Positions 1-64,000 of a stretch of DNA of 64,000 bases are shown here, in pieces; within the stretch, counting starts at the first letter, position 1; the number at the start of each line of letters is the position of its first letter. Both the position numbers and the translations under genes were made by a program. The notes under the pieces are model-generated. The model was given only the letters and a program-made list of their open reading frames with translations. It had not been told where the DNA came from and did no database searches. This stretch comes from Pseudomonas lijiangensis (lineage in GTDB: Bacteria > Pseudomonadota > Gammaproteobacteria > Pseudomonadales > Pseudomonadaceae). The stretch covers positions 3,235,001 through 3,299,000 of the forward strand of contig NZ_CP076668.1 in assembly GCF_018968705.1 (NCBI RefSeq). Reading direction: 5' to 3'.

Positions 1-1
1 G

Positions 2-421
2 GAAGTGGATCGCCTGCTGGGCCTGGACCTGGGAGCCGACGACTACATCTGCAAGCCTTTCAGCCCCCGTGAAATGGTCGCCAGGGTCAAGGCGATTCTG
101 CGGCGCGCACCCCAGATGGTTGCTCAACAAGCCCAGCCACGCCTGCTGATCGATGAGGAGCAATATCGCGCCTCGTTCGACGGCGTGGCGCTGGACCTGA
201 CACCCGTTGAGTTGCGCCTGCTCAGCACGTTCGTCCGCTCGCCGGGTCGCGTTTTCTCCCGGGACCAGCTTCTCGACAAGCTGTATTCGGACCATCGCGT
301 GGTCACTGACCGCACCGTAGACAGCCATATCCGCAACCTGCGGCGCAAACTTGCGCAGGCCTGTCCAGGCGAAGACCCCATACAGTCGCTGTACGGCGTG
401 GGCTACAAACTGGAACTTTGA
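2..421 (+). CDS. baeR: BaeR-type OmpR-family response regulator (5' partial)
   Basis: This is the C-terminal part of a DNA-binding response regulator; the receiver N-terminus lies off the left edge. The visible part has the end of the receiver domain ([19 protein letters not shown], with the conserved Lys before Pro-Phe) followed by an OmpR-type winged helix ([48 protein letters not shown] at the end). Spacing and motifs closely match E. coli BaeR, the envelope-stress partner of BaeS that activates efflux genes. The sensor gene is presumably upstream, outside the window. The start is not visible and the reading frame is open to the edge. Confidence 0.85.
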
Positions 422-492
422 TTCGCGCAGGCCCCGTCACTGGTATGATCCGTTTTTCGCCCTGCACTGCTGAAATCGTTTAAGGACCCTTA

Positions 493-1779
493 ATGGCCAG
501 CCATCCACAACGTGTCGCCATCGTCATCCCGGCAAGATACGCATCCACCCGCCTCCCCGGTAAACCGCTTGCCGACATCGCGGGCAAACCCATGGTGCAG
601 CATGTGTATGAGCGCGCTCTGGAAGCCGCCATTGCCGATACGGTGGTGATTGCCACTGACGACCAGCGTGTGGCCGATGCGGCGCGCAGCTTTGGCGCGG
701 CCTGTGTGATGACATCCCCCGACCATCCTTCGGGCACCGATCGTCTGGCCGAAGTCATGACTCAGGTCGAAGCCGATATCTACGTCAACCTGCAAGGCGA
801 CGAGCCTCTGGTAAGGCCTGCGGATATCACCACGCTGGTGAAAGGCATGCTTGCCGATGCGTCCGTGCAGGTCGGCACGCTCTGCCATCCGATAGACTCG
901 GCCGAAGCAGGCAACCCCAATACCGTCAAAGTGGTACTAGCGGCCAACGGCAATGCGCTGTATTTCAGCCGCTCGCCGATTCCTTACCCCCGCGAGGCTG
1001 AAACCGCCACCTACCTCAAGCATGTCGGGGTCTATGCCTATCGTCGCGAGGTGCTGGCCAGCTACTCCGGCTTGCCCCAACCCATGATCGAGCACGCGGA
1101 AAAACTGGAGCAACTGCGCCTGCTGACCGCCGGTTACTGCATTCGCGCCTGGGTGGTGGAGCCCACCGGCCCCGGCGTCGATACCCCTGAATGCCTGGAA
1201 AAGGTCCGTGCCCTGATCGAAGGCCGCTCGCTGCCAAGCCTGCCTGCACTGTCCGACATTCGTCTGGTGATCACGGATGTCGACGGCGTCCTGACCGATG
1301 GCGGCATTTTCTACGACGCCACCGGCGAATGCCTGAAACGCTTCCACGTCCGCGATGGCATGGGCATGCGCATGCTGGAGGAAAACGGCGTGCGCGTGGC
1401 CGTGTTGTCGGGCCGCGACTCGGCCACTTTGCGCAAGCGCGTGGCAGATCTGGGCGTCGAGCTTTGCCAGTTCGGCATCAAGGATAAAAAGGCAGCCTGC
1501 GAGCAGTTGATGGCCGCCGCCGGGGTGACTGCCGGGCAAACAGCCTGTATCGGTGATGACTCCATCGACCTGCCAGCCTTTGCGGCCTGCGGCCTGTCGT
1601 TCGCCGTGGCCGATGCACCGGTCTATGTGCAGCAGCAAGCCACCCATGTGCTGCAACGCGCAGGTGGCACCGGTGCATTTCGCGAGGTTTCCGACTCCAT
1701 CCTGATCGCTCAGGGCAAAGCCGATGTACTGGGCTCTGCTGCCGGTTATGCGTCGGTCATGGCCAAGATGGCCCAGTAA
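493..1779 (+). CDS. Fused CMP-KDO synthetase (KdsB) and KDO-8-phosphate phosphatase (KdsC) domains
   Basis: A 428-residue fusion of two enzymes of 3-deoxy-manno-octulosonate (KDO) activation. Residues 1 to about 245 are KdsB-like: PARYASTRLPGKP nucleotide-binding loop, VNLQGDEPL, YFSRSPIPYPR and GVDTPECLEKVRAL. Residues about 252-428 are a KdsC-type HAD phosphatase: DVDGVLTDGG with the nucleophile Asp and DxD, then GRDS, KDKKAACEQL and CIGDDSIDLPA. In this family the phosphatase makes KDO and the cytidylyltransferase makes CMP-KDO, so one chain could carry out consecutive steps. Pseudomonas normally has separate kdsB and kdsC genes elsewhere, so this is likely a second copy, perhaps for a related ulosonate. 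The start follows an AAGGA at 482-486. No LPS genes flank it. Confidence 0.85.
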   Translation: MASHPQRVAIVIPARYASTRLPGKPLADIAGKPMVQHVYERALEAAIADTVVIATDDQRVADAARSFGAACVMTSPDHPSGTDRLAEVMTQVEADIYVNLQGDEPLVRPADITTLVKGMLADASVQVGTLCHPIDSAEAGNPNTVKVVLAANGNALYFSRSPIPYPREAETATYLKHVGVYAYRREVLASYSGLPQPMIEHAEKLEQLRLLTAGYCIRAWVVEPTGPGVDTPECLEKVRALIEGRSLPSLPALSDIRLVITDVDGVLTDGGIFYDATGECLKRFHVRDGMGMRMLEENGVRVAVLSGRDSATLRKRVADLGVELCQFGIKDKKAACEQLMAAAGVTAGQTACIGDDSIDLPAFAACGLSFAVADAPVYVQQQATHVLQRAGGTGAFREVSDSILIAQGKADVLGSAAGYASVMAKMAQ

Positions 1780-1786
1780 AACCTGA

Positions 1787-1815
1787 GGCTCCCGACCTCC
1801 AGCGGCTCGGGAGCC
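1787..1815 (+). terminator. Hairpin after the kdsB-kdsC fusion
   Basis: A 9-bp perfect inverted repeat, GGCTCCCGA (1787-1795) and TCGGGAGCC (1807-1815), starts 8 bases after the stop codon. It has no run of T after it, so it is a terminator-like or RNA-stabilising hairpin rather than a textbook intrinsic terminator. Confidence 0.5.
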
Positions 1816-1911
1816 TGTACATCCGCACTACCATTTCCCCTTCTGCATGGAACAACTCCCGCACAACGGCCACTCAGGTTCAAACGAACCTAAGACCGCG
1901 GGAGAGAATTC

Positions 1912-3090
1912 ATGGGCATTCAGTCCGCCAGGGCTTTCAAATACGTACAAGAGTTTTCATGCATTGCCGAGCGTTGCGAAGACAACTGCTGCAAGGGTAA
2001 CTGGCGCATTGCAGTCAGCAATCGCAGCCACGAGCTGTACAGCCGGGACTTTCCCGAACTCTTGAACCTGATCGTCAAAGACGATTCGGGCTACCAGATG
2101 GACAAGGCCGGCGGCCAGTGCGGCGCGCTGCAGGGCGGACGTTGCCAGATCCATGCCCAGCAGGGTGAAGAAGTGCTCACCGATACCTGTGCCAACTACC
2201 CTCGCATGTATCGCCGCATCAACAATTCGCTGGTGAAGTCCGCAACCATGAGCTGCCCCGAAGTTGCCCGTATCGGGCTGTTTGGCGAATCGCCGTTCCA
2301 GATCGAAGAAGGCCCTCAGGACGACCATCATCTCTACGCCGCCGCCAATCAGGAGTTTCCTGGCATCGATCAGGCCCAGTGGCGCTCGGTGATGGAGTCT
2401 TTGCTGCAAATCACCCTGTCGAAGAAACTGCCGGTCAGCCAGGTGCTGCTGCGTCTATACGACATTTCCACGCAACTGTCGGAACTGCCTCATGCCCGCT
2501 GGATCGAGGAAATCCCGTTGCTGGCCGACAACACCAGCAACCTTCAGGAAGATACCCGCGAGCCGATTCTTGCCGATCCGTTGCTGATCGTCCTGATCAA
2601 TGTCTTGAACTCGCCAGGCGCACCCTCTTCCTTGCGCCAGCAGATCCTCACCTCTTCACTCATCGTGCCCGGCGAAACCCCGGCACAGGCGCAATGGACC
2701 CTGCGCAGCGAATATCGCCGCCTGTACACGGAAAAACTGCAACACAGCCTGGATCTGATCCTGAAGCGTTTCATTGCCGCAGAAATGACCCGCACCGGCT
2801 TCCCGTTTATCTCCAACACCAGTGCCGGGCAGGATTACGGTTTGAGCCTGACCGAGTGGGCCACTACCCTGGCGATCCGTACCCTGACCTTGCGCAACCT
2901 GCTGATCGCGCATTGCGATGTAACCAACCAGTTGGCACCGGACAAACAACAGACCGTGGACCTGGTCTACCGCTTCTGCCGGGCTGCCAGCCATAACGCA
3001 GTGACCGCCGCCGAACGAACCTTGCGCAACACGATCACCGAAAGAGGCCTTGCCTATCTGAAGACGCTGATCAATCAAGTGGATGCCTGA
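1912..3090 (+). CDS. fliB: FliB-like flagellin lysine N-methylase
   Basis: A 392-residue protein of the FliB family, which methylates surface lysines of flagellin. The diagnostic features are N-terminal cysteines in CIAERCEDNCC (Cys17, 22, 26, 27) and a second set, Cys70, Cys78, Cys93 (TCANYPRMY) and Cys115 (MSCPE). This pattern suggests a bound metal or Fe-S cluster. The rest is mostly helical with no other recognisable domain. The start at 1912 follows a GGGAGAG ribosome site; an overlapping reading frame beginning at 1847 lacks one. The gene stands alone, with no flagellar gene in the window, so the flagellin assignment comes from the family only. Confidence 0.8.
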   Translation: MGIQSARAFKYVQEFSCIAERCEDNCCKGNWRIAVSNRSHELYSRDFPELLNLIVKDDSGYQMDKAGGQCGALQGGRCQIHAQQGEEVLTDTCANYPRMYRRINNSLVKSATMSCPEVARIGLFGESPFQIEEGPQDDHHLYAAANQEFPGIDQAQWRSVMESLLQITLSKKLPVSQVLLRLYDISTQLSELPHARWIEEIPLLADNTSNLQEDTREPILADPLLIVLINVLNSPGAPSSLRQQILTSSLIVPGETPAQAQWTLRSEYRRLYTEKLQHSLDLILKRFIAAEMTRTGFPFISNTSAGQDYGLSLTEWATTLAIRTLTLRNLLIAHCDVTNQLAPDKQQTVDLVYRFCRAASHNAVTAAERTLRNTITERGLAYLKTLINQVDA

Positions 3091-3235
3091 CCTTATCCGC
3101 TGTCGCCTTCCTGAGCCCTGGATCAGCAGGGTTCAGGCATCAAAAACTACTGCACCGACTGCTTCATAGATCCAGATCAATAAAACCGGAAGGCAAGGCG
3201 ATTACCGTTCGCGACTTTTTGCGACCGACACCGCC

Positions 3236-4555
3236 ATGACACCCTTTACCCCGGAACTGCTCGCCCCCGCTGGCACCCTGAAAAACATGCGCTATGCCTT
3301 CGCCTACGGCGCCGATGCGGTCTACGCAGGCCAGCCGCGCTACAGCTTGCGAGTGCGCAATAACGAATTCGATCATGCCAACCTGGCGCTCGGTATTCGC
3401 GAGGCACAGGGCCAGGGCAAGCGCTTCTATGTGGTGGTCAACATCGCGCCGCACAACGCCAAACTCAAGACCTTCCTCAAGGACCTTGAGCCCGTCATTG
3501 CGATGGCTCCCGACGCACTGATCATGTCCGACCCCGGCCTGATCATGCTGGTACGCAAGCACTTCCCGCAGATGCCGATTCACCTGTCGGTGCAAGCCAA
3601 CACCGTGAACTGGGCCAGTGTCGAGTTCTGGCAGCAGCAAGGCCTGAGCCGCATCATCCTGTCTCGCGAACTGTCCCTGGAAGAAATCGACGAAATCCGC
3701 CAGCAGGTGCCTGCCATGGAACTGGAAGTCTTCGTCCACGGCGCGCTGTGCATGGCCTACTCCGGCCGTTGCCTGCTGTCGGGCTATATCAACAGGCGTG
3801 ACGCCAATCAGGGCAGTTGCACCAATGCCTGCCGCTGGAAATATTCCGCCCGGGAAGCCACGCAAAACCAGCTCGGCGATATCGTGCAGACCTATGAACC
3901 CGAACCGACTCTGGGTGCTGGTGCACCGACCGATCAGGTATTCCTGTTGCAGGAGTCCAACCGCCCGGATGAACTGATGCCCGCTTTCGAGGACGAACAC
4001 GGCACCTACATCATGAACTCCAAGGACCTGCGCGCCGTGCAGCATGTCGAGCGCCTGACCCGCATGGGCGTGCACTCACTGAAGATCGAGGGCAGGACCA
4101 AATCCCACTTCTATTGCGCACGCACCACCCAGGTGTACCGCCGAGCCATCGACGACGCCGTCGCCGGTCGCGCATTCGACCGCAGCCTGATGAGCGACCT
4201 GGAATCCCTGGCCCAGCGCGGCTACACCGAAGGCTTCCTGCGCCGCCATGTGCATGATGAATACCAGAACTACCAGAACGGCAGCTCGGTGTCCGAACGA
4301 CAGCAGTTTGTGGGCGAACTGACCGGCGAAAGACGTAATGGATTGGCAGAAGTCCGAGTCAAGAACCGCTTCAGCCTCGGCGACCCTATGGAACTGATGA
4401 CGCCCAAAGGCAACTTCCACTTTGATCTGCAGCAATTGCAGAACAACAAAGGAGCAGCCATCGAAATCGCACCCGGAGACGGACATACGGTGTACGTAGC
4501 GATTCCCGAGGAGGTGGATTTGGGGTTCGGATTGTTGATGCGGGATATCAAGTAG
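3236..4555 (+). CDS. trhP: tRNA 5-hydroxyuridine synthesis protein TrhP (U32 peptidase family, YegQ)
   Basis: A 439-residue U32-family protein with the family signature ELEVFVHGALCMAYSGRCLLS. Cysteines 172, 179, 195 and 199 sit where the family binds an iron-sulfur cluster. The N-terminus (ELLAPAGTLKNMRYAFAYGA) and overall length match E. coli YegQ/TrhP, which takes part in prephenate-dependent 5-hydroxylation of the wobble uridine in tRNA. Despite the family name, peptidase activity is not expected. It is a single gene. Its TAG stop codon (4553-4555) lies inside the first arm of a REP palindrome. Confidence 0.9.
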   Translation: MTPFTPELLAPAGTLKNMRYAFAYGADAVYAGQPRYSLRVRNNEFDHANLALGIREAQGQGKRFYVVVNIAPHNAKLKTFLKDLEPVIAMAPDALIMSDPGLIMLVRKHFPQMPIHLSVQANTVNWASVEFWQQQGLSRIILSRELSLEEIDEIRQQVPAMELEVFVHGALCMAYSGRCLLSGYINRRDANQGSCTNACRWKYSAREATQNQLGDIVQTYEPEPTLGAGAPTDQVFLLQESNRPDELMPAFEDEHGTYIMNSKDLRAVQHVERLTRMGVHSLKIEGRTKSHFYCARTTQVYRRAIDDAVAGRAFDRSLMSDLESLAQRGYTEGFLRRHVHDEYQNYQNGSSVSERQQFVGELTGERRNGLAEVRVKNRFSLGDPMELMTPKGNFHFDLQQLQNNKGAAIEIAPGDGHTVYVAIPEEVDLGFGLLMRDIK

Positions 4556-4640
4556 GAGCGAATTTATTCGCGAGGCGGCATTTCAAACGACGCATCTGTG
4601 CCGGATGTCATACCGTCTTCGCGGATAAGTCCGCTCCTAC
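4552..4640. repeat. Paired inverted REP elements (family A)
   Basis: Two REP units in opposite orientation: GTAGGAGCGAATTTATTCGC begins at 4552 and its counterpart ending CCGCTCCTAC finishes at 4640. Such Pseudomonas REP pairs form long hairpins between genes. This one sits between the convergent ends of trhP and the di-heme protein gene and contains the trhP stop codon. Confidence 0.9.
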
Positions 4641-4646
4641 TGGCAG

Positions 4647-6452
4647 CTAAAGGGTTTTCATGTACTCGATCAACGCATAGCGCTGGTCATCGTTGAATGA
4701 TGATGCGCCATAGTCATGACCTGCCTTCGAATTCCCCGGCAAGGAAGTATCGAAAGTGAACGGTGCGCCTGGCCCATTGGCATCGATAAAACCGACAGCC
4801 TTCGGATCGAACACAATCGAGCCCGTCTTGAAACTCGAAGGACGTGCATCAGGTGGAAGCAGCAGGTCATACAGCGTGCGTACCGAGCCGTTATGCAGGT
4901 AAGGCGCTGTTGCCCAGATACCCGTCAATGGACGCGCCTTGTAGGCAAGGGTCGGATACTCCTGGATATTCAATGCGTAGCAGGCCTGGAGTCGCTTGTT
5001 CTTTTCGGTCGAGGCAAGGCTCAAAAAGGAGAAAACGCTCTTGCGTTCGGTTAGTGCCGGTTGCGACTGGACGTTCATGTAATCCTTCAGCGCCAGCTCA
5101 AGAAGGTCTTTCTTCTGGTTCAGTAATATTTCCCGTGCCGTTACGCCCAACTGCGTAACCAAAGTTGTCTGGTCCGTGACCACGCCTTTGAATGTATTGA
5201 GAAACGCGCCCTTGAGCTTGCCAGGATCACTGATGAACTGGACCGCATTACAGGCCATCCAGGGGTCGGTATTGATGCTTTGAAGGCTTTCGGGCCTTGT
5301 GCTGATAGGCGTCATCTGAGCGACGATCTTGCTTTTCAGATCATCGCGCGACAACGGTAAATGGCAGCTTGAGCAATTGTTTTCGAACAGCTTCGCACCT
5401 TCTCCCACCTTCACAGGGTCGATAGCCCCGAGCCTTTCAGGCCATTTCGGTGGTTTCAGGCGCTGCAATGTGCGCTCGAGCTGATCGAGGTTATCGATGC
5501 GCACGCTTGAAACAAAGCCCTTGAAAAGCGAATTGGAGCGAAAGGCCACATCACCGAAGACACCTACGACTTCCGAGGCGTTGCGCGCAAGAGCACCGAC
5601 ATCCAGACCATCGGGGCCCAGTCGCTTGTTTGGAGCGACACCATTCCATTGCACTTTATCGTGCTGGGAAGTGTTCCACAGAAACGGATAGCTGACTGGA
5701 GCATCCGCGGGGTTGGGCGTTGGTTTTGGGGCGCCGTTGAGCTGGGCCACACGGTTGAGAATATGCCCCACGGCATCAACCCGGCCCGGGCCATACACCA
5801 GATCCGTTTTATAGAGCGATGCACTTTTATCAAGGAAAAGGTTCAACTCATTCAGTGAGCTGGAGAGAAGCTGACGATTGGCTTCAGTGTCGGCACCTGC
5901 AAGGACCTTTGTCGCAAAGCGATCAAATTTTTCATCATCGCCCTGGGTGTCGATCAACGCCTCGCGGAAGGCATCAACAAACTTCTGGAAATCTGCATTG
6001 GTCGGGCCGCCCTGAACCTCCCAGGTATGGCCACCATAGGAAATATTGGCCGTGTGACAGGCTGCACAGTTCATTCCCACCCAGGGTTCCCGGTCAGACT
6101 GGTCGCTCTTCCAGCGCAGGCGAGAAAACGTCAGGGACTTGTCACTGCCCTGATCGACCACAAACCCCAAGGGCAACCGATAACTCTTGTAGTCAAACTC
6201 CAGAGTGCGCGGCGTGTAACCATACTTTTCGATATTCGCATCAGACATGAAAGGCACTTTCGAACCTTTTATTTCCAATGCCATCATCCAGCTCAAAGGA
6301 ACCAGGCGCGATCCCTGAGAAGTGTCCTGCCAGACTGCGAGATCTTTTGCACTCCAGTTCTGATCCAGGCTGTAATCATCTGCCAGTACCGCTGCCGATG
6401 TCAGGCTTGCGACCCCAATACTTACCGCTGCCAGCAAAGACTTCACTGTCAT
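4647..6452 (-). CDS. Exported di-heme c-type cytochrome, peroxidase/RoxA-like
   Basis: A 601-residue periplasmic protein. It has a signal peptide (MTVKSLLAAVSIGVASLTSA, ending near AVLA-DD), two c-type heme sites CAACH (Cys129-His133) and CSSCH (Cys360-His364), and a C-terminal APYLHNGSVRTLYDLLLPP motif shared by di-heme cytochrome c peroxidase-like proteins. Its length and layout resemble the RoxA rubber oxygenases and the di-heme fatty-acid dioxygenase/diol synthases of Pseudomonas, rather than the shorter (about 330-residue) CcpA peroxidases. The substrate cannot be read from the sequence. The start at 6452 is preferred because an AAGGAT site precedes it and the signal peptide begins there; the frame stays open upstream to 6599 but that stretch has no such features. 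Confidence 0.75.
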   Translation of the reverse strand: MTVKSLLAAVSIGVASLTSAAVLADDYSLDQNWSAKDLAVWQDTSQGSRLVPLSWMMALEIKGSKVPFMSDANIEKYGYTPRTLEFDYKSYRLPLGFVVDQGSDKSLTFSRLRWKSDQSDREPWVGMNCAACHTANISYGGHTWEVQGGPTNADFQKFVDAFREALIDTQGDDEKFDRFATKVLAGADTEANRQLLSSSLNELNLFLDKSASLYKTDLVYGPGRVDAVGHILNRVAQLNGAPKPTPNPADAPVSYPFLWNTSQHDKVQWNGVAPNKRLGPDGLDVGALARNASEVVGVFGDVAFRSNSLFKGFVSSVRIDNLDQLERTLQRLKPPKWPERLGAIDPVKVGEGAKLFENNCSSCHLPLSRDDLKSKIVAQMTPISTRPESLQSINTDPWMACNAVQFISDPGKLKGAFLNTFKGVVTDQTTLVTQLGVTAREILLNQKKDLLELALKDYMNVQSQPALTERKSVFSFLSLASTEKNKRLQACYALNIQEYPTLAYKARPLTGIWATAPYLHNGSVRTLYDLLLPPDARPSSFKTGSIVFDPKAVGFIDANGPGAPFTFDTSLPGNSKAGHDYGASSFNDDQRYALIEYMKTL

Positions 6453-6625
6453 TTTTCTCGATCCTTCGTAACTGTCTCCGGGAACCGCATTCAATACGCA
6501 CATCGCCCGAATCTTCGATGGGCTGCACCCTGACTGGCAGTGTAGACAGGTTTTAGAAGAGTGATGGCCTTTTGTCATAAGCCATGAAGACAGAGGCATA
6601 CGGAGGCCTCTAGCGAATAAATGAC

Positions 6626-6648
6626 GTGGGAGGCAGCTTGCTGGCGAC
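6626..6648. repeat. Solitary REP element (family B)
   Basis: GTGGGAGGCAGCTTGCTGGC followed by GAC is one unit of the same palindromic repeat that occurs as an inverted pair at 55315-55402. The rest of the 6453-6799 spacer holds the yahK promoter region; no further element is evident. Confidence 0.7.
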
Positions 6649-6799
6649 AGCGCCGCTGTTCGGAATAAAGCCCCTCATGATTATCCAGTCTGCCTCATGA
6701 CCGAATGCAGATTAACGCAATTTATCGATGGGTTTCGCATCCCTAGACTATGGCCATCAGCCCCGCAAAGGGCTTGTGTGCCTATGAAAAGGAGAACCC

Positions 6800-7852
6800 A
6801 TGTCCATCAAAGCCTACGGCGCCCACGCTGGCGACAAGCCTCTCGAATCACTGGAAATCACCCGCCGTGCTCCGGGTGCCCATGACGTTCAGGTCGATAT
6901 CGCTTATTGCGGCATTTGCCATTCCGACCTGCATCAGGTGCGGGGTGAATGGGCCGGGACTCAGTTTCCTTGCGTACCGGGCCACGAGATTGTCGGGCGT
7001 GTATCCGCAATCGGCGAGCACGTGAAAGGCTTCCAGTTGGGCGATCTGGTCGGTATCGGCTGCATCGTCGACAGTTGCAAGCACTGCGAAGAATGCGATT
7101 CGGGCCTCGAGAACTACTGCGACGGCATGATCGGCACTTATAACTTCCCGACTCCGGACGCTCCCGGCTGGACACTTGGGGGTTACTCGGAGCAGATCGT
7201 GGTGCACGAGCGCTACCTGTTGCGTATCCGCCACCCGGCAGAACAACTCGCCGCCGTTGCGCCGCTGCTGTGTGCGGGAATCACTACCTATTCACCCCTG
7301 CGCCACTGGCAGGCTGGCCCCGGCAAGAAAGTCGGGATTGTCGGTATCGGTGGTCTTGGTCACATGGGCATCAAGCTGGCCCATGCCATGGGCGCACAGG
7401 TGGTGGCTTTCACCACCTCGGAATCCAAGCGTGAAGCGGCAAAAGCGCTGGGTGCCGACGAAGTCGTGATCTCGCGCAACGCCGAGGAAATGGCCGCCCA
7501 TGCCAAGAGCTTCGACCTGATCATCAACACCGTCGCGGCACAGCACAGCCTTGATGACTTCCTGGCGCTGTTGAAGCGTGACGGCACGCTGACGCTGGTC
7601 GGCGCACCTGCCTCGCCGCATCCATCGCCGGAGGTGTTCAACCTGATCTTCAAGCGGCGCTCGATCACCGGTTCCATGATCGGCGGTATTCCTGAAACCC
7701 AGGAGATGCTGGACTTCTGCGCCGAGCACAACATCGTCTCGGACATCGAGCTGATACGTGCCGACCAGATCAACGAAGCCTATGAGCGCATGCTCAAGGG
7801 CGACGTCAAATACCGCTTCGTGATCGACAACACCACCCTGGCCAACGCCTGA
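6800..7852 (+). CDS. yahK: Zinc-dependent NADP(H) aldehyde reductase YahK
   Basis: A 350-residue medium-chain zinc alcohol dehydrogenase of the cinnamyl-alcohol-dehydrogenase type. It is nearly collinear with E. coli YahK, which reduces a broad range of aldehydes. Visible motifs are the catalytic zinc site YCGICHSDLH and GHEIVGR, the structural zinc cluster in CKHCEECDSGLENYC, the Rossmann loop VGIGGLGHMGIKLAHA, and the GSMIGGIPETQEMLDFCAEH and YERMLKGDVKYRFVID segments. A strong ribosome site AAAAGGAG (6787-6794) fixes the start. Monocistronic. The next locus also handles aldehydes or N-heterocycles, which may or may not be related. Confidence 0.92.
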   Translation: MSIKAYGAHAGDKPLESLEITRRAPGAHDVQVDIAYCGICHSDLHQVRGEWAGTQFPCVPGHEIVGRVSAIGEHVKGFQLGDLVGIGCIVDSCKHCEECDSGLENYCDGMIGTYNFPTPDAPGWTLGGYSEQIVVHERYLLRIRHPAEQLAAVAPLLCAGITTYSPLRHWQAGPGKKVGIVGIGGLGHMGIKLAHAMGAQVVAFTTSESKREAAKALGADEVVISRNAEEMAAHAKSFDLIINTVAAQHSLDDFLALLKRDGTLTLVGAPASPHPSPEVFNLIFKRRSITGSMIGGIPETQEMLDFCAEHNIVSDIELIRADQINEAYERMLKGDVKYRFVIDNTTLANA

Positions 7853-8073
7853 TTCGGGGTATCAAGGCTACATGCCGGGGCCTGCCCATGGCCTCGGCAC
7901 GGACGCAATCAAGAGCTATTAATCAATCCCGTTCATATGGCCTAGAAACCACAGGCAATTGAGGGTACTCAATAGCGTGCTACCGTTTCAGCAGTGTTGC
8001 GCAAGTGAAACGCTTGCTCCCTGGCCCGCGGATAGCACCCCAGGGCATTCCCCCACCAGATGGCTGGATAATC

Positions 8074-8562
8074 ATGGAACTGCAGATTAACGATAAGACC
8101 TATCAGGTCCAGTCCGAAGGCGATACCCCGTTGCTGTGGGTCATTCGCGATGAACTCGGGTTGACCGGAACCAAGTACGGCTGTGGCCTCGCGCAATGCG
8201 GGGCCTGTTCCGTGCTGATCGATGGCGTGGCAGCGCGCTCGTGCGTCGTGCCGGTCCAGGGCGTGATCGGGCGCAAGATCACCACGATCGAAGCCATCGA
8301 AGAAGATGACGTGGGCAAGCGAGTGGTCGCCGCCTGGGTCAAGCATCAGGTCCCGCAATGTGGCTATTGCCAGTCGGGCCAGGTCATGGCCGCGACCTCA
8401 TTGCTCAAGCAGGTCGCCCATCCTTCAGATGCCGAGATCGGCGCTGCGATGATCAACCTGTGCCGTTGCGGCACCTACAACTTCATCAATGCAGCAGTGC
8501 ATGAAGTGGCTGGAGAAAAGGTCGCGCTGTTTGAACCGGCAGCAACTCCCGGCAAGTCTTGA
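8074..8562 (+). CDS. (2Fe-2S) small subunit of a molybdenum hydroxylase (isoquinoline 1-oxidoreductase alpha type)
   Basis: A 162-residue electron-transfer subunit with two [2Fe-2S] domains. The plant-ferredoxin-like N-terminus carries CGLAQCGACSVLIDG with a following Cys; the C-terminal domain carries CGYCQSGQ and LCRCGTY. It passes electrons from the molybdenum centre of the next gene product to an acceptor, here most likely the cytochrome encoded third. The ATG at 8074 is chosen over 8005 because family members begin just before the beta-strand MELQINDKTYQV; the ribosome site is weak. First gene of an apparent three-gene operon. Confidence 0.88.
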   Translation: MELQINDKTYQVQSEGDTPLLWVIRDELGLTGTKYGCGLAQCGACSVLIDGVAARSCVVPVQGVIGRKITTIEAIEEDDVGKRVVAAWVKHQVPQCGYCQSGQVMAATSLLKQVAHPSDAEIGAAMINLCRCGTYNFINAAVHEVAGEKVALFEPAATPGKS

Positions 8563-8665
8563 GGACTGCACGAGGCACAGACCTCGGCATCGAGTTTCAC
8601 CCATCGTGATCCAGAACCTGAGTGTGGATGCGTCTTGAAAGGGATGGAATCCAGAGGAAATCATA

Positions 8666-10933
8666 ATGACAAAGTTGGCGGACAGTCCCGACACAAGCGA
8701 GGCGTTTCCGACAGGGGAAGCGATCAATATTTCCCGGCGTCGCTTTCTGGTTGCATCGGCCGGCACCATGGCAGGCGCCCTGGTTCTCGGCTTCGGCCTG
8801 CCGATGGGCCAGGCCCGTGCCCAGGCCAGAGTGGCCGCAGAGGTTCCGGGGACGCGAGTCCCGGCCTTTCTCGAAATTCGCCCGGACAACACGATCCGGT
8901 TGCAGAGTCCTTTCATCGAAGGCGGCCAGGGCATTTTTACCGCCATGGCGCAGATTATCGGTGAAGAACTGGACGCAGACCCGTCCACCTTTATCGTGGA
9001 AAACGCCTCTCCCGGCAGCGAGTATGTGGTCCTGAGCAACGGCATGCGGATCACCGGTGGCAGCATGTCGGTGCGCATGAGCTATCCCACCATGCGTCGG
9101 CTCGGTGCCTTGACGCGAGCGATGCTATTGCAGGCCGGTTCGGAGCGCCTGGGAGTGCCGGTCAGCGAACTGACCACCCAGCCCGGCCAGGTCGTTCATG
9201 CGGCTTCGGGCAGGACGCTGAGTTACGGCGAGCTGGCCTCTCGCGCCATGGACCTGCCGGTCCCCGATCCAGACAGCGTCACGCTCAAGGACCCGAGCCA
9301 GTTCCGCTGGATCGGCAAGTCGGTAAAACGTCTGGACGGCCACGAAAAGTCTACGGGCAAGACCATTTACACCATCGATTGCAGTGTCGATGACATGCTC
9401 CACGCGGCCGTACAACACGCCCCGCGACTCGGTCTGACGGTCGGTTCCATACGCAATGAAGACCAGATCAAAGCCATGAAAGGCGTGCACTCCGTGCATC
9501 GTCTGCCCGGTGCCGTGGCAGTCGTGGCCGAGCGCTGGTGGACAGCCAAACGTGCCGTGGAAGCGGTGCAGGTCGACTGGAAAGAGCCAGGCCCGGAATC
9601 GGATCTGCGCTACATGCCGGCGGACTTCTCCACTGCGGCCTTCAGCGAGCGGCTGGCCAACGAGCCCGGCGCTGGCAAGGACGACGAAGTGGTCGGCGAA
9701 GCCGGCAAGGCTCTGGACAGTGCTCATACCGTTGTCAGCGCCACCTATTACAGCCAGTTTGTCCATCATGCTCAGTTGGAGCCGCCTTCTGCATTGGCGC
9801 GTTTCAACCCGGACGGCACACTGGATCTGTGGCTGCCCAACCAGGCACCGGACATGTTCCTGGCCGACGTAGCCAAGAGAACAGGCCTTGAGCCGTCGCA
9901 GATCAAACTTCATTCGCCAGTACTGGGCGGTTTCTTCGGCAGGCACTTCCTCTATAACAGTGCCTCGCCCTACCCTCAGGCCATCCAGTTGGCCAAGGAA
10001 GTCGGGCGTCCGATCAAATTGATCTGGAGTCGCGAAGAAGAATTCCTGCGCGATGTGCTGCGCCCCATGGCCGTCGTACGCTTCCGTGGCGGGCTCGATG
10101 CCAAAGGCATGCCTGTGGCCCTGGAAGCGGTCAGCGCAACCGAAGGCCCTACCGAAGGCATCAGCAACAAACAGGGAGAAAAGATTGACCCTACCGCTCT
10201 GGAAGGACTGGCAGGCAAGGTCTATTCGATCCCCAATCGCAGGATTGCCCAGCTGTATGTAAAGAGCCCGGTCATGCTGGGTTACTGGCGCTCGGTCGGC
10301 AACTCGATGAACGACTTCCTGTATGAAACCTTCCTGGACGAACTGGCGGACAAGGGCGGTCAGGACCCTTACGAACTACGCATGCACTTGCTCAAAGGCA
10401 ACGAGCGGTTGACCAACCTGCTGCGCGCCGTCGGCGATCTGGCCGGTGGCTGGAAGCGCGGCCCGTTCAAGGCTGAAGATGGCACCCTCCGCGCCCGTGG
10501 CGTTGCCATGGCATCGCCTTTCGGCACGGAAGCGGCGGTCATCGCGGAAGTCTCGATCAAGAATGGCCAGGTCAAGGTGCACGACATCTGGCAGGCCATC
10601 GACCCGGGCAGCATCGTCAATCCGGGCATCATCGAGGCCCAGGTCAATGGTGCCGTTGCGCTGGGTCTTTCGCAGGTCCTGCTTGAAGAAGCGGTCTACG
10701 AGAACGGCATCCCCACCGCCCGCAACTACGACATGTACCCGATCCTGCCACCTGATCGCATGCCTCGCGTGCACGTGAAGATCATCGAGAGCGGCGCGAA
10801 AATGGGCGGCATCGGCGAACCACCGCTGCCCGCCGTTCCGCCAGCAGTGGCCAATGCGGTCGCCCGGCTGACCGGCGAGCGCATTCGTAGCATGCCGCTG
10901 TCTCGATACACCTTCAAAGACCAACAAGCATGA
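8666..10933 (+). CDS. Molybdopterin-binding large subunit, xanthine dehydrogenase family (isoquinoline 1-oxidoreductase beta type)
   Basis: A 755-residue catalytic subunit of a periplasmic molybdenum hydroxylase. A twin-arginine signal (SRRRFLVASAGTMAGALVLG, about residues 23-42, ending near GQARA) implies export of the folded, cofactor-loaded complex with the preceding Fe-S subunit. Motifs include GGFFGRHF, the substrate/Mo-cofactor segment GYWRSVGNSMNDF and the C-terminal GGIGEPPLPAVPPAVANAV. The family hydroxylates N-heterocycles or oxidises aldehydes; which applies here is unknown. An AGGAAATCATA site precedes the start. Its TGA overlaps an alternative ATG of the cytochrome gene, indicating tight coupling. 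Confidence 0.88.
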   Translation: MTKLADSPDTSEAFPTGEAINISRRRFLVASAGTMAGALVLGFGLPMGQARAQARVAAEVPGTRVPAFLEIRPDNTIRLQSPFIEGGQGIFTAMAQIIGEELDADPSTFIVENASPGSEYVVLSNGMRITGGSMSVRMSYPTMRRLGALTRAMLLQAGSERLGVPVSELTTQPGQVVHAASGRTLSYGELASRAMDLPVPDPDSVTLKDPSQFRWIGKSVKRLDGHEKSTGKTIYTIDCSVDDMLHAAVQHAPRLGLTVGSIRNEDQIKAMKGVHSVHRLPGAVAVVAERWWTAKRAVEAVQVDWKEPGPESDLRYMPADFSTAAFSERLANEPGAGKDDEVVGEAGKALDSAHTVVSATYYSQFVHHAQLEPPSALARFNPDGTLDLWLPNQAPDMFLADVAKRTGLEPSQIKLHSPVLGGFFGRHFLYNSASPYPQAIQLAKEVGRPIKLIWSREEEFLRDVLRPMAVVRFRGGLDAKGMPVALEAVSATEGPTEGISNKQGEKIDPTALEGLAGKVYSIPNRRIAQLYVKSPVMLGYWRSVGNSMNDFLYETFLDELADKGGQDPYELRMHLLKGNERLTNLLRAVGDLAGGWKRGPFKAEDGTLRARGVAMASPFGTEAAVIAEVSIKNGQVKVHDIWQAIDPGSIVNPGIIEAQVNGAVALGLSQVLLEEAVYENGIPTARNYDMYPILPPDRMPRVHVKIIESGAKMGGIGEPPLPAVPPAVANAVARLTGERIRSMPLSRYTFKDQQA

Positions 10934-10956
10934 CGCCTCGGGTCCAGGGATCACAG

Positions 10957-12324
10957 ATGACAACAAGCAGAATCAAGAAAGTTGCTGCCGTCCTGGTGCC
11001 GGTGTGTGTCGTGGCGGCAGCGGGTGTCGCGTGGTTCGTGACACGCACACCCGCCTCGCCCTTCGACGGTGTGGCCAGCCCTCAGACCGCACCGGCGGAA
11101 CTGATCCAGCGTGGCGAATACGTTGCCCGGCTCAGCGACTGCGTGGCCTGCCACAGCACACCCGACAGTGCGCCCTTCGCTGGCGGTCTGGAAATGGCGA
11201 CCCCATTGGGATCGATCTTTGCCACCAACATCACGCCCGACAAGGAAACCGGGATCGGCAACTACAACCTGGCGGAATTCGACCGGGCATTGCGCCTGGG
11301 CGTTGCCCGTGACGGCCATCGGCTTTACCCGGCGATGCCTTATCCGTCCTATGAAAAGCTCAGCCAGGACGATATACGCGCGCTCTATGCCTACTTCATG
11401 CAAGGCGTAAAACCCGTCAAACAGGAAAACCAGCCGAGCGAAATCCCGTGGCCGCTGAACATGCGCTGGCCGCTGGCGTTGTGGAACACGGTCTTCACCG
11501 ACTCCGGAAGCTATATAAAGGCTGAAACCGCAAAAGATCCGCTGTGGCTTCGCGGCGCCTACATTGTTCAAGGCCCTGGGCATTGCGGCAGTTGCCACAC
11601 GCCGCGTGGCCTTGCCATGAACGAGAAAGCCCTGGACGAACGCAGCCCGGCGTTCGTTTCCGGCGCGCTTCTGGATGGCTGGTATGCGCCCAGCCTGCGC
11701 AACGATCCAAACACCGGGCTTGGCCGCTGGAGTGAGGAAGACATCGCACGCTTCCTCAAGACAGGTCGCAATCAGCATGCCGTGGTTTTCGGCTCGATGA
11801 CCGACGTGTTCAACAACTCCACGCAGTACATGACTGACGAAGACCTGAAGGCCGTGGCGCACTACCTCAAGTCGCTGCCGGGTGATGCCAGACGTGACGG
11901 CGAACCATGGCAATACGATGCGAAATCCAATGCCAACCTGACGGTCAGCGAGCAGTTGAAGGTGCCGGGCGCACGCACCTACATGGCCAAATGCAGCTCC
12001 TGTCACGGAGCGGACGGACGTGGCCAGGGAGAATGGGTACCGCCTCTGGCCGGAGCCTCATCCTCACTGGCGAAAGAACATGCATCGTCGATCAACGTCA
12101 CCCTGAACGGGTCGGGACGTATCGTGGCCAATGGCGTGCCGGATGCCTACCGCATGCCTCCGTTCCGCAATCAGCTCTCCGATCAGGAAACCGCAGACGT
12201 CCTGACCTTCATCCGCACCTCCTGGGGTAACAAGGGCGGCCCGGTCGGCGTGAAGGATGTGCAGGACCTTCGCGAGCGGACCAATCCGGCCAGCAGTAAC
12301 GTGATCATTCTGCAGATGCGGTAA
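10957..12324 (+). CDS. Triheme cytochrome c, electron acceptor subunit of the molybdenum hydroxylase
   Basis: A 455-residue membrane-anchored cytochrome with one N-terminal membrane segment (about residues 8-28, KVAAVLVPVCVVAAAGVAWF) and three c-type heme motifs: CVACH (62-66), CGSCH (210-214) and CSSCH (346-350). This is the layout of the cytochrome subunits of membrane alcohol, gluconate and aldehyde dehydrogenases. It would take electrons from the Fe-S subunit to quinone or terminal oxidases. The ATG at 10957 follows AGGGA at 10946-10950 and is preferred to the ATG at 10930, which overlaps the previous stop. Confidence 0.88.
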   Translation: MTTSRIKKVAAVLVPVCVVAAAGVAWFVTRTPASPFDGVASPQTAPAELIQRGEYVARLSDCVACHSTPDSAPFAGGLEMATPLGSIFATNITPDKETGIGNYNLAEFDRALRLGVARDGHRLYPAMPYPSYEKLSQDDIRALYAYFMQGVKPVKQENQPSEIPWPLNMRWPLALWNTVFTDSGSYIKAETAKDPLWLRGAYIVQGPGHCGSCHTPRGLAMNEKALDERSPAFVSGALLDGWYAPSLRNDPNTGLGRWSEEDIARFLKTGRNQHAVVFGSMTDVFNNSTQYMTDEDLKAVAHYLKSLPGDARRDGEPWQYDAKSNANLTVSEQLKVPGARTYMAKCSSCHGADGRGQGEWVPPLAGASSSLAKEHASSINVTLNGSGRIVANGVPDAYRMPPFRNQLSDQETADVLTFIRTSWGNKGGPVGVKDVQDLRERTNPASSNVIILQMR

Positions 12325-12357
12325 GACTTGTCACAGCCAAGGTCCTCCTGCGCTTTT

Positions 12358-12462
12358 GTGGGAGGGGCCTTGGCCGCGACGACCAGCTTGAGGGCGATAC
12401 ATTTTCTTCGGATGTAAGGGACTCTCGCGAATGAGCGGAGCGCCGCCCGATTCGCTCCTACA
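12358..12462. repeat. REP-like elements (family C plus degenerate family A)
   Basis: GTGGGAGGGGCCTTGGCCGC at 12358 is a third REP-like palindrome. A degenerate family A unit ending ATTCGCTCCTAC lies at about 12423-12462. They fill the gap between the convergent cytochrome and binding-protein genes. Confidence 0.6.
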
Positions 12463-12467
12463 GCAGA

Positions 12468-13433
12468 TCAAGGATTCTGCGTCACCGCATCAGCCGCAGG
12501 CAGTACAAAACCTGCCGCGAAGGTTGGTTTGACGTCCAGCGGTTTGGCGATCAGGCCATGCGCCTGGTAGAAATCGGCGGTTTCCTGCTGTTCGGTAATG
12601 GTCTGGGCATCCACTGACTGCCAGCGCAGTTTGCGACGCTCGAATTGCAGGCGCGCAGCTTCCTGGGGAAAGCCGATGATCTGTGCCAGGGTTCGTGAAT
12701 AGCTGTCGAGGTTCTGGTAAGCCCAGACCTGCGCATTGGCCAGTCGTACCAGATAATCCTGCAAGGCTTCGCGACGGTCCGGGTCAGCCAGCGCCTTGTC
12801 GGTGGCGGCCAGGAAACTGTTACCGCTGGACAGCCCGCGACCATTGACCAGCACCCTGCCCTGACCGCTGAGTTCAGCCAGCGCGGTGTAGGGTTCCCAT
12901 GTCGCCCAGGCATCTACCGAACCATTGGCCAGCGCGACCTTGGCGTCTACCGGGCCGAGGAAGCGGAACTCCACGTCTTTCTCGCTCAAACCGGCGGTGG
13001 CCAGGGCCTTGAGCGCAATATGGTGACCAATCGAGCCACGTCCTGTAGCGATGCGCTTGCCTTTCAGGTCCGCCGCCGTTTGCAGCGATGACTTGGGCTC
13101 GACCAGCACCGCCGTGCCGTAAGCGTCGGATTTGTCTACGGCGATGGCCTTGACCTGCGCCCCGGAAGCCAGCGCAAACAACAGCGGCGCATCACCGATG
13201 ATGCCAGCGTCCACCGCTCCGGCATTCAAGGCCTCGGCCAGCGGTGCGGCGGCCGGAAACTCCGCCCAGCGAATGTCATACGGCAGATCACGCAGGGCGT
13301 CGGCAGCTTCCAGCTGGGCGCGCATGTTGCCCTTCTGGTCGCCGATGCGCAGTTCAATACGTTGTTCGGCTAGGGTCGGGCCTGCCAGCAGCAGGGCGGC
13401 GCCTAGCGCCAGGATTCTTGCAAAAGGGGGCAT
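12468..13433 (-). CDS. Periplasmic binding protein of the sulfonate/taurine (SsuA/TauA) ABC type
   Basis: A 321-residue exported solute-binding protein with signal peptide MPPFARILALGAALLLAGPT. Family features are the N-terminal strand with FPAAAPLAEALNAGAVDAGIIGDAP, the ATGRGSIGHH loop and WATWEPYTALAE, as in SsuA/TauA proteins that bring alkanesulfonates or nitrate-like ligands to an ABC importer. No permease or ATPase gene is adjacent, so it is an orphan or docks with a distant transporter. The ATG at 13433 is preferred to 13442 because GGAGA lies 9 bases upstream of it. Divergent from the 2-hydroxyacid dehydrogenase gene. Confidence 0.85.
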   Translation of the reverse strand: MPPFARILALGAALLLAGPTLAEQRIELRIGDQKGNMRAQLEAADALRDLPYDIRWAEFPAAAPLAEALNAGAVDAGIIGDAPLLFALASGAQVKAIAVDKSDAYGTAVLVEPKSSLQTAADLKGKRIATGRGSIGHHIALKALATAGLSEKDVEFRFLGPVDAKVALANGSVDAWATWEPYTALAELSGQGRVLVNGRGLSSGNSFLAATDKALADPDRREALQDYLVRLANAQVWAYQNLDSYSRTLAQIIGFPQEAARLQFERRKLRWQSVDAQTITEQQETADFYQAHGLIAKPLDVKPTFAAGFVLPAADAVTQNP

Positions 13434-13595
13434 CGCGGACATTCTCCGTGGCTGAGGTAGCCTGTGGTCAGGTTCTGGAGGATGACTGTACCGGCAAGCC
13501 AATAATCAGTGAAATGCATTTTAGTCATAACCTAATATGCGTATATTTTTAATTATCGCCATCAGCTTATATCGAAAAAGAATTTTACAGCAGTC

Positions 13596-13615
13596 ATTAC
13601 CAATAATACGGTAAT
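13596..13615. promoter_or_regulatory. Inverted repeat in the divergent promoter region
   Basis: ATTACC (13596-13601) and GGTAAT (13610-13615) form a 6-bp inverted repeat with an 8-bp spacer inside the AT-rich 13434-13666 region between the divergent binding-protein and dehydrogenase genes. It could be a regulator site; the regulator is unknown. Confidence 0.35.
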
Positions 13616-13666
13616 AAGCATCGCCCAATCTGGGCATTCCCCCGTGTTTCCTGTGATGAGTGCCTG

Positions 13667-14626
13667 ATGAATCAACCTTCTGCTACCACTGTCAGCGTGA
13701 TCGCCAGCCAACTGGATGCTCAGTCCAACGAACTGCTCCGTCGGCAATTGCCCGGGCACCGGGTACTGGACCTGACGCCCGATCAGTTCAATGCCGAACG
13801 GGCGGATGTGGTGATCCTGCGCCCGGTCAATGTGCGTGGCCGCCGAGTGGATGAACCGCCGCGTGGCTGGCCCTGGTCGCTGCGCTGGGTGCAACTGGTG
13901 TCTTCGGGCATCGACTTCTATCCCGACTGGCTGTTTCAGGGACCACCGGTTACCAGCGGCAAGGGCAGCAACGCTGAACAGGTTGCCGAGTTCGCGCTGG
14001 CGGCCATCTTTTCCGCAGCCAAGCGCCTGCCGGATATCTGGGTCAAGGATGACGACTGGAGCTTCAGCCAGTTGCAACCGGTGCGTGGCCGTACCCTGGG
14101 GATTCTCGGGCTGGGCAGCATCGGCCGCAGCCTCGCGACCAAAGCCACGGCGCTGGGCATGCGCGTGATTGCCCTGGGTCGGCCTGAGCAGCCATTGACC
14201 GGGCTACCCCATGTTGAAGTGGCCGAAAACCTCCATCACCTGTTTGCCGAATCCGACCATCTGGTGCTGGCTGCGCCCCTGACTGCCCAGACCCGTGGCC
14301 TGATCAATCGTGAGGTACTGGCCAGTTCCAGACCCGGCCTGCACCTGATCAATATCGCCCGTGGCGGATTGCTCGATCAGCAGGCGCTGCTCGAAGCACT
14401 TGAAGCCGGATGGATTGGCCGCGCTACGCTGGATGTGACCGAACCCGAGCCATTGCCGGCTGGCCATCCGCTGTACAGCGACCCACGGGTGTTTATCTCG
14501 CCGCATACCTGCGCACTATCCACTGACGGTGTTAACGGCTTCGTCGATGATTTCGTCGAGAACTTCAAGCGCTACCGCCAGGGTCTGGCCCTGAACAATC
14601 TGGTGGATCATCAGCGCGGTTACTGA
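13667..14626 (+). CDS. D-isomer-specific 2-hydroxyacid dehydrogenase
   Basis: A 319-residue NAD(P)-dependent dehydrogenase that interconverts a 2-hydroxyacid and a 2-ketoacid in the cytoplasm. The Rossmann loop LGILGLGSIGRSLATKA is at about residues 144-160. The catalytic set is visible as Arg232 (NIARGGLLD), Glu259 or Glu261 (VTEPEPLP) and His280 (SPHTCALS). Substrate specificity cannot be read. The ribosome site is weak. It lies divergent from the sulfonate-type binding protein and 175 bp before a TonB receptor, so it may belong to the same uptake locus. Confidence 0.85.
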   Translation: MNQPSATTVSVIASQLDAQSNELLRRQLPGHRVLDLTPDQFNAERADVVILRPVNVRGRRVDEPPRGWPWSLRWVQLVSSGIDFYPDWLFQGPPVTSGKGSNAEQVAEFALAAIFSAAKRLPDIWVKDDDWSFSQLQPVRGRTLGILGLGSIGRSLATKATALGMRVIALGRPEQPLTGLPHVEVAENLHHLFAESDHLVLAAPLTAQTRGLINREVLASSRPGLHLINIARGGLLDQQALLEALEAGWIGRATLDVTEPEPLPAGHPLYSDPRVFISPHTCALSTDGVNGFVDDFVENFKRYRQGLALNNLVDHQRGY

Positions 14627-14801
14627 AACTCGCTACACACCACGCCACACCCTGAAAAAGCACTGCCCCTTTACAGACTGACCGACCCCGACCCGGCGGA
14701 GGCACAGGATTCCTGCACCCTCCCCGGCTCTAGTGCGTTTGCGTGGACGGCTGCAGGTTGAACACACCAACCGAGCATGTTGACCGTCAGGAACTTCGTC
14801 C

Positions 14802-16949
14802 ATGGCCAAACCGACCTTGCGTTACCGTATTTCCCCGCTCCTGCTGTCCTTGCCCCTGAGTGCCTTCGCCGCCAGCGATCCGCTGCCGGAAGAGCGCCTG
14901 CCCAGCGTGACCGTCACCGCCGAACACCGTCAGGAGAACCTGCAGAAAACCCCGCTGGCGATCAGCGCCTTCGACGAAAACACCCTGCGCGACCAGCAGA
15001 TCAACAATATCCGCGACCTCTCAGGACGGGTGCCGAACCTGACTCTCAACCGCCAGTCGATCTCCTATAGCGCCCAGACCTACGGCATTCGCGGCATCGG
15101 TGAAACCGACCCGATCCAGGAAGCCGCCGTCGCGGTATACGCCGACGACCTGTACATCCCCCGGGCGATTTCCTCGATGCTCGACTTCAACGATGTCGAG
15201 CGCGTCGAAGTGTTGCGCGGCCCCCAAGGTACTTTGTATGGCCGCAACAGCGCGGCCGGGGCGATCCGTGTGATCACACGCGACCCGAGCCAGGAAACCC
15301 GGGGCTTCGTTGAACTCGGCGCAGGGACTTACAACGCTCAAAGCAGCCGCCTGCTGATCAGCGGACCGTTGGTGGACAACACCCTTTTCGGCAGCTTTTC
15401 CGCGCTGCGCCTCAGTCGCGATGGCACCGTGCGCAACCGCACCCGGGATACGGATGTGAACAATGTCGACATCCAGTCCTATCGAGGCAAGTTGCGCCTG
15501 GCACCGCTGGACTCGCCCTGGGACACACAACTGACCCTGGCAGGCACCTTCGACCGTGGCGACACCACCAGCTACACGCCATTCGACCCGGCCACCGGCC
15601 GCTTCGACAAGTTCAAGACCTACAGCAGCCTCGACCCGAAGAACCGGCTCGATCAGGGCAGCGCCGTACTGCGGGCCATCTACACCTTCGACGATCACCT
15701 GAACTTCAAGTCGGTCACCGGCTGGTCGGCTTTCGATCAGCCCGTGGACTACGACAACTCGGGCGAGGCCAACAGCGGCAATGCTGCGCCGGTGCAAAAC
15801 AACCTGATCCACTACAAGCAGCGCTACGCCACTCAGGAGTTCCAGCTCAATGGCGACTATGAGCGTTTCAACTACACCCTCGGCGTCTACCTCTATAAAG
15901 AGCGCTTTCGCGCCGAACGCGACAGCCTGACCTATTCGGTCGCTGCCGACCGGGTCAATGCCAGCGGCCAGTACAGCACCACTGACACCGAAAGCTACGC
16001 CGTCTATGGCCAGGGCAACTACAAACTGACACCCCGCCTGTCGTTGACCGCAGGCCTGCGATACACCAGCGAACACAAGAACTTCGATTACAAGAACTAC
16101 CGGATCACCACTGCTCGCGAGATCACCGGTCTCAATTTCAATGCAGAAACCAGCGACAGTTGGGCTTCCCTGAGCCCGAAAGTAGGTCTGGAATACACCT
16201 GGAGTGACAGCCTGACCCAATACGGTTACGTGGCCAAAGGCTTCAAGGCCGGCGGTTTCGACAACCGCGCACCCACCCAGGCCGCTGCGCTGCAGGGTTT
16301 TGAACCGGAGAACGTGATTACCTATGAAACCGGCTTCAAGGGCGATTACCTCGCAGGTCGCCTGCGCAGCAATATCGCACTGTTCTACAACGACTATCGC
16401 GACCTGCAGACCAACGCCTGGGACCCGGCCATCAGCGCCAACCTGCGCACCAATGTCGGCAGCGCCCACAGTTATGGCGTCGAGCTGGAAAACACCGCAC
16501 TGCTCAGCCGCGACCTGACCCTGACCGCCAACCTGGGTTACCTCAGGGCCCAGTACGACGACTTCAAGAATGCCGCCGGTGCAGGAGTCGATGCCGATGG
16601 CAACTGGATGGTCTTCGCACCCCGCTGGAACGCATCCCTGGGCCTGAACTGGACGGTGCCCGTCAATGTGCCGGGCGCACTGGTGGCGGGCACCGACTGG
16701 CAGTTCCAGACCAAGTCTTACGCCAACGCCGTAAATGGCGATATCTACGAAGTGCCCCAGCAGAGTTTCTGGAACGCCAACACCAGCTACAGCAGCGGCG
16801 ATGGCCATTGGACCACCACCCTGGCGGTGAAGAACCTGCTCAACCGCGCCTACCCGCAGAGCATTGCCTATTCAGCAGCCAGCAGCACGGCGTATTACGC
16901 GGTCAACGATCCACGCACCCTCACCCTGAGCGTGCGTTACGACCTGTAA
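14802..16949 (+). CDS. TonB-dependent outer-membrane receptor
   Basis: A 715-residue receptor with signal peptide MAKPTLRYRISPLLLSLPLS (cleavage near AFA-AS) and TonB box LPSVTVTA around residue 33. The plug carries IRGIGETDPIQEAAVAVYAD and VEVLRGPQGTLYGRNSAAGAI, and the barrel ends in the aromatic-less but typical strand LTLSVRYDL. The plug style (PLAISAF, GRVPNLTLN) is that of receptors for organic nutrients rather than classical siderophore receptors. The substrate is unknown; its neighbours are a sulfonate-type binding protein gene, a 2-hydroxyacid dehydrogenase and an XRE-cupin regulator. Confidence 0.88.
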   Translation: MAKPTLRYRISPLLLSLPLSAFAASDPLPEERLPSVTVTAEHRQENLQKTPLAISAFDENTLRDQQINNIRDLSGRVPNLTLNRQSISYSAQTYGIRGIGETDPIQEAAVAVYADDLYIPRAISSMLDFNDVERVEVLRGPQGTLYGRNSAAGAIRVITRDPSQETRGFVELGAGTYNAQSSRLLISGPLVDNTLFGSFSALRLSRDGTVRNRTRDTDVNNVDIQSYRGKLRLAPLDSPWDTQLTLAGTFDRGDTTSYTPFDPATGRFDKFKTYSSLDPKNRLDQGSAVLRAIYTFDDHLNFKSVTGWSAFDQPVDYDNSGEANSGNAAPVQNNLIHYKQRYATQEFQLNGDYERFNYTLGVYLYKERFRAERDSLTYSVAADRVNASGQYSTTDTESYAVYGQGNYKLTPRLSLTAGLRYTSEHKNFDYKNYRITTAREITGLNFNAETSDSWASLSPKVGLEYTWSDSLTQYGYVAKGFKAGGFDNRAPTQAAALQGFEPENVITYETGFKGDYLAGRLRSNIALFYNDYRDLQTNAWDPAISANLRTNVGSAHSYGVELENTALLSRDLTLTANLGYLRAQYDDFKNAAGAGVDADGNWMVFAPRWNASLGLNWTVPVNVPGALVAGTDWQFQTKSYANAVNGDIYEVPQQSFWNANTSYSSGDGHWTTTLAVKNLLNRAYPQSIAYSAASSTAYYAVNDPRTLTLSVRYDL

Positions 16950-16964
16950 TCGAAAGCGTGACCG

Positions 16965-16996
16965 GCCTGCATCGACAACCGAATATCGATGCAGGC
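16965..16996 (+). terminator. Strong hairpin after the TonB receptor gene
   Basis: An 11-bp perfect inverted repeat, GCCTGCATCGA (16965-16975) and TCGATGCAGGC (16986-16996), begins 15 bases after the stop. No T-run follows directly, so its role as a terminator is likely but not certain. Confidence 0.55.
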
Positions 16997-17113
16997 AGCG
17001 CTGAAATCTCTTATTCCAGAAACGAATCACCACATGAAAACAAAGTATTTATCGTTCTATAAAAAAGCCCTTAGTCTCAACCCATGCCCCGCTTCGCAAA
17101 CAAGGATTTCCCC

Positions 17114-17278
17114 ATGAGCCATTCCGCACAGATCGTCGATTTGAGCCTGTATCGCAAACGCAAACATGCACAGCAGCTGGGCCGTATGATGTGGGCGATG
17201 TACGCGCATCAGGCAGGAATTGCGATACAACCGGGGAGCGAGGGTCTCGCATCGCCGAAAACACCTCGCCAAGCGTAA
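17114..17278 (+). CDS. Small hypothetical protein (54 aa) preceding an XRE regulator
   Basis: A 54-residue basic ORF (MSHSAQIVDLSLYRKRKHAQ at its start) with a good AAGGA site at 17102-17106, seven bases before the ATG. It ends four bases before the regulator gene, which has little ribosome site of its own, so the two are probably translationally coupled. The central AQQLGRMMWAMYAHQAG could form an amphipathic helix. I do not recognise the family; the strong ribosome site and coupling are the case for its being real. Confidence 0.6.
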   Translation: MSHSAQIVDLSLYRKRKHAQQLGRMMWAMYAHQAGIAIQPGSEGLASPKTPRQA

Positions 17279-17282
17279 CGCC

Positions 17283-17927
17283 ATGACGACATCGGACCGT
17301 TTTCTGGCAACATCGATTGACACACCTCTGGACCTTGCCCAAGAGACGGCCACCAACGAAGACGACCTTATCGGTTCGCGCGTCGCCCAGAACCTGCAAC
17401 GCCTGCGCAGCAAGCGCCAGTTATCACTGGATGCCCTGGCACGATTGAGCGGGGTCAGTCGGGCGATGCTGGCGCAGATCGAATCAGGGCGCAGCGTGCC
17501 CTCGATCAAGGTACTGTTCAAGATCGCCAAGGGTGTCAGGGTTTCGGTTGCAGCCTTTCTGGAAAACCGCGAATGCGAAGGTGTGACCGTAATGCCGGCA
17601 CGCGACAGCAAACGCCTGGTCAGTGCCAGCGGCGACTTTGTCAGCCGGGCACTCTACCCGTACGACACATCACGCCACGTTGAATTCTACGAGTTGCGGA
17701 TCAGCCCGCTGGGAGAAGAATATTCCGCCGAGCATGGGCCGGGCGTGCAGGAAAATCTGGTAGTCGCGCAGGGTGCGCTGGAGATCAGTGTGAACGAAGA
17801 GCGTTTCCTGCTCTCCACGGGCGATTCGATCATGTTCTATGCCGACCAGCCCCACCGTTACCGCAATCCGGTAGACAGTGAGGCGGTGGCCTATCTGGTG
17901 GTGACCCACCCCGAGCGCCGCGACTGA
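17283..17927 (+). CDS. XRE-family transcriptional regulator with C-terminal cupin domain
   Basis: A 214-residue regulator. An XRE helix-turn-helix spans about residues 33-90 (VAQNLQRLRSKRQLSLDALA and RAMLAQIESGRSVPSIKVL). A cupin sensor domain covers about 130-205 (HGPGVQENLVVAQGALEI and FYADQPHRYRNP). Members of this class sense small metabolites and often control amino-acid, polyamine or sulfur-compound genes beside them. The ATG at 17283 follows the small ORF by four bases; a frame opening at 17220 overlaps that ORF and lacks features. It likely regulates the flanking TonB receptor or the Met-rich gene, but this is inference. Confidence 0.87.
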   Translation: MTTSDRFLATSIDTPLDLAQETATNEDDLIGSRVAQNLQRLRSKRQLSLDALARLSGVSRAMLAQIESGRSVPSIKVLFKIAKGVRVSVAAFLENRECEGVTVMPARDSKRLVSASGDFVSRALYPYDTSRHVEFYELRISPLGEEYSAEHGPGVQENLVVAQGALEISVNEERFLLSTGDSIMFYADQPHRYRNPVDSEAVAYLVVTHPERRD

Positions 17928-17935
17928 GGTTCACG

Positions 17936-17960
17936 GCACCTGCATTGGATCAGCAGGTGC
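17936..17960. terminator. Hairpin between convergent genes
   Basis: GCACCTGC (17936-17943) and GCAGGTGC (17953-17960) form a perfect 8-bp stem between the XRE-cupin gene and the convergent Met-rich gene. It overlaps the last codons of the latter. No T-run, so it may act only to stabilise ends. Confidence 0.4.
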
Positions 17961-18444
17961 AGCACATCATCGGCATGCCGTTGCAGCTCATCATCATCGG
18001 CATGCTGCAGTCGTTCATCATTTTCATCATCAGCATGCAGCAGTTGTTCATCATGTCCATGCTCATGCCAGCCATCGGCATCATCTTGCAGGTCATGCCG
18101 TCAGCCATCATGGTGCATTCCATCATGCACTTCATCATCGGCATCGACATCGACATCCCCATCATCGGCATGTTCATGGACATTGCCATGGCCGCTTCCG
18201 ACATGCACATCATCGACATGTTGGCGCACTGCATCATGACCGGCATGCCGCAGTTCATCATCATCTGCATCATTTCGGCGTTGTTCTTGAACATGGCCAT
18301 GTCCATGCCAGCCGCCGGCTTCATGGTGCACATCATGCCGTCTTCGACCATGGTGCAAGTCATGGTCGCCATCATCATCGGCATGCCCATCATTGGCATC
18401 ATCGGCATGTTGGCGCTCATTGGCATCTGCATCGCGTTCATCAT
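17950..18444 (-). CDS. Methionine- and cysteine-rich low-complexity protein (42% Met)
   Basis: A 164-residue protein in which I count 69 methionines and 15 cysteines. It contains two imperfect copies of a unit of about 52 residues: the first begins TCTMVEDGMMCTMKPAAGMD and the second ECTMMADGMTCKMMPMAGMS, each followed by an NN/Cys segment and MP-MM-C motifs. There is no signal peptide; the N-terminus is MMNAMQMPMSANMPMMPM. The ATG at 18444 has a good AGAGGA site about 8 bases upstream, supporting real translation. Dense MxxM, MxM and C motifs suggest Cu(I) or other soft-metal binding, a sacrificial oxidant sink, or sulfur storage. I do not recognise a named family. Monocistronic. Confidence 0.75.
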   Translation of the reverse strand: MMNAMQMPMSANMPMMPMMGMPMMMATMTCTMVEDGMMCTMKPAAGMDMAMFKNNAEMMQMMMNCGMPVMMQCANMSMMCMSEAAMAMSMNMPMMGMSMSMPMMKCMMECTMMADGMTCKMMPMAGMSMDMMNNCCMLMMKMMNDCSMPMMMSCNGMPMMCCTC

Positions 18445-18840
18445 GGTGAAATCCTCTTCAATTTGACGATAGGGTGTGGAGCTGATGGGGGCCGATTCTA
18501 GGCTCAAGCGTGGACACGGCAAGATGCTGGCAAAACAGCACAGGATGCTGTCGGGACAAGCGGTTTTGCGCCAATTACCGGCACCTTGACTGTAGTAGAA
18601 GACAAATGACTGTTATTGCATCCTCCGATAACTTTCCAGCGACAGATACAGCGCAATAGATATCGCCATACGTTCCATGCTCATAACCCAAATGCATATT
18701 TGATCTAAACGGTTCGCAAATAAATGCGCAGATCGTGCCTTGCATAAAGCCCGTTCAACGTCAGTTGGCTCTTCACCCCGCTTGCGATCACGGCTAACCT
18801 TGGCGACCGGTCAGGCCAGCATGTCGCGCCTGCCGATCAA
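18445..18840. other. Spacer between the Met-rich gene and the IclR regulator
   Basis: About 400 bases that must contain the Met-rich gene's promoter (minus strand) and the IclR gene's promoter (plus strand). The stretch around 18580-18740 is AT-richer than the surroundings. I see no clear palindromic operator, RNA gene or further ORF with a ribosome site. Confidence 0.5.
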
Positions 18841-19650
18841 ATGCTCTCGGAAAACACTGCCACGATGGATATCTCTTCGACTCACCCCGCACTCAACGGC
18901 AGCAAGGAAAACGCTGGCGGCGGGCGCGTTCAGGTCATTGACCGCTCGATTGTTCTGCTACGAACCCTGGCTGGCCTCAAGAACGGTGCCAGCGCGCTGG
19001 ACCTGGCGCGGTTGACCGGCATCGATCGCTCCACCATCCATCGTCTGCTCAAGACCCTGACCCACTGGAGCCTGATCGAATCCCAGGGCGCGACCTACCG
19101 CATCGGTCCCGAGAGCCTGATCTATTCGACGGCCTATCTGAACCGCATGAACCTGCGCAAGATCGCCCTGCCCTATGCCATCGAGCTGCAACGGGTAATC
19201 GGCGAGCGCCAGGCAATCGTTTCCCTGTCGATCCCGGTGGGCGATCAGGTAGTGCTGATCGAGCGGATGTGGACACCGACCACACCGCTCAACGTCATCG
19301 TCGACCTGGCCGATCAGTACCCCATCGATGGCAGCCCCAGCGGCCGTGCCGTGCTGTCCACTTACAATGAAGAAGCGGCGCTGAATATTCTGGGTCAGGA
19401 GCGTTATGTCAAAGTGCTGCCCGCTCTGGAAATGATCCGCAGCCAGCAGGACTTCGCCTTCGGTCATGGCGAGTTCAAGCCAGGCCTGTCGTCCGTGGCC
19501 TTTCCCATCCGCCTCGAAACCGGCATGGCCCTGGGCGCAGTGGTGGTGGCGGGCCTTGGGATGGAAGATGAAACCCATCCTGCCTCGCCACTGGCCAGCC
19601 ACGTGCGCCGCGCCTGTGAAGGCATTGCCGCGCAACTGGGCAACCTTTAA
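18841..19650 (+). CDS. IclR-family transcriptional regulator
   Basis: A 269-residue regulator with an N-terminal winged helix (VIDRSIVLLRTLAGLKNGAS and LARLTGIDRSTIHRLLKTL, about residues 37-80) and a C-terminal IclR effector domain (GDQVVLIERMWTP, DGSPSGRAVLSTYNEE, GLSSVAFPIRLETGMALGAV). IclR proteins usually control adjacent catabolic genes in response to an aromatic or organic acid. Its 3' end overlaps the convergent acyl-CoA ligase gene by four bases, so it probably controls that pair and the divergent operon beyond. An alternative ATG lies at 18865; neither has a strong ribosome site. Confidence 0.88.
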   Translation: MLSENTATMDISSTHPALNGSKENAGGGRVQVIDRSIVLLRTLAGLKNGASALDLARLTGIDRSTIHRLLKTLTHWSLIESQGATYRIGPESLIYSTAYLNRMNLRKIALPYAIELQRVIGERQAIVSLSIPVGDQVVLIERMWTPTTPLNVIVDLADQYPIDGSPSGRAVLSTYNEEAALNILGQERYVKVLPALEMIRSQQDFAFGHGEFKPGLSSVAFPIRLETGMALGAVVVAGLGMEDETHPASPLASHVRRACEGIAAQLGNL

Positions 19651-21140
19651 ACCGGCAACTGCGGCCCCAGTGCCGCAAGCAGGCGGTTCTTCTGCACCTT
19701 GCCATAGTGCGAACGCGGCAGCTCATCGATGAAGTAGATCTGTCGCGGAACCTTGTGCCGCGACAGGCTGGCGCGACAATGCTCGGTCAATTGCGGTAAC
19801 GATGGAGCATTCGCCGGATCGACCACCACTGCCGCACACACCTGCTCGCCCCACTCGATGTCCGCCAGACCGAATACATGGGCATCTTTCACGCCGGGAT
19901 GACTCAACAGGCTTTGCTCGACTTCACCGGGTTGCACTGACTTGCCGCCGCTGCGGATGATGTCCTTGCAGCGTCCAAGCACTACCAGTTGCCCGTCCTC
20001 ACGAATCCGGCCCAGGTCGCCACTGCGCAACCAGCCGTTATCCAGCACTTCGGCTGTTCGGGCTTCCTGCTGCCAGTAGCCACTCATCAATTGCGGTCCG
20101 CCCAGCAGAATCTCGCCCATACCATTGGCATCGGGCTGATGAATGCGAATGGCCGCAGAAAACAATGGGCGCCCTACCACCCCTTCGGCGCTTTCTCCGG
20201 CATGGCGTAATGCAGCCATTTGCGCAGCCGCGAGGTAACAGCTCCAGGGCGCTTCGGTCATGCCGTAAAGCACACTGATTCGCCCACTGAACACACTGAA
20301 AGAGCCTTCCAGCACTTCACCGGTCAAGGCCGCAGCGCCAATATCCAGACTTTTGAAAGCAGGCAATTGCACAGGTTCGCTGCCGTTTTCCCGCAGCAGG
20401 CGCAACAACTGGGTCGGCACCAGAGAACTGAAGGCAACCTGCTGCTCGCGCAACTGCGCCAGAAAGGTCTTGCTGTCGAAACGACCACCCAGCACCACCT
20501 GCCCGCCACTGAGCAGATGCGCCAATACCGCCACTGCCGCAATGGGCCACAACGGGCGGACATTGAGCAGCACATCACCGACAGCAGCGCCACGGCCCAT
20601 CACGATGTTCTGCAACACGGCACAAAGGCTGGCATGCCGGTGCATCACGGCCTTGGGCACGCCAGTAGTGCCGCCGGTGTAGTTCAGAGAAGCCAGGGCA
20701 TTGGCCGGTTGTGCGGCGCGTGGCCCGATATCGGCAGGCGTCGTTTCGATAAGCGAACCCAGGGGTAGACAAGCAATACCCGCCAGCGTCAGGTCTTCGG
20801 CAACCGCTGCGTACTGACGGGAAAACAGTAGCAAGGCCGCACCGGCATCGCGCAACTGAGCCAGGAGTTCATCGGGGGCCAGCGCCGGATCAAGTGGCAC
20901 GCGGACACGTCCGTTGGCCATGCAGCCATAGTCGGCGATCAGATAGTCGATACTGGCCTCAGCCAGCAACGCCACCCGCGCACCGGGCTCGATATCCAGC
21001 CGCCCCAGCTTCTGGCCGAAGGCAGTAAGGGCACGGTCGAGTTCAAGAAAGCTCAGGCTGCGGGCACTGGCCGGTTCGCTCAGTGCAGGCAGGTCTGGCC
21101 ATTTTCGGGCGGCCTGCCCCAGCAGAGTACTGATATCCAT
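19647..21140 (-). CDS. AMP-forming acyl-CoA synthetase/ligase
   Basis: A 497-residue adenylate-forming enzyme that would activate a carboxylic acid as its CoA thioester in the cytoplasm. The AMP-binding loop is LNYTGGTTGVPKAVMHRH; later come YGMTEAPWSCYLAA, WLRSGDLGRI and the C-terminal lysine motif PRSHYGKVQKNRLL. The ATG at 21140 is preferred to a GTG at 21149 because it begins two bases after the upstream dehydrogenase's stop. Second gene of a two-gene operon with that dehydrogenase. The substrate is unknown. Confidence 0.87.
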   Translation of the reverse strand: MDISTLLGQAARKWPDLPALSEPASARSLSFLELDRALTAFGQKLGRLDIEPGARVALLAEASIDYLIADYGCMANGRVRVPLDPALAPDELLAQLRDAGAALLLFSRQYAAVAEDLTLAGIACLPLGSLIETTPADIGPRAAQPANALASLNYTGGTTGVPKAVMHRHASLCAVLQNIVMGRGAAVGDVLLNVRPLWPIAAVAVLAHLLSGGQVVLGGRFDSKTFLAQLREQQVAFSSLVPTQLLRLLRENGSEPVQLPAFKSLDIGAAALTGEVLEGSFSVFSGRISVLYGMTEAPWSCYLAAAQMAALRHAGESAEGVVGRPLFSAAIRIHQPDANGMGEILLGGPQLMSGYWQQEARTAEVLDNGWLRSGDLGRIREDGQLVVLGRCKDIIRSGGKSVQPGEVEQSLLSHPGVKDAHVFGLADIEWGEQVCAAVVVDPANAPSLPQLTEHCRASLSRHKVPRQIYFIDELPRSHYGKVQKNRLLAALGPQLPV

Positions 21141-21142
21141 GG

Positions 21143-22165
21143 CTACCACCCGCTCAGGACGATGCGTCCATTGACCTGGCGCGACTCCAGCAGCGCATGG
21201 GCCTCGCTCACCTGCTGAAACGGCAGCACCCGATCGATCAAGGGCCGGACCTGTCCGCTATGGATCAGCGCAAGGGCAACGCGCAGTTCTTCCACCGTGG
21301 CACTGCCCGAACCCTGAACCTTGAGTCGCCGACCGATCAGCAACCCTGGCGCAATCGGCACACTGCCCGGCTGGACATTGCCCAGCACCACCACACGCCC
21401 GCCCAGGGTCATGCTGCGCAAGGTGTCCTCAAGGGTGTGGCCGAGATTTTCCATCGCCACATCCACACCGCGCTTACCGGTCAGTTTCCAGACTTCGGCG
21501 CTGTAGCTGCCGCTGGAAACCACCACGTCATGAGCACCCAGTTGATGAAGAAAATCGCGCTTCGCGGCGCTGCCGGTGACGGCAATTACCCTCGCACCCA
21601 GCGCCCGTGCCAGCTGGATCTGATGCGCGCCAAGACCGCCACTGGCACCGTTGATCAACACGGTTTCGCCCGGTTTGAGCGCCGCCTCGCCGTGCAACGC
21701 ACGCACGCTGGTGGCAATCGGGCAGGAAGCCAACGCCGCCAGGGTGTAATCCAGGCCGTCAGGCAGTTCGATGGCGGAGATCGCCGGAATCCGCAGGTAT
21801 TGCGCGTAGGCTCCTTCAGTGTCCACCGAGGGCAGGCCCAGTGCCCGGCACAAATCCTGGCGTCCGCGCAGGCAGTCGCGGCACTGGCCGCAGAAACGTC
21901 GCTGATAGACCACAACCCTTGAGCCCACCGCCAGTTGCAGGACGCCCGCGCCCACCTCCACGACTTCACCGGCCACTTCATGGCCCAGTACCACGCCGGT
22001 ATGCGCCCCCGGCAGATGGCCGGCACGGTGCAGCAAATCGTGATGGCAGACCCCTGCCGCATGAACCTTGACCAGCACTTCACCCGGACCGATATGCGGC
22101 GTAGGCACTTCTTCGACTTGCAGTTGCTCAGGCCCGCCGAAGGCTTTCAGGACTATCGCTTTCAT
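21143..22165 (-). CDS. Zinc-dependent alcohol dehydrogenase (MDR superfamily)
   Basis: A 340-residue NAD(P)-dependent medium-chain dehydrogenase. Catalytic zinc ligands are in HAAGVCHHDLLHRAGH and GHEVAGEV; the structural zinc cluster is CGQCRDCLRGRQDLC; the nucleotide loop is NGASGGLGAHQIQLA. It would interconvert an alcohol and an aldehyde or ketone in the same route as the acyl-CoA ligase two bases downstream. Transcribed divergently from the enoyl-CoA hydratase operon across a palindromic control region. Confidence 0.87.
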   Translation of the reverse strand: MKAIVLKAFGGPEQLQVEEVPTPHIGPGEVLVKVHAAGVCHHDLLHRAGHLPGAHTGVVLGHEVAGEVVEVGAGVLQLAVGSRVVVYQRRFCGQCRDCLRGRQDLCRALGLPSVDTEGAYAQYLRIPAISAIELPDGLDYTLAALASCPIATSVRALHGEAALKPGETVLINGASGGLGAHQIQLARALGARVIAVTGSAAKRDFLHQLGAHDVVVSSGSYSAEVWKLTGKRGVDVAMENLGHTLEDTLRSMTLGGRVVVLGNVQPGSVPIAPGLLIGRRLKVQGSGSATVEELRVALALIHSGQVRPLIDRVLPFQQVSEAHALLESRQVNGRIVLSGW

Positions 22166-22196
22166 TTTTTATAACCATTAGTGACCCGCTAAGAAT

Positions 22197-22235
22197 ATGT
22201 TCATATAACAAACATGTTGTTTGCATTATGAACAT
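22197..22235. promoter_or_regulatory. 39-bp nested palindrome in a divergent promoter region
   Basis: ATGTTCAT (22197-22204) and ATGAACAT (22228-22235) are exact inverted repeats. Nested between them, with the same centre at 22216, is a second exact dyad CAAACATGTTGTTTG (22209-22223). The element sits 32 bases upstream of the alcohol dehydrogenase start and about 78 bases before the enoyl-CoA hydratase start, in an AT-rich stretch. It is a strong candidate operator for a dimeric or tetrameric regulator, most simply the nearby IclR protein. Confidence 0.65.
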
Positions 22236-22312
22236 CAATTAAGTTTTCCCCACTTTGACGCAGACCTCAAGAGGCAATGCGTCTTTCTTTCACACTCAGC
22301 GAAATCGAAGTC

Positions 22313-23014
22313 ATGACAGTCGAGTATCAACACCTTGGGGAAGGCGTCCTGCAGGTCACTCTCAATCGCCCCGAGCGCCTTAACGCGCTGGACAGCCAGG
22401 CCAAACGCGAACTGGCTGAGATCTGGCAGCGCGCCGCAGACGACCAGAGCGTGCGGGTAATCGTGCTGCGAGGCGCAGGCGAGCGAGCGTTCTGTGCCGG
22501 TTCCGATCTCAAGGAAATCGAGGCCACAGGCGAAGCCGTGAGCAGCGAACTGCTCGCCCGCGCCCTGCCCGGCGTCGGCTTCGATCTGAACAAACCGGTG
22601 ATTGCCGCATTGCACGGTCACACATTGGGGCTGGGCATCAGCCTGGCGATTCATTGCGACTTTCGCATTGCTCGCCATGACACCCGTTTCAGCTTTCCGG
22701 AAGTCCAGCACGGCATGTTGTCGGGTTTCAGCGCCATCACCCTTCCGGGGCTGATCGGCGAAGCTGCGGCTCTGGACATCATGCTCAGCGCTCGCCCGTT
22801 CGATGCGTCCCAGGCACTGGCCATGGGACTGGTCAACCAGCTTGCGGACGACGCCCATGCCAGTGCACTGGAGCTGGCCTCGCGTCTGGCGGCTCATTCG
22901 TCCAAGGCGATGGAATGGACCAAAACTTTGCTGCTGGCCCAGAGAAAGGCCCGACTCAAGCAGCACCTGACGCTGGTCGATCAGGCCCGTCAGGACGTCA
23001 TGCTTTACCGATAA
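22313..23014 (+). CDS. Enoyl-CoA hydratase/isomerase family protein
   Basis: A 233-residue crotonase-fold protein. The oxyanion-hole segments are ERAFCAGSDLKEIE and GHTLGLGISLAIHCDFRIA, followed by FSFPEVQHGMLSGF. It should act on an acyl-CoA thioester (hydration, isomerisation or hydrolysis), matching the divergent acyl-CoA ligase. The ATG at 22313 starts the conserved strand MTVEYQHLGEGVLQVTLNRP and is preferred to 22277. First gene of a co-directional run of five with later gaps of 5-20 bases. Confidence 0.87.
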   Translation: MTVEYQHLGEGVLQVTLNRPERLNALDSQAKRELAEIWQRAADDQSVRVIVLRGAGERAFCAGSDLKEIEATGEAVSSELLARALPGVGFDLNKPVIAALHGHTLGLGISLAIHCDFRIARHDTRFSFPEVQHGMLSGFSAITLPGLIGEAAALDIMLSARPFDASQALAMGLVNQLADDAHASALELASRLAAHSSKAMEWTKTLLLAQRKARLKQHLTLVDQARQDVMLYR

Positions 23015-23104
23015 CCACAATAACCAACACTTTTCGCCTCGCCAGTACTGTCAGGAACACCCACCACCAGGAATGGAAAGCGGCACCCGAATCGGAGCCA
23101 CACC

Positions 23105-25609
23105 ATGTCTCGCCCCAAGACTTTCCAGCCCAGGCTGAACCTGCTGACCGCAGCGACTCTGGGCCTTTGCGCCAACCAGCTGGCATTCGCCGCCGAAAGC
23201 CCCGTTGATACCGCCCTGCAGACCGTGGTCGTGACCGGTGCCCGTGATGAAGGCCGCACCGTGGCCAAGAGTCTGGCACCCATCGACGTGATCAGCGCCG
23301 ACGACCTGGCCCGTTCGGGCAAGCAGAACCTGCGCGATGCCCTGGCTGCCAGCGTACCGTCCTATACCAATGCCGCCGGTTTTACAGGGGGCACCGGGCT
23401 ATCGGTAAAATCGGCAACCCTGCGCGGGCTGGGTGGGAACCACGTGCTGGTGCTGGTCAACGGCAAGCGTCGCCACAACACCTCGCTGATCTTCGTGCAG
23501 ACCGCCGCCACCTCAAGCGGCCAGTCGCCTGCCGACCTGGACCTGATCCCGGTCAGCGCGGTGGACCACATCGAAGTGCTGCGCGACGGTGCAGCCGCAC
23601 AGTACGGCTCGGACGCCATCGCCGGGGTGATCAACATTATCCTCAAGACCAATCGCTCCGGCGGCAGCGCCAGCGCGTTGTACGGGCAATACAAGGAAAG
23701 AGTCGGCGGCAAGGGCAACTTCGGTGCCCGCGGCCAGGGCCAGATCAACCAGGGCTTCGAGCTGCCCAATGACGGCTTTTTCAGCCTCAGTGCCGATATC
23801 GGCATTCAGGAAAGCTCCAACGTCGCGGGCGCAGTGCCAGATCGCACACGCATCTACTTCCCGCAGAACGGCAGCGCCGACCCACGGGAAACCAGCGAAA
23901 GCCGCTATCGCCAGCAACTGGGTCAGCCCCGCTCCCAGACCTATAACTTCGGCTACAACGCCGAGCTGCCGCTGAACGAAGATGTCAGTCTTTATTCGTT
24001 CTCCACCCTCAGTCACCGTAACTCCACCAGTTGGGGGACTTACCGCACCGCCAACTCGCCGCAGAATATCGTCTCGGTGTACCCGGACGGTTTCTCGCCA
24101 CGCTTCGTGGTGGAAGAAGATGACTTCCAGACCGTGTTTGGCGCACGCCATGAAAACCTGCTCGGCTGGCGCTGGGACCTCAGCACCAGCTATGGCCGCA
24201 ACGATGCCAACACCCGCAACGAACGTTCGCTGAACCCGTCGCTGGGTCCGGACAGCCCACGCGATATGGATGGCGGCCATCTGATTGCCAGCCAGTGGAC
24301 CAACAATCTTGACCTGACCCGAGGCTTCGATACCGGCCTGTTCGCCAAACCGCTGAACGTCTCCACCGGGCTGGAATTCCGTCGCGACGGCTTTGGGATC
24401 GAAGCAGGCGAATATGCCTCCTACGCTGATGGCGGCTACATATTCCCTGTCGGCCATCCGCTGGCCGGACAACGCCCGAACCCCGGTGCGCCAGGGCTGG
24501 TGGGGTTCACACCTCAGGATGCACATAACTATTCGCGGACCAACACCGCTGGCTATATTGACCTCAGCCAAAGCCTGACCGAACGCTGGGACGTCAGCCT
24601 GGCCGGACGTTTCGAGCATTACAGCGACTTTGGCGATACCGGCAGCGGCAAGTTCTCGACGCGCTATGCCTTCACACCCCAGTTCGCCGTGCGCGGCACC
24701 ATCAGCAACGGTTTCCGTGCGCCGTCGCTGCAACAACAGTATTACTCCTCGTCGCTCACTGCCTGGCGTACCAGCCCGCTGACCGGCCAACTGGAACAGG
24801 CCGTCACTCGCTATGTGACGGTGGACGACGCTGCTGGCCAGGCTCTCGGTGCCAAGGAACTGAAACCCGAGCGTTCGACGAACTACAGCCTGGGCTTTGT
24901 CGCCACGCCGACGGAAAACCTCGACGTGACAGTCGACCTCTACCAGATCGATATCAAGGACCGCATCCTGCAGACCAGCAACCTGCAAGGCACCGCCGTC
25001 TCCAACCTGCTGGCCGCCAACGGCCTGGACCCGAACCAGATCGTGTCCTACTTCGGCAACCTGGCCGACACCCGCACCCGCGGCATCGACCTGGTGGCCG
25101 ATTACCGTTATGACCTGGGCCGCTATGGCAAGACCAAATGGACACTGCTGAGCAACCAGAGCCTGCAGACCATCGAAAAGATCAAGGAACCCGAATCACT
25201 GGCCGGTACCGGCGTCAGCGCCGTGGGTCGTGATCGTCAGGGCAACCTGACCACGGCTTACCCGAAAAATGTCACCTCCCTGACCGCCGCCTGGCAACTG
25301 GGGGATTTCGACCTGACCCTCAAGGGCACCCGCTACTCGAAAGTCACCGGCCGCAACCAGGTTTCCGCCAGCCGCGACGAAGAAATCCGTCCGGCACTCA
25401 TCACCGACCTGAGCCTGGGTTACTGGCTCAGCGATGCAGTGAAAGTGACCCTCGGTGGCGAGAACATCTTTGATCGCCGACCACAACAGCTCAACGAAGA
25501 AGCCAAACGCTTCTACTTCTTCCCCACCGATAACCCGACCTATAGCTGGTACTCGCCCTATGGGCTTGAAGGTGCCTACTACTTCGCCAAACTTGACGTG
25601 AGCTGGTAA
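23105..25609 (+). CDS. TonB-dependent outer-membrane receptor
   Basis: An 834-residue receptor. Signal peptide ends near LAFA-AE (about residue 32), followed by the TonB box QTVVVTGA. The plug contains LRGLGGNHVLVLVNGKRRH and VEVLRDGAAAQYGSDAIAGV-type elements, and the barrel ends YYFAKLDVSW with a C-terminal aromatic residue. The large extracellular loops and plug style are those of receptors for organic substrates. Its stop is five bases before the MFS gene, so outer- and inner-membrane uptake of one compound are probably co-expressed. Confidence 0.9.
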   Translation: MSRPKTFQPRLNLLTAATLGLCANQLAFAAESPVDTALQTVVVTGARDEGRTVAKSLAPIDVISADDLARSGKQNLRDALAASVPSYTNAAGFTGGTGLSVKSATLRGLGGNHVLVLVNGKRRHNTSLIFVQTAATSSGQSPADLDLIPVSAVDHIEVLRDGAAAQYGSDAIAGVINIILKTNRSGGSASALYGQYKERVGGKGNFGARGQGQINQGFELPNDGFFSLSADIGIQESSNVAGAVPDRTRIYFPQNGSADPRETSESRYRQQLGQPRSQTYNFGYNAELPLNEDVSLYSFSTLSHRNSTSWGTYRTANSPQNIVSVYPDGFSPRFVVEEDDFQTVFGARHENLLGWRWDLSTSYGRNDANTRNERSLNPSLGPDSPRDMDGGHLIASQWTNNLDLTRGFDTGLFAKPLNVSTGLEFRRDGFGIEAGEYASYADGGYIFPVGHPLAGQRPNPGAPGLVGFTPQDAHNYSRTNTAGYIDLSQSLTERWDVSLAGRFEHYSDFGDTGSGKFSTRYAFTPQFAVRGTISNGFRAPSLQQQYYSSSLTAWRTSPLTGQLEQAVTRYVTVDDAAGQALGAKELKPERSTNYSLGFVATPTENLDVTVDLYQIDIKDRILQTSNLQGTAVSNLLAANGLDPNQIVSYFGNLADTRTRGIDLVADYRYDLGRYGKTKWTLLSNQSLQTIEKIKEPESLAGTGVSAVGRDRQGNLTTAYPKNVTSLTAAWQLGDFDLTLKGTRYSKVTGRNQVSASRDEEIRPALITDLSLGYWLSDAVKVTLGGENIFDRRPQQLNEEAKRFYFFPTDNPTYSWYSPYGLEGAYYFAKLDVSW

Positions 25610-25614
25610 GACCG

Positions 25615-26958
25615 ATGAGCACTCCCGGCGCTGTAAACGCTGACACGCAACCCGCAGAAAACACCGAAGCGGTTTTCGACCAACGCCTGTACCGCAAACT
25701 GGCGTGGCGAATCATGCCGTTTCTGTTCCTGTGTTTTGTCCTGAACTGGCTGGACCGGGTCAACATCAGCTTTGCCCACCTGCAATTCAAGACCGACCTG
25801 AACATCAGCGACGCCACGTTCGGCATCATTGTCGGGGTGTTCTCCATCGGCTATCTGCTGTTCGAGATCCCCAGCAACCTGCTGCTGGAAAAGTTCGGTG
25901 CGAAGAAAACCATGACCCGGATCATGATCCTCTGGGGCCTGGTCACCATCGCCACCGCGTTCGCCCAGACACCCGCGCAGTTCTATGTATTGCGCATACT
26001 GCTGGGCGCGGCCGAGGCAGGCTTTTTTCCCGGCGTGATCCTCTACCTGACTTACTGGTTCCCGGCCAGCCACAGGGCACGAATCACCTCGCGCTTCATC
26101 ATGGCGATTGCGGTCTGCGGGATCATCGGCGGCCCGCTGTCGACCTGGATCATGAGCCACTTCGCTGGTCTGGGCGGCTTTACCGGCTGGCAATGGCTGT
26201 TTGTCGTCACCGGTATTCCACCGGTGCTGGCCGGGCTTTTCGCCTGGTACTGGCTGGATGACAAACCGGCCAACGCCAAATGGTTGAGCGATGCCGAGAA
26301 ACAAGCCATTGCCGACGCCCTTGCCCATGAACGCAAACAACGCCAACCGGGTGGGCATCAGCGCTTCGTCGAGGCCTTGAAAGATCGCAAGGTCTGGTTC
26401 ATCACCCTGGCCTACTGCCTGACCATCATGTGCACCGGCAACGTCACCAATATCTGGGCGCCGTCGATCATCCGCGACTCTGGGGTCAGCAACCTCGGGC
26501 ATCTGGGACTGCTCTCGGCACTGCCTTATGTGATCGGTGTGTGCGTGATGCTTTGGGCCTGCCGCCATTCGGATCTGCATCAGGAACGTCGATGGCACTT
26601 CGCGCTGGGCGGCCTGACCGCCGCGCTGGCCATGGCGATCCTGCCGCAAATGCTGTTCAGCCCGTGGTCGGCGATTGCCGTACTGACCGTGATGACCAGC
26701 GGCTATCTGGTAGCCACGTCGATTTTCTGGACCATCCCCACCTATTACCTGTCGGACGGCGCCAAGGCAGCGGGCCTGGCACTGGTCAATTGCTGCGGGC
26801 AGGTCAGCAGCCTGCTGACGCCGATCATGATCGGCTCGATCAAGACCAACACCGGCAGTATCAGCCTGGCGCTCTACATAGTCGCGGCCCTGGTGGCCAG
26901 CGGCACCCTGATCCTCTTGCTCGGCGTTTCACGCCAGTCCTTGCGCGATGCGCCCTGA
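25615..26958 (+). CDS. MFS transporter, anion:cation symporter (ACS) type
   Basis: A 447-residue inner-membrane protein with about 12 membrane segments. Typical ACS-family motifs are LNWLDRVNISFAHLQF in the first helix region, GYLLFEIPSNLLLEKFGAKK between helices 2 and 3, and GAAEAGFFPGVILYLTYWFP. This family imports organic anions such as aromatic acids and sugar acids by proton symport. It directly follows the TonB receptor and precedes the SfnB-like monooxygenase, suggesting transport of the operon's substrate or of its hydrolysis product. Confidence 0.9.
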   Translation: MSTPGAVNADTQPAENTEAVFDQRLYRKLAWRIMPFLFLCFVLNWLDRVNISFAHLQFKTDLNISDATFGIIVGVFSIGYLLFEIPSNLLLEKFGAKKTMTRIMILWGLVTIATAFAQTPAQFYVLRILLGAAEAGFFPGVILYLTYWFPASHRARITSRFIMAIAVCGIIGGPLSTWIMSHFAGLGGFTGWQWLFVVTGIPPVLAGLFAWYWLDDKPANAKWLSDAEKQAIADALAHERKQRQPGGHQRFVEALKDRKVWFITLAYCLTIMCTGNVTNIWAPSIIRDSGVSNLGHLGLLSALPYVIGVCVMLWACRHSDLHQERRWHFALGGLTAALAMAILPQMLFSPWSAIAVLTVMTSGYLVATSIFWTIPTYYLSDGAKAAGLALVNCCGQVSSLLTPIMIGSIKTNTGSISLALYIVAALVASGTLILLLGVSRQSLRDAP

Positions 26959-26978
26959 ACCCTTTTCGAGAGTTGCAC

Positions 26979-28163
26979 ATGACTGATTACCTGGCACTGG
27001 CCCATGAACTGGCCACCCACATTCAACCCGGCGCAGCGGAGCGCGATGCCAATCGCACACTGCCCTACGCTCAGCTCGACCTGATCCGTGAATCGGGTCT
27101 GGGTGCCGCCCGCGTGCCAACGGAATTTGGCGGCGGCGATGTCAGCCAGTTGCAGGTGGCGCAGATCTTCATCGCCCTGGGCAAGGCCGACCCTTGCGTG
27201 GCTCAGGCGCTGTTCCCGCATTTCGCCACCGTCGAGCACATGCGCCTGATCGCCAACCCCGAGCAACAACGCCGCTATCTCAGTGCCTTTGCCAACCGGC
27301 AATTGTCCTCCGGCGCGGTCGCCGAGCGCAGTGGCACCTTCCGCGGTGAAATCCATACCCGCCTCGAACGCCGTGGCGAACAGCTGATTCTCAATGGCAG
27401 CAAGTTCTACAGCACCGGCTGCCTGTTCGCCGACCTGCTGAAGATCCAGGCAGTGGACGAAGATGGCAATGCGCTGTACGTGATTCTGCCCGCCAACACG
27501 CCCGGCATCACCATGCTCGATGACTGGGACGGCATGGGCCAGCGCAGCACTGCCAGCGGCACTACCTTGCTGGAAAATGTCATTGTGCAACCGGAGCAGG
27601 TGATCCCTCTGGCCCAGTGGTATCAGCGACGCAACTACGTCGGTGCCAGCGCGCAGTTGATCCACTGTTCCATCGATATCGGCATCGGCCTCGCCGCGCT
27701 GGACGATGCGGTGCACTGGGCACGCAACGGCTCGCGCCCGGTGCGCGAGAGTGGTGTCGACAAAGCCCGCAACGACCCGTACATCCTGCACACCATTGGC
27801 GACCTTTCGGCGGCGATTCATGGTGCCGAAGCGCTGGTTGAAAAGGCTGCGCTGAGTGTCGACCTGGCGGCTCGCAGTCAGTTGCAGGGCCTGCTTGCCG
27901 GTGAAGAACTGGACGCTCTGCTGGCGCGCTCTTCGATTGCCGTGGCCGAAGCCAAGATCGCTTCTACCCGCGCTTCACTGCATGTCTGCGAGCGGCTTTA
28001 TGAAGTGGGCGGTGCCGCCACCACGCAATCGCGCTACAACTTCGATCGCCACTGGCGCAATGCCCGAACCCACACCACACACGATGCCGTGGCTTACAAG
28101 TACAAGGCCATCGGTGACTACCTGCTCAACGGCAACTACCCGCCGATTGCCTTCACCTACTGA
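26979..28163 (+). CDS. SfnB/DszC-like flavin-dependent monooxygenase (acyl-CoA dehydrogenase fold)
   Basis: A 394-residue flavoprotein with the acyl-CoA dehydrogenase fold. Several segments point to the SfnB/DszC subgroup rather than to true dehydrogenases: ESGLGAARVPTEFGGG, GSKFYSTGCLFADLL, DDWDGMGQRSTASGTTL and the C-terminal WRNARTHTTHDAVAYKYKAI. Members use reduced flavin from a separate reductase to oxidise organosulfur compounds or amines. No flavin reductase gene lies beside it. The ATG at 26979 is chosen because the conserved N-terminus starts there; the same frame is open upstream to 26430 but that part overlaps the MFS gene in another frame. Twenty bases after MFS, fifteen before the hydrolase. 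Confidence 0.82.
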   Translation: MTDYLALAHELATHIQPGAAERDANRTLPYAQLDLIRESGLGAARVPTEFGGGDVSQLQVAQIFIALGKADPCVAQALFPHFATVEHMRLIANPEQQRRYLSAFANRQLSSGAVAERSGTFRGEIHTRLERRGEQLILNGSKFYSTGCLFADLLKIQAVDEDGNALYVILPANTPGITMLDDWDGMGQRSTASGTTLLENVIVQPEQVIPLAQWYQRRNYVGASAQLIHCSIDIGIGLAALDDAVHWARNGSRPVRESGVDKARNDPYILHTIGDLSAAIHGAEALVEKAALSVDLAARSQLQGLLAGEELDALLARSSIAVAEAKIASTRASLHVCERLYEVGGAATTQSRYNFDRHWRNARTHTTHDAVAYKYKAIGDYLLNGNYPPIAFTY

Positions 28164-28178
28164 CAGAGCCGATCGACC

Positions 28179-29525
28179 ATGCAGCCAAATCGAAAGCCCT
28201 GCACGCGCCTGTCAGTGGGCGCGTCATTATTGCTGACCTTGCTGGCGAGCCAGGTCCGGGCCGCCGAACCGGCTGCCTGGGCAGACCTGGATAAGCAGAT
28301 CGCCCGCGCCCTGCCCGGCGTGATCGAACTGCGCCACGCCATTCATCAACACCCGGAACTGGGCAACCGAGAATTCAACACCAGCAAACGCATCGCCGAA
28401 CGGCTGCGGGAACTGGGCCTTGAAGTACAGACCGGCATCGCCCATACCGGCGTGGTCGGCGTACTGCGCGGCGGCAAGCCTGGGCCGGTAGTGGCAATCC
28501 GCGCCGAGCTGGATGCCCTGCCACTAACTGAACAGACCGGCCTGCCCTACGCCTCGACCGTGCGCGCCCAGGACCAGAGCGGTGACTTTCGCACCCGAGG
28601 CAAGGAAGTCGGAGTGATGCATGCCTGCGGCCACGATGCGCACATGGCCATGGCCCTCGGCGTGGCCGAAGTCCTCGCCGCCCGTCGCAGTGAACTACCT
28701 GGCACTCTGAAACTGATTTTCCAGCCCGCCGAAGAGGGTCCGCCACTGGGCGAAACCGGCGGTGCACAGTTGATGATCGAACAAGGCGTACTGACCAACC
28801 CGACACCCGACGTGATCTTTGGCCTGCATGTCACTGCAGGTACGGCCGGCACATTCACCCTCAGTCGCCACCGCACCACAGCGGCAGCCGACACCTTCGT
28901 CGCCCGTATCAAAGGCCGTCAGACCCACGCCGCATTCCCCTGGACCGGTATCGATCCGGTGCCGGTCGCGGCCCAGACCATTCTCGCCTGGCAAACCATT
29001 CCCAGCCGCCAGTCGAACCTGAGCCTGCTGCCTGCTCCGGTGATTTCGGTGGGCAGGATCGAAGCTGGCGACCGCCACAACATCATCCCTGCCGAAGTCC
29101 GGCTGGAAGGCTCGATCCGCACCGTGAGCGACGAACAGCGCGAAGACGTGCTGATGCGCATGCGCCGCAGCGCAGAGAACATCGCCGAAGCGTCAGGTGC
29201 CACGGCAGAAATCGACTACCTGCCCGGCAACTACCGCGTCGGCCATAACGACACCGCACTAGTCGACCGCCTGTTGCCGGTGTTGCAAGCCGTCTCCACC
29301 ACACCGGTGAAAATCGACAACGGCACCTACGGCGCCGACGACTTCGCCGAGTACGCAAGGCAGATTCCGGGGATCTTCATGCGCATGGGCGTTACGCCGC
29401 CGGCGCTGGAAGGCAAAGCTGTCTGGCCGACTCACTCACCCGGCTTCACCGTGGATGATCCCAGCCTTGCAGTGGGGATTCGGGCGCTGAGCCGGATGAC
29501 CTTGAGTTATATGGCGGGCGGATAG
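28179..29525 (+). CDS. Exported M20-family amidohydrolase/carboxypeptidase
   Basis: A 448-residue metallohydrolase with an N-terminal signal peptide (LSVGASLLLTLLASQVRA-AE, about residues 12-29), so it probably acts in the periplasm. M20 motifs are ELRHAIHQHPELGNREF, MHACGHDAHMAMALG (metal ligands), FQPAEEGPP (catalytic Glu) and DNGTYGADDFAEYA, typical of the HipO/AmhX aminoacylase group that cleaves N-acyl amino acids. Exported members are less common than cytoplasmic ones. Last gene of the five-gene operon, where it could deacylate the substrate before or after uptake. Confidence 0.87.
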   Translation: MQPNRKPCTRLSVGASLLLTLLASQVRAAEPAAWADLDKQIARALPGVIELRHAIHQHPELGNREFNTSKRIAERLRELGLEVQTGIAHTGVVGVLRGGKPGPVVAIRAELDALPLTEQTGLPYASTVRAQDQSGDFRTRGKEVGVMHACGHDAHMAMALGVAEVLAARRSELPGTLKLIFQPAEEGPPLGETGGAQLMIEQGVLTNPTPDVIFGLHVTAGTAGTFTLSRHRTTAAADTFVARIKGRQTHAAFPWTGIDPVPVAAQTILAWQTIPSRQSNLSLLPAPVISVGRIEAGDRHNIIPAEVRLEGSIRTVSDEQREDVLMRMRRSAENIAEASGATAEIDYLPGNYRVGHNDTALVDRLLPVLQAVSTTPVKIDNGTYGADDFAEYARQIPGIFMRMGVTPPALEGKAVWPTHSPGFTVDDPSLAVGIRALSRMTLSYMAGG

Positions 29526-29541
29526 TGTTCAGGTGTCCGCT

Positions 29542-29622
29542 GTAGGAGCGAATTTATTCGCGAAGAGACCTGTACATCCAAAACATCTTCAGTGCCGGTT
29601 TCGCGAATGAATTCGCTCCTAC
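29542..29622. repeat. Paired inverted REP elements (family A)
   Basis: GTAGGAGCGAATTTATTCGC at 29542 and the inverted unit GCGAATGAATTCGCTCCTAC ending at 29622. It lies between the convergent M20 hydrolase and MFS genes. Confidence 0.9.
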
Positions 29623-29629
29623 AAGTCAT

Positions 29630-30856
29630 TTACGTTTTTTTGATAGAAAGGGTTTCAGGCACCGCCACCCACAACAGGACCAGCGCCGCAGCCGCCACAG
29701 CAGCAAGGGTCAGGAACGCCGCGCTGTAACCGGCCTCGTGCACCACAAAACCCGCCAGGCTATTGCTCAACGCCGCGCCAAGGCCGAAGACCGTCGAGAG
29801 CGCGCCAAGGCTGATGTTGAAGTGTCCGGTGCCATACGTGAGGTCTTTGACGATCACCGGAAACAGTGCACCGAAAATGCCCGCACCAACACCGTCCAGC
29901 AGTTGCACGGCGACCAGCCAGTAAGGATCGTCCGACAGGGTATAAAGCGCGCCGCGCAACGGCAGGATCAGGAATCCGATGAGCAACAGCGGCTTGCGTC
30001 CCCACAGGTCAGCCTTGGCTCCCACCAGCAACGCGGCCGGGATCATGACCAGTTGCGCCGCAACGATGCAGGCGGAAGTCAGTGGCGTGGCCATCTGCAG
30101 ATTGACCTGCGCCAGCTTCTGGCTCACCAGCGGCAGCATCGCGGCGTTCGCCAGATGGAACAGCGCGCAGCAAATGCCAAACAGCAGCAGTGGCTTGTTG
30201 GTGAGTAGTACGGAAAACCCCGAAGGCGGCTCAGCATGCTTCACATCGTGGGTATCCAGGCCACGTGCGAGGTCATGGTCGATGGCATCTGCCGAAACGA
30301 AACTGACCGCTATCACACTGCCCAGCGCCATGACCGCCATCAGGTAGAAGACTGCAACAGGCCCGAACAGGTAAGAGAAGCCGCCAGCCAGTAATGCAGC
30401 GCAGGCATTGCCGGCATGGTTGAAGGTTTCGTTGCGCCCGGTACGGCGCGTGAAGGCTTTAGGGCCGGTGATGCCCAGAGAAATCGCGGCAATGGCCGGG
30501 GCAAATACCGATGAGGCCACCGCACTGAGGGCCTGGGTCAGGGCAACCAGAGTGAATGACGTCACGAAAGGCAGCAGCAGACAGCTACCGGTCACCAAGA
30601 GTGCAGCCACTGCAATGATCGCTCGCTTGCCTCTTGCGCTGTCGACCAGTGCTCCAGCGGGAGTCTGGGTAATGAGTCCTGCTATACCGGCAATCGTCAT
30701 CACCACACCAATGCTGGCAGGATCCCAATGGTGAACGGCCAACAGGTAAATCGCCAGATAAGGACCGAGCCCGTCGCGTACGTCAGCGAGGAAGAAATTG
30801 AGGCTATCGAGGGAGAGAGCGTTGCGGCGATCCGAGTGACTGGTCAAGGCTGACAT
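29630..30856 (-). CDS. MFS transporter
   Basis: A 408-residue, roughly 12-helix inner-membrane transporter of the drug/metabolite type. Segments include SLDSLNFFLADVRDGLGPYL at the first helix, TPAGALVDSARGKRAI (loop 2-3 signature) and YGTGHFNISLGALSTVFGLG. The substrate is unknown; proteins of this kind are often efflux pumps. The ATG at 30856 is preferred to a TTG at 30862. It is divergent from the peroxiredoxin-like gene across an AT-rich 270-bp spacer. Confidence 0.85.
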   Translation of the reverse strand: MSALTSHSDRRNALSLDSLNFFLADVRDGLGPYLAIYLLAVHHWDPASIGVVMTIAGIAGLITQTPAGALVDSARGKRAIIAVAALLVTGSCLLLPFVTSFTLVALTQALSAVASSVFAPAIAAISLGITGPKAFTRRTGRNETFNHAGNACAALLAGGFSYLFGPVAVFYLMAVMALGSVIAVSFVSADAIDHDLARGLDTHDVKHAEPPSGFSVLLTNKPLLLFGICCALFHLANAAMLPLVSQKLAQVNLQMATPLTSACIVAAQLVMIPAALLVGAKADLWGRKPLLLIGFLILPLRGALYTLSDDPYWLVAVQLLDGVGAGIFGALFPVIVKDLTYGTGHFNISLGALSTVFGLGAALSNSLAGFVVHEAGYSAAFLTLAAVAAAALVLLWVAVPETLSIKKT

Positions 30857-31128
30857 CTTCAATTCTTGAGGTTTCGCGATATGACCAACCTCTGCGAGGT
30901 TAATGACCGCTCGTCACTGTTTTTAGTTTCATGAAACATTGCCAGCAGGACCAGCTCAGAAAATACCAAAATATGATCTTATTAATTTATAAAAATAACA
31001 AAAACACATAATTAGCTTAGACCTAAAAAGACTTTCACAGGCGTTTCCCAGAGGCCTATCGTCTACCCCGGTCCGACCCCTTTCCTGGCGGAGGCCGCTT
31101 CCCCAAAGACCTTCGTCAGGAGCACGTC

Positions 31129-31824
31129 ATGAGCGAATCCCTCAATCATCTATTGGCCGAACTGCATGCCGAGCGCGTACGCACCTGGGCACCCGAAGCC
31201 CTGAAGATCAATATCGATCAGCGTCAGCGACTGGTCGATGAAGCGCGACCGGATACCTTCGTCAAGACTGGCGACAGCATCGCGCCCTTTGAACTGCTCA
31301 AGGTCGAAGGGGACACGCTCAGCCTTGATCAACTGGTGGCTGACGGCCCCGCAGTGCTGGTGTTCTTTCGCTTTGCCGGTTGCCCGGCCTGCAACATCGC
31401 CATCCCTTATTACGAGCGCAACCTGCAACCGGCCCTGCGACAGCGTGGAGTTCCGCTGGTGGCGGTCAGCCCCCAGGTGCCGGAACATCTGGTGGAAATC
31501 AAGGACAAGCACTCGTTGAGCCTGCAGGTGGCCAGCGACAAGGACAATCGGCTGGGTCAGCGTTTCGGCATCCTCTACAGCTTCGACGAAGCATCACGTC
31601 AGGCCTCTCTGGCCAAAGGTCAGGGAATTGGCGCAATCACCGGCACCGGAACCTGGGAGCTGCCGCAACCGACAGTAGTAGTAGTAATCGGTCGCGACCG
31701 CCACGTGCACTTTGCCGAAGTCAGCCCCGACTGGCTGGTACGCAGCGAAGCACAAACGATCATCGATGCCGTAGATGCAGCACTGGATGCCGACAGCCCA
31801 ACGTTTCGACAAGCCAGAGCATGA
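31129..31824 (+). CDS. Peroxiredoxin-like (AhpC/TSA, thioredoxin-fold) protein
   Basis: A 231-residue cytoplasmic thioredoxin-fold protein. The redox motif is FFRFAGCPACNIAIPYYERN (CPAC), followed by PLVAVSPQVPEH and a late WELPQPTVVVVIGRD strand, as in AhpC/TSA-like proteins. An N-terminal extension of about 50 residues precedes the domain. A clear AGGAG at 31118-31122 fixes the start. It is 42 bases upstream of the flavin monooxygenase, so it may protect against peroxide leaking from that reduced-flavin enzyme; that link is inference. Confidence 0.83.
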   Translation: MSESLNHLLAELHAERVRTWAPEALKINIDQRQRLVDEARPDTFVKTGDSIAPFELLKVEGDTLSLDQLVADGPAVLVFFRFAGCPACNIAIPYYERNLQPALRQRGVPLVAVSPQVPEHLVEIKDKHSLSLQVASDKDNRLGQRFGILYSFDEASRQASLAKGQGIGAITGTGTWELPQPTVVVVIGRDRHVHFAEVSPDWLVRSEAQTIIDAVDAALDADSPTFRQARA

Positions 31825-31866
31825 TCACACCGAGCGCCCTCTATTCCACCGAAAGGACTTGAACCC

Positions 31867-33216
31867 ATGAGCAAACGCCAACTGCACTTTGGCGCCATCC
31901 TGACCGGCGTCGGCACCGACCAGCAGGAATGGCTGCACCCGGATATTCCCGGCAATGCCAGCATCGATATCGACTGGTACAAGCAGCAGGCCCGGGCGGC
32001 CGAGGCAGCGCATTTCGACTTTGTATTCATCGTCGACAGTCCCTACATCACCCCGGACTCGGCACCGCACTTTCTCAACCGCCTGGAACCGCTGACCCTG
32101 CTCTCGGCGCTCGCGGGTGCCACTGACAGGATCGGGCTGGTTGCGACCCTGACCACGTCCTACACCGAGCCGTTCAACGTAGCCCGGCAGTTCGCCTCGC
32201 TGGACCAGATCAGCCACGGACGCGCCGGCTGGAACGTGGTTACCACCGGACTTGAAGGCGCAGCGGGCAATTTTGGCCGCGAGCAGCACATAGACCATAC
32301 CGAACGCTATCGCCGGGCCAGAGAGCATGTCGCGGTGGTTCAGGGGTTGTGGGATTCCTATGAAGACGATGCCTTTCCTCGCGACAAGGCCAACAAGCGC
32401 TTTCTGGACCCCGGCAAGCAGCACCGCCTGGACCACCGTGGTGAATTCTTCTCGGTCACCGGTCCGTTGAACATTTCCCGCTCGGCCCAGGGCCAGCCGG
32501 TGATCTTCCAGGCAGGTGTTTCCGAGTCAGGGCGCAAGCTGGCAGCGGAAATCGCCGAAGGCATCTTTGCCGGTGTCGACAATTTCGAGGATGCCCGCGA
32601 GTACTACGCCGATATCAAGCATCGTGCCGCAGCCGCGGGCCGTGATCCGGCGCAAGTGCTGCTGTTCCCCGGCATTACGCCCATCATTGCCGATACCGAC
32701 GAACAGGCACAGGCGATTCTGCTGGAGCGCGAAGGCGAGGTAGACCTGAACAAGGCCTTGGTGCAACTGGGCCGCCCGTTCAACTACCACGACTTCAGCC
32801 AGTATGACCTTGACGCTCCCTTCCCCGAACTGGGCGAACTGGGCAGCAACGGCTATCGCGGCCATGCGGAGAAGATCAAGCGAGTCGCCAGGGAAAAAGG
32901 CCTGACCCTGCGCGAAACCGCCCTGCGCTTTGCCCGCCCCTTCACCGGCTTCGCCGGCTCAGCACTGACCGTCGCCAACGAGATCGAGCGCTGGTTCAAC
33001 GAAGGTGCAGTGGACGGCTTCAACATCCACGTCGGCGCACCGGCCAGCTTTGCCCGCTTTACCGACGAAGTACTGCCGATCCTGCGCGAACGCGGGCTGT
33101 TCCGCAGCGAATACCGGACCAGCACCCTGCGCGGCCATCTGGGAATCGATGTGCCGCGCAATCGCCATAGCCAGCAGGTTCAGGAGCAGGGTTCAGAAGT
33201 GACAGAGCTGGCGTAA
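31867..33216 (+). CDS. LLM-class flavin-dependent monooxygenase (NtaA/SnaA/DszA family)
   Basis: A 449-residue TIM-barrel monooxygenase using reduced FMN from a partner reductase. Family segments include LHFGAILTGVGTDQQEW, AHFDFVFIVDS, ATLTTSYTEPFNVARQFASL, GRAGWNVVTTGLEGAAGNFG and PVIFQAGVSESGRKLAAEIA. Known members act on nitrilotriacetate, dibenzothiophene sulfone and modified cysteines (B. subtilis YxeK, CmoJ). With an SfnB-like enzyme and an M20 hydrolase nearby, a role in freeing sulfur or nitrogen from an organic compound is plausible. Second gene of a pair with the peroxiredoxin-like protein. Confidence 0.87.
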   Translation: MSKRQLHFGAILTGVGTDQQEWLHPDIPGNASIDIDWYKQQARAAEAAHFDFVFIVDSPYITPDSAPHFLNRLEPLTLLSALAGATDRIGLVATLTTSYTEPFNVARQFASLDQISHGRAGWNVVTTGLEGAAGNFGREQHIDHTERYRRAREHVAVVQGLWDSYEDDAFPRDKANKRFLDPGKQHRLDHRGEFFSVTGPLNISRSAQGQPVIFQAGVSESGRKLAAEIAEGIFAGVDNFEDAREYYADIKHRAAAAGRDPAQVLLFPGITPIIADTDEQAQAILLEREGEVDLNKALVQLGRPFNYHDFSQYDLDAPFPELGELGSNGYRGHAEKIKRVAREKGLTLRETALRFARPFTGFAGSALTVANEIERWFNEGAVDGFNIHVGAPASFARFTDEVLPILRERGLFRSEYRTSTLRGHLGIDVPRNRHSQQVQEQGSEVTELA

Positions 33217-33224
33217 GGACGGAC

Positions 33225-33286
33225 TTCTCGCGAATGAGTTCGCTTGTGTCCTGGGCTCCCCGTAGGAGCGAATTCATTCGCGAAAA
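33225..33286. repeat. REP pair, one arm degenerate (family A)
   Basis: An intact unit GTAGGAGCGAATTCATTCGC begins at 33262; a degenerate inverted partner (TTCTCGCGAATGAGTTCGCT) spans 33225-33244. Located between convergent monooxygenase and sensor-kinase genes. Confidence 0.75.
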
Positions 33287-33291
33287 GGCTT

Positions 33292-34617
33292 TCACACACG
33301 CCTGGAGTAAGGCAGCCCCAACGTCACCACAAAATCCTGACTGGTGCTGTTGAAGTCAATCGTACAACCACAACGCTGTACGATCGCCTGAACGATTGCC
33401 AGGCCCAGCCCGCAACCGGTGCTTGAGCTGCTGCGCCAGAAGCGTTCGGTCATGTGGCGAAGACTGTCTTCGGACATGCCCGGGCTCGCATTCCTGACGC
33501 TGACAAAAGCAGATTCACTGTTGCTTGTCACACGGACAACCACCTGCGTATCGGCAGGACTATGTCGCAAGGCGTTGTCCAGCAGGTTGCGAAGCGCAGC
33601 CACTGCCAGTACCGACGGCATGTCCAGAGCGGCTGAAGACGTCATTGGCTGATAACTCAGCTGGATGCGCTCCGTGCTGCTGCCTGTATCCTGAATCGCC
33701 AGGGAGACCGCCTGCTCGACATTGCACTGGCTGCCATCCTCGAATGACAGGCTGCCCTCGACCCTGGCCAGCAACAGCAATTGCTCAAGGGTGTTGTGCA
33801 GCCGGTCAGTCCCTTGCTCGGCACGCACCAATGCCAGCTCTCTGGCTTCACCGCTGGTCATCTGCGCAACCTGCAAATGGGTTTTTATCGCGGTCAGCGG
33901 GCTGCGCAGTTCGTGGGCGGCATCACCGGTCAGGCGGCGCTCACGTTCGACTGCCTGGCTGATTCGCACCAACAAGTGGTTTTGTGTTTCCAGCAGCGGC
34001 TGCAATTCATTGGGCAGCATCCGAAGCTGTAGAGGCTCAAGAGAATCAATATTGCGTTTCTTGAGTTCGTCACGCATGCGCTTGAGGGGTGACAGGCCTT
34101 TGCCTATGCCCAGCCAAAGCATCGCAACGCACGCCAGCAGCGCGACCAGCACAGGAACGGACGCTGACAGCAGGACAGAATGGTTGAGGGATTCGCGCTC
34201 CTGCTCACGATCCGCCGTGGTGATGCGAACATCGCCCTGAACAAGGGTAAAGGTGCGCCAATGTTCGCCGTCGATCTCCTGATCATGAAAGCCGCCATTG
34301 GCACTGGCGATGATATTGGCGACGTTGCCATGGCTGCTGGCCAGGATTTCCCCACGCAGCGAACTCACCTCGCAGGCCATGCCATCAGGAATGACCAACT
34401 GGTTTGCGCTGAAATGAGCACCGCCCTCCTTCGTCGACAAAGGTTCGGGTAACTGATCAACCAGAGAGGCGACCATACGCGCCGACGCCGCAAGCCGTTG
34501 ATCGAGGGAGAACATCATCTGGGTTCGCAGGTCCTGATACATCCAGGTAGCGGCCAGCGTCCAGACCACGACAAAGGCAACTCCAAGAATCAGGGTCAGA
34601 CGCAGGCGCAGACTCAT
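33292..34617 (-). CDS. Two-component sensor histidine kinase (QseC/PmrB-like)
   Basis: A 441-residue inner-membrane kinase. Membrane segments at about residues 7-25 and 148-170 flank a periplasmic domain of about 120 residues. The HisKA motif ERERRLTGDAAHELRSPLTA has phospho-acceptor His235, and the ATPase domain has LRNLLDNALRHSP, a degenerate G1 box and GCGLGLAIVQAIVQRCG. It should phosphorylate the response regulator whose stop overlaps its start (ATGA, 34614-34617). The signal is unknown. Confidence 0.88.
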   Translation of the reverse strand: MSLRLRLTLILGVAFVVVWTLAATWMYQDLRTQMMFSLDQRLAASARMVASLVDQLPEPLSTKEGGAHFSANQLVIPDGMACEVSSLRGEILASSHGNVANIIASANGGFHDQEIDGEHWRTFTLVQGDVRITTADREQERESLNHSVLLSASVPVLVALLACVAMLWLGIGKGLSPLKRMRDELKKRNIDSLEPLQLRMLPNELQPLLETQNHLLVRISQAVERERRLTGDAAHELRSPLTAIKTHLQVAQMTSGEARELALVRAEQGTDRLHNTLEQLLLLARVEGSLSFEDGSQCNVEQAVSLAIQDTGSSTERIQLSYQPMTSSAALDMPSVLAVAALRNLLDNALRHSPADTQVVVRVTSNSESAFVSVRNASPGMSEDSLRHMTERFWRSSSSTGCGLGLAIVQAIVQRCGCTIDFNSTSQDFVVTLGLPYSRRV

Positions 34618-35285
34618 GAACCTGCCTCCAGTGCCCCGAGCCGATAACCCGAGCCGCGCACAGTCTCGACAATGCCGTTACCCAGCTTGCGACGAAGATG
34701 AAAGATATGGACGTTCAAGGCGTTGCTTTCGACCTCATCACCGAAGCCGTACACGCTGTCTTTCAACTGCTCGATGGAAAGCACCCTGCCCCGGTTGTTG
34801 AGCAATGCCAGCAGCAGCGCCTGCTCACGGCGCGAAAGATCGATGGCCTCACCCGCCAGCCAGGTTTCCCGTGTGCTCGGATCGTGGGTTACGGCTCCGT
34901 GTTCGATAAGATTGACCGCCCGACCTGCAACTCGGCGTACCAAGGTATGCAGGCGAGCATACAACTCCCTCAGATCGAAGGGCTTGAGCAGGTAATCATC
35001 AGCACCCGCTTGCAGTCCTTTGACCCGGTCATCCACATCATCGCGTGCGGTCAGTATCAAGACCGGTATCGTCTGACCGGCAAGCCGCAAACGCCGTAAC
35101 AGACTGATCCCGTCCTCATCAGGCAAGCCCAGGTCGAGAATCATCACATCGAACTGCGCGACATCCAGCATGGCATAAGCAGCAGAGGCAGAAGCCACGC
35201 GGTCGACGTTCAAACCCTGGGCGTTCAAACCGGCGACGATGCCACTGGCAATGAGTTCATCATCTTCACACAGCAATACGTGCAT
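34614..35285 (-). CDS. OmpR-family response regulator (QseB/PmrA-like)
   Basis: A 223-residue regulator: receiver domain with acidic pocket Glu7-Asp8-Asp9, phospho-acceptor Asp51 (ILDLGLPDEDG) and Lys in LLKPFDLREL; a C-terminal winged helix with LSRREQALLLALLNNRGRV, NALNVHIFHLRRKLG and VRGSGYRLG. The ATG at 35285 begins the conserved strand MHVLLCEDDE and is preferred to 35336. First gene of a coupled pair with the kinase; a small exported protein gene lies 90 bases upstream in the same direction. Confidence 0.88.
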   Translation of the reverse strand: MHVLLCEDDELIASGIVAGLNAQGLNVDRVASASAAYAMLDVAQFDVMILDLGLPDEDGISLLRRLRLAGQTIPVLILTARDDVDDRVKGLQAGADDYLLKPFDLRELYARLHTLVRRVAGRAVNLIEHGAVTHDPSTRETWLAGEAIDLSRREQALLLALLNNRGRVLSIEQLKDSVYGFGDEVESNALNVHIFHLRRKLGNGIVETVRGSGYRLGALEAGS

Positions 35286-35375
35286 GGCCGACTCTGGTGG
35301 AGGACAGGATTTCATGCTTGCCACAATAACGCGCAAGCGGCATTTCAGGTTCTGAAGATAACAAATGCTTATGAT

Positions 35376-35612
35376 TTAACTGGCAGGTTTTTCGTCCATC
35401 TCCCGAGGCTTTGCATTCCCCCTGGAAGCACTTGCGGCTGCCTGACTCTTTTCAGCCTTCTCCTGAGCTTTCGCAAGGTTCTCACGCGCCTGCTGACGCT
35501 CCAGCGCAAAAGCCTCCTGACGCTTTTGAATCATGTCAGCGCCATCCTGGGCAAAGGCAGTGGTGCAGCACAGGGCAAGAAACGAAGTCAGGATAAATTT
35601 GCGGGTAGTCAT
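35376..35612 (-). CDS. Small exported charged coiled-coil protein (78 aa)
   Basis: A 78-residue protein with a clear signal peptide (MTTRKFILTSFLALCCTTAF, cleavage near AFA-QD). The mature part is a highly charged helix (QKRQEAFALERQQARENLAK and AQEKAEKSQAAA), probably a coiled coil. A GAGAGAT site precedes the ATG. It lies upstream of and co-directional with the two-component genes, so it may be a signal-related accessory or a target of the system. I do not recognise a named family. Confidence 0.7.
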   Translation of the reverse strand: MTTRKFILTSFLALCCTTAFAQDGADMIQKRQEAFALERQQARENLAKAQEKAEKSQAAASASRGNAKPREMDEKPAS

Positions 35613-36041
35613 CGGGTATCTCTCTCATAGGTGGCAGGCTTGCAGCGCCAAGGGCGTCTGCTTCAAGTGACTGCACTTTGAGGGAGGCCGATTAAGGCAT
35701 CGTTAACACGGTCGAGGATTTTGAAAAGAACCCCACACCGTCAAGGATCGTGGTAGCGGGATGACTCGATCATGGCATAAAGACCAAGCGTGGCCCGGAA
35801 GCGCACCACTGGAAAAAGAGGAAATAACCGCTCACATCACTGAGGCAGTTATCAAAGAACAAAGTCGAAGGTCGAAAAACTTGACGACTATCCGGCCCCT
35901 CTTAAACTTACCCAACGTCTTCTCGATAAGCTCAATTCGATTTTTATATCAGAATATACAACCCTCGACATCCGCAGCACTCTTTCAGTTACTTCCCGGA
36001 TTTTCAGGAAATAAAACTCCAGACGCTGCAGGTCAATAGTC
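35613..36041. other. AT-rich spacer before the DarA/DarB cassette
   Basis: About 430 bases, with a marked drop in GC from about 35700 rightwards. It must contain the minus-strand promoter of the small exported protein and the plus-strand promoter of the darA-like gene. A 92-codon frame (35761-36039) exists but has no convincing ribosome site. AGCGGGA (35755-35761) followed by GACTCGA (35763-35769) echoes two blocks in the 3' half of tRNA-Gly. No repeat, RNA gene or integrase remnant is otherwise visible. Confidence 0.5.
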
Positions 36042-36983
36042 ATGAAACGTATACTGGTGGTCTATTTTTCACAAACAGGGCAATTGAAACGTGCAGCGGA
36101 TTCATTTGTCCGCGCTCTGATTGAAGATGATCGCGTGATCGTAGAGTTCGAGGAGCTTGCCCCGCTCAGGCCTTATCCATTTCCCTGGTCATTTATCGAG
36201 TTCTTCGACCAGTTTCCAGAAGCAACATATTTATATCCACCACGCATGCACCCCTTCAAGGCTGATATAAACACACGATATGACCTTGTCATTCTTGCAT
36301 ACACCGTCTGGTTTCTGTCACCTAGCCCTCCTGTTACAGCTTTTTTGAAATCTGCAGAAGGACAAGTCATTCTTCGTGACACAGCAGTGATCACACTTAT
36401 TACGTGCAGAAATATGTGGATACAGGCACAGGAACAAGTAAAAAAGCTATTGCTTCAAGCCAATGCACGGCTTCTGGACAATGTTGTTCTCACCGACAGG
36501 GGAAGCGCCCTCAAAACGCTTGTAACAACACCGCGCTGGATGTTCACCGGAAACAGGGAAGCCTTTTGGGGAATATTTCCACGCGCGGGTCTGACGGACG
36601 AAGATGTTCAATCTGCTCAACGATTTGGCAAGGCTCTTCTTCCTGAACTTGTAAATGGCCGCATGGAGCAAAGCTCGCCGTTGTTGAAAGGCCTGAAAGC
36701 CGTCCGTGTTGATCCACGGCTCATCGACAGCGAAAAATTTGCTCGTCGCAGCTTTCTACTCTGGGGGAAATTATTTCTCGCGATAGGCCCTCAGGGACAT
36801 CCTCACAGAAAACTTGCTGCCATCGCGTATGGCGTTTTCATGATCTGCATGGTGGCCACTGTTATTCCCGCGATGATGGGTCTGAGAACACTTATAAAAC
36901 CAATGCGTCGGCACGCATTCGAAAGGCAATGCCGTTATTTTGAGGAGCCTTCCGGGTCTAGTGGCTTTCGCATGAAGGATTAA
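36042..36983 (+). CDS. DarA-like flavodoxin-fold enzyme of dialkylresorcinol-type biosynthesis
   Basis: A 313-residue protein with an N-terminal flavodoxin fold (LVVYFSQTGQLKRAADSF phosphate-binding loop; LAYTVWFLSPSPPVTAFL) and a C-terminal hydrophobic segment (AYGVFMICMVATVIPAMMGL) that could anchor it to the membrane. This layout matches proteins annotated as dialkylresorcinol condensing enzyme DarA, thought to aromatise the cyclohexanedione made by DarB. The next gene, two bases away, is DarB-like, which supports the call. GC and codon use are lower than in the flanking genes, consistent with transfer. Confidence 0.75.
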   Translation: MKRILVVYFSQTGQLKRAADSFVRALIEDDRVIVEFEELAPLRPYPFPWSFIEFFDQFPEATYLYPPRMHPFKADINTRYDLVILAYTVWFLSPSPPVTAFLKSAEGQVILRDTAVITLITCRNMWIQAQEQVKKLLLQANARLLDNVVLTDRGSALKTLVTTPRWMFTGNREAFWGIFPRAGLTDEDVQSAQRFGKALLPELVNGRMEQSSPLLKGLKAVRVDPRLIDSEKFARRSFLLWGKLFLAIGPQGHPHRKLAAIAYGVFMICMVATVIPAMMGLRTLIKPMRRHAFERQCRYFEEPSGSSGFRMKD

Positions 36984-36985
36984 TC

Positions 36986-38143
36986 ATGAGCTCATCAGTC
37001 TATATCAACCGCGCCGCTACTTTTTTGCCTGGCGCACCTGTCTCGAACGATGACATGGAAAATATTCTTGGTACCGTAGCAGGCAAAACTTCACGCGTGC
37101 GGCAGAAAATCCTGAAAAGTAACGGAATCCGAAACCGTCATTACGCAATTGACCCGGCAACTCATCGACTTACCCATAACAACGCACAGCTCACTGCCGA
37201 GGCGGTTCGCAACCTCAGGATTGAAAACCCAGTGTTATCAACCCTGGAATTACTCTGTTGCGGCACCAGCAGTCCGGATCAGATTTTCCCAAGTCACGCC
37301 TCGATGGTGCATGGAGAGCTTGCCTGTCCACCCTGCGAGCTGGCTTCATTCAGCGGAGTCTGTCTCTCTGGACTGTCTGCAATCAAATACGGATACGTGT
37401 CGATTCTCTCAGGCTTGAGGCACCAGGCCATTGCAACGGGTTCTGAACTGGCGTCCACATTCATGCAGGGAAAACATTTCACGGAAGAATCCGAATCAGC
37501 TATTCATGAACTGGAAGCACAGCCTGAAATCGCGTTCGAGAAAGACTTTCTCCGCTGGATGTTATCGGATGGGGCAGGCGCGGTGCTCTTGAACGACAAA
37601 CCGAATCCAAGCGGTATTTCTCTGCGGATTGACTGGATCGAGATACTGTCCTATGCCAATTTACTACCGGTCTGCATGTATGCAGGAGCGATAAAAAATA
37701 AAGACGGAACACTGACAGGATGGCGAGAGTTCAACTCGTACAAGGAGCTGGGCGAACACTCCGTATTCGCTATAAAACAGGACGTCAAACTTCTCAATGA
37801 ACATGTTGTGAACATTACCATTGCCAAAGGGCTTCAGGATATTCTTGAGAAAAGAGCACTGACACCGGAAGAGATCGACTGGTTTCTACCACACTACTCC
37901 TCCAAATTCTTTCGCCAGCGGATTTACGACTCCTTGAAATCCATAAACTTCGAAATACCCGATGAGCGCTGGTATACAAATCTGGAGCGCGTCGGAAATA
38001 TCGGAGCAGCTTCCATCTATTTCATGCTTGCAGAGCTTCTCAACAGCGAAAAGCTGAGCAATGGCGATAGCATTCTGTGTTTCGTTCCTGAAAGCGGGAG
38101 ATTTTCAACGGGTTTCATGAAAATGACAGCCATTTATCAGTAA
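36986..38143 (+). CDS. DarB/StlD-like ketosynthase III (cyclising beta-ketoacyl synthase)
   Basis: A 385-residue KAS III-fold enzyme. The catalytic triad is readable: Cys126 in FSGVCLSGLSAIKYG, His303 in DWFLPHYSSKFF and Asn338 in RVGNIGAAS. The N-terminus (YINRAATFLPGAPVSNDDME) and the pairing with a DarA-like gene place it with DarB/StlD, which condense two beta-ketoacyl or acyl intermediates and cyclise them to dialkyl-cyclohexanediones. AAGGAT lies five bases before the ATG. No acyl carrier protein gene is present, so it would use the housekeeping ACP pool. Low-GC like its neighbours. Confidence 0.8.
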   Translation: MSSSVYINRAATFLPGAPVSNDDMENILGTVAGKTSRVRQKILKSNGIRNRHYAIDPATHRLTHNNAQLTAEAVRNLRIENPVLSTLELLCCGTSSPDQIFPSHASMVHGELACPPCELASFSGVCLSGLSAIKYGYVSILSGLRHQAIATGSELASTFMQGKHFTEESESAIHELEAQPEIAFEKDFLRWMLSDGAGAVLLNDKPNPSGISLRIDWIEILSYANLLPVCMYAGAIKNKDGTLTGWREFNSYKELGEHSVFAIKQDVKLLNEHVVNITIAKGLQDILEKRALTPEEIDWFLPHYSSKFFRQRIYDSLKSINFEIPDERWYTNLERVGNIGAASIYFMLAELLNSEKLSNGDSILCFVPESGRFSTGFMKMTAIYQ

Positions 38144-38178
38144 TGGGCATACATACCCTCTCTTAACAGAGCTTTCAC

Positions 38179-39240
38179 ATGAAAAATCACTCACGAAAAA
38201 ACGCACTGTCAGCGGCCGAGATGCCCTGCCCGCATTCATCCGAAATGCAATTATTGAATTTGATTACCGGAGCCTGGGCGTCTCAAGTCATATATGCCAC
38301 AACCCAATTCGGATTGATCGATAAAATACAAGAAGGCACTCACAGCACAGAAGGCCTGGCGTATGGACTAGGGGTCAGGGAAAAGGAACTGCATCGCTTA
38401 CTGGGCGCAATCGAGGCATTTGGACTTATCAGCGGATGCGCCAAAAACCATATTGAACTGACGGAGATGGGCAGTTTGCTTTGCTCCAACAGAAGCAACT
38501 CGCTTCGTCCACTTGCACTGTTCTGCGCCCAAGGCTGGCACGTAAAAACCTGGGAGCATTTACTCCAAAGACTGAATCTGGAAAAACCGGCATTTGACCA
38601 CATCATGGGAATGCCACTGTTCGACTATTTGCAGGGTACTCCTGATGACAGGGCCTTGTTTGATAGCGCCATGGACAGCCTATCGTTACTCTGGGGACCA
38701 AAGATAGTTCAACACATGAATCTTTCAGACGCGAAATCCGTCATTGATATTGGAGGCGGGAGAGGTATATTTCTTGCTGAAATCCTGTCACAACACCATC
38801 ATCTGGAAGGCCGCCTGCTCGACCTGCCCGAAGCTCTCGAACAGGCTCGACACACTCCATATCTCCAGGACTTTATCTCCCAGGGTCGCTGCAAATTGAT
38901 TGAGGGTTCATTTTTCGACAGATTCTCTACCTCGGCTGACACCCATGTAATGAAATTCATCATGCATGATTGGGGGGATCAAGAGGCTCTGACAATACTG
39001 GAGAACAGTCGAAATGCGTTATCGGTGGATGGGCAGCTTTTTATTGTGGAGCAGATCATTGATCCGGCTAAAAAATCACCCTTCACGCAACTCTGTGACA
39101 TTGAGATGCTGCTCTTTGGTAACGGAAAGGAACGTACCGCAGAGGAGTTCTGCAGACTGATCGAGCACGCCGGCTTCACGGTTGAAGACATCAGTGAAAC
39201 CGCTACACCCTTTTCGATCATCCAGGCAAAACCACACTGA
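38179..39240 (+). CDS. SAM-dependent O-methyltransferase of the small-molecule (plant OMT-like) type
   Basis: A 353-residue class I methyltransferase with an N-terminal dimerisation/winged-helix region (residues about 20-105) and a SAM-binding domain (VIDIGGGRGIFLAEIL, about 188-203). His263 in KFIMHDWGDQEAL is the expected catalytic base for phenol O-methylation. Such enzymes tailor aromatic secondary metabolites. Thirty-five bases after the ketosynthase gene, it probably methylates a hydroxyl of the resorcinol-type product. The known Pseudomonas dar loci are not known to me to carry this gene. Confidence 0.85.
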   Translation: MKNHSRKNALSAAEMPCPHSSEMQLLNLITGAWASQVIYATTQFGLIDKIQEGTHSTEGLAYGLGVREKELHRLLGAIEAFGLISGCAKNHIELTEMGSLLCSNRSNSLRPLALFCAQGWHVKTWEHLLQRLNLEKPAFDHIMGMPLFDYLQGTPDDRALFDSAMDSLSLLWGPKIVQHMNLSDAKSVIDIGGGRGIFLAEILSQHHHLEGRLLDLPEALEQARHTPYLQDFISQGRCKLIEGSFFDRFSTSADTHVMKFIMHDWGDQEALTILENSRNALSVDGQLFIVEQIIDPAKKSPFTQLCDIEMLLFGNGKERTAEEFCRLIEHAGFTVEDISETATPFSIIQAKPH

Positions 39241-39310
39241 ACCTCTCAGACGGGAAAAGCAGGGGAAGATGAAAGCGGGCAGGCACAGCCTGACAGAAAA
39301 CGCACAAACA

Positions 39311-39338
39311 AAAACGCCACTCTATTGAGTGGCGTTTT
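39311..39338. terminator. Bidirectional intrinsic terminator
   Basis: AAAACGCCACTC (39311-39322), loop TATT, GAGTGGCGTTTT (39327-39338): a perfect 12-bp stem flanked by A- and T-runs on both sides. It serves the tRNA-Gly transcript on the minus strand and probably the methyltransferase cassette on the plus strand. Confidence 0.92.
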
Positions 39339-39346
39339 TGTGAATC

Positions 39347-39422
<76 letters not shown>

Positions 39423-39483
39423 TTGGTGATGGCCGCCATTCTATACGCTGGCGTTTATTCGTCAAGCCCTTGATTCAAAAAAG

Positions 39484-40044
39484 TTATTTCTTTTCGGCGG
39501 TGGTTTTCAGGTGAGGCCAGGCGGCTCTCAGATACTGGACCATCGACCACAAGGTCAACCCTGCTGCAATCAGCAGCAATGCATAGCCGAGGATCACCCA
39601 GAAGGTGACCGCAGGCGGGTTGGCCAGCAGGATGACCAGCGCCAGCATCTGCGCGGCGGTTTTCCATTTGCCCATGTTGGACACGGCCACCTGGGCCCGT
39701 GCGCCGATTTCGGCCATCCATTCACGCAATGCCGAGATCACGATCTCACGACCGATAATCACGGCAGCCGGCAGGGTCAGCCACAGGTTGGCGTGGGTCT
39801 GAACCAGCAGAACCAGCGCGACCGCCACCATCAGCTTGTCTGCCACCGGATCGAGAAAGGCGCCAAATGGCGTGCTTTGTTCGAGACGACGCGCCAGATA
39901 ACCATCGAGCCAGTCAGTCGCAGCGGCAAAGGCGAACACGCTACTGGCCGCCATGTAGCTCCAGTGATAAGGCAAATAGAACAGCAGAATGAAGATCGGG
40001 ATCAGTAAAACACGCAGAACGGTAATCAGATTAGGGATATTCAT
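39484..40044 (-). CDS. pgsA: CDP-diacylglycerol-glycerol-3-phosphate 3-phosphatidyltransferase
   Basis: A 186-residue integral membrane enzyme that makes phosphatidylglycerol phosphate, the committed step to phosphatidylglycerol and cardiolipin. The CDP-alcohol phosphatidyltransferase motif D-G-x2-A-R-x8-G-x3-D-x3-D is intact in [13 protein letters not shown] and [13 protein letters not shown]. The N-terminus [20 protein letters not shown] marks the ATG at 40044; a GTG two codons earlier is less likely. It lies 32 bases after uvrC in the gacA-uvrC-pgsA operon. Confidence 0.95.
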
Positions 40045-40076
40045 CGGCACAACTGGCTACGAGGTGAGCGAGCATT

Positions 40077-41900
40077 CTACTCGCTGTGCAGGTTTGCATA
40101 AATCGACTCTGCCAGCTTTTTGCTAATTCCGGGTGCTTTTGCTATTTCATCGATGCTTGCACGGGCCAATTCCTGCAATCCGCCGAAGTGTTTGAGCAGA
40201 TCCCGCCGTCGGGTCGGGCCTACGCCAGCCACGCCTTCGAGGGTCGACGTGCGCCGTGTCTTGCCACGCCGGGCACGGTGACCGGTGATGGCGAAGCGGT
40301 GAGCCTCGTCGCGAATCTGCTGGATCAGGTGTAAAGCGGGCGAATCGCCCGGCAAGGTGAACTCGTGGGCGGCATCATTGAGGTACAGGGTCTCGAAACC
40401 GGCCTTGCGGGTCGTGCCCTTGGCCACGCCGAGCAGGATCAGGTCGGGAACCGCCAGTTCGTTCAGTACATCCCGGGCCATGGACAGTTGCCCTTTACCA
40501 CCATCCACCAGCAGGATATCGGGCAACTTGCCCTCGCCGTCCTTGATTTTGCTGAAGCGTCGGGTCAGGGCCTGATGCATGGCGGCATAGTCATCGCCCC
40601 CCGTGACACCCTCGATGTTGTAGCGCCGATAATCGGACTTGATCGGTCCTTCAGGACCAAAGACCACACAGGACGCCACGGTCGCTTCGCCGCTGGAATG
40701 GCTGATGTCGTAACACTCCAGCCGTTGAGGCGGCTCGTCGAGCTTGAGAACTTTTGCCAGCGCCTCGAATCGCGAAGCCACATGCTGACGATTGGCCAGA
40801 CGTGCGCTCAGAGCCTGTTCCGCATTGGTCACGGCCAGTTGCTGCCAGCGCGCACGGGTGCCACGAACCCTGTGACTGATGGTCATCTCGCGGCCACGAG
40901 ACTCTTCGATGGCATCGATCAGCGTCGGGAAGTCCTCGTGGACCACATTGACGATGACCTCGCTGGGCAATTCACGGTCGACGCCACCCAAAAAGTACTG
41001 GGCCAGAAAGGCCGACATCACTTCACCGACCTCCTCTTCTATACCAACCTGCGGGAAGAAGTTCTTGCTGCCCAGTACACGCCCGCCGCGCACACTGATC
41101 AGATGCACACAGGCGCCGCCCGGGTTCACGAACGCTGCCACCACGTCCACATCACCGGTTCCGCCTTCCATGCTTTGCTGATCCTGAACCCGACGCAGCA
41201 AGGCCACCTGATCACGCAGCTCGGCAGCCCGCTCGAAATCCAGGGCCATGGCGGCCTTTTCCATGGACTCGTTCAGCTCATCGGTCAGGGCATTGCTGCG
41301 CCCTTCGAGAAACATCACCGAATGACGCACGTCCTCGGCGTAGACCTGCGGCTCCACAAGCCCGACACACGGCCCCTTGCAACGCTTGATCTGGTACTGC
41401 AGGCAAGGCCGGTTACGGTTCTTGAAGTAGCTGTCTTCGCACTGGCGAACCAGAAACGTCTTTTGCAGCAGGCTCAGGCTTTCACGAATCGCACCTGGGC
41501 TTGGGTAAGGCCCGAAGTATCGTCCCTTGGCCTTCTTGGCACCGCGATGAATGCTCAGGCGCGGAAACGCACCGTCGGACAGAAAGACATAGGGATAAGA
41601 CTTATCGTCGCGCAACAGGATGTTGTAAGGAGGCCGCCACTCCTTGATGAGGGTCTGCTCCAGCAACAGCGCTTCGGTTTCGTTGGCCGTGATGGTGGTT
41701 TCAATCTGGGCGATGCGGGCAACCAGCGCGCTGGTCTTGGGTGCAAGACCGGTCTTGCGGAAATAGCTGGCCAGGCGTTTCTTGAGGTTCTTGGCCTTGC
41801 CGACATAAAGAAGCTGGGCATGAATATCGAACATGCGATAGACGCCGGGACGGCCACTGCATGTTGCAAGAAACGCACTTGGATCAAACGATTGGGTCAT
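40077..41900 (-). CDS. uvrC: Excinuclease ABC subunit C
   Basis: A 607-residue nucleotide-excision-repair endonuclease. It has an N-terminal GIY-YIG nuclease ([28 protein letters not shown]), a UVR motif ([20 protein letters not shown]), an RNase H-like nuclease ([30 protein letters not shown]) and C-terminal helix-hairpin-helix repeats ([20 protein letters not shown]). It incises both sides of DNA lesions with UvrB. Two bases separate it from gacA, an arrangement conserved in gammaproteobacteria (uvrY-uvrC). Confidence 0.97.
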
Positions 41901-41902
41901 GT

Positions 41903-42547
41903 TCAGGCGCTGGCATCAACCATGCCGTGACGTACAGCCAGTAATGCAAGCTCGACATCGCTGCTGATCGAAAGCTTCTCGAAAATCCGGTAACGGTAGG
42001 TATTAACGGTCTTGGGTGACAAGCATAGCTTGTCGGAAATGGTCTGGACCTTCTGGCAGCCGACAATCATCAGGGCAATCTGGATTTCGCGCTCGGAAAG
42101 CAGATCGAACGGGGAGTTGTTGACCTGTGGCTGAAAAGACTTCAATGCCAGTTGCTGAGCGATTTGCGGACTTATGTAGCGCTGGCCGGCAAACACAAGG
42201 CGAATGGCCTGCACCATTTCCGCAAGCCCTGCCCCTTTGGTCATGTAGCCAGCTGCGCCAGCCTGAAGCAGGCGCGTCGGGAAAGGGTCTTCCTCGCACA
42301 CCGTGACGGCAACGACCTTGATCTCGGGATGGCTGCGCAGCAACTTGCGAGTCGCTTCAAGACCTCCGATGCCGGGCATCTTGACATCCATCAGCACGAC
42401 GTCAGGTTTGAGTTCCCGGGCTTTCTTCAGAGACTCCTCGCCAGAGTCAGCCTGACCGACAACCTGCAAGCCATCTATGTCGGCAAGCATGCGGGTGATG
42501 CCTGTGCGGACAAGATCATGGTCATCGACAACTAGCACCCTAATCAA
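41903..42547 (-). CDS. gacA: Response regulator GacA (UvrY)
   Basis: A 214-residue LuxR/NarL-type response regulator: receiver with phospho-acceptor Asp54 ([17 protein letters not shown]) and a C-terminal helix-turn-helix ([39 protein letters not shown]). Partner of the GacS kinase, it drives small RNAs that titrate RsmA/CsrA and so controls secondary metabolism, motility and virulence in Pseudomonas. Its promoter lies in the 42548-42816 spacer, where no other gene or RNA is evident. Confidence 0.96.
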
Positions 42548-42816
42548 GCAGACACCTCACGCAACAGTCATAACGAATGCTAACCACCATAACAAAAACC
42601 ATGAGTCAGACCTAGCGCCTGTTGCCGTTTCAGTACAAAGCCGATTGCCTCACCAGCCCCCTGGAAACCAGAAAGTGGGCGCAATCGTGCAGAAACGGCA
42701 GCACAGGACAGGATCCGCCTCACACGGATACGTGGAAAGCGTTGCCAACAAACTATCACTAACCTCTTAAGACGCCAGTGTTTTTTCGCAAACGCGCTTG
42801 TTTGGCAGATCTGCCA

Positions 42817-43182
42817 TCAATGATCATCGGGCAACGACTTGTTGTGAATGGTGTAGGACGCCGACAGTTCGGCCAGAGTGATGGTCAATCGGCTTATTGC
42901 ATCCTGATCCTCCTTGAGCAAGGTTCTGTAACTTCCCAATACTTTTTCTTCGGCGCTACTGAGATTATCGATGGGAACAGGCGTAGGCATCCCGGTCAAC
43001 ACGTAAAGGACATCGACCCCCTTGGCCGCTACCGCTGCGAGATAGTCAGCCTTTGGCGCACGATCGCCACTCTCGTATTTCCCCTGAGCATTAGCCTCCA
43101 CGCCACCGATTTCACCAAAGGCGCGTTGAGAGAGCCCAAGACGCTCTCTTTCTTTTCTCAATCGATAACCGATTCCACTCAT
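42817..43182 (-). CDS. XRE-family repressor-like DNA-binding protein
   Basis: A 121-residue protein with an N-terminal helix-turn-helix (IGYRLRKERERLGLSQRAFG, NAQGKYESGDRAPKADYLAA) and a helical C-terminal tail. It resembles small prophage-type repressors. It is divergent from a Cro-like gene, and the 82-bp gap between them carries repeated TTTGAA motifs. The ATG at 43182 begins the domain; the frame is open to 43296 but that part would overlap the divergent gene. The ribosome site is weak. Confidence 0.75.
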   Translation of the reverse strand: MSGIGYRLRKERERLGLSQRAFGEIGGVEANAQGKYESGDRAPKADYLAAVAAKGVDVLYVLTGMPTPVPIDNLSSAEEKVLGSYRTLLKEDQDAISRLTITLAELSASYTIHNKSLPDDH

Positions 43183-43246
43183 TTGAATGCATAACCTTGT
43201 TGACCCCATCCTTACGAATGGTAGAATCCAGACAGAATTAAACTTA

Positions 43247-43263
43247 TTTGAACGGTTTTGAAC
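43247..43263. promoter_or_regulatory. Direct repeats TTTGAAC in the divergent repressor/Cro region
   Basis: TTTGAAC at 43247-43253 and 43257-43263, exactly 10 bp apart (one helical turn); a third TTTGAA lies at 43182-43187 by the other start codon. Spacing and position suggest operator half-sites for the divergent DNA-binding pair. Confidence 0.45.
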
Positions 43264-43264
43264 T

Positions 43265-43498
43265 ATGCCCGGAATACGTACTGCTGCACAAGCCAAGGCT
43301 TGGCTGGAACAACAGGGAAAATCGGTTCAAGAATTTGCTCGGGAAAACGACATTGACCCGGCAACTACTTACCAAGTATTGGCTGGTCGCAAGAAAGGCC
43401 GTCGCGGAGAAGCCCATAAAGTGGCGGTTTTACTGGGTATGAAGATAGGCGTCATCCCTTCGCAGAGCAGTGACCCAGTGCAAGAAACTGAAAGCTGA
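43265..43498 (+). CDS. Small Cro-like DNA-binding protein (77 aa)
   Basis: A 77-residue basic protein (GIRTAAQAKAWLEQQGKSVQ then EFARENDIDPATTYQVLAGR, KKGRRGEAHKVAVLLGMKIG) with a lambda-Cro-like helix-turn-helix as in phage regulators. It has no clear ribosome site and may be expressed from a nearly leaderless transcript. With the divergent XRE gene it forms an immunity-style switch without any other phage gene nearby. Confidence 0.7.
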   Translation: MPGIRTAAQAKAWLEQQGKSVQEFARENDIDPATTYQVLAGRKKGRRGEAHKVAVLLGMKIGVIPSQSSDPVQETES

Positions 43499-43731
43499 GA
43501 ATATCTCTCACTCCAACATCTGCAATTAATAACTAAACAATCCGACTGCCGGTGTCGACTTTTCTGACAGAACCTGTCCATAGAAAAATAGCCGTTTAAA
43601 CCTTGGTCTCTTTTAATGGCCAAGCGTTCATTCGGGCCAGCACGCGGGCGCCAATGAAGTCGATTGAATTTTCCAATTGAATCAGGCCATTCGCCTACGG
43701 TAAGCTCGCGCTCAACCTACGGAGACACACC

Positions 43732-43878
43732 ATGCTGCAATCCGCCTCATCACAGCTTCTGCACCCTGCCAGCGTTGAACGCTCGGTAGCGGTCGTTGCT
43801 GCTCGGGTTGCTTCGGCTGCTGTCTGCCTGCCGGCCAACTTTTATTACGGGTATTGGTTTAGCCACTGGCGCGCCTGA
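43732..43878 (+). CDS. Aromatic-amino-acid leader peptide (48 aa) of the DAHP synthase attenuator
   Basis: A 48-codon ORF with ribosome site GGAGA (43721-43725) whose last codons read NFYYGYWFSHWRA: two Phe, three Tyr and two Trp within 12 residues. It is followed after 49 bases by a strong intrinsic terminator and then by the DAHP synthase gene. This is the layout of ribosome-mediated attenuation: when charged aromatic tRNAs are scarce the ribosome stalls on these codons and the terminator fails to form. I found it by reading the sequence; it is below the usual gene-length cutoff. Confidence 0.85.
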   Translation: MLQSASSQLLHPASVERSVAVVAARVASAAVCLPANFYYGYWFSHWRA

Positions 43879-43927
43879 TACCCAAAAGGCGCCCAGATTC
43901 AGGGGACGCCAACCAGAGAATTCTCTA

Positions 43928-43964
43928 CCCCCGGTCGGCTACCCGACCGGGGGTTTTGTTTTTT
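43928..43964 (+). terminator. Intrinsic terminator of the aromatic attenuator
   Basis: CCCCCGGTCGG (43928-43938), loop CTAC, CCGACCGGGGG (43943-43953): a perfect 11-bp GC-rich stem followed by TTTTGTTTTTT. Located between the leader peptide and the DAHP synthase gene, it would stop transcription when aromatic amino acids are plentiful. A weaker upstream hairpin (GGCGCCC near 43886 with GGGGACGCC near 43902-43910) could be the pausing stem. Confidence 0.93.
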
Positions 43965-44007
43965 GGGGCTCTCGAAAGCCCGATTGAATCCACATGAGGA
44001 ATACGAC

Positions 44008-44160
44008 ATGAACACCACTTCTTATTACCGCAACGACATCGACTTCGCCTGGCGATTTAGCAACCTCCGTTCGGGACAGCCAGCCGCCTCCGATCGGTCA
44101 CTGCCAGGTGGCAACCTCACACGCACAGCCAGTCAGGCCAATTGTCGAACACCCCAATAG
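44008..44160 (+). CDS. Second short ORF (50 aa) between attenuator and DAHP synthase
   Basis: A 50-codon ORF with a good AGGA site at 43997-44000. Its N-terminus MNTTSYYRNDIDFAWRF is again rich in Tyr, Phe and Trp; the rest is unremarkable. It begins 44 bases after the terminator T-run and ends 43 bases before the synthase start. It may be a second sensing peptide or simply a translated spacer. No family recognised. Confidence 0.5.
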   Translation: MNTTSYYRNDIDFAWRFSNLRSGQPAASDRSLPGGNLTRTASQANCRTPQ

Positions 44161-44203
44161 GGTCTTGCGCGGGAAGATGCCCGCCAGCCCAGGAAACCAG
44201 ATC

Positions 44204-45283
44204 ATGAACTCGTCCGTTGCCGTAAAACCGTCCGACCTGTCCAGCAATGTCACTCTGCTCGACAACACTCCCGCTCCAACGCGCCTGCCCAGCACCATAG
44301 AGCTGAAAAGCCGCCTGCCACTGACCGCCGCCCTGAGCGAACAGGTCGCAGCCCACCGCCGTGCCGTGCGCTCGATCCTGACCGGGGAAGATTCCCGCCT
44401 GCTGGTGATCGTAGGCCCCTGCTCTCTTCACGATCCGCAATCGGCCCTTGAATACGCCGAACGTCTGGCCAGCCTGTCCGCCGAAGTCAGCGATCAGATG
44501 CTGCTGGTGATGCGCGCCTACGTCGAGAAACCTCGCACCACGGTCGGCTGGAAGGGCCTTGCCTACGATCCGCAGCTCGATGGCAGTGACGACATGGCCG
44601 CCGGCCTCACGCTGTCACGTCAGTTGATGCGCGAAATGCTGCTGATGGGCTTGCCGATTGCCACCGAGATACTGCAGCCCATGGCGGCTGGCTACTTCGA
44701 TGATCTGCTCAGTTGGGTCGCCATTGGCGCACGCACCACCGAATCCCAGATCCACCGGGAAATGGCCAGCGGCCTGCCCATGGCGGTCGGCTTCAAGAAC
44801 GGCACCGATGGCGGCGTAGCAGTGGCCAGTGACGCGATGCGTTCGGCGGCTCATCCCCATCGTCATTTCGGGATGGATCGTCATGGCCACCCGGCCATCA
44901 TCGAGACCCAGGGCAATCCCGACACCCATATCGTCCTGCGCGGCGGCCATCGCGGCCCCAACTACGACAGCCAGAGCGTTGCCCAGGTGCGCGCCAGCCT
45001 TGAGAAGAACCGGATCGCGTCAAGGATCATGGTCGATTGCAGTCACGCCAACAGTGGCAAAGACCCGCTGCGTCAGCCACAGGTATTCAATGACGTGCTT
45101 GAGCAGCGCTTGCAGGGCGACCAGTCGCTGATCGGCATGATGCTGGAAAGTCACCTGTTCGATGGCTGCCAGCCTTTGAGCGAAACGCTTCAATACGGCG
45201 TTTCGGTAACCGATGGCTGCCTCGGCTGGGAAGGCAGCGAGCGGTTGTTGCGTCAGGCAGTGGACCGGTTGCGCTACAGGTAA
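44204..45283 (+). CDS. 3-deoxy-7-phosphoheptulonate (DAHP) synthase, AroF/G/H type
   Basis: A 359-residue class I DAHP synthase, which condenses phosphoenolpyruvate and erythrose 4-phosphate in the first step of aromatic amino-acid synthesis. Motifs: LLVIVGPCSLHDPQSALEYA, MRAYVEKPRTTVGWKGL, GARTTESQIHREMASGLPM, GFKNGTDG, LRGGHRGPNYD and MVDCSHANSGKDP. The ATG at 44204 follows AGGAAA and is preferred to the open frame from 44108. Which aromatic acid feeds back on the enzyme cannot be read, but the leader peptide implies transcriptional control by Phe/Tyr/Trp supply. Confidence 0.95.
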   Translation: MNSSVAVKPSDLSSNVTLLDNTPAPTRLPSTIELKSRLPLTAALSEQVAAHRRAVRSILTGEDSRLLVIVGPCSLHDPQSALEYAERLASLSAEVSDQMLLVMRAYVEKPRTTVGWKGLAYDPQLDGSDDMAAGLTLSRQLMREMLLMGLPIATEILQPMAAGYFDDLLSWVAIGARTTESQIHREMASGLPMAVGFKNGTDGGVAVASDAMRSAAHPHRHFGMDRHGHPAIIETQGNPDTHIVLRGGHRGPNYDSQSVAQVRASLEKNRIASRIMVDCSHANSGKDPLRQPQVFNDVLEQRLQGDQSLIGMMLESHLFDGCQPLSETLQYGVSVTDGCLGWEGSERLLRQAVDRLRYR

Positions 45284-45366
45284 TCGGTTCTCGATGAACT
45301 TTTATCAGGAAATGCAGCCTTGATTCCGGTAGGCTCTTTCTTTTTTTTCACAGGAGACACTTTCCC

Positions 45367-45648
45367 ATGGCTAAAGCCACTGCCCGCCACATCCTTGTTT
45401 CGAGCGAAGAGAAATGCAACGAACTCAAGGCTCAGATCGAAGGCGGCGCTGATTTCGCTGAAATCGCCAAGGCCAACTCCAGCTGCCCGTCGAGCCGTCA
45501 GGGCGGCGACCTGGGTTCGTTCGGTCCAGGCCAGATGGTGAAGGAATTCGATACCGTCGTATTCAGCGCGCCAGTCAATGTCGTGCAAGGCCCGGTGAAA
45601 ACCCAGTTCGGTTATCACCTGCTGGAAGTGACCAGCCGCCAGGACTGA
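45367..45648 (+). CDS. ppiC: Parvulin peptidyl-prolyl isomerase PpiC
   Basis: A 93-residue cytoplasmic single-domain parvulin, the same length as E. coli PpiC: ATARHILVSSEEKCNELKAQ, CPSSRQGGDLGSFGPGQMV, EFDTVVFSAPV and TQFGYHLLEVTSR, including the paired His residues of the active site. It assists folding at Xaa-Pro bonds. A GGAG site precedes the ATG. A close paralogue is encoded at 56722-56997. Confidence 0.93.
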   Translation: MAKATARHILVSSEEKCNELKAQIEGGADFAEIAKANSSCPSSRQGGDLGSFGPGQMVKEFDTVVFSAPVNVVQGPVKTQFGYHLLEVTSRQD

Positions 45649-45671
45649 TCCTGACTCGCTGCTGCACGTGG

Positions 45672-45698
45672 ACGGCTCATCTTCGGATGGGCCGTTTT
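45672..45698 (+). terminator. Intrinsic terminator of ppiC
   Basis: ACGGCTCATC (45672-45681), TTCG tetraloop, GATGGGCCGT (45686-45695), a 10-bp stem with one G-U pair, then TTTTC. Confidence 0.88.
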
Positions 45699-45827
45699 CA
45701 TTTACACGCTCTTCACAAGCTCCCGTCTTTATTGACAATTACGGTTACAAGCCCCTTCTGATCCGGTAACTTGGCGCATGCCTTCAACCCTGATGTTCAT
45801 GTGTGAACCTCAGTCAGGATTCGAGTA

Positions 45828-47696
45828 ATGCGTTCTGTTTTCCTATCACTGATAACTGCACTGCTGGTGCTGATCACGGGCTTTCAACAGGTGCTGGCGG
45901 CGCCGCAGCATGCCTTGACCGTCTATGGCGAGCCACCACGCTACCCTGCCGGTTTCCAGCATTTCGACTACGTGAATCCCGATGCGCCCAAAGGCGGTAG
46001 CATGCGCCGTTCGGCAACGGACATCGGCCAGTTCGACCATCTGATTCCCTATATCGATAAAGGCATAGGGGTCACACAAATCAGCGGCCTGCTGTATTCA
46101 CCCTTGGCCGTCAAATCCCTGGACGAGCCCTACACGGTATACGGACTCATCGCACAGAAAATGGAACGCCTGGAAGACGGCATGTCCCTGCGTTTCTATC
46201 TTGACCCGCGCGCCCGCTTTGCCGACGGCACACCGATCACGGCCAGTGACGTGAAATACACCTATGAACTGCTGATGACTCAAGGCAGCCTGCAATACCG
46301 CACCCGCTTTGAAGCGGTAAAAGGTCTGGAAGTGGAATCCGAAAGCCGGATTCGCTTCGACTTCAAGAACAACGACAGCCGTACCCTGCCCCTGGATCTG
46401 GCCTCGCTGCCGGTGCTCCCCGAGCATTGGTGGAAAACCCGTGACTTTGCCGGTGGCGCAGGCTTCGAGATTCCGCCGGGCAGCGGCCCTTACAGGATCA
46501 GCCATGTGGATCCGGGGCGCAGCATCACCTTCGAGCGTGACCCGAACTGGTGGGGCAAGGATCTGCCGGTCAATAAAGGCATGTACAACTTCGACCGATT
46601 CAGCATCGAGTACTTTGGCGATACTGATGTAGCGCGGCAGGTACTCAAGGGCGGCGCCTACGATTACAACCGCGAATACTCGGCCACCGGTTACTCGATC
46701 CGCTATGACAGCCCGGCACTCAGCGAGGGCCTGCTGCAAAAGGCGCATCTGGCCAAGGGAGCGGTCCAGAGTACGCAAGGCTTCGTCTTCAACCTGAATC
46801 GCCCGATGTTTCAGGATCGCCGCGTGCGTCAGGCCCTGTCTCTGCTCTGGGACTTCGAGTGGGCCAACCGGCAGATGATGCGCAATATGTACATCCGCCA
46901 GGACAGTTATTTCTCGAACTCGGAACTGGCCGCGACCCAGTTGCCGACACCCGCCGAGCTGAAGATCCTTGACCCCCTGCGCGGTTCGATTCCCGACGAA
47001 GCCTTCACGACAGTTTTCAAGAACCCGAAAACCGATGGCACGGGGTTTATCCGCGACAAACAACTGCAAGCGCTGGCGCTGCTGCAGGAAGCCGGCTGGA
47101 CACCCAAGGGCGACCAACTGGTCAACGCCCAGGGCGAGCCGCTGAGCTTTACCTTCCTCAATGGCCAGCCGGGTTTCGAGCGCCTGTTGCTGCCTTACAA
47201 GCGCAATCTGGCGCAGATCGGTATCCACTTCGATGTGCGGCGCATCGATGCGGCCCAGTATCTGAACCGTGTCATGGCCCGTGATTACGACATGATCGTG
47301 ACCGGTTATTCGGTGTCGACTTCACCGGGTGCGGACCTCTATAACAGCTTTGGCTCGAAGGTGGCCAACGATCCCGGCTCCAGCAATTACATGGCGTTGC
47401 AGGACCCCGCCGTGGATACATTGATCGAGGGCCTGATCAAGGCAAGCGACAAGGCGACCATGACCGATTACGCCCACAGCCTGGATCGGGTGCTGCAATG
47501 GAATTACTACTGGATTCCCAACTATTACCCGCCGGGCTCCTCCACCGTCTGGTGGAATCGTTTCGGTATCCCGAAAATCCAGGCCAGCAACAGCGAAGCC
47601 ATCGAAACCTGGTGGGAAGTCAGCCCGACACCGCTGACCAATGAACAGTTCGCAGCAAAACGTGGTGCTTCAGCCCTTGTTTCGGAGATGCAGTGA
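45828..47696 (+). CDS. yejA: Periplasmic peptide-binding protein YejA of an ABC importer
   Basis: A 622-residue family-5 solute-binding protein with signal peptide MRSVFLSLITALLVLITGFQ (cleavage near LAA-PQ). Segments include HFDYVNPDAPKGGSMRRS, YSATGYSIRYDSP and GYSVSTSPGADLYNSFGSK typical of YejA. In enteric bacteria YejABEF imports oligopeptides and the peptide-nucleotide antibiotic microcin C. AGGAT lies upstream of the start. The stop abuts yejB with no gap. Confidence 0.93.
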   Translation: MRSVFLSLITALLVLITGFQQVLAAPQHALTVYGEPPRYPAGFQHFDYVNPDAPKGGSMRRSATDIGQFDHLIPYIDKGIGVTQISGLLYSPLAVKSLDEPYTVYGLIAQKMERLEDGMSLRFYLDPRARFADGTPITASDVKYTYELLMTQGSLQYRTRFEAVKGLEVESESRIRFDFKNNDSRTLPLDLASLPVLPEHWWKTRDFAGGAGFEIPPGSGPYRISHVDPGRSITFERDPNWWGKDLPVNKGMYNFDRFSIEYFGDTDVARQVLKGGAYDYNREYSATGYSIRYDSPALSEGLLQKAHLAKGAVQSTQGFVFNLNRPMFQDRRVRQALSLLWDFEWANRQMMRNMYIRQDSYFSNSELAATQLPTPAELKILDPLRGSIPDEAFTTVFKNPKTDGTGFIRDKQLQALALLQEAGWTPKGDQLVNAQGEPLSFTFLNGQPGFERLLLPYKRNLAQIGIHFDVRRIDAAQYLNRVMARDYDMIVTGYSVSTSPGADLYNSFGSKVANDPGSSNYMALQDPAVDTLIEGLIKASDKATMTDYAHSLDRVLQWNYYWIPNYYPPGSSTVWWNRFGIPKIQASNSEAIETWWEVSPTPLTNEQFAAKRGASALVSEMQ

Positions 47697-48761
47697 ATGC
47701 TCGGTTATGTCCTTCGCCGTTTGCTGCTGATCATTCCCACGTTGTTGTGCATTCTGCTGGTCAACTTCTTTATCGTGCAGGCCGCTCCCGGCGGGCCGGT
47801 GGAGCAAGCCATCGCCCGACTGCAAGGCATCGGCGGCGCCAGTGTGGGTGCTGGCGCAACAGAAACCGCCAGCACTGGCCAATCAAGGGCTTCACGTGGC
47901 CTCGACCCCAAGCTGATCAAAGAGATCGAGCGTCAGTACGGCTTCGACAAACCGCTGCACGAGCGGTTATGGCTGATGCTGAAAAACTACGCACGCCTGG
48001 ATTTCGGCAACAGTTTCTTTCGTGGAACCACGGTCACCGACCTGATTCTGCAAAAGATGCCGGTTTCCATTTCCCTCGGGCTCTGGGCGACGCTGCTGAC
48101 ATATCTGGTTTCGATTCCGCTGGGCATTCGCAAGGCGGTCAGGCACGGCAGCCAGTTCGATATCTGGAGCAGCACCGCCATCATCATCGGCTACGCCACT
48201 CCGGCCTTTCTGTTTGCCATGTTGCTGATCGTGGTGTTTTGCGGCGGCACTTCACTGCACTGGTTCCCGGTGCGCGGCCTGGTTTCGGATGATTTCGACC
48301 AGCTCTCGACATGGGCGAAGATCGCCGATTACTTCTGGCATCTGGTGCTGCCGGTATCGGCGCTGGTCATCGGCGGATTCGCCTCTTTGACCCTGCTGAC
48401 CAAGAACGCCTTCCTCAATGAAATCACCCGCCAGTACGTCACGACAGCCCGAGCCAAGGGCATGAGCGAGCGGCGTGTGTTGTACGGTCATGTATTTCGC
48501 AACGCCATGCTGCTGGTGGTATCAGGCATTCCCCAGGCGTTCATCACGGTATTCTTTGCCGGTTCGCTGCTGATCGAGGTGATTTTCTCTCTCGATGGCC
48601 TGGGGCGCATGAGTTACGAAGCGGCTGTTTCTCGGGATTATCCGGTGGTGTTCGGCTCGCTGTTCATCTTTACCCTGTTCGGCCTGCTGATAAAGCTGGC
48701 AGGCGATATCTGCTACACCCTGGTCGACCCGCGCATCGACTTCAGCGCGAGGAATGCCTGA
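47697..48761 (+). CDS. yejB: ABC importer permease YejB
   Basis: A 354-residue inner-membrane permease with about six membrane segments. It opens [20 protein letters not shown], and the cytoplasmic EAA loop is [20 protein letters not shown], which contacts the ATPase. It has an insertion of about 40 residues (47830-47900 region) after the first helix, as in other YejB proteins. Start immediately follows the yejA stop; its stop overlaps the yejE start (TGATG). Confidence 0.93.
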
Positions 48762-49783
48762 TGCGCAGACTCTCTCCGCTGGCTCAACGCCGCCTTGAAC
48801 GTTTTCGCGCCAACCGCCGGGGTTGGTGGTCGCTGTGGCTGTTCTGTGCGCTGTTTGCACTGACGCTGGGTGGCGAACTGATCGCCAATGACAAGCCGCT
48901 GGTGGTGAGCTATCAGGGCTCGCTCTACTTCCCGGTTCTCAAGCGCTATACCGAGCAGGAATTCGGCGGTGAGCTGCCCTTCCAGCCCGATTACCGCAGC
49001 GAATACGTGCACAAGCTCATCGCCAGGGGAAATGGCTGGATGGTATTCCCGCCGATTCCATTCAGTGACGACACGCCCAATTACGACCTGGCACTCCCGG
49101 CCCCCAGCCCGCCCTCGTCCACCAACTGGCTGGGCACCGACGATCAGGCTCGCGATGTTCTGGCGCGGGTCATCTTCGGGGCGCGGGTGTCGATCCTGTT
49201 TGCCTTGATCCTGACCGCCGTCAGCGCACTGATCGGCATCGCGGCCGGGGCACTGCAAGGGTATTACGGCGGCTGGGTGGACCTGATCGGTCAGCGCCTG
49301 CTGGAAGTCTGGTCAGGCCTGCCGGTGCTTTACCTGCTGATCATCCTGTCAGGCTTCGTCGAGCCCGGTTTCTGGTGGCTGTTGGGCATCATGGCGCTGT
49401 TTTCCTGGCTGTCGCTGGTGGATGTGGTGCGCGCCGAATTCCTGCGCGGACGTAACCTGGAATACGTCAAGGCAGCCCGCGCCCTTGGGCTGGGTGATCG
49501 CAAGGTGATTGTGCGGCACATCCTGCCCAACGCCATGACCGCGACCCTGAGCTACCTGCCGTTTATCCTGACCGGTGCCATCTCGACCCTGACGGCACTC
49601 GACTTTCTGGGCTTCGGCATGCCGGCTGGCAGTGCTTCGTTGGGTGAACTGATCGCCCAAGGCAAACAGAACCTGCAGGCGCCGTGGCTCGGGCTGACAG
49701 CCTTTTTCGCCCTGGCGTTGATCCTGACGCTGCTGGTGTTCATTGGTGAAGCCTTGCGTGATGCGTTTGATCCGCGATCTTGA
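48761..49783 (+). CDS. yejE: ABC importer permease YejE
   Basis: A 340-residue permease partner of YejB with an N-terminal NRRGWWSLWLFCALFALTLG membrane segment. A periplasmic stretch carries FPVLKRYTEQEFGGELPFQP and DTPNYDLALPAPSPPS, and the EAA loop is LEYVKAARALGLGDRKVIVR. The last codons (FDPRS) are encoded by the first copy of a 13-bp tandem repeat that continues into the spacer, so repeat number could change the spacing to yejF. Confidence 0.93.
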   Translation: MRRLSPLAQRRLERFRANRRGWWSLWLFCALFALTLGGELIANDKPLVVSYQGSLYFPVLKRYTEQEFGGELPFQPDYRSEYVHKLIARGNGWMVFPPIPFSDDTPNYDLALPAPSPPSSTNWLGTDDQARDVLARVIFGARVSILFALILTAVSALIGIAAGALQGYYGGWVDLIGQRLLEVWSGLPVLYLLIILSGFVEPGFWWLLGIMALFSWLSLVDVVRAEFLRGRNLEYVKAARALGLGDRKVIVRHILPNAMTATLSYLPFILTGAISTLTALDFLGFGMPAGSASLGELIAQGKQNLQAPWLGLTAFFALALILTLLVFIGEALRDAFDPRS

Positions 49784-49832
49784 TCCCCGATCTTGATCCG
49801 CGATCTTGATCCGCGATCTTGACCACCGATTT
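49768..49832 (+). repeat. 13-bp tandem repeat at the yejE/yejF junction
   Basis: TGATCCGCGATCT at 49768-49780, 49794-49806 and 49807-49819; a one-base variant TGATCCCCGATCT at 49781-49793; a degenerate fifth copy at 49820-49832. Each unit supplies an in-frame or out-of-frame TGA. It ends 16 bases before the yejF start. Confidence 0.95.
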
Positions 49833-49848
49833 GATTCGAGACCCTGAA

Positions 49849-51426
49849 ATGTCAGAAAAGCTGATCGAAATACGCAACCTGAACATCGCCTTCGGTGGGC
49901 AGAAGGTCGTCAGCAACCTGAGCCTCGATATCTGCGCGGGGGAATGCCTGGCCCTGGTGGGTGAATCCGGATCGGGCAAGTCCGTCACGGCCCACTCGAT
50001 TCTGCAATTGCTACCCAAAAAAGGCACGACCAGCACCGGCAGCATCACCTATCGTGGCCAGGAACTGATCGGTGCCAGCGACCGGACCTTGCGTGAATTG
50101 CGGGGCAATCGGATTGCCATGATCTTTCAGGAGCCCATGACGTCCCTGAACCCGCTGCACACCGTCGCCCGGCAGATCGGCGAGACGCTGCTCCTGCATC
50201 GCGGCATCAGTGGACGCGAGGCTGAGGCCAGGATCATCGAGTTATTGGAACTGGTGGGCATCCAGCAGCCGCAAAAGCGCCTCAAGGCCTACCCTCACGA
50301 ATTGTCCGGAGGTCAGCGCCAGCGGGTCATGATCGCAATGGCTTTGGCCTGCGAGCCGGAACTGCTGATTGCCGATGAGCCGACCACGGCACTGGATGTA
50401 ACCGTACAACGCAAGATCCTGTTGCTGCTCAAGGAACTGCAACAGCGCCTGAACATGTCGTTGCTGCTGATCAGCCATGACTTGAATCTGGTGCATAGCG
50501 TCGCCCAGCGGGTTTGCGTGATGCGCGCTGGTGAAATCGTCGAACAGACCGATTGCCAGTCACTGTTCAAATCGCCACAACACCCTTACAGCCGGTTGTT
50601 GCTGGATGCAGAACCCGCAGGCGAGCCGCTGCCACGGGATACCCGGGAAAAGGTGCTGGAAGTCGAGAATCTGCGCGTCTGGTTTTCCCTGGCAGGCGGT
50701 ATCCTGCGTCGGCACAAGGAGTATCTGAAAGCCGTCGACGATGTCAGCTTGAGCATCGAGCGTGGCAAGACGCTCGGGATCGTCGGCGAATCCGGCTCGG
50801 GCAAATCGACACTTGGTCAGGCAATCCTGCGCCTGCTGGAGTCTCGTGGCAGTATCCGTTTTCGGGGACAGGCTCTGGATGGCTTGAGTCAGAAGCAGAT
50901 GCGCCCATGGCGTAAAGAGATGCAGGTGGTGTTTCAAGACCCTTACGGCAGTCTCAGCCCGCGCATGTCAGTGGCGCAGATCATCAGCGAAGGCCTGGAA
51001 GTCCACCGACAACTGGACGCACAGCAATGTGAGGCCGAAGTGATCCGGGCGCTGGAAGAAGTCGGCATCGACCCTCAAAGCCGCCATCGCTATCCCCATG
51101 AGTTTTCCGGTGGTCAGCGCCAGCGTATTGCGATTGCCCGGGCACTGGTGCTCAAGCCGGCCTTGATACTGCTCGACGAGCCCACTTCGGCGCTGGATCG
51201 TACGGTACAGAAACAAGTCGTTGCACTGCTGCGCGACCTGCAGGAAAAACATGGCCTGACTTATCTTTTCATCAGCCATGACCTGGCCGTAGTCAAGGCG
51301 CTGGCCCATGATCTTATCGTGGTCAAGGACGGCAAAGTGGTCGAGTACGGCGCCAGCCACACTATCTTCGATTCGCCTCAGCATCCTTACACCAGGGAAT
51401 TGCTGGCGGCAGCGCACCCAGGATAA
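49849..51426 (+). CDS. yejF: ABC importer ATPase YejF (two fused nucleotide-binding domains)
   Basis: A 525-residue protein with two ABC ATPase domains in one chain. The first has Walker [10 protein letters not shown], signature [14 protein letters not shown] and Walker B LLIADEPT; the second has [23 protein letters not shown] and LILLDEPT. It powers the YejBE permease. The ATG at 49849 begins [17 protein letters not shown] and is preferred to 49819, which lies inside the tandem repeat. Confidence 0.94.
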
Positions 51427-51478
51427 AAACAGGCATTCTGTTCGGCCAGACGCCGGGGTCAAATGACGGAACACCCCA

Positions 51479-52891
51479 ATGAAAGAGAACACTCTCAGCG
51501 ACTACCAACACATCCAGCGCCTTGCGACCCGCTCCCTGTTCGAGATCATCGAACAGTCCAGTGAAGGCACGGTGATCGTCGACAAAGAGGCGCGCATCGT
51601 CTGGATCAATGAACGCTACGCCCGCCGCTTTGGCCTGCAGGATGCAAGCCTGGCCATCGGGCAACCCTGCGAAAGCGTGATTCCCGGCAGCCTGTTGCGC
51701 CAGGTGGCCAACAATGGGCAACCGATCCTGCTGGACATGATGGACACCGCCAAGGACCCGCTGGTGGTCATGCGCCTGCCGATCCATGACAACGCCGGCT
51801 CGGTGATTGGTGCCATCGGTTTTGCCCTGTTCGACCAGTTGCAGACCCTGTCCCCTCTGCTCAAGCGCTACCTGAGCATGCAGCAGGAACTGGCCAGTAC
51901 GCGCTCGCTGCTAAAGGCCCGGCAGGCAAAATACAACTTTGCGCACTTCATCGGCATCAGTGAAGCGACCCTGGAAGTCAAACGCCGTGCCCGACGCAGT
52001 GCCAGCACCGATTCCCCGGTCTTGTTGCTGGGTGAAACCGGCACCGGCAAGGAGCTGCTGGCCCATGCCATTCATAACGCCTCGCCCCGTGCCGACAAGC
52101 CTTTCGTCAGCATCAACAGCGCCGCAATCCCGGAAGCCCTTCTGGAAGCCGAATTCTTCGGCACAGCGCCTGGAGCGTTTACCGGAGCCGTGCGCAAAGG
52201 GCGCTCGGGCAAATTGAAAATCGCCCAAGGCGGCACGCTGTTTCTCGATGAAATAGGCGACATGCCGCTGGAGCTGCAAAGCAAATTGCTGCGGGTATTG
52301 CAGGAAAAGGAATACGAACCCGTAGGTTCCAACGAAGTGTTCCAGAGCGATGTGCGCGTGATAGCCGCCACCTCCATCGACCTGGAAGCAGCCATCAAGC
52401 GGGGGGAGTTCCGCGCCGACCTTTACTATCGCCTGAGCGTCCTGCCGATCCAGGTTCCGCCCTTGCGCGAGCGCCTGGAGGATTTGCCTGTCCTGAGTGA
52501 AACCATCCTCGAAGAACTGCACAGCCAGCATGAACTGGAAGGCAACGCCCTGAAGCTGCTGGCCCAGCATGCCTGGCCCGGCAATATCCGGGAATTGCGC
52601 AATGTGCTGGAGCGTGCGGCCTTGCTCAGCGACGACTTGCAACTCACGGCCCAGGACATCCACAGCGCCATCGGCACCCTGCTGCCGGTCAGCGTCAGCT
52701 CTGCCCGAGATAATCACACTCAGGTCCACGAAACCTTCAGCCAGGCTCGCAGACGCTGTGATCGGCAGTTGATTGAAAACACTTTGTTGCAGTGCGCAGG
52801 GAATGTGGTGCAGGCAGCACAGCAACTGGGCCTTGGCCGCTCGACCCTCTACAAGAAGATGGCGATGCTGGGGATTGCCGAGTCTCAATAG
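51479..52891 (+). CDS. hbcR: Sigma-54-dependent activator of 3-hydroxybutyrate catabolism (HbcR-like)
   Basis: A 470-residue enhancer-binding protein: N-terminal PAS domain (about residues 18-125), AAA+ domain with Walker A GETGTGKE (185-192), the sigma-54 contact loop GAFTGA (232-237) and Walker B FLDEIGD (255-261), and a Fis-type C-terminal helix-turn-helix (AAQQLGLGRSTLYKKMAMLG). Gene order with a GntP permease and a 3-hydroxybutyrate dehydrogenase matches P. aeruginosa PA2005-PA2003, where the activator is HbcR. A matching -24/-12 element lies before the permease gene. Confidence 0.88.
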   Translation: MKENTLSDYQHIQRLATRSLFEIIEQSSEGTVIVDKEARIVWINERYARRFGLQDASLAIGQPCESVIPGSLLRQVANNGQPILLDMMDTAKDPLVVMRLPIHDNAGSVIGAIGFALFDQLQTLSPLLKRYLSMQQELASTRSLLKARQAKYNFAHFIGISEATLEVKRRARRSASTDSPVLLLGETGTGKELLAHAIHNASPRADKPFVSINSAAIPEALLEAEFFGTAPGAFTGAVRKGRSGKLKIAQGGTLFLDEIGDMPLELQSKLLRVLQEKEYEPVGSNEVFQSDVRVIAATSIDLEAAIKRGEFRADLYYRLSVLPIQVPPLRERLEDLPVLSETILEELHSQHELEGNALKLLAQHAWPGNIRELRNVLERAALLSDDLQLTAQDIHSAIGTLLPVSVSSARDNHTQVHETFSQARRRCDRQLIENTLLQCAGNVVQAAQQLGLGRSTLYKKMAMLGIAESQ

Positions 52892-52924
52892 AGAGAACCG
52901 AGTCTCCCTTCAGAGACGAGCCCG

Positions 52925-52979
52925 GTGGGAGCGAATTTATTCGCGAAAGATCGGTTTTCGCGAATGAATTCGCTCCCAC
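52925..52979. repeat. Paired inverted REP elements (family A), compact hairpin
   Basis: GTGGGAGCGAATTTATTCGC at 52925 with the inverse GCGAATGAATTCGCTCCCAC ending at 52979, separated by only a short loop. Lies between the activator gene and its target promoter. Confidence 0.9.
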
Positions 52980-53059
52980 GGGGCGGCGGTGTCTCTGTTG
53001 TGAGACTGCCGCCTTCATGAAATCTAATAATTCCCTTTACTTTCAATCAGTTGAATATC

Positions 53060-53075
53060 TGGCACGAATCCCGCT
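53060..53075 (+). promoter_or_regulatory. Sigma-54 (-24/-12) promoter of the 3-hydroxybutyrate operon
   Basis: TGGCACGAATCCCGCT has the -24 GG (53061-53062) and -12 GC (53073-53074) at the required spacing, within the consensus TGGCAC-N5-TTGCW (two mismatches in the -12 part). It is 56 bases before the permease ATG and downstream of the sigma-54 activator gene. Confidence 0.75.
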
Positions 53076-53130
53076 ATAGCCCTGCGGCGGCCTGACCGCA
53101 CCCATAAAACAATAACAACAGGAGATACCC

Positions 53131-54522
53131 ATGAGCGTAATCATCGCTTTGGCGGCCCTCGCGCTGCTGATGCTCGCAGCCTACCGTGGCTATAGCGTCA
53201 TCCTCTTTGCCCCCATTGCCGCGCTGGGTGCGGTATTACTGACCGATCCTTCGGCAGTGGCGCCTGCTTTTACCGGGCTCTTCATGGACAAGATGGTCGG
53301 TTTCATCAAGCTGTACTTTCCGGTGTTCCTGCTGGGTGCGGTGTTCGGCAAGCTGATCGAGCTGTCCGGATTCTCCCGCTCCATCGTGGCAGCCGCCATC
53401 GGCGTGCTCGGTACACGTCAGGCCATGCTGGTGATTGTGCTGGTCTGCGCACTGCTCACTTATGGTGGCGTGTCGCTGTTCGTCGTGGTGTTCGCGGTTT
53501 ATCCGTTTGCGGCCGAAATGTTTCGCCAGAGCGATATCCCCAAACGCCTGATCCCGGCGACCATCGCCCTGGGTGCCTTCTCGTTCACCATGGACGCCTT
53601 GCCCGGCACACCGCAAATCCAGAACATCATCCCCACCACCTTTTTCAACACCACCGCCTGGGCCGCGCCGTGGCTGGGCCTGATCGGCACCGTGTTCGTA
53701 TTCAGCGCCGGCATGCTGTATCTGCAGCGTCAGCGCAACAAGGCTGCGCGCACCGGCGAGGGTTATGGCCATGACCTGCGCAACGAACCGGAGACGGCAG
53801 CCGACCTGAAGCTGCCCAACCCGTGGATCGCGCTGTCGCCGCTGATACTGGTGGGCGTCATGAACCTGTTGTTCACCTGGTGGATTCCCCAGTGGTATGG
53901 CAAGACTCATACCCTGGCGCTGCCGGGCATGGCGGCGCCGATTCAGACCGAAGTCGCCAGGCTGACAGCGATCTGGGCCGTTGAAGCCGCACTGCTGACC
54001 GGCATTGTGATGGTGCTGATATTCGGCTTCAGCGCCATTCGTTCCAGACTGGCCGAGGGCAGTAAAAGCGCAGTCAATGGCGCGTTGCTGGCGGCCATGA
54101 ATACTGCATCCGAATACGGCTTTGGTGCAGTGATCGCTTCATTGCCAGGGTTTCTGGTACTGGCCAACGCCCTGAAAAGCATCCCGGACCCGCTGGTCAA
54201 TGAAGCCATCACCGTGACCTTGCTGGCCGGGATTACTGGCTCGGCTTCGGGCGGTATGAGCATCGCTCTGGCAGCCATGTCGGACAGTTTCATCGCAGCC
54301 GCCAATGCCGCGAATATTCCACTGGAAGTCCTGCACCGGGTGGCCGCCATGGCCAGCGGCGGCATGGACACCCTGCCCCACAACGGCGCGGTCATCACGC
54401 TGCTGGCCGTGACCGGGCTGACCCACCGTGAAGCCTATCTGGACATTTTCGGTATCACCATTATCAAGACACTGGCGGTTTTCGTCGTGATCGCAGCGTT
54501 CTACGCCACTGGCATCGTTTAA
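53131..54522 (+). CDS. GntP-family permease, probable 3-hydroxybutyrate importer
   Basis: A 463-residue inner-membrane transporter with about 12 hydrophobic segments. GntP-family segments include KLYFPVFLLGAVFGKLIELS, GGVSLFVVVFAVYPFAAEMF, GITGSASGGMSIAL and MASGGMDTLPHNGAVITLLA. Position between the sigma-54 activator and bdhA, as in P. aeruginosa PA2004, indicates uptake of (R)-3-hydroxybutyrate. An AGGAGA site precedes the start. Its stop is 10 bases before bdhA. Confidence 0.88.
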   Translation: MSVIIALAALALLMLAAYRGYSVILFAPIAALGAVLLTDPSAVAPAFTGLFMDKMVGFIKLYFPVFLLGAVFGKLIELSGFSRSIVAAAIGVLGTRQAMLVIVLVCALLTYGGVSLFVVVFAVYPFAAEMFRQSDIPKRLIPATIALGAFSFTMDALPGTPQIQNIIPTTFFNTTAWAAPWLGLIGTVFVFSAGMLYLQRQRNKAARTGEGYGHDLRNEPETAADLKLPNPWIALSPLILVGVMNLLFTWWIPQWYGKTHTLALPGMAAPIQTEVARLTAIWAVEAALLTGIVMVLIFGFSAIRSRLAEGSKSAVNGALLAAMNTASEYGFGAVIASLPGFLVLANALKSIPDPLVNEAITVTLLAGITGSASGGMSIALAAMSDSFIAAANAANIPLEVLHRVAAMASGGMDTLPHNGAVITLLAVTGLTHREAYLDIFGITIIKTLAVFVVIAAFYATGIV

Positions 54523-54532
54523 GGAATCGATT

Positions 54533-55294
54533 ATGAATCTGCAAGGAAAAACCGCACTGGTTACTGGCTCCACCAGCGGCATCGGTCTGGGCATTGCCTT
54601 GGTGCTGGCAAAAGCTGGCGCGAACCTGGTGCTCAATGGTTTCGGAGAAGCTTCGGCGGTGATCGCCCAGGTGCAACAGTTTGGCGGTCGCGTTGGCCAT
54701 CACCCGGCGGATGTCAGCGACCCGGCGCAGATTGCCGAAATGATCGCCTATGCCGAACGCGAATTCGGCGGTGTCGACATTCTGGTCAATAACGCCGGCA
54801 TTCAGCACGTGGACGCTGTGGAGGACTTTGCCGTCGAGCGCTGGGACTCGATCATTGCCATCAACCTGTCATCGGTGTTCCACACCACCCGTCTGTGCCT
54901 GCCCGGCATGCGCAGCAAGGACTGGGGACGCATCATCAATATCGCCTCGGTTCATGGGCTGGTGGGCTCGACCGGCAAGTCGGCCTATGTCGCGGCCAAG
55001 CATGGGGTGATCGGCCTGACCAAAGTGGTGGGTCTGGAAACGGCCCGCAGCAATGTCACCTGTAACGCCATCTGCCCCGGCTGGGTCCTGACGCCGCTGG
55101 TGCAACAGCAGATCGACAATCGCCAGGGCGACCCGGATCAGGCCCGGCGTGACCTGCTGGCCGAAAAACAGCCTTCGCTGGATTTTGTTACGCCCGAGCA
55201 ATTGGGCGAGCTAGTGTTGTTTCTGTGCAGTGAGGCGGCAGTCCAGGTGCGCGGAGCTGCCTGGAATGTGGATGGCGGGTGGCTGGCCCAATAG
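54533..55294 (+). CDS. bdhA: 3-hydroxybutyrate dehydrogenase
   Basis: A 253-residue short-chain dehydrogenase that oxidises (R)-3-hydroxybutyrate to acetoacetate with NAD. Motifs: TGSTSGIGLGIA cofactor loop (11-22), NNAGIQHV, catalytic Ser139, Tyr152 and Lys156 (SAYVAAKHG), and CPGWVLTPLVQQQI, typical of PHB-cycle dehydrogenases. AAGGA lies before the start. Co-transcribed with the permease from the sigma-54 promoter. Confidence 0.93.
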   Translation: MNLQGKTALVTGSTSGIGLGIALVLAKAGANLVLNGFGEASAVIAQVQQFGGRVGHHPADVSDPAQIAEMIAYAEREFGGVDILVNNAGIQHVDAVEDFAVERWDSIIAINLSSVFHTTRLCLPGMRSKDWGRIINIASVHGLVGSTGKSAYVAAKHGVIGLTKVVGLETARSNVTCNAICPGWVLTPLVQQQIDNRQGDPDQARRDLLAEKQPSLDFVTPEQLGELVLFLCSEAAVQVRGAAWNVDGGWLAQ

Positions 55295-55314
55295 GCAGGG
55301 TCATAAATCACTTT

Positions 55315-55402
55315 GTGGGAGGCAGCTTGCTGGCGACTTTAGCGTACAGACGCAGAATATCTGTCGGTTTCAGGCCTTTTTCGCCAGCAAGCTGCCTCCC
55401 AC
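55315..55402. repeat. Paired inverted REP elements (family B)
   Basis: GTGGGAGGCAGCTTGCTGGC at 55315 and the inverse GCCAGCAAGCTGCCTCCCAC ending at 55402, between convergent bdhA and the PilU-like gene. It differs in core sequence from the GCGAATTYATTCGC type but shares the outer GTGGGAG. Confidence 0.92.
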
Positions 55403-55425
55403 AGGTTTTGTTTGTGCCTTAACAC

Positions 55426-56589
55426 TCAGGATTGAGGGCCTTCATTCTCGTCCACCAAACCCCAATCGGGCATCTGCGCGGCATTCGTGCCCACTGGCGC
55501 CGAGGGTGCCGTTGTCAGGTGCGAGACGCCCTCGCCGTGCAACTTGAGGCGCAGGCGCACGTTGTTTTGCGAGTCGGCATTTTTCAGCGCTTCCTCTTCG
55601 CTGATGATCCCTTCTGCCGCCAGATTGAACAGTGCGGTATCGAAGGTCTGCATGCCCAGGCTGCCGGACTTTTCCATGATGCCCTTGAGTTCCGTCAACT
55701 GGTTGCGCTGGATCAGATCACGAATGGTCGGCGTGCCCATCATCACTTCCACAGCAGCCCGGCGCTTGCCATCCGGGGTCTTGACCAGACGCTGGGAAAC
55801 GAATGCCTTGAGGTTGTTGCCCAGGTCATGCAGCAGTTGCTCGCGGCGCTCTTCCGGGAAGAAGTTGATGATCCGGTCCAGCGCCTGGTTGGCGTTGTTG
55901 GCGTGCAGGGTCGAGATGGCCAGGTGGCCGGTATCGGCAAAGGCCAGCGCATGCTCCATGGTTTCCCGGTCACGAATCTCGCCGATCAGGATGACATCCG
56001 GCGCCTGACGCAAGGTGTTTTTCAGAGCGGCACGAAAACTGCGGGTATCGACCCCCACTTCACGCTGGTTGACGATGGACTTCTTGTGGCGATGGATGAA
56101 CTCCACCGGGTCTTCGATGGTGATGATATGACCGCTGGCATTGCGGTTACGGTAATCGATCAGGGCCGCCAGGGACGTGGATTTACCCGAGCCAGTCGCG
56201 CCCACGAACAGCACCAGCCCGTGTTTTTCCATGATCACATCGAGCAGGATCGGCGGCAGGTGCAGATCCTCGAAACGCGGGATATCCAGCTTGATATTGC
56301 GCGCTACGATGGAGACTTCATTGCGCTGCATGAAGATATTGATCCGGAAACGTCCGATACCGGCCAGCGACACCGCCAGGTTCATCTCCAGCTCACGCTG
56401 GAATTCGAGCTTCTGTTCCTCATCCATCAAGCCCTGGGCAACGATCGCCACCTCACCGGGCTTGAGGGTTTCAGTGCCCAGCGGCTTGAGCACGCCATTG
56501 AACTTGGCGCACGGCGGCGCTCCGGTGGAAAGATAAAGGTCCGATCCGTCCTGGCTGGCCAGAATCTTCAACAACGCCGGAAAATCCAT
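55426..56589 (-). CDS. PilT/PilU-family type IV pilus retraction ATPase (orphan paralogue)
   Basis: A 387-residue hexameric ATPase of the pilus retraction type. Walker A GATGSGKST is at 130-138, with IITIEDPVEFIHRHKKSIVN, RQAPDVILIGEIRDRETMEH and STLHANNANQALDRIINFFP. It resembles PilU more than PilT in its N-terminus (MDFPALLKILASQDGSDLYL) and C-terminal extension. The usual pilT-pilU pair is elsewhere in Pseudomonas, so this looks like an extra copy. The ATG at 56589 is preferred to 56598 because the conserved N-terminus starts there. Confidence 0.88.
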   Translation of the reverse strand: MDFPALLKILASQDGSDLYLSTGAPPCAKFNGVLKPLGTETLKPGEVAIVAQGLMDEEQKLEFQRELEMNLAVSLAGIGRFRINIFMQRNEVSIVARNIKLDIPRFEDLHLPPILLDVIMEKHGLVLFVGATGSGKSTSLAALIDYRNRNASGHIITIEDPVEFIHRHKKSIVNQREVGVDTRSFRAALKNTLRQAPDVILIGEIRDRETMEHALAFADTGHLAISTLHANNANQALDRIINFFPEERREQLLHDLGNNLKAFVSQRLVKTPDGKRRAAVEVMMGTPTIRDLIQRNQLTELKGIMEKSGSLGMQTFDTALFNLAAEGIISEEEALKNADSQNNVRLRLKLHGEGVSHLTTAPSAPVGTNAAQMPDWGLVDENEGPQS

Positions 56590-56721
56590 AATCAACACCG
56601 CACAAGAAAATATGAAAACGTTTTTCTGCCCGCCACACTTGATGGTCTTTGACGAGCAGATTTATTCATTCAGGTCAGGGCAGGCATAATGGCAGCCTTT
56701 TCTGACAGGTGATATTGCGAC

Positions 56722-56997
56722 ATGAAAGCCCAAGCCCGCCATATTCTGGTGAAGACCGCCGAAGAAGCCGAACAGCTCAAGCTGCGTATCGCCAAGGGCG
56801 AGGCCTTCGACGTGCTGGCCAAAAAGCATTCCACCTGCCCGTCCGGCAAGCGTGGCGGTGATCTGGGTGAAGTGCGGCCCGGCCAGATGGTCGGCGCCAT
56901 CGATCAAGTCATCTTCAAGAAGCCGCTGCGCACCGTACACGGCCCCATCAAGAGCAAGTTCGGCTATCACCTGGTTCAGGTGTTCTACCGCGACTGA
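56722..56997 (+). CDS. Second parvulin peptidyl-prolyl isomerase
   Basis: A 91-residue single-domain parvulin: QARHILVKTAEEAEQLKLRI, CPSGKRGGDLGEVRPGQMVG, VIFKKPLRTVHGPIKSKFGY and HLVQVFYRD. It is clearly homologous to PpiC at 45367 but more basic and diverged, so it is an old paralogue and not a recent duplicate. Single gene between two minus-strand genes. Confidence 0.92.
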   Translation: MKAQARHILVKTAEEAEQLKLRIAKGEAFDVLAKKHSTCPSGKRGGDLGEVRPGQMVGAIDQVIFKKPLRTVHGPIKSKFGYHLVQVFYRD

Positions 56998-57051
56998 ACC
57001 GGCTTCAGGCTACTCACGCCCAACGGCAAGAGTAGCCCGAAATCTGCGTTG

Positions 57052-58698
57052 TCACTTCGGCGCAATCGCGCCATCGACCAGCACCTGGGCTTCAGCCACC
57101 AGACGCTGGAGGTGATCCTCGCCCAGGAAGCTTTCTGCATAGATCTTGTAGATGTCTTCGGTCCCGGACGGACGTGCGGCGAACCAGCCGTTCTCGGTCA
57201 TCACTTTCAAGCCACCGATGGCCTGATCGTTACCCGGCGCATGGCTGAGAATGCCCTGGATCTTTTCACCCGCCAGTTCCGTGGACGTGACCTGCTCAGG
57301 CGACAGCTTGCCCAGCAGCGCCTTCTGTTGCGGGTTGGCCTTGGCATCGACACGAGTCGAGAACGGCTCGCCCAGCTCGTCAGTCATGGCCTTGTAGTGT
57401 TCGCTCGGGTCACGCCCTGTACGGGCCGTGATTTCAGCAGCCAGCAAGGCCGGGATCAGGCCATCCTTGTCGGTGGTCCAGACCGTACCGTCGCGGCGCA
57501 GGAACGAAGCACCGGCGCTCTCTTCGCCACCAAAGCCCAGCGAACCCTCGAACAGCCCGTCGGCGAAGAACTTGAAGCCCACCGGGACTTCATACAGACG
57601 ACGTCCCAGACGCGCCGCGACCCGGTCGATGATACCGCTGCTGACCACGGTCTTGCCGACGGCCGCATCGGCGCGCCAGTGCGGACGGTTCTGGAACAGG
57701 TAGTCGATGGACACCGCCAGATAGCTGTTAGGCGTCATCAGCCCGCCGGTCGGGGTCACGATACCGTGGCGGTCATGATCCGGGTCGCAGGCAAAAGCGA
57801 CCTGATAGCGGTCCTTGAGGCCGATCAGGCTCTGCATCGCATGGCTGGACGATGGGTCCATGCGGATCTGACCGTCCCAGTCCACGCTCATGAAGCGGAA
57901 GGTCGGATCGACGAACTGGTTCACCACGTCCAGGCTCAGGCCGTAATGCTCGCCAATGGCCGACCAGTAGCGAACCCCTGCTCCGCCCAGCGGATCCACG
58001 CCCAGACGCAGACCGGCATCGCGGATGGCGTCCAGGTCGATGACGCTTTTCAGGTCGGCCACGTAGGTGTTCACGTAGTCATGACGATGGGTGGTGTCGG
58101 CACGCAGGGCTTTTTCATGGCTGATGCGCAGTACACCCTGGAGTTTCTCGGCCAGCAGTTCGTTGGCCTTGTTCTCGATCCATTTGGTGATGTGGCTGTC
58201 AGCCGGGCCACCATTTGGAGGGTTGTACTTGAAGCCGCCACTTTGCGGCGGGTTGTGGGACGGCGTGATCACGATCCCGTCGGCCAGACCGGAAGTACGG
58301 CCACGGTTGTAGCAGATGATCGCGTGGGATACCGCCGGAGTCGGCGTGTATTCATCACCTTCGGAAATCATCACCTGCACGCCGTTAGCCGCCAGCACTT
58401 CCAGGGCCGTTGCGCTGGCAGGCGTCGAGAGTGCGTGAGTGTCGGCGCCCAGGAACAGCGGACCATCGATGCCATTGGCCTGGCGGTACAGGCAGATCGC
58501 CTGGCTGATGGCCAGAACGTGCCACTCGTTGAAGCTCAGCTCGAAAGAGGTGCCGCGATGACCAGAGGTCCCGAAAGCCACGCGCTGGGTTGTGATCGAA
58601 GCGTCCGGCTGCCCGGCGTAATAGGCCGTTACCAGTCTCGGGATATCGACCAGTAACTGCGCAGGTGCCAGCTTGCCGGCGAAAGGACTGAGACTCAT
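57052..58698 (-). CDS. pgm: Phosphoglucomutase (alpha-D-glucose-specific)
   Basis: A 548-residue enzyme interconverting glucose 1- and 6-phosphate, linking glycolysis to UDP-glucose, glycogen/trehalose and LPS precursors. The phosphoserine loop is [20 protein letters not shown], the metal loop DPDHDRHG, the sugar loop FGGEESAG and the phosphate site [14 protein letters not shown]. Same length as E. coli Pgm. A strong GGAGG site lies four bases before the ATG. Confidence 0.95.
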
Positions 58699-58800
58699 AC
58701 AACCTCCACGTAAATGGGGACAGGAAATTCGGTTTTGGCGAAAACGGCTATGGTGCGGCAGTTTACTGGCAGTTTGACCGGAATGCTTGGCTATCGATCC

Positions 58801-61152
58801 CTAAGTCTCTGAGTTTGCGAGCTGCCACCAGCTCGGGAGCAATTGTTGCACCTGACGCTCGGCAAAACGGTCATCGATCAGCATGACCACACCACGATCG
58901 TTCTGGCTGCGGATCACTCGCCCGGCCGCCTGCACGACTTTCTGCACACCGGGATAAAGATAGGTGTAATCGTAGCCAGAGCCGAACAAGGCAGCCATTC
59001 GTTGCTTGAATTGTTCGTTGACCGGGTTCAGTTGCGGCAAGCCAAGGGTCGCGATGAATGCGCCGATCAGCCGTGCTCCGGGCAAATCGATCCCCTCGCC
59101 AAACGCACCGCCCAGCACCGCAAAGCCGATGCCCTGGCTGCTCAGGGTGAAACGGTCGAGAAAGGCCTGTCGCTCGCCTTCGCTCATGCCGCGTTCCTGT
59201 TGCCACAGCTCGATCTGCGGCCAGGTCTGGCGCATCAGCTCAACCACTTGCTGCAGATAATCGAAACTGCTGAAGAACGCCAGATAATTGCCCGGTTGCG
59301 CCTGAAACTGCTCTCCCATCAAGGCCACGATAGGCGCCAGCGAGGCCTGACGATGGGTGAAGCGGGTCGAAATGTGGCTGACGATCCGCACATTCAGTTG
59401 ATCGTGATGAAACGGCGACTCCACATCGATGCAGACGGTCTTCTCTGGCAGTCCCAGCAAGTCGGCGTAGTAGCGTTGCGGCTTCAACGTGGCGGAAAAC
59501 AGCACAGTCCCGAGTGCAGCACCCAGTCGCGGCGCAATGAAACGGGCCGGCACCACATTGCGCAGGGTCAGCCGGGAAAGACGGCGTTTTGCGCCCCACT
59601 CGCGCACGGCGATATCGAAGATGAAATGCTCGTCGAACAGCTCGGCAATCCGCACAAAACCGATGGCATCGAAATAAAAGCTTTGCAGCGCCCCATCCAC
59701 CGCATGGGGGTGTTCGTTGAAGTAGTCGCCTATGGCCGCCACGCACAGATTCAGGCTACTCAGGAATTTAGCTGGCACCTCGGCGTAGGCCTGATAGGCG
59801 CCCGCCTGTTCCTTGTGCAGGGCATTCCATTGGCGACTGAGCCGTTGCAGGGGTTTCTGCAAGGGCTGCGGAGCCGTCTGCCGAAGCGCATTGAGGCTCT
59901 GCTGATCGAGACTGGCGCTGTACATGCTGCGGGCACGCTCGACCATGTTGTGAGCTTCGTCCACCAGCACCGCCACGCGCCACTGATTGAACTGGGCAAG
60001 ACCGAACAACAAGGCGCTCAGGTCGAAATAGTAGTTGTAGTCGGCGACCACCACGTCCGCCCAGCGCGCCAGCTCCTGGCTGAGGTAATACGGACAGACC
60101 TGATGCTGCAAGGCAACGTCCCGCACGCCAGCCTGATCCAGCCATGGAGCCTTAAAGGCAGCGCTGCGTGCGGCGGGCAGACGATCATAGAAACCGTTGG
60201 CCAGCGGGCAAGAGTCGCCATTACAGGCCTTGTCCAGATGCTCGCAAGCCTTGTCCCGTGCAACCAGTTCCAGCACTCGCAGCCCGAGGTCAGGGGAACT
60301 GCGCCCGATCACTTGCAAGGCATCCAGCGCCAGCTTTCGGCCCGGCGTCTTGGCCGTCAGGAAAAACACCTTGTCGAGCTTTTGAGACGGTGCGGCCTTG
60401 AGCATGGGAAACAGCGTGCCGACGGTCTTGCCGATCCCGGTCGGTGCTTGGGCCATCAGGCAGGAACCGGTGCTGACCGCCTTGTAAACCGATTCAGCCA
60501 GCGTCCGTTGCCCGGTGCGGAATGCGGGATAAGGAAATGCCAGTGCCTTCAGGCTCTGGTTACGTGACGAGGTGTGCGCCAGTTCCTGCTGCGCCCAGTA
60601 CAGAAATATCTCGCATTGCCGCTCGAAAAACGCCTGCAACGCCTCGCGGCTGAAAGGCTCGCGAATCACGGTTTCCTGTTCGCTGATGATGTTGAAATAG
60701 ACCAGCGCCAGCGTGACCTCGCTCAGATCCAGGCGCTGACACAACAGCCAGCCGTAGATCTTCGCCTGCGCCCAGTGCAATTGGCGATGATTGGCCGGCA
60801 TGGCATCGAGTTCGCCGCGATAGGTCTTCACTTCCTCCAGTTGATTGAGCACCGCATCGTAGCCATCGGCCCTGCCCCGGACCGTCAATTCCCGATAATC
60901 GCCGCTCAGCGACAGCTCGGCCTGATAACTCGCGCCACGCCGAGCCGCCACGGTGCGATGGCCGGCAATGCCTTCCTGAGCCGTGGGCGAAGGCGTGAAG
61001 CGCAGGTCCAGACTGCCAACCTTGGCCGTGAACTCACACAACGCACGCACCGCCACGACATAGCGCAGTGAGGGCGGTTCAAGATGAGGGCTGGGAGGGA
61101 TCGTCAGGGTCACTGCACAGGGAACTGTAGATTGCCGATACTGGATGGGCAT
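58801..61152 (-). CDS. Fused PD-(D/E)XK nuclease and XPD/DinG-type Fe-S DNA helicase
   Basis: A 783-residue protein. Residues about 45-190 resemble a Cas4/RecB-type nuclease (GRADGYD and LEEVKTYRGEL supply the Asp and Glu-x-Lys). The rest is a superfamily 2 XPD/DinG-like helicase: Walker A MAQAPTGIGKTVGTLFPM, DEAHN box, FSATLKPQRYY, GEGIDLPGARLIG and QAAGRVIRSQNDRG. Cysteines in KACEHLDKACNGDSCPLA and VCPYYLSQ fit the 4Fe-4S cluster of this helicase class. It probably acts in DNA repair; the partner is unknown. Homologues usually lack part of the N-terminal 30 residues, so the start is approximate. Confidence 0.85.
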   Translation of the reverse strand: MPIQYRQSTVPCAVTLTIPPSPHLEPPSLRYVVAVRALCEFTAKVGSLDLRFTPSPTAQEGIAGHRTVAARRGASYQAELSLSGDYRELTVRGRADGYDAVLNQLEEVKTYRGELDAMPANHRQLHWAQAKIYGWLLCQRLDLSEVTLALVYFNIISEQETVIREPFSREALQAFFERQCEIFLYWAQQELAHTSSRNQSLKALAFPYPAFRTGQRTLAESVYKAVSTGSCLMAQAPTGIGKTVGTLFPMLKAAPSQKLDKVFFLTAKTPGRKLALDALQVIGRSSPDLGLRVLELVARDKACEHLDKACNGDSCPLANGFYDRLPAARSAAFKAPWLDQAGVRDVALQHQVCPYYLSQELARWADVVVADYNYYFDLSALLFGLAQFNQWRVAVLVDEAHNMVERARSMYSASLDQQSLNALRQTAPQPLQKPLQRLSRQWNALHKEQAGAYQAYAEVPAKFLSSLNLCVAAIGDYFNEHPHAVDGALQSFYFDAIGFVRIAELFDEHFIFDIAVREWGAKRRLSRLTLRNVVPARFIAPRLGAALGTVLFSATLKPQRYYADLLGLPEKTVCIDVESPFHHDQLNVRIVSHISTRFTHRQASLAPIVALMGEQFQAQPGNYLAFFSSFDYLQQVVELMRQTWPQIELWQQERGMSEGERQAFLDRFTLSSQGIGFAVLGGAFGEGIDLPGARLIGAFIATLGLPQLNPVNEQFKQRMAALFGSGYDYTYLYPGVQKVVQAAGRVIRSQNDRGVVMLIDDRFAERQVQQLLPSWWQLANSET

Positions 61153-61258
61153 ACAGATAGCAGCCTTTACCTGGCCCTGGCAAATACAAATGGATCAGCG
61201 GCTCCATCAAAACAACACAACAACATGAATTGAAAAGAATTTCTGTGGGAGAATTTCT

Positions 61259-61313
61259 GTGGGAGCGAATTCATTCGCGAACAAGCAGCCTTCGCGGATG
61301 AATCCGCTCCCAC
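61259..61313. repeat. Paired inverted REP elements (family A)
   Basis: GTGGGAGCGAATTCATTCGC at 61259 and the inverse GCGGATGAATCCGCTCCCAC ending at 61313. A short partial duplicate TTCTGTGGGAGAATTTCTG lies directly upstream at about 61241-61258, suggesting slippage at the repeat. Confidence 0.92.
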
Positions 61314-61343
61314 AAGTTTTGTTTGTGTAATGTATACATCTCC

Positions 61344-62750
61344 TCAATGCTGCCGCGCCTGTTTCAGGGCTTCGGCCAGCGCCGTCAACAGACGAGGAAT
61401 ATTCTGGGTCCAGTCGATGGCGTAGCCGATGCGCAGGTGTTGCCGATGCAACCCCTGCAGGCTGAACAGCTCGCCAGGAGTGACGATGATGCGCTGCTGC
61501 ACAAGGCTCTCGAACACCTGCCGCATATCCACGGGATGGACACTCTGCACCCATATTCCACAGCCGCCTTCCGGCAGCTCATACCGCAGCAGTTGCCCGA
61601 GATGACGATCCAGTAACTGCACCATCATTTTCATGCGTTCCACCAGCAAACCCCGCAGTTCAACCAGATGAGCATCCAGTCGCCCGCCACTACAGAGCCT
61701 GGCGATTGCCTTCTGACGAATAGGCGGCAACTCGAAGGCCCGCAACAGGAAATACTGCTGCCACTGAACCTCGAAGTGCTTGCACAGCAGATAACCATAA
61801 GGCGCTTCCGGGCCCAGGGTCTTGTCGAAGCTGCCCAGAATCAGCAGGCGCTGGGGGTCAATCAGGTCACGCAAGCGGGTGGGTTCCGGTGCAAAGACCA
61901 ACTCGCCGTGACTGTCGTTTTCCAGCACCCAGACCCGATACCGATTGAGCAATTGGGCGACGGCCTGAAGGTTGGCAAGCGGCAGCAGGCTGCACTGCAC
62001 CGGATTCAACAGCGAGGGCAAAAACGCCAGGCCAATGTTTTCCGTCAGCAACACCTGATCCAGCGCTGCCAGATTGATGCCGCCGGTCTCGTCCAGCGGT
62101 ATCTCGATGACCCGGATGTCTAAGGATTGCAGCAGACGTAGCAACGTCCAGGTACAGGGCGATGCCACCAGCACGGTTCCGCCGCGCAGGTTCAGAACAT
62201 CGATAACCGCTGTCAGCATGCCGGGCATGTCCGGCCCGATATAGACATTTTCAGGATGCCAGCAGTGCTGGGCATCACGGGTATGACGAGCCGCCAGGGC
62301 CGTGCGCAGTTCAATATCGCCAAATGGCTGGAATACGGCACTGAGCGGGCGCGGGTAATACCTGAGCAGTTCGCGCTCCATGGCCAGCAACGGGCTTTCC
62401 ATGGATTGCAGCAAGGTGGGTTCGTCGTTGCCCAATACCCATCCACCCGGACGACGAACATGGCGGTAAAACGTTTCCAGCAGGCTGTCATTCTCGAATA
62501 CCGGATCAGGAGTCTCATCGCCGACCCCGCCTGGCAAGGCGTAATAGCCGGACTTGGGCATTGAACACACCCGTCCTTCCTTTTCCAGCAGCGAATAGGC
62601 GCTTTGCACCGTCGAGATCGAGACCCGCAGGCGCCGGGACAACTGCCGCAAGGAGGGCATCCTGGTCGTCGAATCGGTTTGCACTTCGTCAATCAGACGA
62701 ACGAGATAGCGGTAGACCGCCTGATAGGCGAAATCCGTTTTGTTTTTCAT
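61344..62750 (-). CDS. MocR-type transcriptional regulator (GntR helix-turn-helix plus aminotransferase domain)
   Basis: A 468-residue regulator: N-terminal GntR winged helix (MPSLRQLSRRLRVSISTVQS, AYSLLEKEGRV) and a C-terminal fold-I aminotransferase-like domain. The PLP lysine is in LGSFDKTLGPEAPYGYLL, with YIGPDMPGMLTAV and VLENDSHGELV. MocR proteins use PLP and an amino compound as effectors and often control a divergent transporter or enzyme; no such gene is divergent here within the window. The ATG at 62750 gives a standard N-terminus; the frame stays open to 62831. Confidence 0.85.
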   Translation of the reverse strand: MKNKTDFAYQAVYRYLVRLIDEVQTDSTTRMPSLRQLSRRLRVSISTVQSAYSLLEKEGRVCSMPKSGYYALPGGVGDETPDPVFENDSLLETFYRHVRRPGGWVLGNDEPTLLQSMESPLLAMERELLRYYPRPLSAVFQPFGDIELRTALAARHTRDAQHCWHPENVYIGPDMPGMLTAVIDVLNLRGGTVLVASPCTWTLLRLLQSLDIRVIEIPLDETGGINLAALDQVLLTENIGLAFLPSLLNPVQCSLLPLANLQAVAQLLNRYRVWVLENDSHGELVFAPEPTRLRDLIDPQRLLILGSFDKTLGPEAPYGYLLCKHFEVQWQQYFLLRAFELPPIRQKAIARLCSGGRLDAHLVELRGLLVERMKMMVQLLDRHLGQLLRYELPEGGCGIWVQSVHPVDMRQVFESLVQQRIIVTPGELFSLQGLHRQHLRIGYAIDWTQNIPRLLTALAEALKQARQH

Positions 62751-62846
62751 GAGGAGACAATCCGGCGCAGGGCCAAAAGATTTTCCAGGCGATGGCGACA
62801 TGGCTGATACCGAGTCCACGGCAACAGCCATAGCCAGACAGAGGGC

Positions 62847-64000
62847 TCAGCGTCCGGAGAGCACTTCAGCCATGACGCCGCCGGTTTCAGGATCGACTGT
62901 CACGACCCGACACTTGTCCGGGTCAGCGGCGCGAACCTTGGCGATGATCGAGTGTTCATTGTCAAAGTTGACCCGCGACTTGCAGTACAGGCTCTGCAAC
63001 CCCTTGAGACTCAGGCCACTGATATCCACCAGCCATTGCACCACCTGCTCGGGTGCCGTGAGCCCCGAGAGCACCTTGTGCAGGTCCGGCAAGGCCACCA
63101 GCATGCCCGGATGGCAAGAACGCAGAAATGCTTCCAGCTCCCGCCCACGATCTACAAAGGGCGAGAAAGTCATGCACACCAGTTGCGACTCATTCAGACC
63201 AAATCCATCCAGGGCGTAACTGGCAGCCAGTTCGCGGCGTGCTTCGATACGCTCGGGCCCGTCATAGGCATCCATGGCCAGCTTGATCAGCCGCGCCGGC
63301 ATCTGCTTCCTGCGCATCAGCATGCGGGCCAGTGCCAGGTACTCGGCAATTCCTTCGGCATAGCGACGGCCTTGCAGGTATTGCGCCTTGAGACCCCGGA
63401 TATGGGCCATCAACAATGGATTGGCACAGTCCGACTCACTGAAAGCGAACGACAGGTCATCGAAGCGAAAGCCCAGGAACTCGGTCAGCAGGTTCCAGTG
63501 CTCCTCGACCTTGCAACTGACCAGATCACAGATGCTGATGAAGGCCGGCACAATCGCCTGATTGGGGTAAACGATAGCCCGCGGCGATCTGGCGGCCTCA
63601 TCGCCCTCTCCATAGAGTTCATGGAAATAAGCCTGGCCGATCGTGTCGATGGACCTGAGGATGCCATTGAGATTCTGGCCACTCCAGTTGACCTTGCCCT
63701 GCCCCGTTCGCTGGGCAAGACGCATCGCCCAGGTGACGTAATGTTTCTGCTCTTTTCGAGAGTCGCCATTGACCACGGCATCCACGCCGCTGCCCCAGCT
63801 AGAAGCCCGCCCCAGAAACTCCGCAAGCCCCAGATAGCAACGATTGCAGAAAGTGGTGCGGCCATCGCCGCCGGTCAGATGGCCGGCCAGCAACATGTCC
63901 GAGCGATTCTGCTCGCGCCCTGCACTGGAAAACGGCAGGTCCGGCTCGAATGTCTGGGTATATTGGTTATCGACCACGAGCATTTCCACCCGCGGGTCGT
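62847..64000 (-). CDS. Unrecognised protein, N-terminus off the right edge
   Basis: At least 380 residues; the frame is open to the window edge (codons for DPRVEM precede the first internal ATG at 63983), so the true start is probably outside. The sequence is soluble-looking with conserved-looking Cys pairs (TFCNRCYLG near the visible N-terminus) and regular helices (EYLALARMLMRRKQMPARLI). It ends PETGGVMAEVLSGR. I do not recognise a family or catalytic motif. It is co-directional with the MocR gene, about 97 bases upstream of it. Confidence 0.7.
   Translation of the reverse strand, partial: DPRVEMLVVDNQYTQTFEPDLPFSSAGREQNRSDMLLAGHLTGGDGRTTFCNRCYLGLAEFLGRASSWGSGVDAVVNGDSRKEQKHYVTWAMRLAQRTGQGKVNWSGQNLNGILRSIDTIGQAYFHELYGEGDEAARSPRAIVYPNQAIVPAFISICDLVSCKVEEHWNLLTEFLGFRFDDLSFAFSESDCANPLLMAHIRGLKAQYLQGRRYAEGIAEYLALARMLMRRKQMPARLIKLAMDAYDGPERIEARRELAASYALDGFGLNESQLVCMTFSPFVDRGRELEAFLRSCHPGMLVALPDLHKVLSGLTAPEQVVQWLVDISGLSLKGLQSLYCKSRVNFDNEHSIIAKVRAADPDKCRVVTVDPETGGVMAEVLSGR

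Follow-up and report, generated by a model that had tools for sequence, protein, structure and literature searches.

Dialkylresorcinols (DARs) serve biocontrol pseudomonads as antifungals and Photorhabdus as signals between cells; their antifungal action is described in PMC6403133 and their signalling via PauR in PMC4414361. In Pseudomonas chlororaphis, whose strain PCL1606 carries the darABC-darSR locus for 2-hexyl-5-propylresorcinol (HPR), darA and darB mutants are reported to make no HPR, whereas darC mutants still make it, albeit less (PMC6403133). Heterologous expression of darA and darB from C. pinensis yielded a dialkylresorcinol, according to the summary in PMC3992019, and cyclohexanediones are named as intermediates of DarAB chemistry in PMC4414361.

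The locus analyzed here lies in a 64,000-nucleotide stretch of the genome of Pseudomonas lijiangensis, a plant-associated species, which as a whole is referred to below as the window. The list of open reading frames reveals, at 36042-39240 and all on the + strand, genes for a DarA-like flavoprotein with long C-terminal helices, predicted to be an FMN aromatase (36042..36983, 313 aa), a ring-forming ketosynthase (KS) of the StlD/DarB family (36986..38143, 385 aa), and a SAM-dependent methyltransferase of the PF00891 family (38179..39240, 353 aa). The reading frames fall exactly where the preliminary description had placed them, adjacent and co-directional. Since the gaps measure only 2 bases (between darA and the KS gene) and 35 bases (between the KS and methyltransferase genes), the three genes likely form a single operon. 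The cassette has a GC content of 48.6%, as compared to 58.4% on its left (window 30800-35700) and 59.4% in uvrC; for the corresponding cassette of Pseudomonas bananamidigenes BW11P2 (locus L006), the value is 46.5% vs 59.8 and 61.1% in the flanks.

The 5' intergenic region (35640..36041, + strand) is mostly common to the corresponding locus of Pseudomonas cichorii MAFF 302096 (L005), of which positions 4678-8264 were aligned to the window by blastn with the match starting at window position 35660, and it probably contains the promoter. The scans returned one promoter-like match there (35881-35908) among five promoter sites, as well as five terminator sites, the means for shuffled sequences being 4.1 and 4.7, i.e. 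the number of promoter-like sites does not exceed that in shuffled sequences. An ORF at 35761-36039 was rejected as a gene, as the homologous stretch in L005 is broken by a stop. An inverted repeat 3' of the methyltransferase gene (39308..39341), detected as an inverted self-match and absent from the terminator-scan list, is the likely terminator. Directly after the cassette follows a tRNA-Gly(GCC) gene on the - strand (39347..39422), whose 3' end points toward the cassette, and then pgsA and uvrC, two names assigned by eye, and the gene of a GacA-type regulator. No exporter or resistance gene adjoining the cassette was recognised upon inspection of the ORF list by eye. On the other side the cassette adjoins a QseBC/PmrAB-like two-component pair (33292-35336, - strand), which we do not regard as its regulator: L006 is devoid of a QseB match, and among the single-contig relatives, the five that match both QseB and pgsA (G003, G005, G010, G014 and G015) have their best QseB match >130 kb from pgsA. 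Elsewhere the window contains a Met-rich ORF of 190 aa without a Pfam match (17950-18522, - strand) and the Pseudomonas sRNA P15 (43836-43953, + strand; Rfam RF00627, 125.6 bits).

The KS scores 578.8 bits against the NCBIfam model of the StlD/DarB family (NF005293, cut-off 450), and its residues 1-382 align with StlD (PDB 5gk0, presumably from Photorhabdus) with an E-value of 4.5e-129. FabH chains match at E 1.3e-12 or weaker, and a FabH identity was rejected, in keeping with the original assignment to the DarB/StlD group. To the triad already recognized there (Cys126, His303, Asn338) we add Glu154, which we count among the active-site residues of this family; all four residues are present, and they are conserved throughout the 15 aligned rows. 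Against NF053539, the DarB exception model, the KS scores 497.5 bits, under the cut-off of 550, but that model was passed by none of the nine proteins scored, including an ACP-type DarB with 507.1 bits, and so does not discriminate here. A protein named P. cichorii shares 96% identity with the KS, so that the host probably belongs to the P. cichorii group. The 43 matching records in a plasmid collection all show <60% identity.

A tree of the KS was calculated by a quick method for 163 rows, comprising StlD, the locus KS sequences (360 aa or longer, duplicates removed), and those of P0007-P0060 with at least 360 aa; P0012, P0061-P0126 and pyrone synthases were left out, the root was placed at the midpoint, and SH-aLRT values, with no bootstrap, served as support. 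The cassette KS belongs to a clade of eight rows, two of them identical (SH-aLRT 99), with P0013 as its sister (98). StlD and three Pseudomonas DarB proteins from loci with an acyl carrier protein (ACP) make up a separate clade (99), and 25 rows of DarB from loci with a BtrH-like gene a third one (100). Thus, the cassette KS does not group with the ACP-type DarB of Pseudomonas, as would be expected of an HPR-type enzyme.

The DarA-like protein has no match to any Pfam or NCBIfam model, but exhibits 85% identity to DarA of L005 and 63% to that of L006. Its predicted structure (pLDDT 90.8) is flavodoxin-like over residues 1-209, and as a flavodoxin-type flavoprotein encoded beside DarB it has the hallmarks of DarA; it is predicted to be the FMN-dependent aromatase of the dione. 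The DarA alignment included 31 of 80 DarA matches, with L009 left out because its range overran a stop.

The methyltransferase, previously described as a small-molecule enzyme with its catalytic His, indeed scores 134.6 bits against PF00891 (gathering cut-off 22.3) and contains His263, Glu291 and Glu318, as well as the motif DIGGGRG at 190. Its best relatives in the PDB (MmcR, 6c5b annotated as 'methyltransferase', CalO6, DtpM, AlpH and the PhzM-like 2ip2) are mostly natural-product methyltransferases; others include the hydroxylase RdmB and, among the weaker ones, a C-methyltransferase, and therefore the acceptor is not readable from the sequence. We take the His-Glu pair to suit phenol O-methylation, by which this enzyme would cap a phenol. 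An enzyme of the FlxJ type was considered and rejected (NF053543, 33.5 bits vs a cut-off of 560). From 5.8 billion proteins, 2453 candidates with shared short words were scored, yielding six clusters of relatives at E 1e-60 or better and 50 at 1e-30. The six are 54-93% identical to the methyltransferase and the next one drops from 54% to 34%, a discontinuity by which this clade is an orphan. Four methyltransferase clusters and four KS clusters of the cassette clade have longest contigs of equal size (150871, 331531, 69457 and 368945), which suggests that the two genes are linked in those four.

The preliminary description had proposed to look for the same gene order in other genomes, and a contig scan, from which we took the best 80 loci of 247 stretches encoding a KS relative, found it in L005 and L006. 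These two are the only ones of the best 80 of 247 with a close methyltransferase (80% and 53% identity, respectively); in two others, L058 and L064 from Bacteroidetes, darA adjoins a distant homologue (24%). A DarA match accompanies the KS in 37 of the best 80 of 247, in 27 of these 37 directly adjacent to it; the contigs are often short, and among the 62 of 80 loci whose flanks extend 1.2 kb or more in both directions DarA was found in 30. The sequence to the left of the cassette recurs in L005, but rearranged. None of the tested neighbour genes from the window was found in L006, which indicates that the cassette sits at two different sites. Between the window and L005, divergence at codon positions 1, 2 and 3 amounts to 11.8, 5.4 and 26.5% in darA, 7.3, 4.4 and 27.5% in darB, and 11.5, 9.5 and 30.9% in the methyltransferase gene; the comparison with L006 gives the same ranking, with position 2 lowest in each gene. 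This pattern argues for purifying selection on all three genes. At the level of sequence, the cassette is confirmed as a real unit, more than a product of chance. The first 330 positions of the L005 contig, which stops just past the methyltransferase gene, contain a partial 3' end of tRNA-Gly with a terminator (123-191) and then a second copy (237-327) of a 92-base segment, whose other copy is located upstream of the dar genes; this region looks like the scar of a past integration or rearrangement.

Analysis of the partner genes reveals how the cassette relates to other dar loci of the genus. The KS has a match at E 1e-60 or better in 35 of 398 Pseudomonas genomes, and two of 398 contain a match to the methyltransferase with an E-value of at most 1e-50; a genus search centred on G369, with the L006 methyltransferase, matched one of 394 genomes, G369 itself, in a sample resembling the former. 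Among 30 of the 35 KS-matching genomes (G027, G117, G332, G121 and G381 were left out), with flanks of about 1.5 kb at most, the partner gene is BtrH-like in 25, an ACP in three and the methyltransferase in two, with no overlap. By gene content the methyltransferase type is a third type of Pseudomonas dar locus, beside the BtrH and ACP types, and we found no description of it in the literature searched. Neither the ACP-like gene of the ACP-type locus nor BtrH-like genes have a tblastn match anywhere in the window. HTH_18, indicative of AraC-type regulators, is matched 23 times in the genome, each time outside the window; the closest match, at 3310877, is separated from the cassette by about 37 kb. 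The reported absence of an ACP and of dar regulators is thus borne out for the window, and with its separate KS clade and its conservation across species the unit is distinct from the classical dar locus, as had been suspected.

In L117, an ACP-type locus, Pfam matches verify the ACP and a single AraC-type regulator. The other regulator described for P. chlororaphis is not apparent there, where only a DJ-1/PfpI protein was seen; the name "HPR-type" is applied to such Pseudomonas loci by analogy. BtrH_N was confirmed by Pfam in two BtrH-type loci, and BtrH-like genes occur also in many loci outside Pseudomonas; by analogy with Azoarcus, the Pseudomonas loci of this type may make polyene hybrids. 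We also found a 43% identical StlD/DarB relative in Pseudomonas with no DarA match (L121, genome G121), next to ORFs that by eye resemble an AMP-ligase, a desaturase, an ACP and a methyltransferase, and possibly belonging to another KS pathway.

We propose that DarB would join two fatty-acid-derived acyl thioesters to a 2,5-dialkylcyclohexane-1,3-dione, which DarA, as a flavoprotein with the flavodoxin fold, would oxidise to a 2,5-dialkylresorcinol. Using His263 as the base and SAM as the donor, the methyltransferase would then cap one phenolic OH to give a 3-methoxy-2,5-dialkylphenol. Carrier and starter units would be drawn from the general pool of the host, with a dedicated ACP unneeded. 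PP-binding domains are matched 71 times in the genome, and several of these matches fall on short reading frames (83 to 103 aa), so that a carrier from elsewhere is available. In the light of the DarAB results cited above, two genes should be enough to make the resorcinol and a third to methylate it, and the absence of an ACP, to which the preliminary description gave more weight than it can bear, is no obstacle: HPR is formed in darC mutants, and darAB of C. pinensis gave a DAR.

Taken as a whole, the best explanation is a compact, horizontally acquired three-gene pathway in which DarB and DarA make a 2,5-dialkylresorcinol and the methyltransferase converts it to a methoxy-dialkylphenol, to which we assign a probability of about 0.6. 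The ring type is well supported; the substrates, the methylation site and the biological role (antimicrobial or signal) we infer. In the literature searched by title and abstract opening, no O-methylated dialkylresorcinol from a darAB-methyltransferase locus was found; the O-methyl alkylresorcinol ester terpenoid that PMC7463883 annotates by mass in a P. fluorescens extract is not a DarAB product. A bolder version, in which a mobile, self-sufficient operon yields an undescribed mono-O-methyl 2,5-dialkylresorcinol as a third Pseudomonas chemotype beside HPR and the polyene hybrids, with methylation retuning an antifungal into a diffusible signal, is offered only tentatively.

As the acceptor is not fixed by the sequence and the weaker PDB relatives include a C-methyltransferase, the enzyme might act before aromatisation, on the dione enol, or on a ring carbon, giving an enol ether or a C-methyl resorcinol. 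We regard this as a minor possibility, given that the best solved relatives mostly serve natural-product pathways and that the His-Glu pair fits a phenol. The low GC content and the neighbouring tRNA suggest an island, and one might suspect chance neighbours or a decaying remnant; such a reading is hardly credible with all frames intact, position-2 divergence lowest in every gene, and the gene order conserved in three genomes, at two different sites. As inspection by eye revealed no further gene for self-protection next to the operon, the methyltransferase could instead cap excess resorcinol to protect the producer, or modify an exogenous or host phenol, the free dialkylresorcinol being the active compound. 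This seems quite improbable, for a biosynthetic step accounts no less well for the co-inheritance of the dedicated methyltransferase and KS clades.

Coupling of the product to an aryl polyene, as in arcuflavins or flexirubins, with the methyl group carried by either the remaining phenol or the head of the polyene, would find some precedent in the methyltransferases named for both pathways (PMC3949708, PMC3992019). The genome itself contains, at about 443 kb, an aryl-polyene-like cluster in which two small ACPs lie side by side (its other genes were assigned by eye), and the L058 and L064 homologues stand beside darA. However, a BtrH-like gene is present in the Azoarcus dar operon and in all 25 Pseudomonas loci of the sister KS clade, whereas BtrH_N has no match in the whole P. 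lijiangensis genome nor in G369, although three of three BtrH-type genomes used as positive controls match in the same search. The KS clades differ as well, and the methyltransferase falls far short of the FlxJ cut-off, which makes such a hybrid unlikely. The methoxy-dialkylphenol pathway remains our preferred reading.

Among the described systems, the HPR locus (PMC6403133) resembles the cassette in its adjacent DarA and DarB in Pseudomonas and in a presumably fatty-acid-derived resorcinol, but the window lacks a darC-like ACP and an AraC-type regulator, a methyltransferase has been added, and the KS belongs to another clade. StlD shares the family and the active-site residues of the cassette KS, yet clusters with the ACP-type DarB. 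The darA-darB core is also common to the arcuflavin locus of Azoarcus sp. BH72, as presented in PMC3949708, and to the hybrid APE-DAR types of marine Pseudomonadaceae outlined in PMC10165715, the BtrH-like gene setting the former apart. The flexirubin darAB loci of Bacteroidetes (PMC3992019), with the FlxJ methyltransferase family, likewise combine darAB with a methyltransferase step, but with an enzyme only remotely related to that of the cassette. The cyanobacterial bartolosides are tailored dialkylresorcinols, like the proposed product, by chlorination, esterification and glycosylation, methylation not being among the modifications named in the account of PMC7081238. Against this background, the cassette is a compact pathway through which a new tailoring of the dialkylresorcinol scaffold can be tested directly, and Pseudomonas carries three separate types of dar locus, each with its distinct partner gene.
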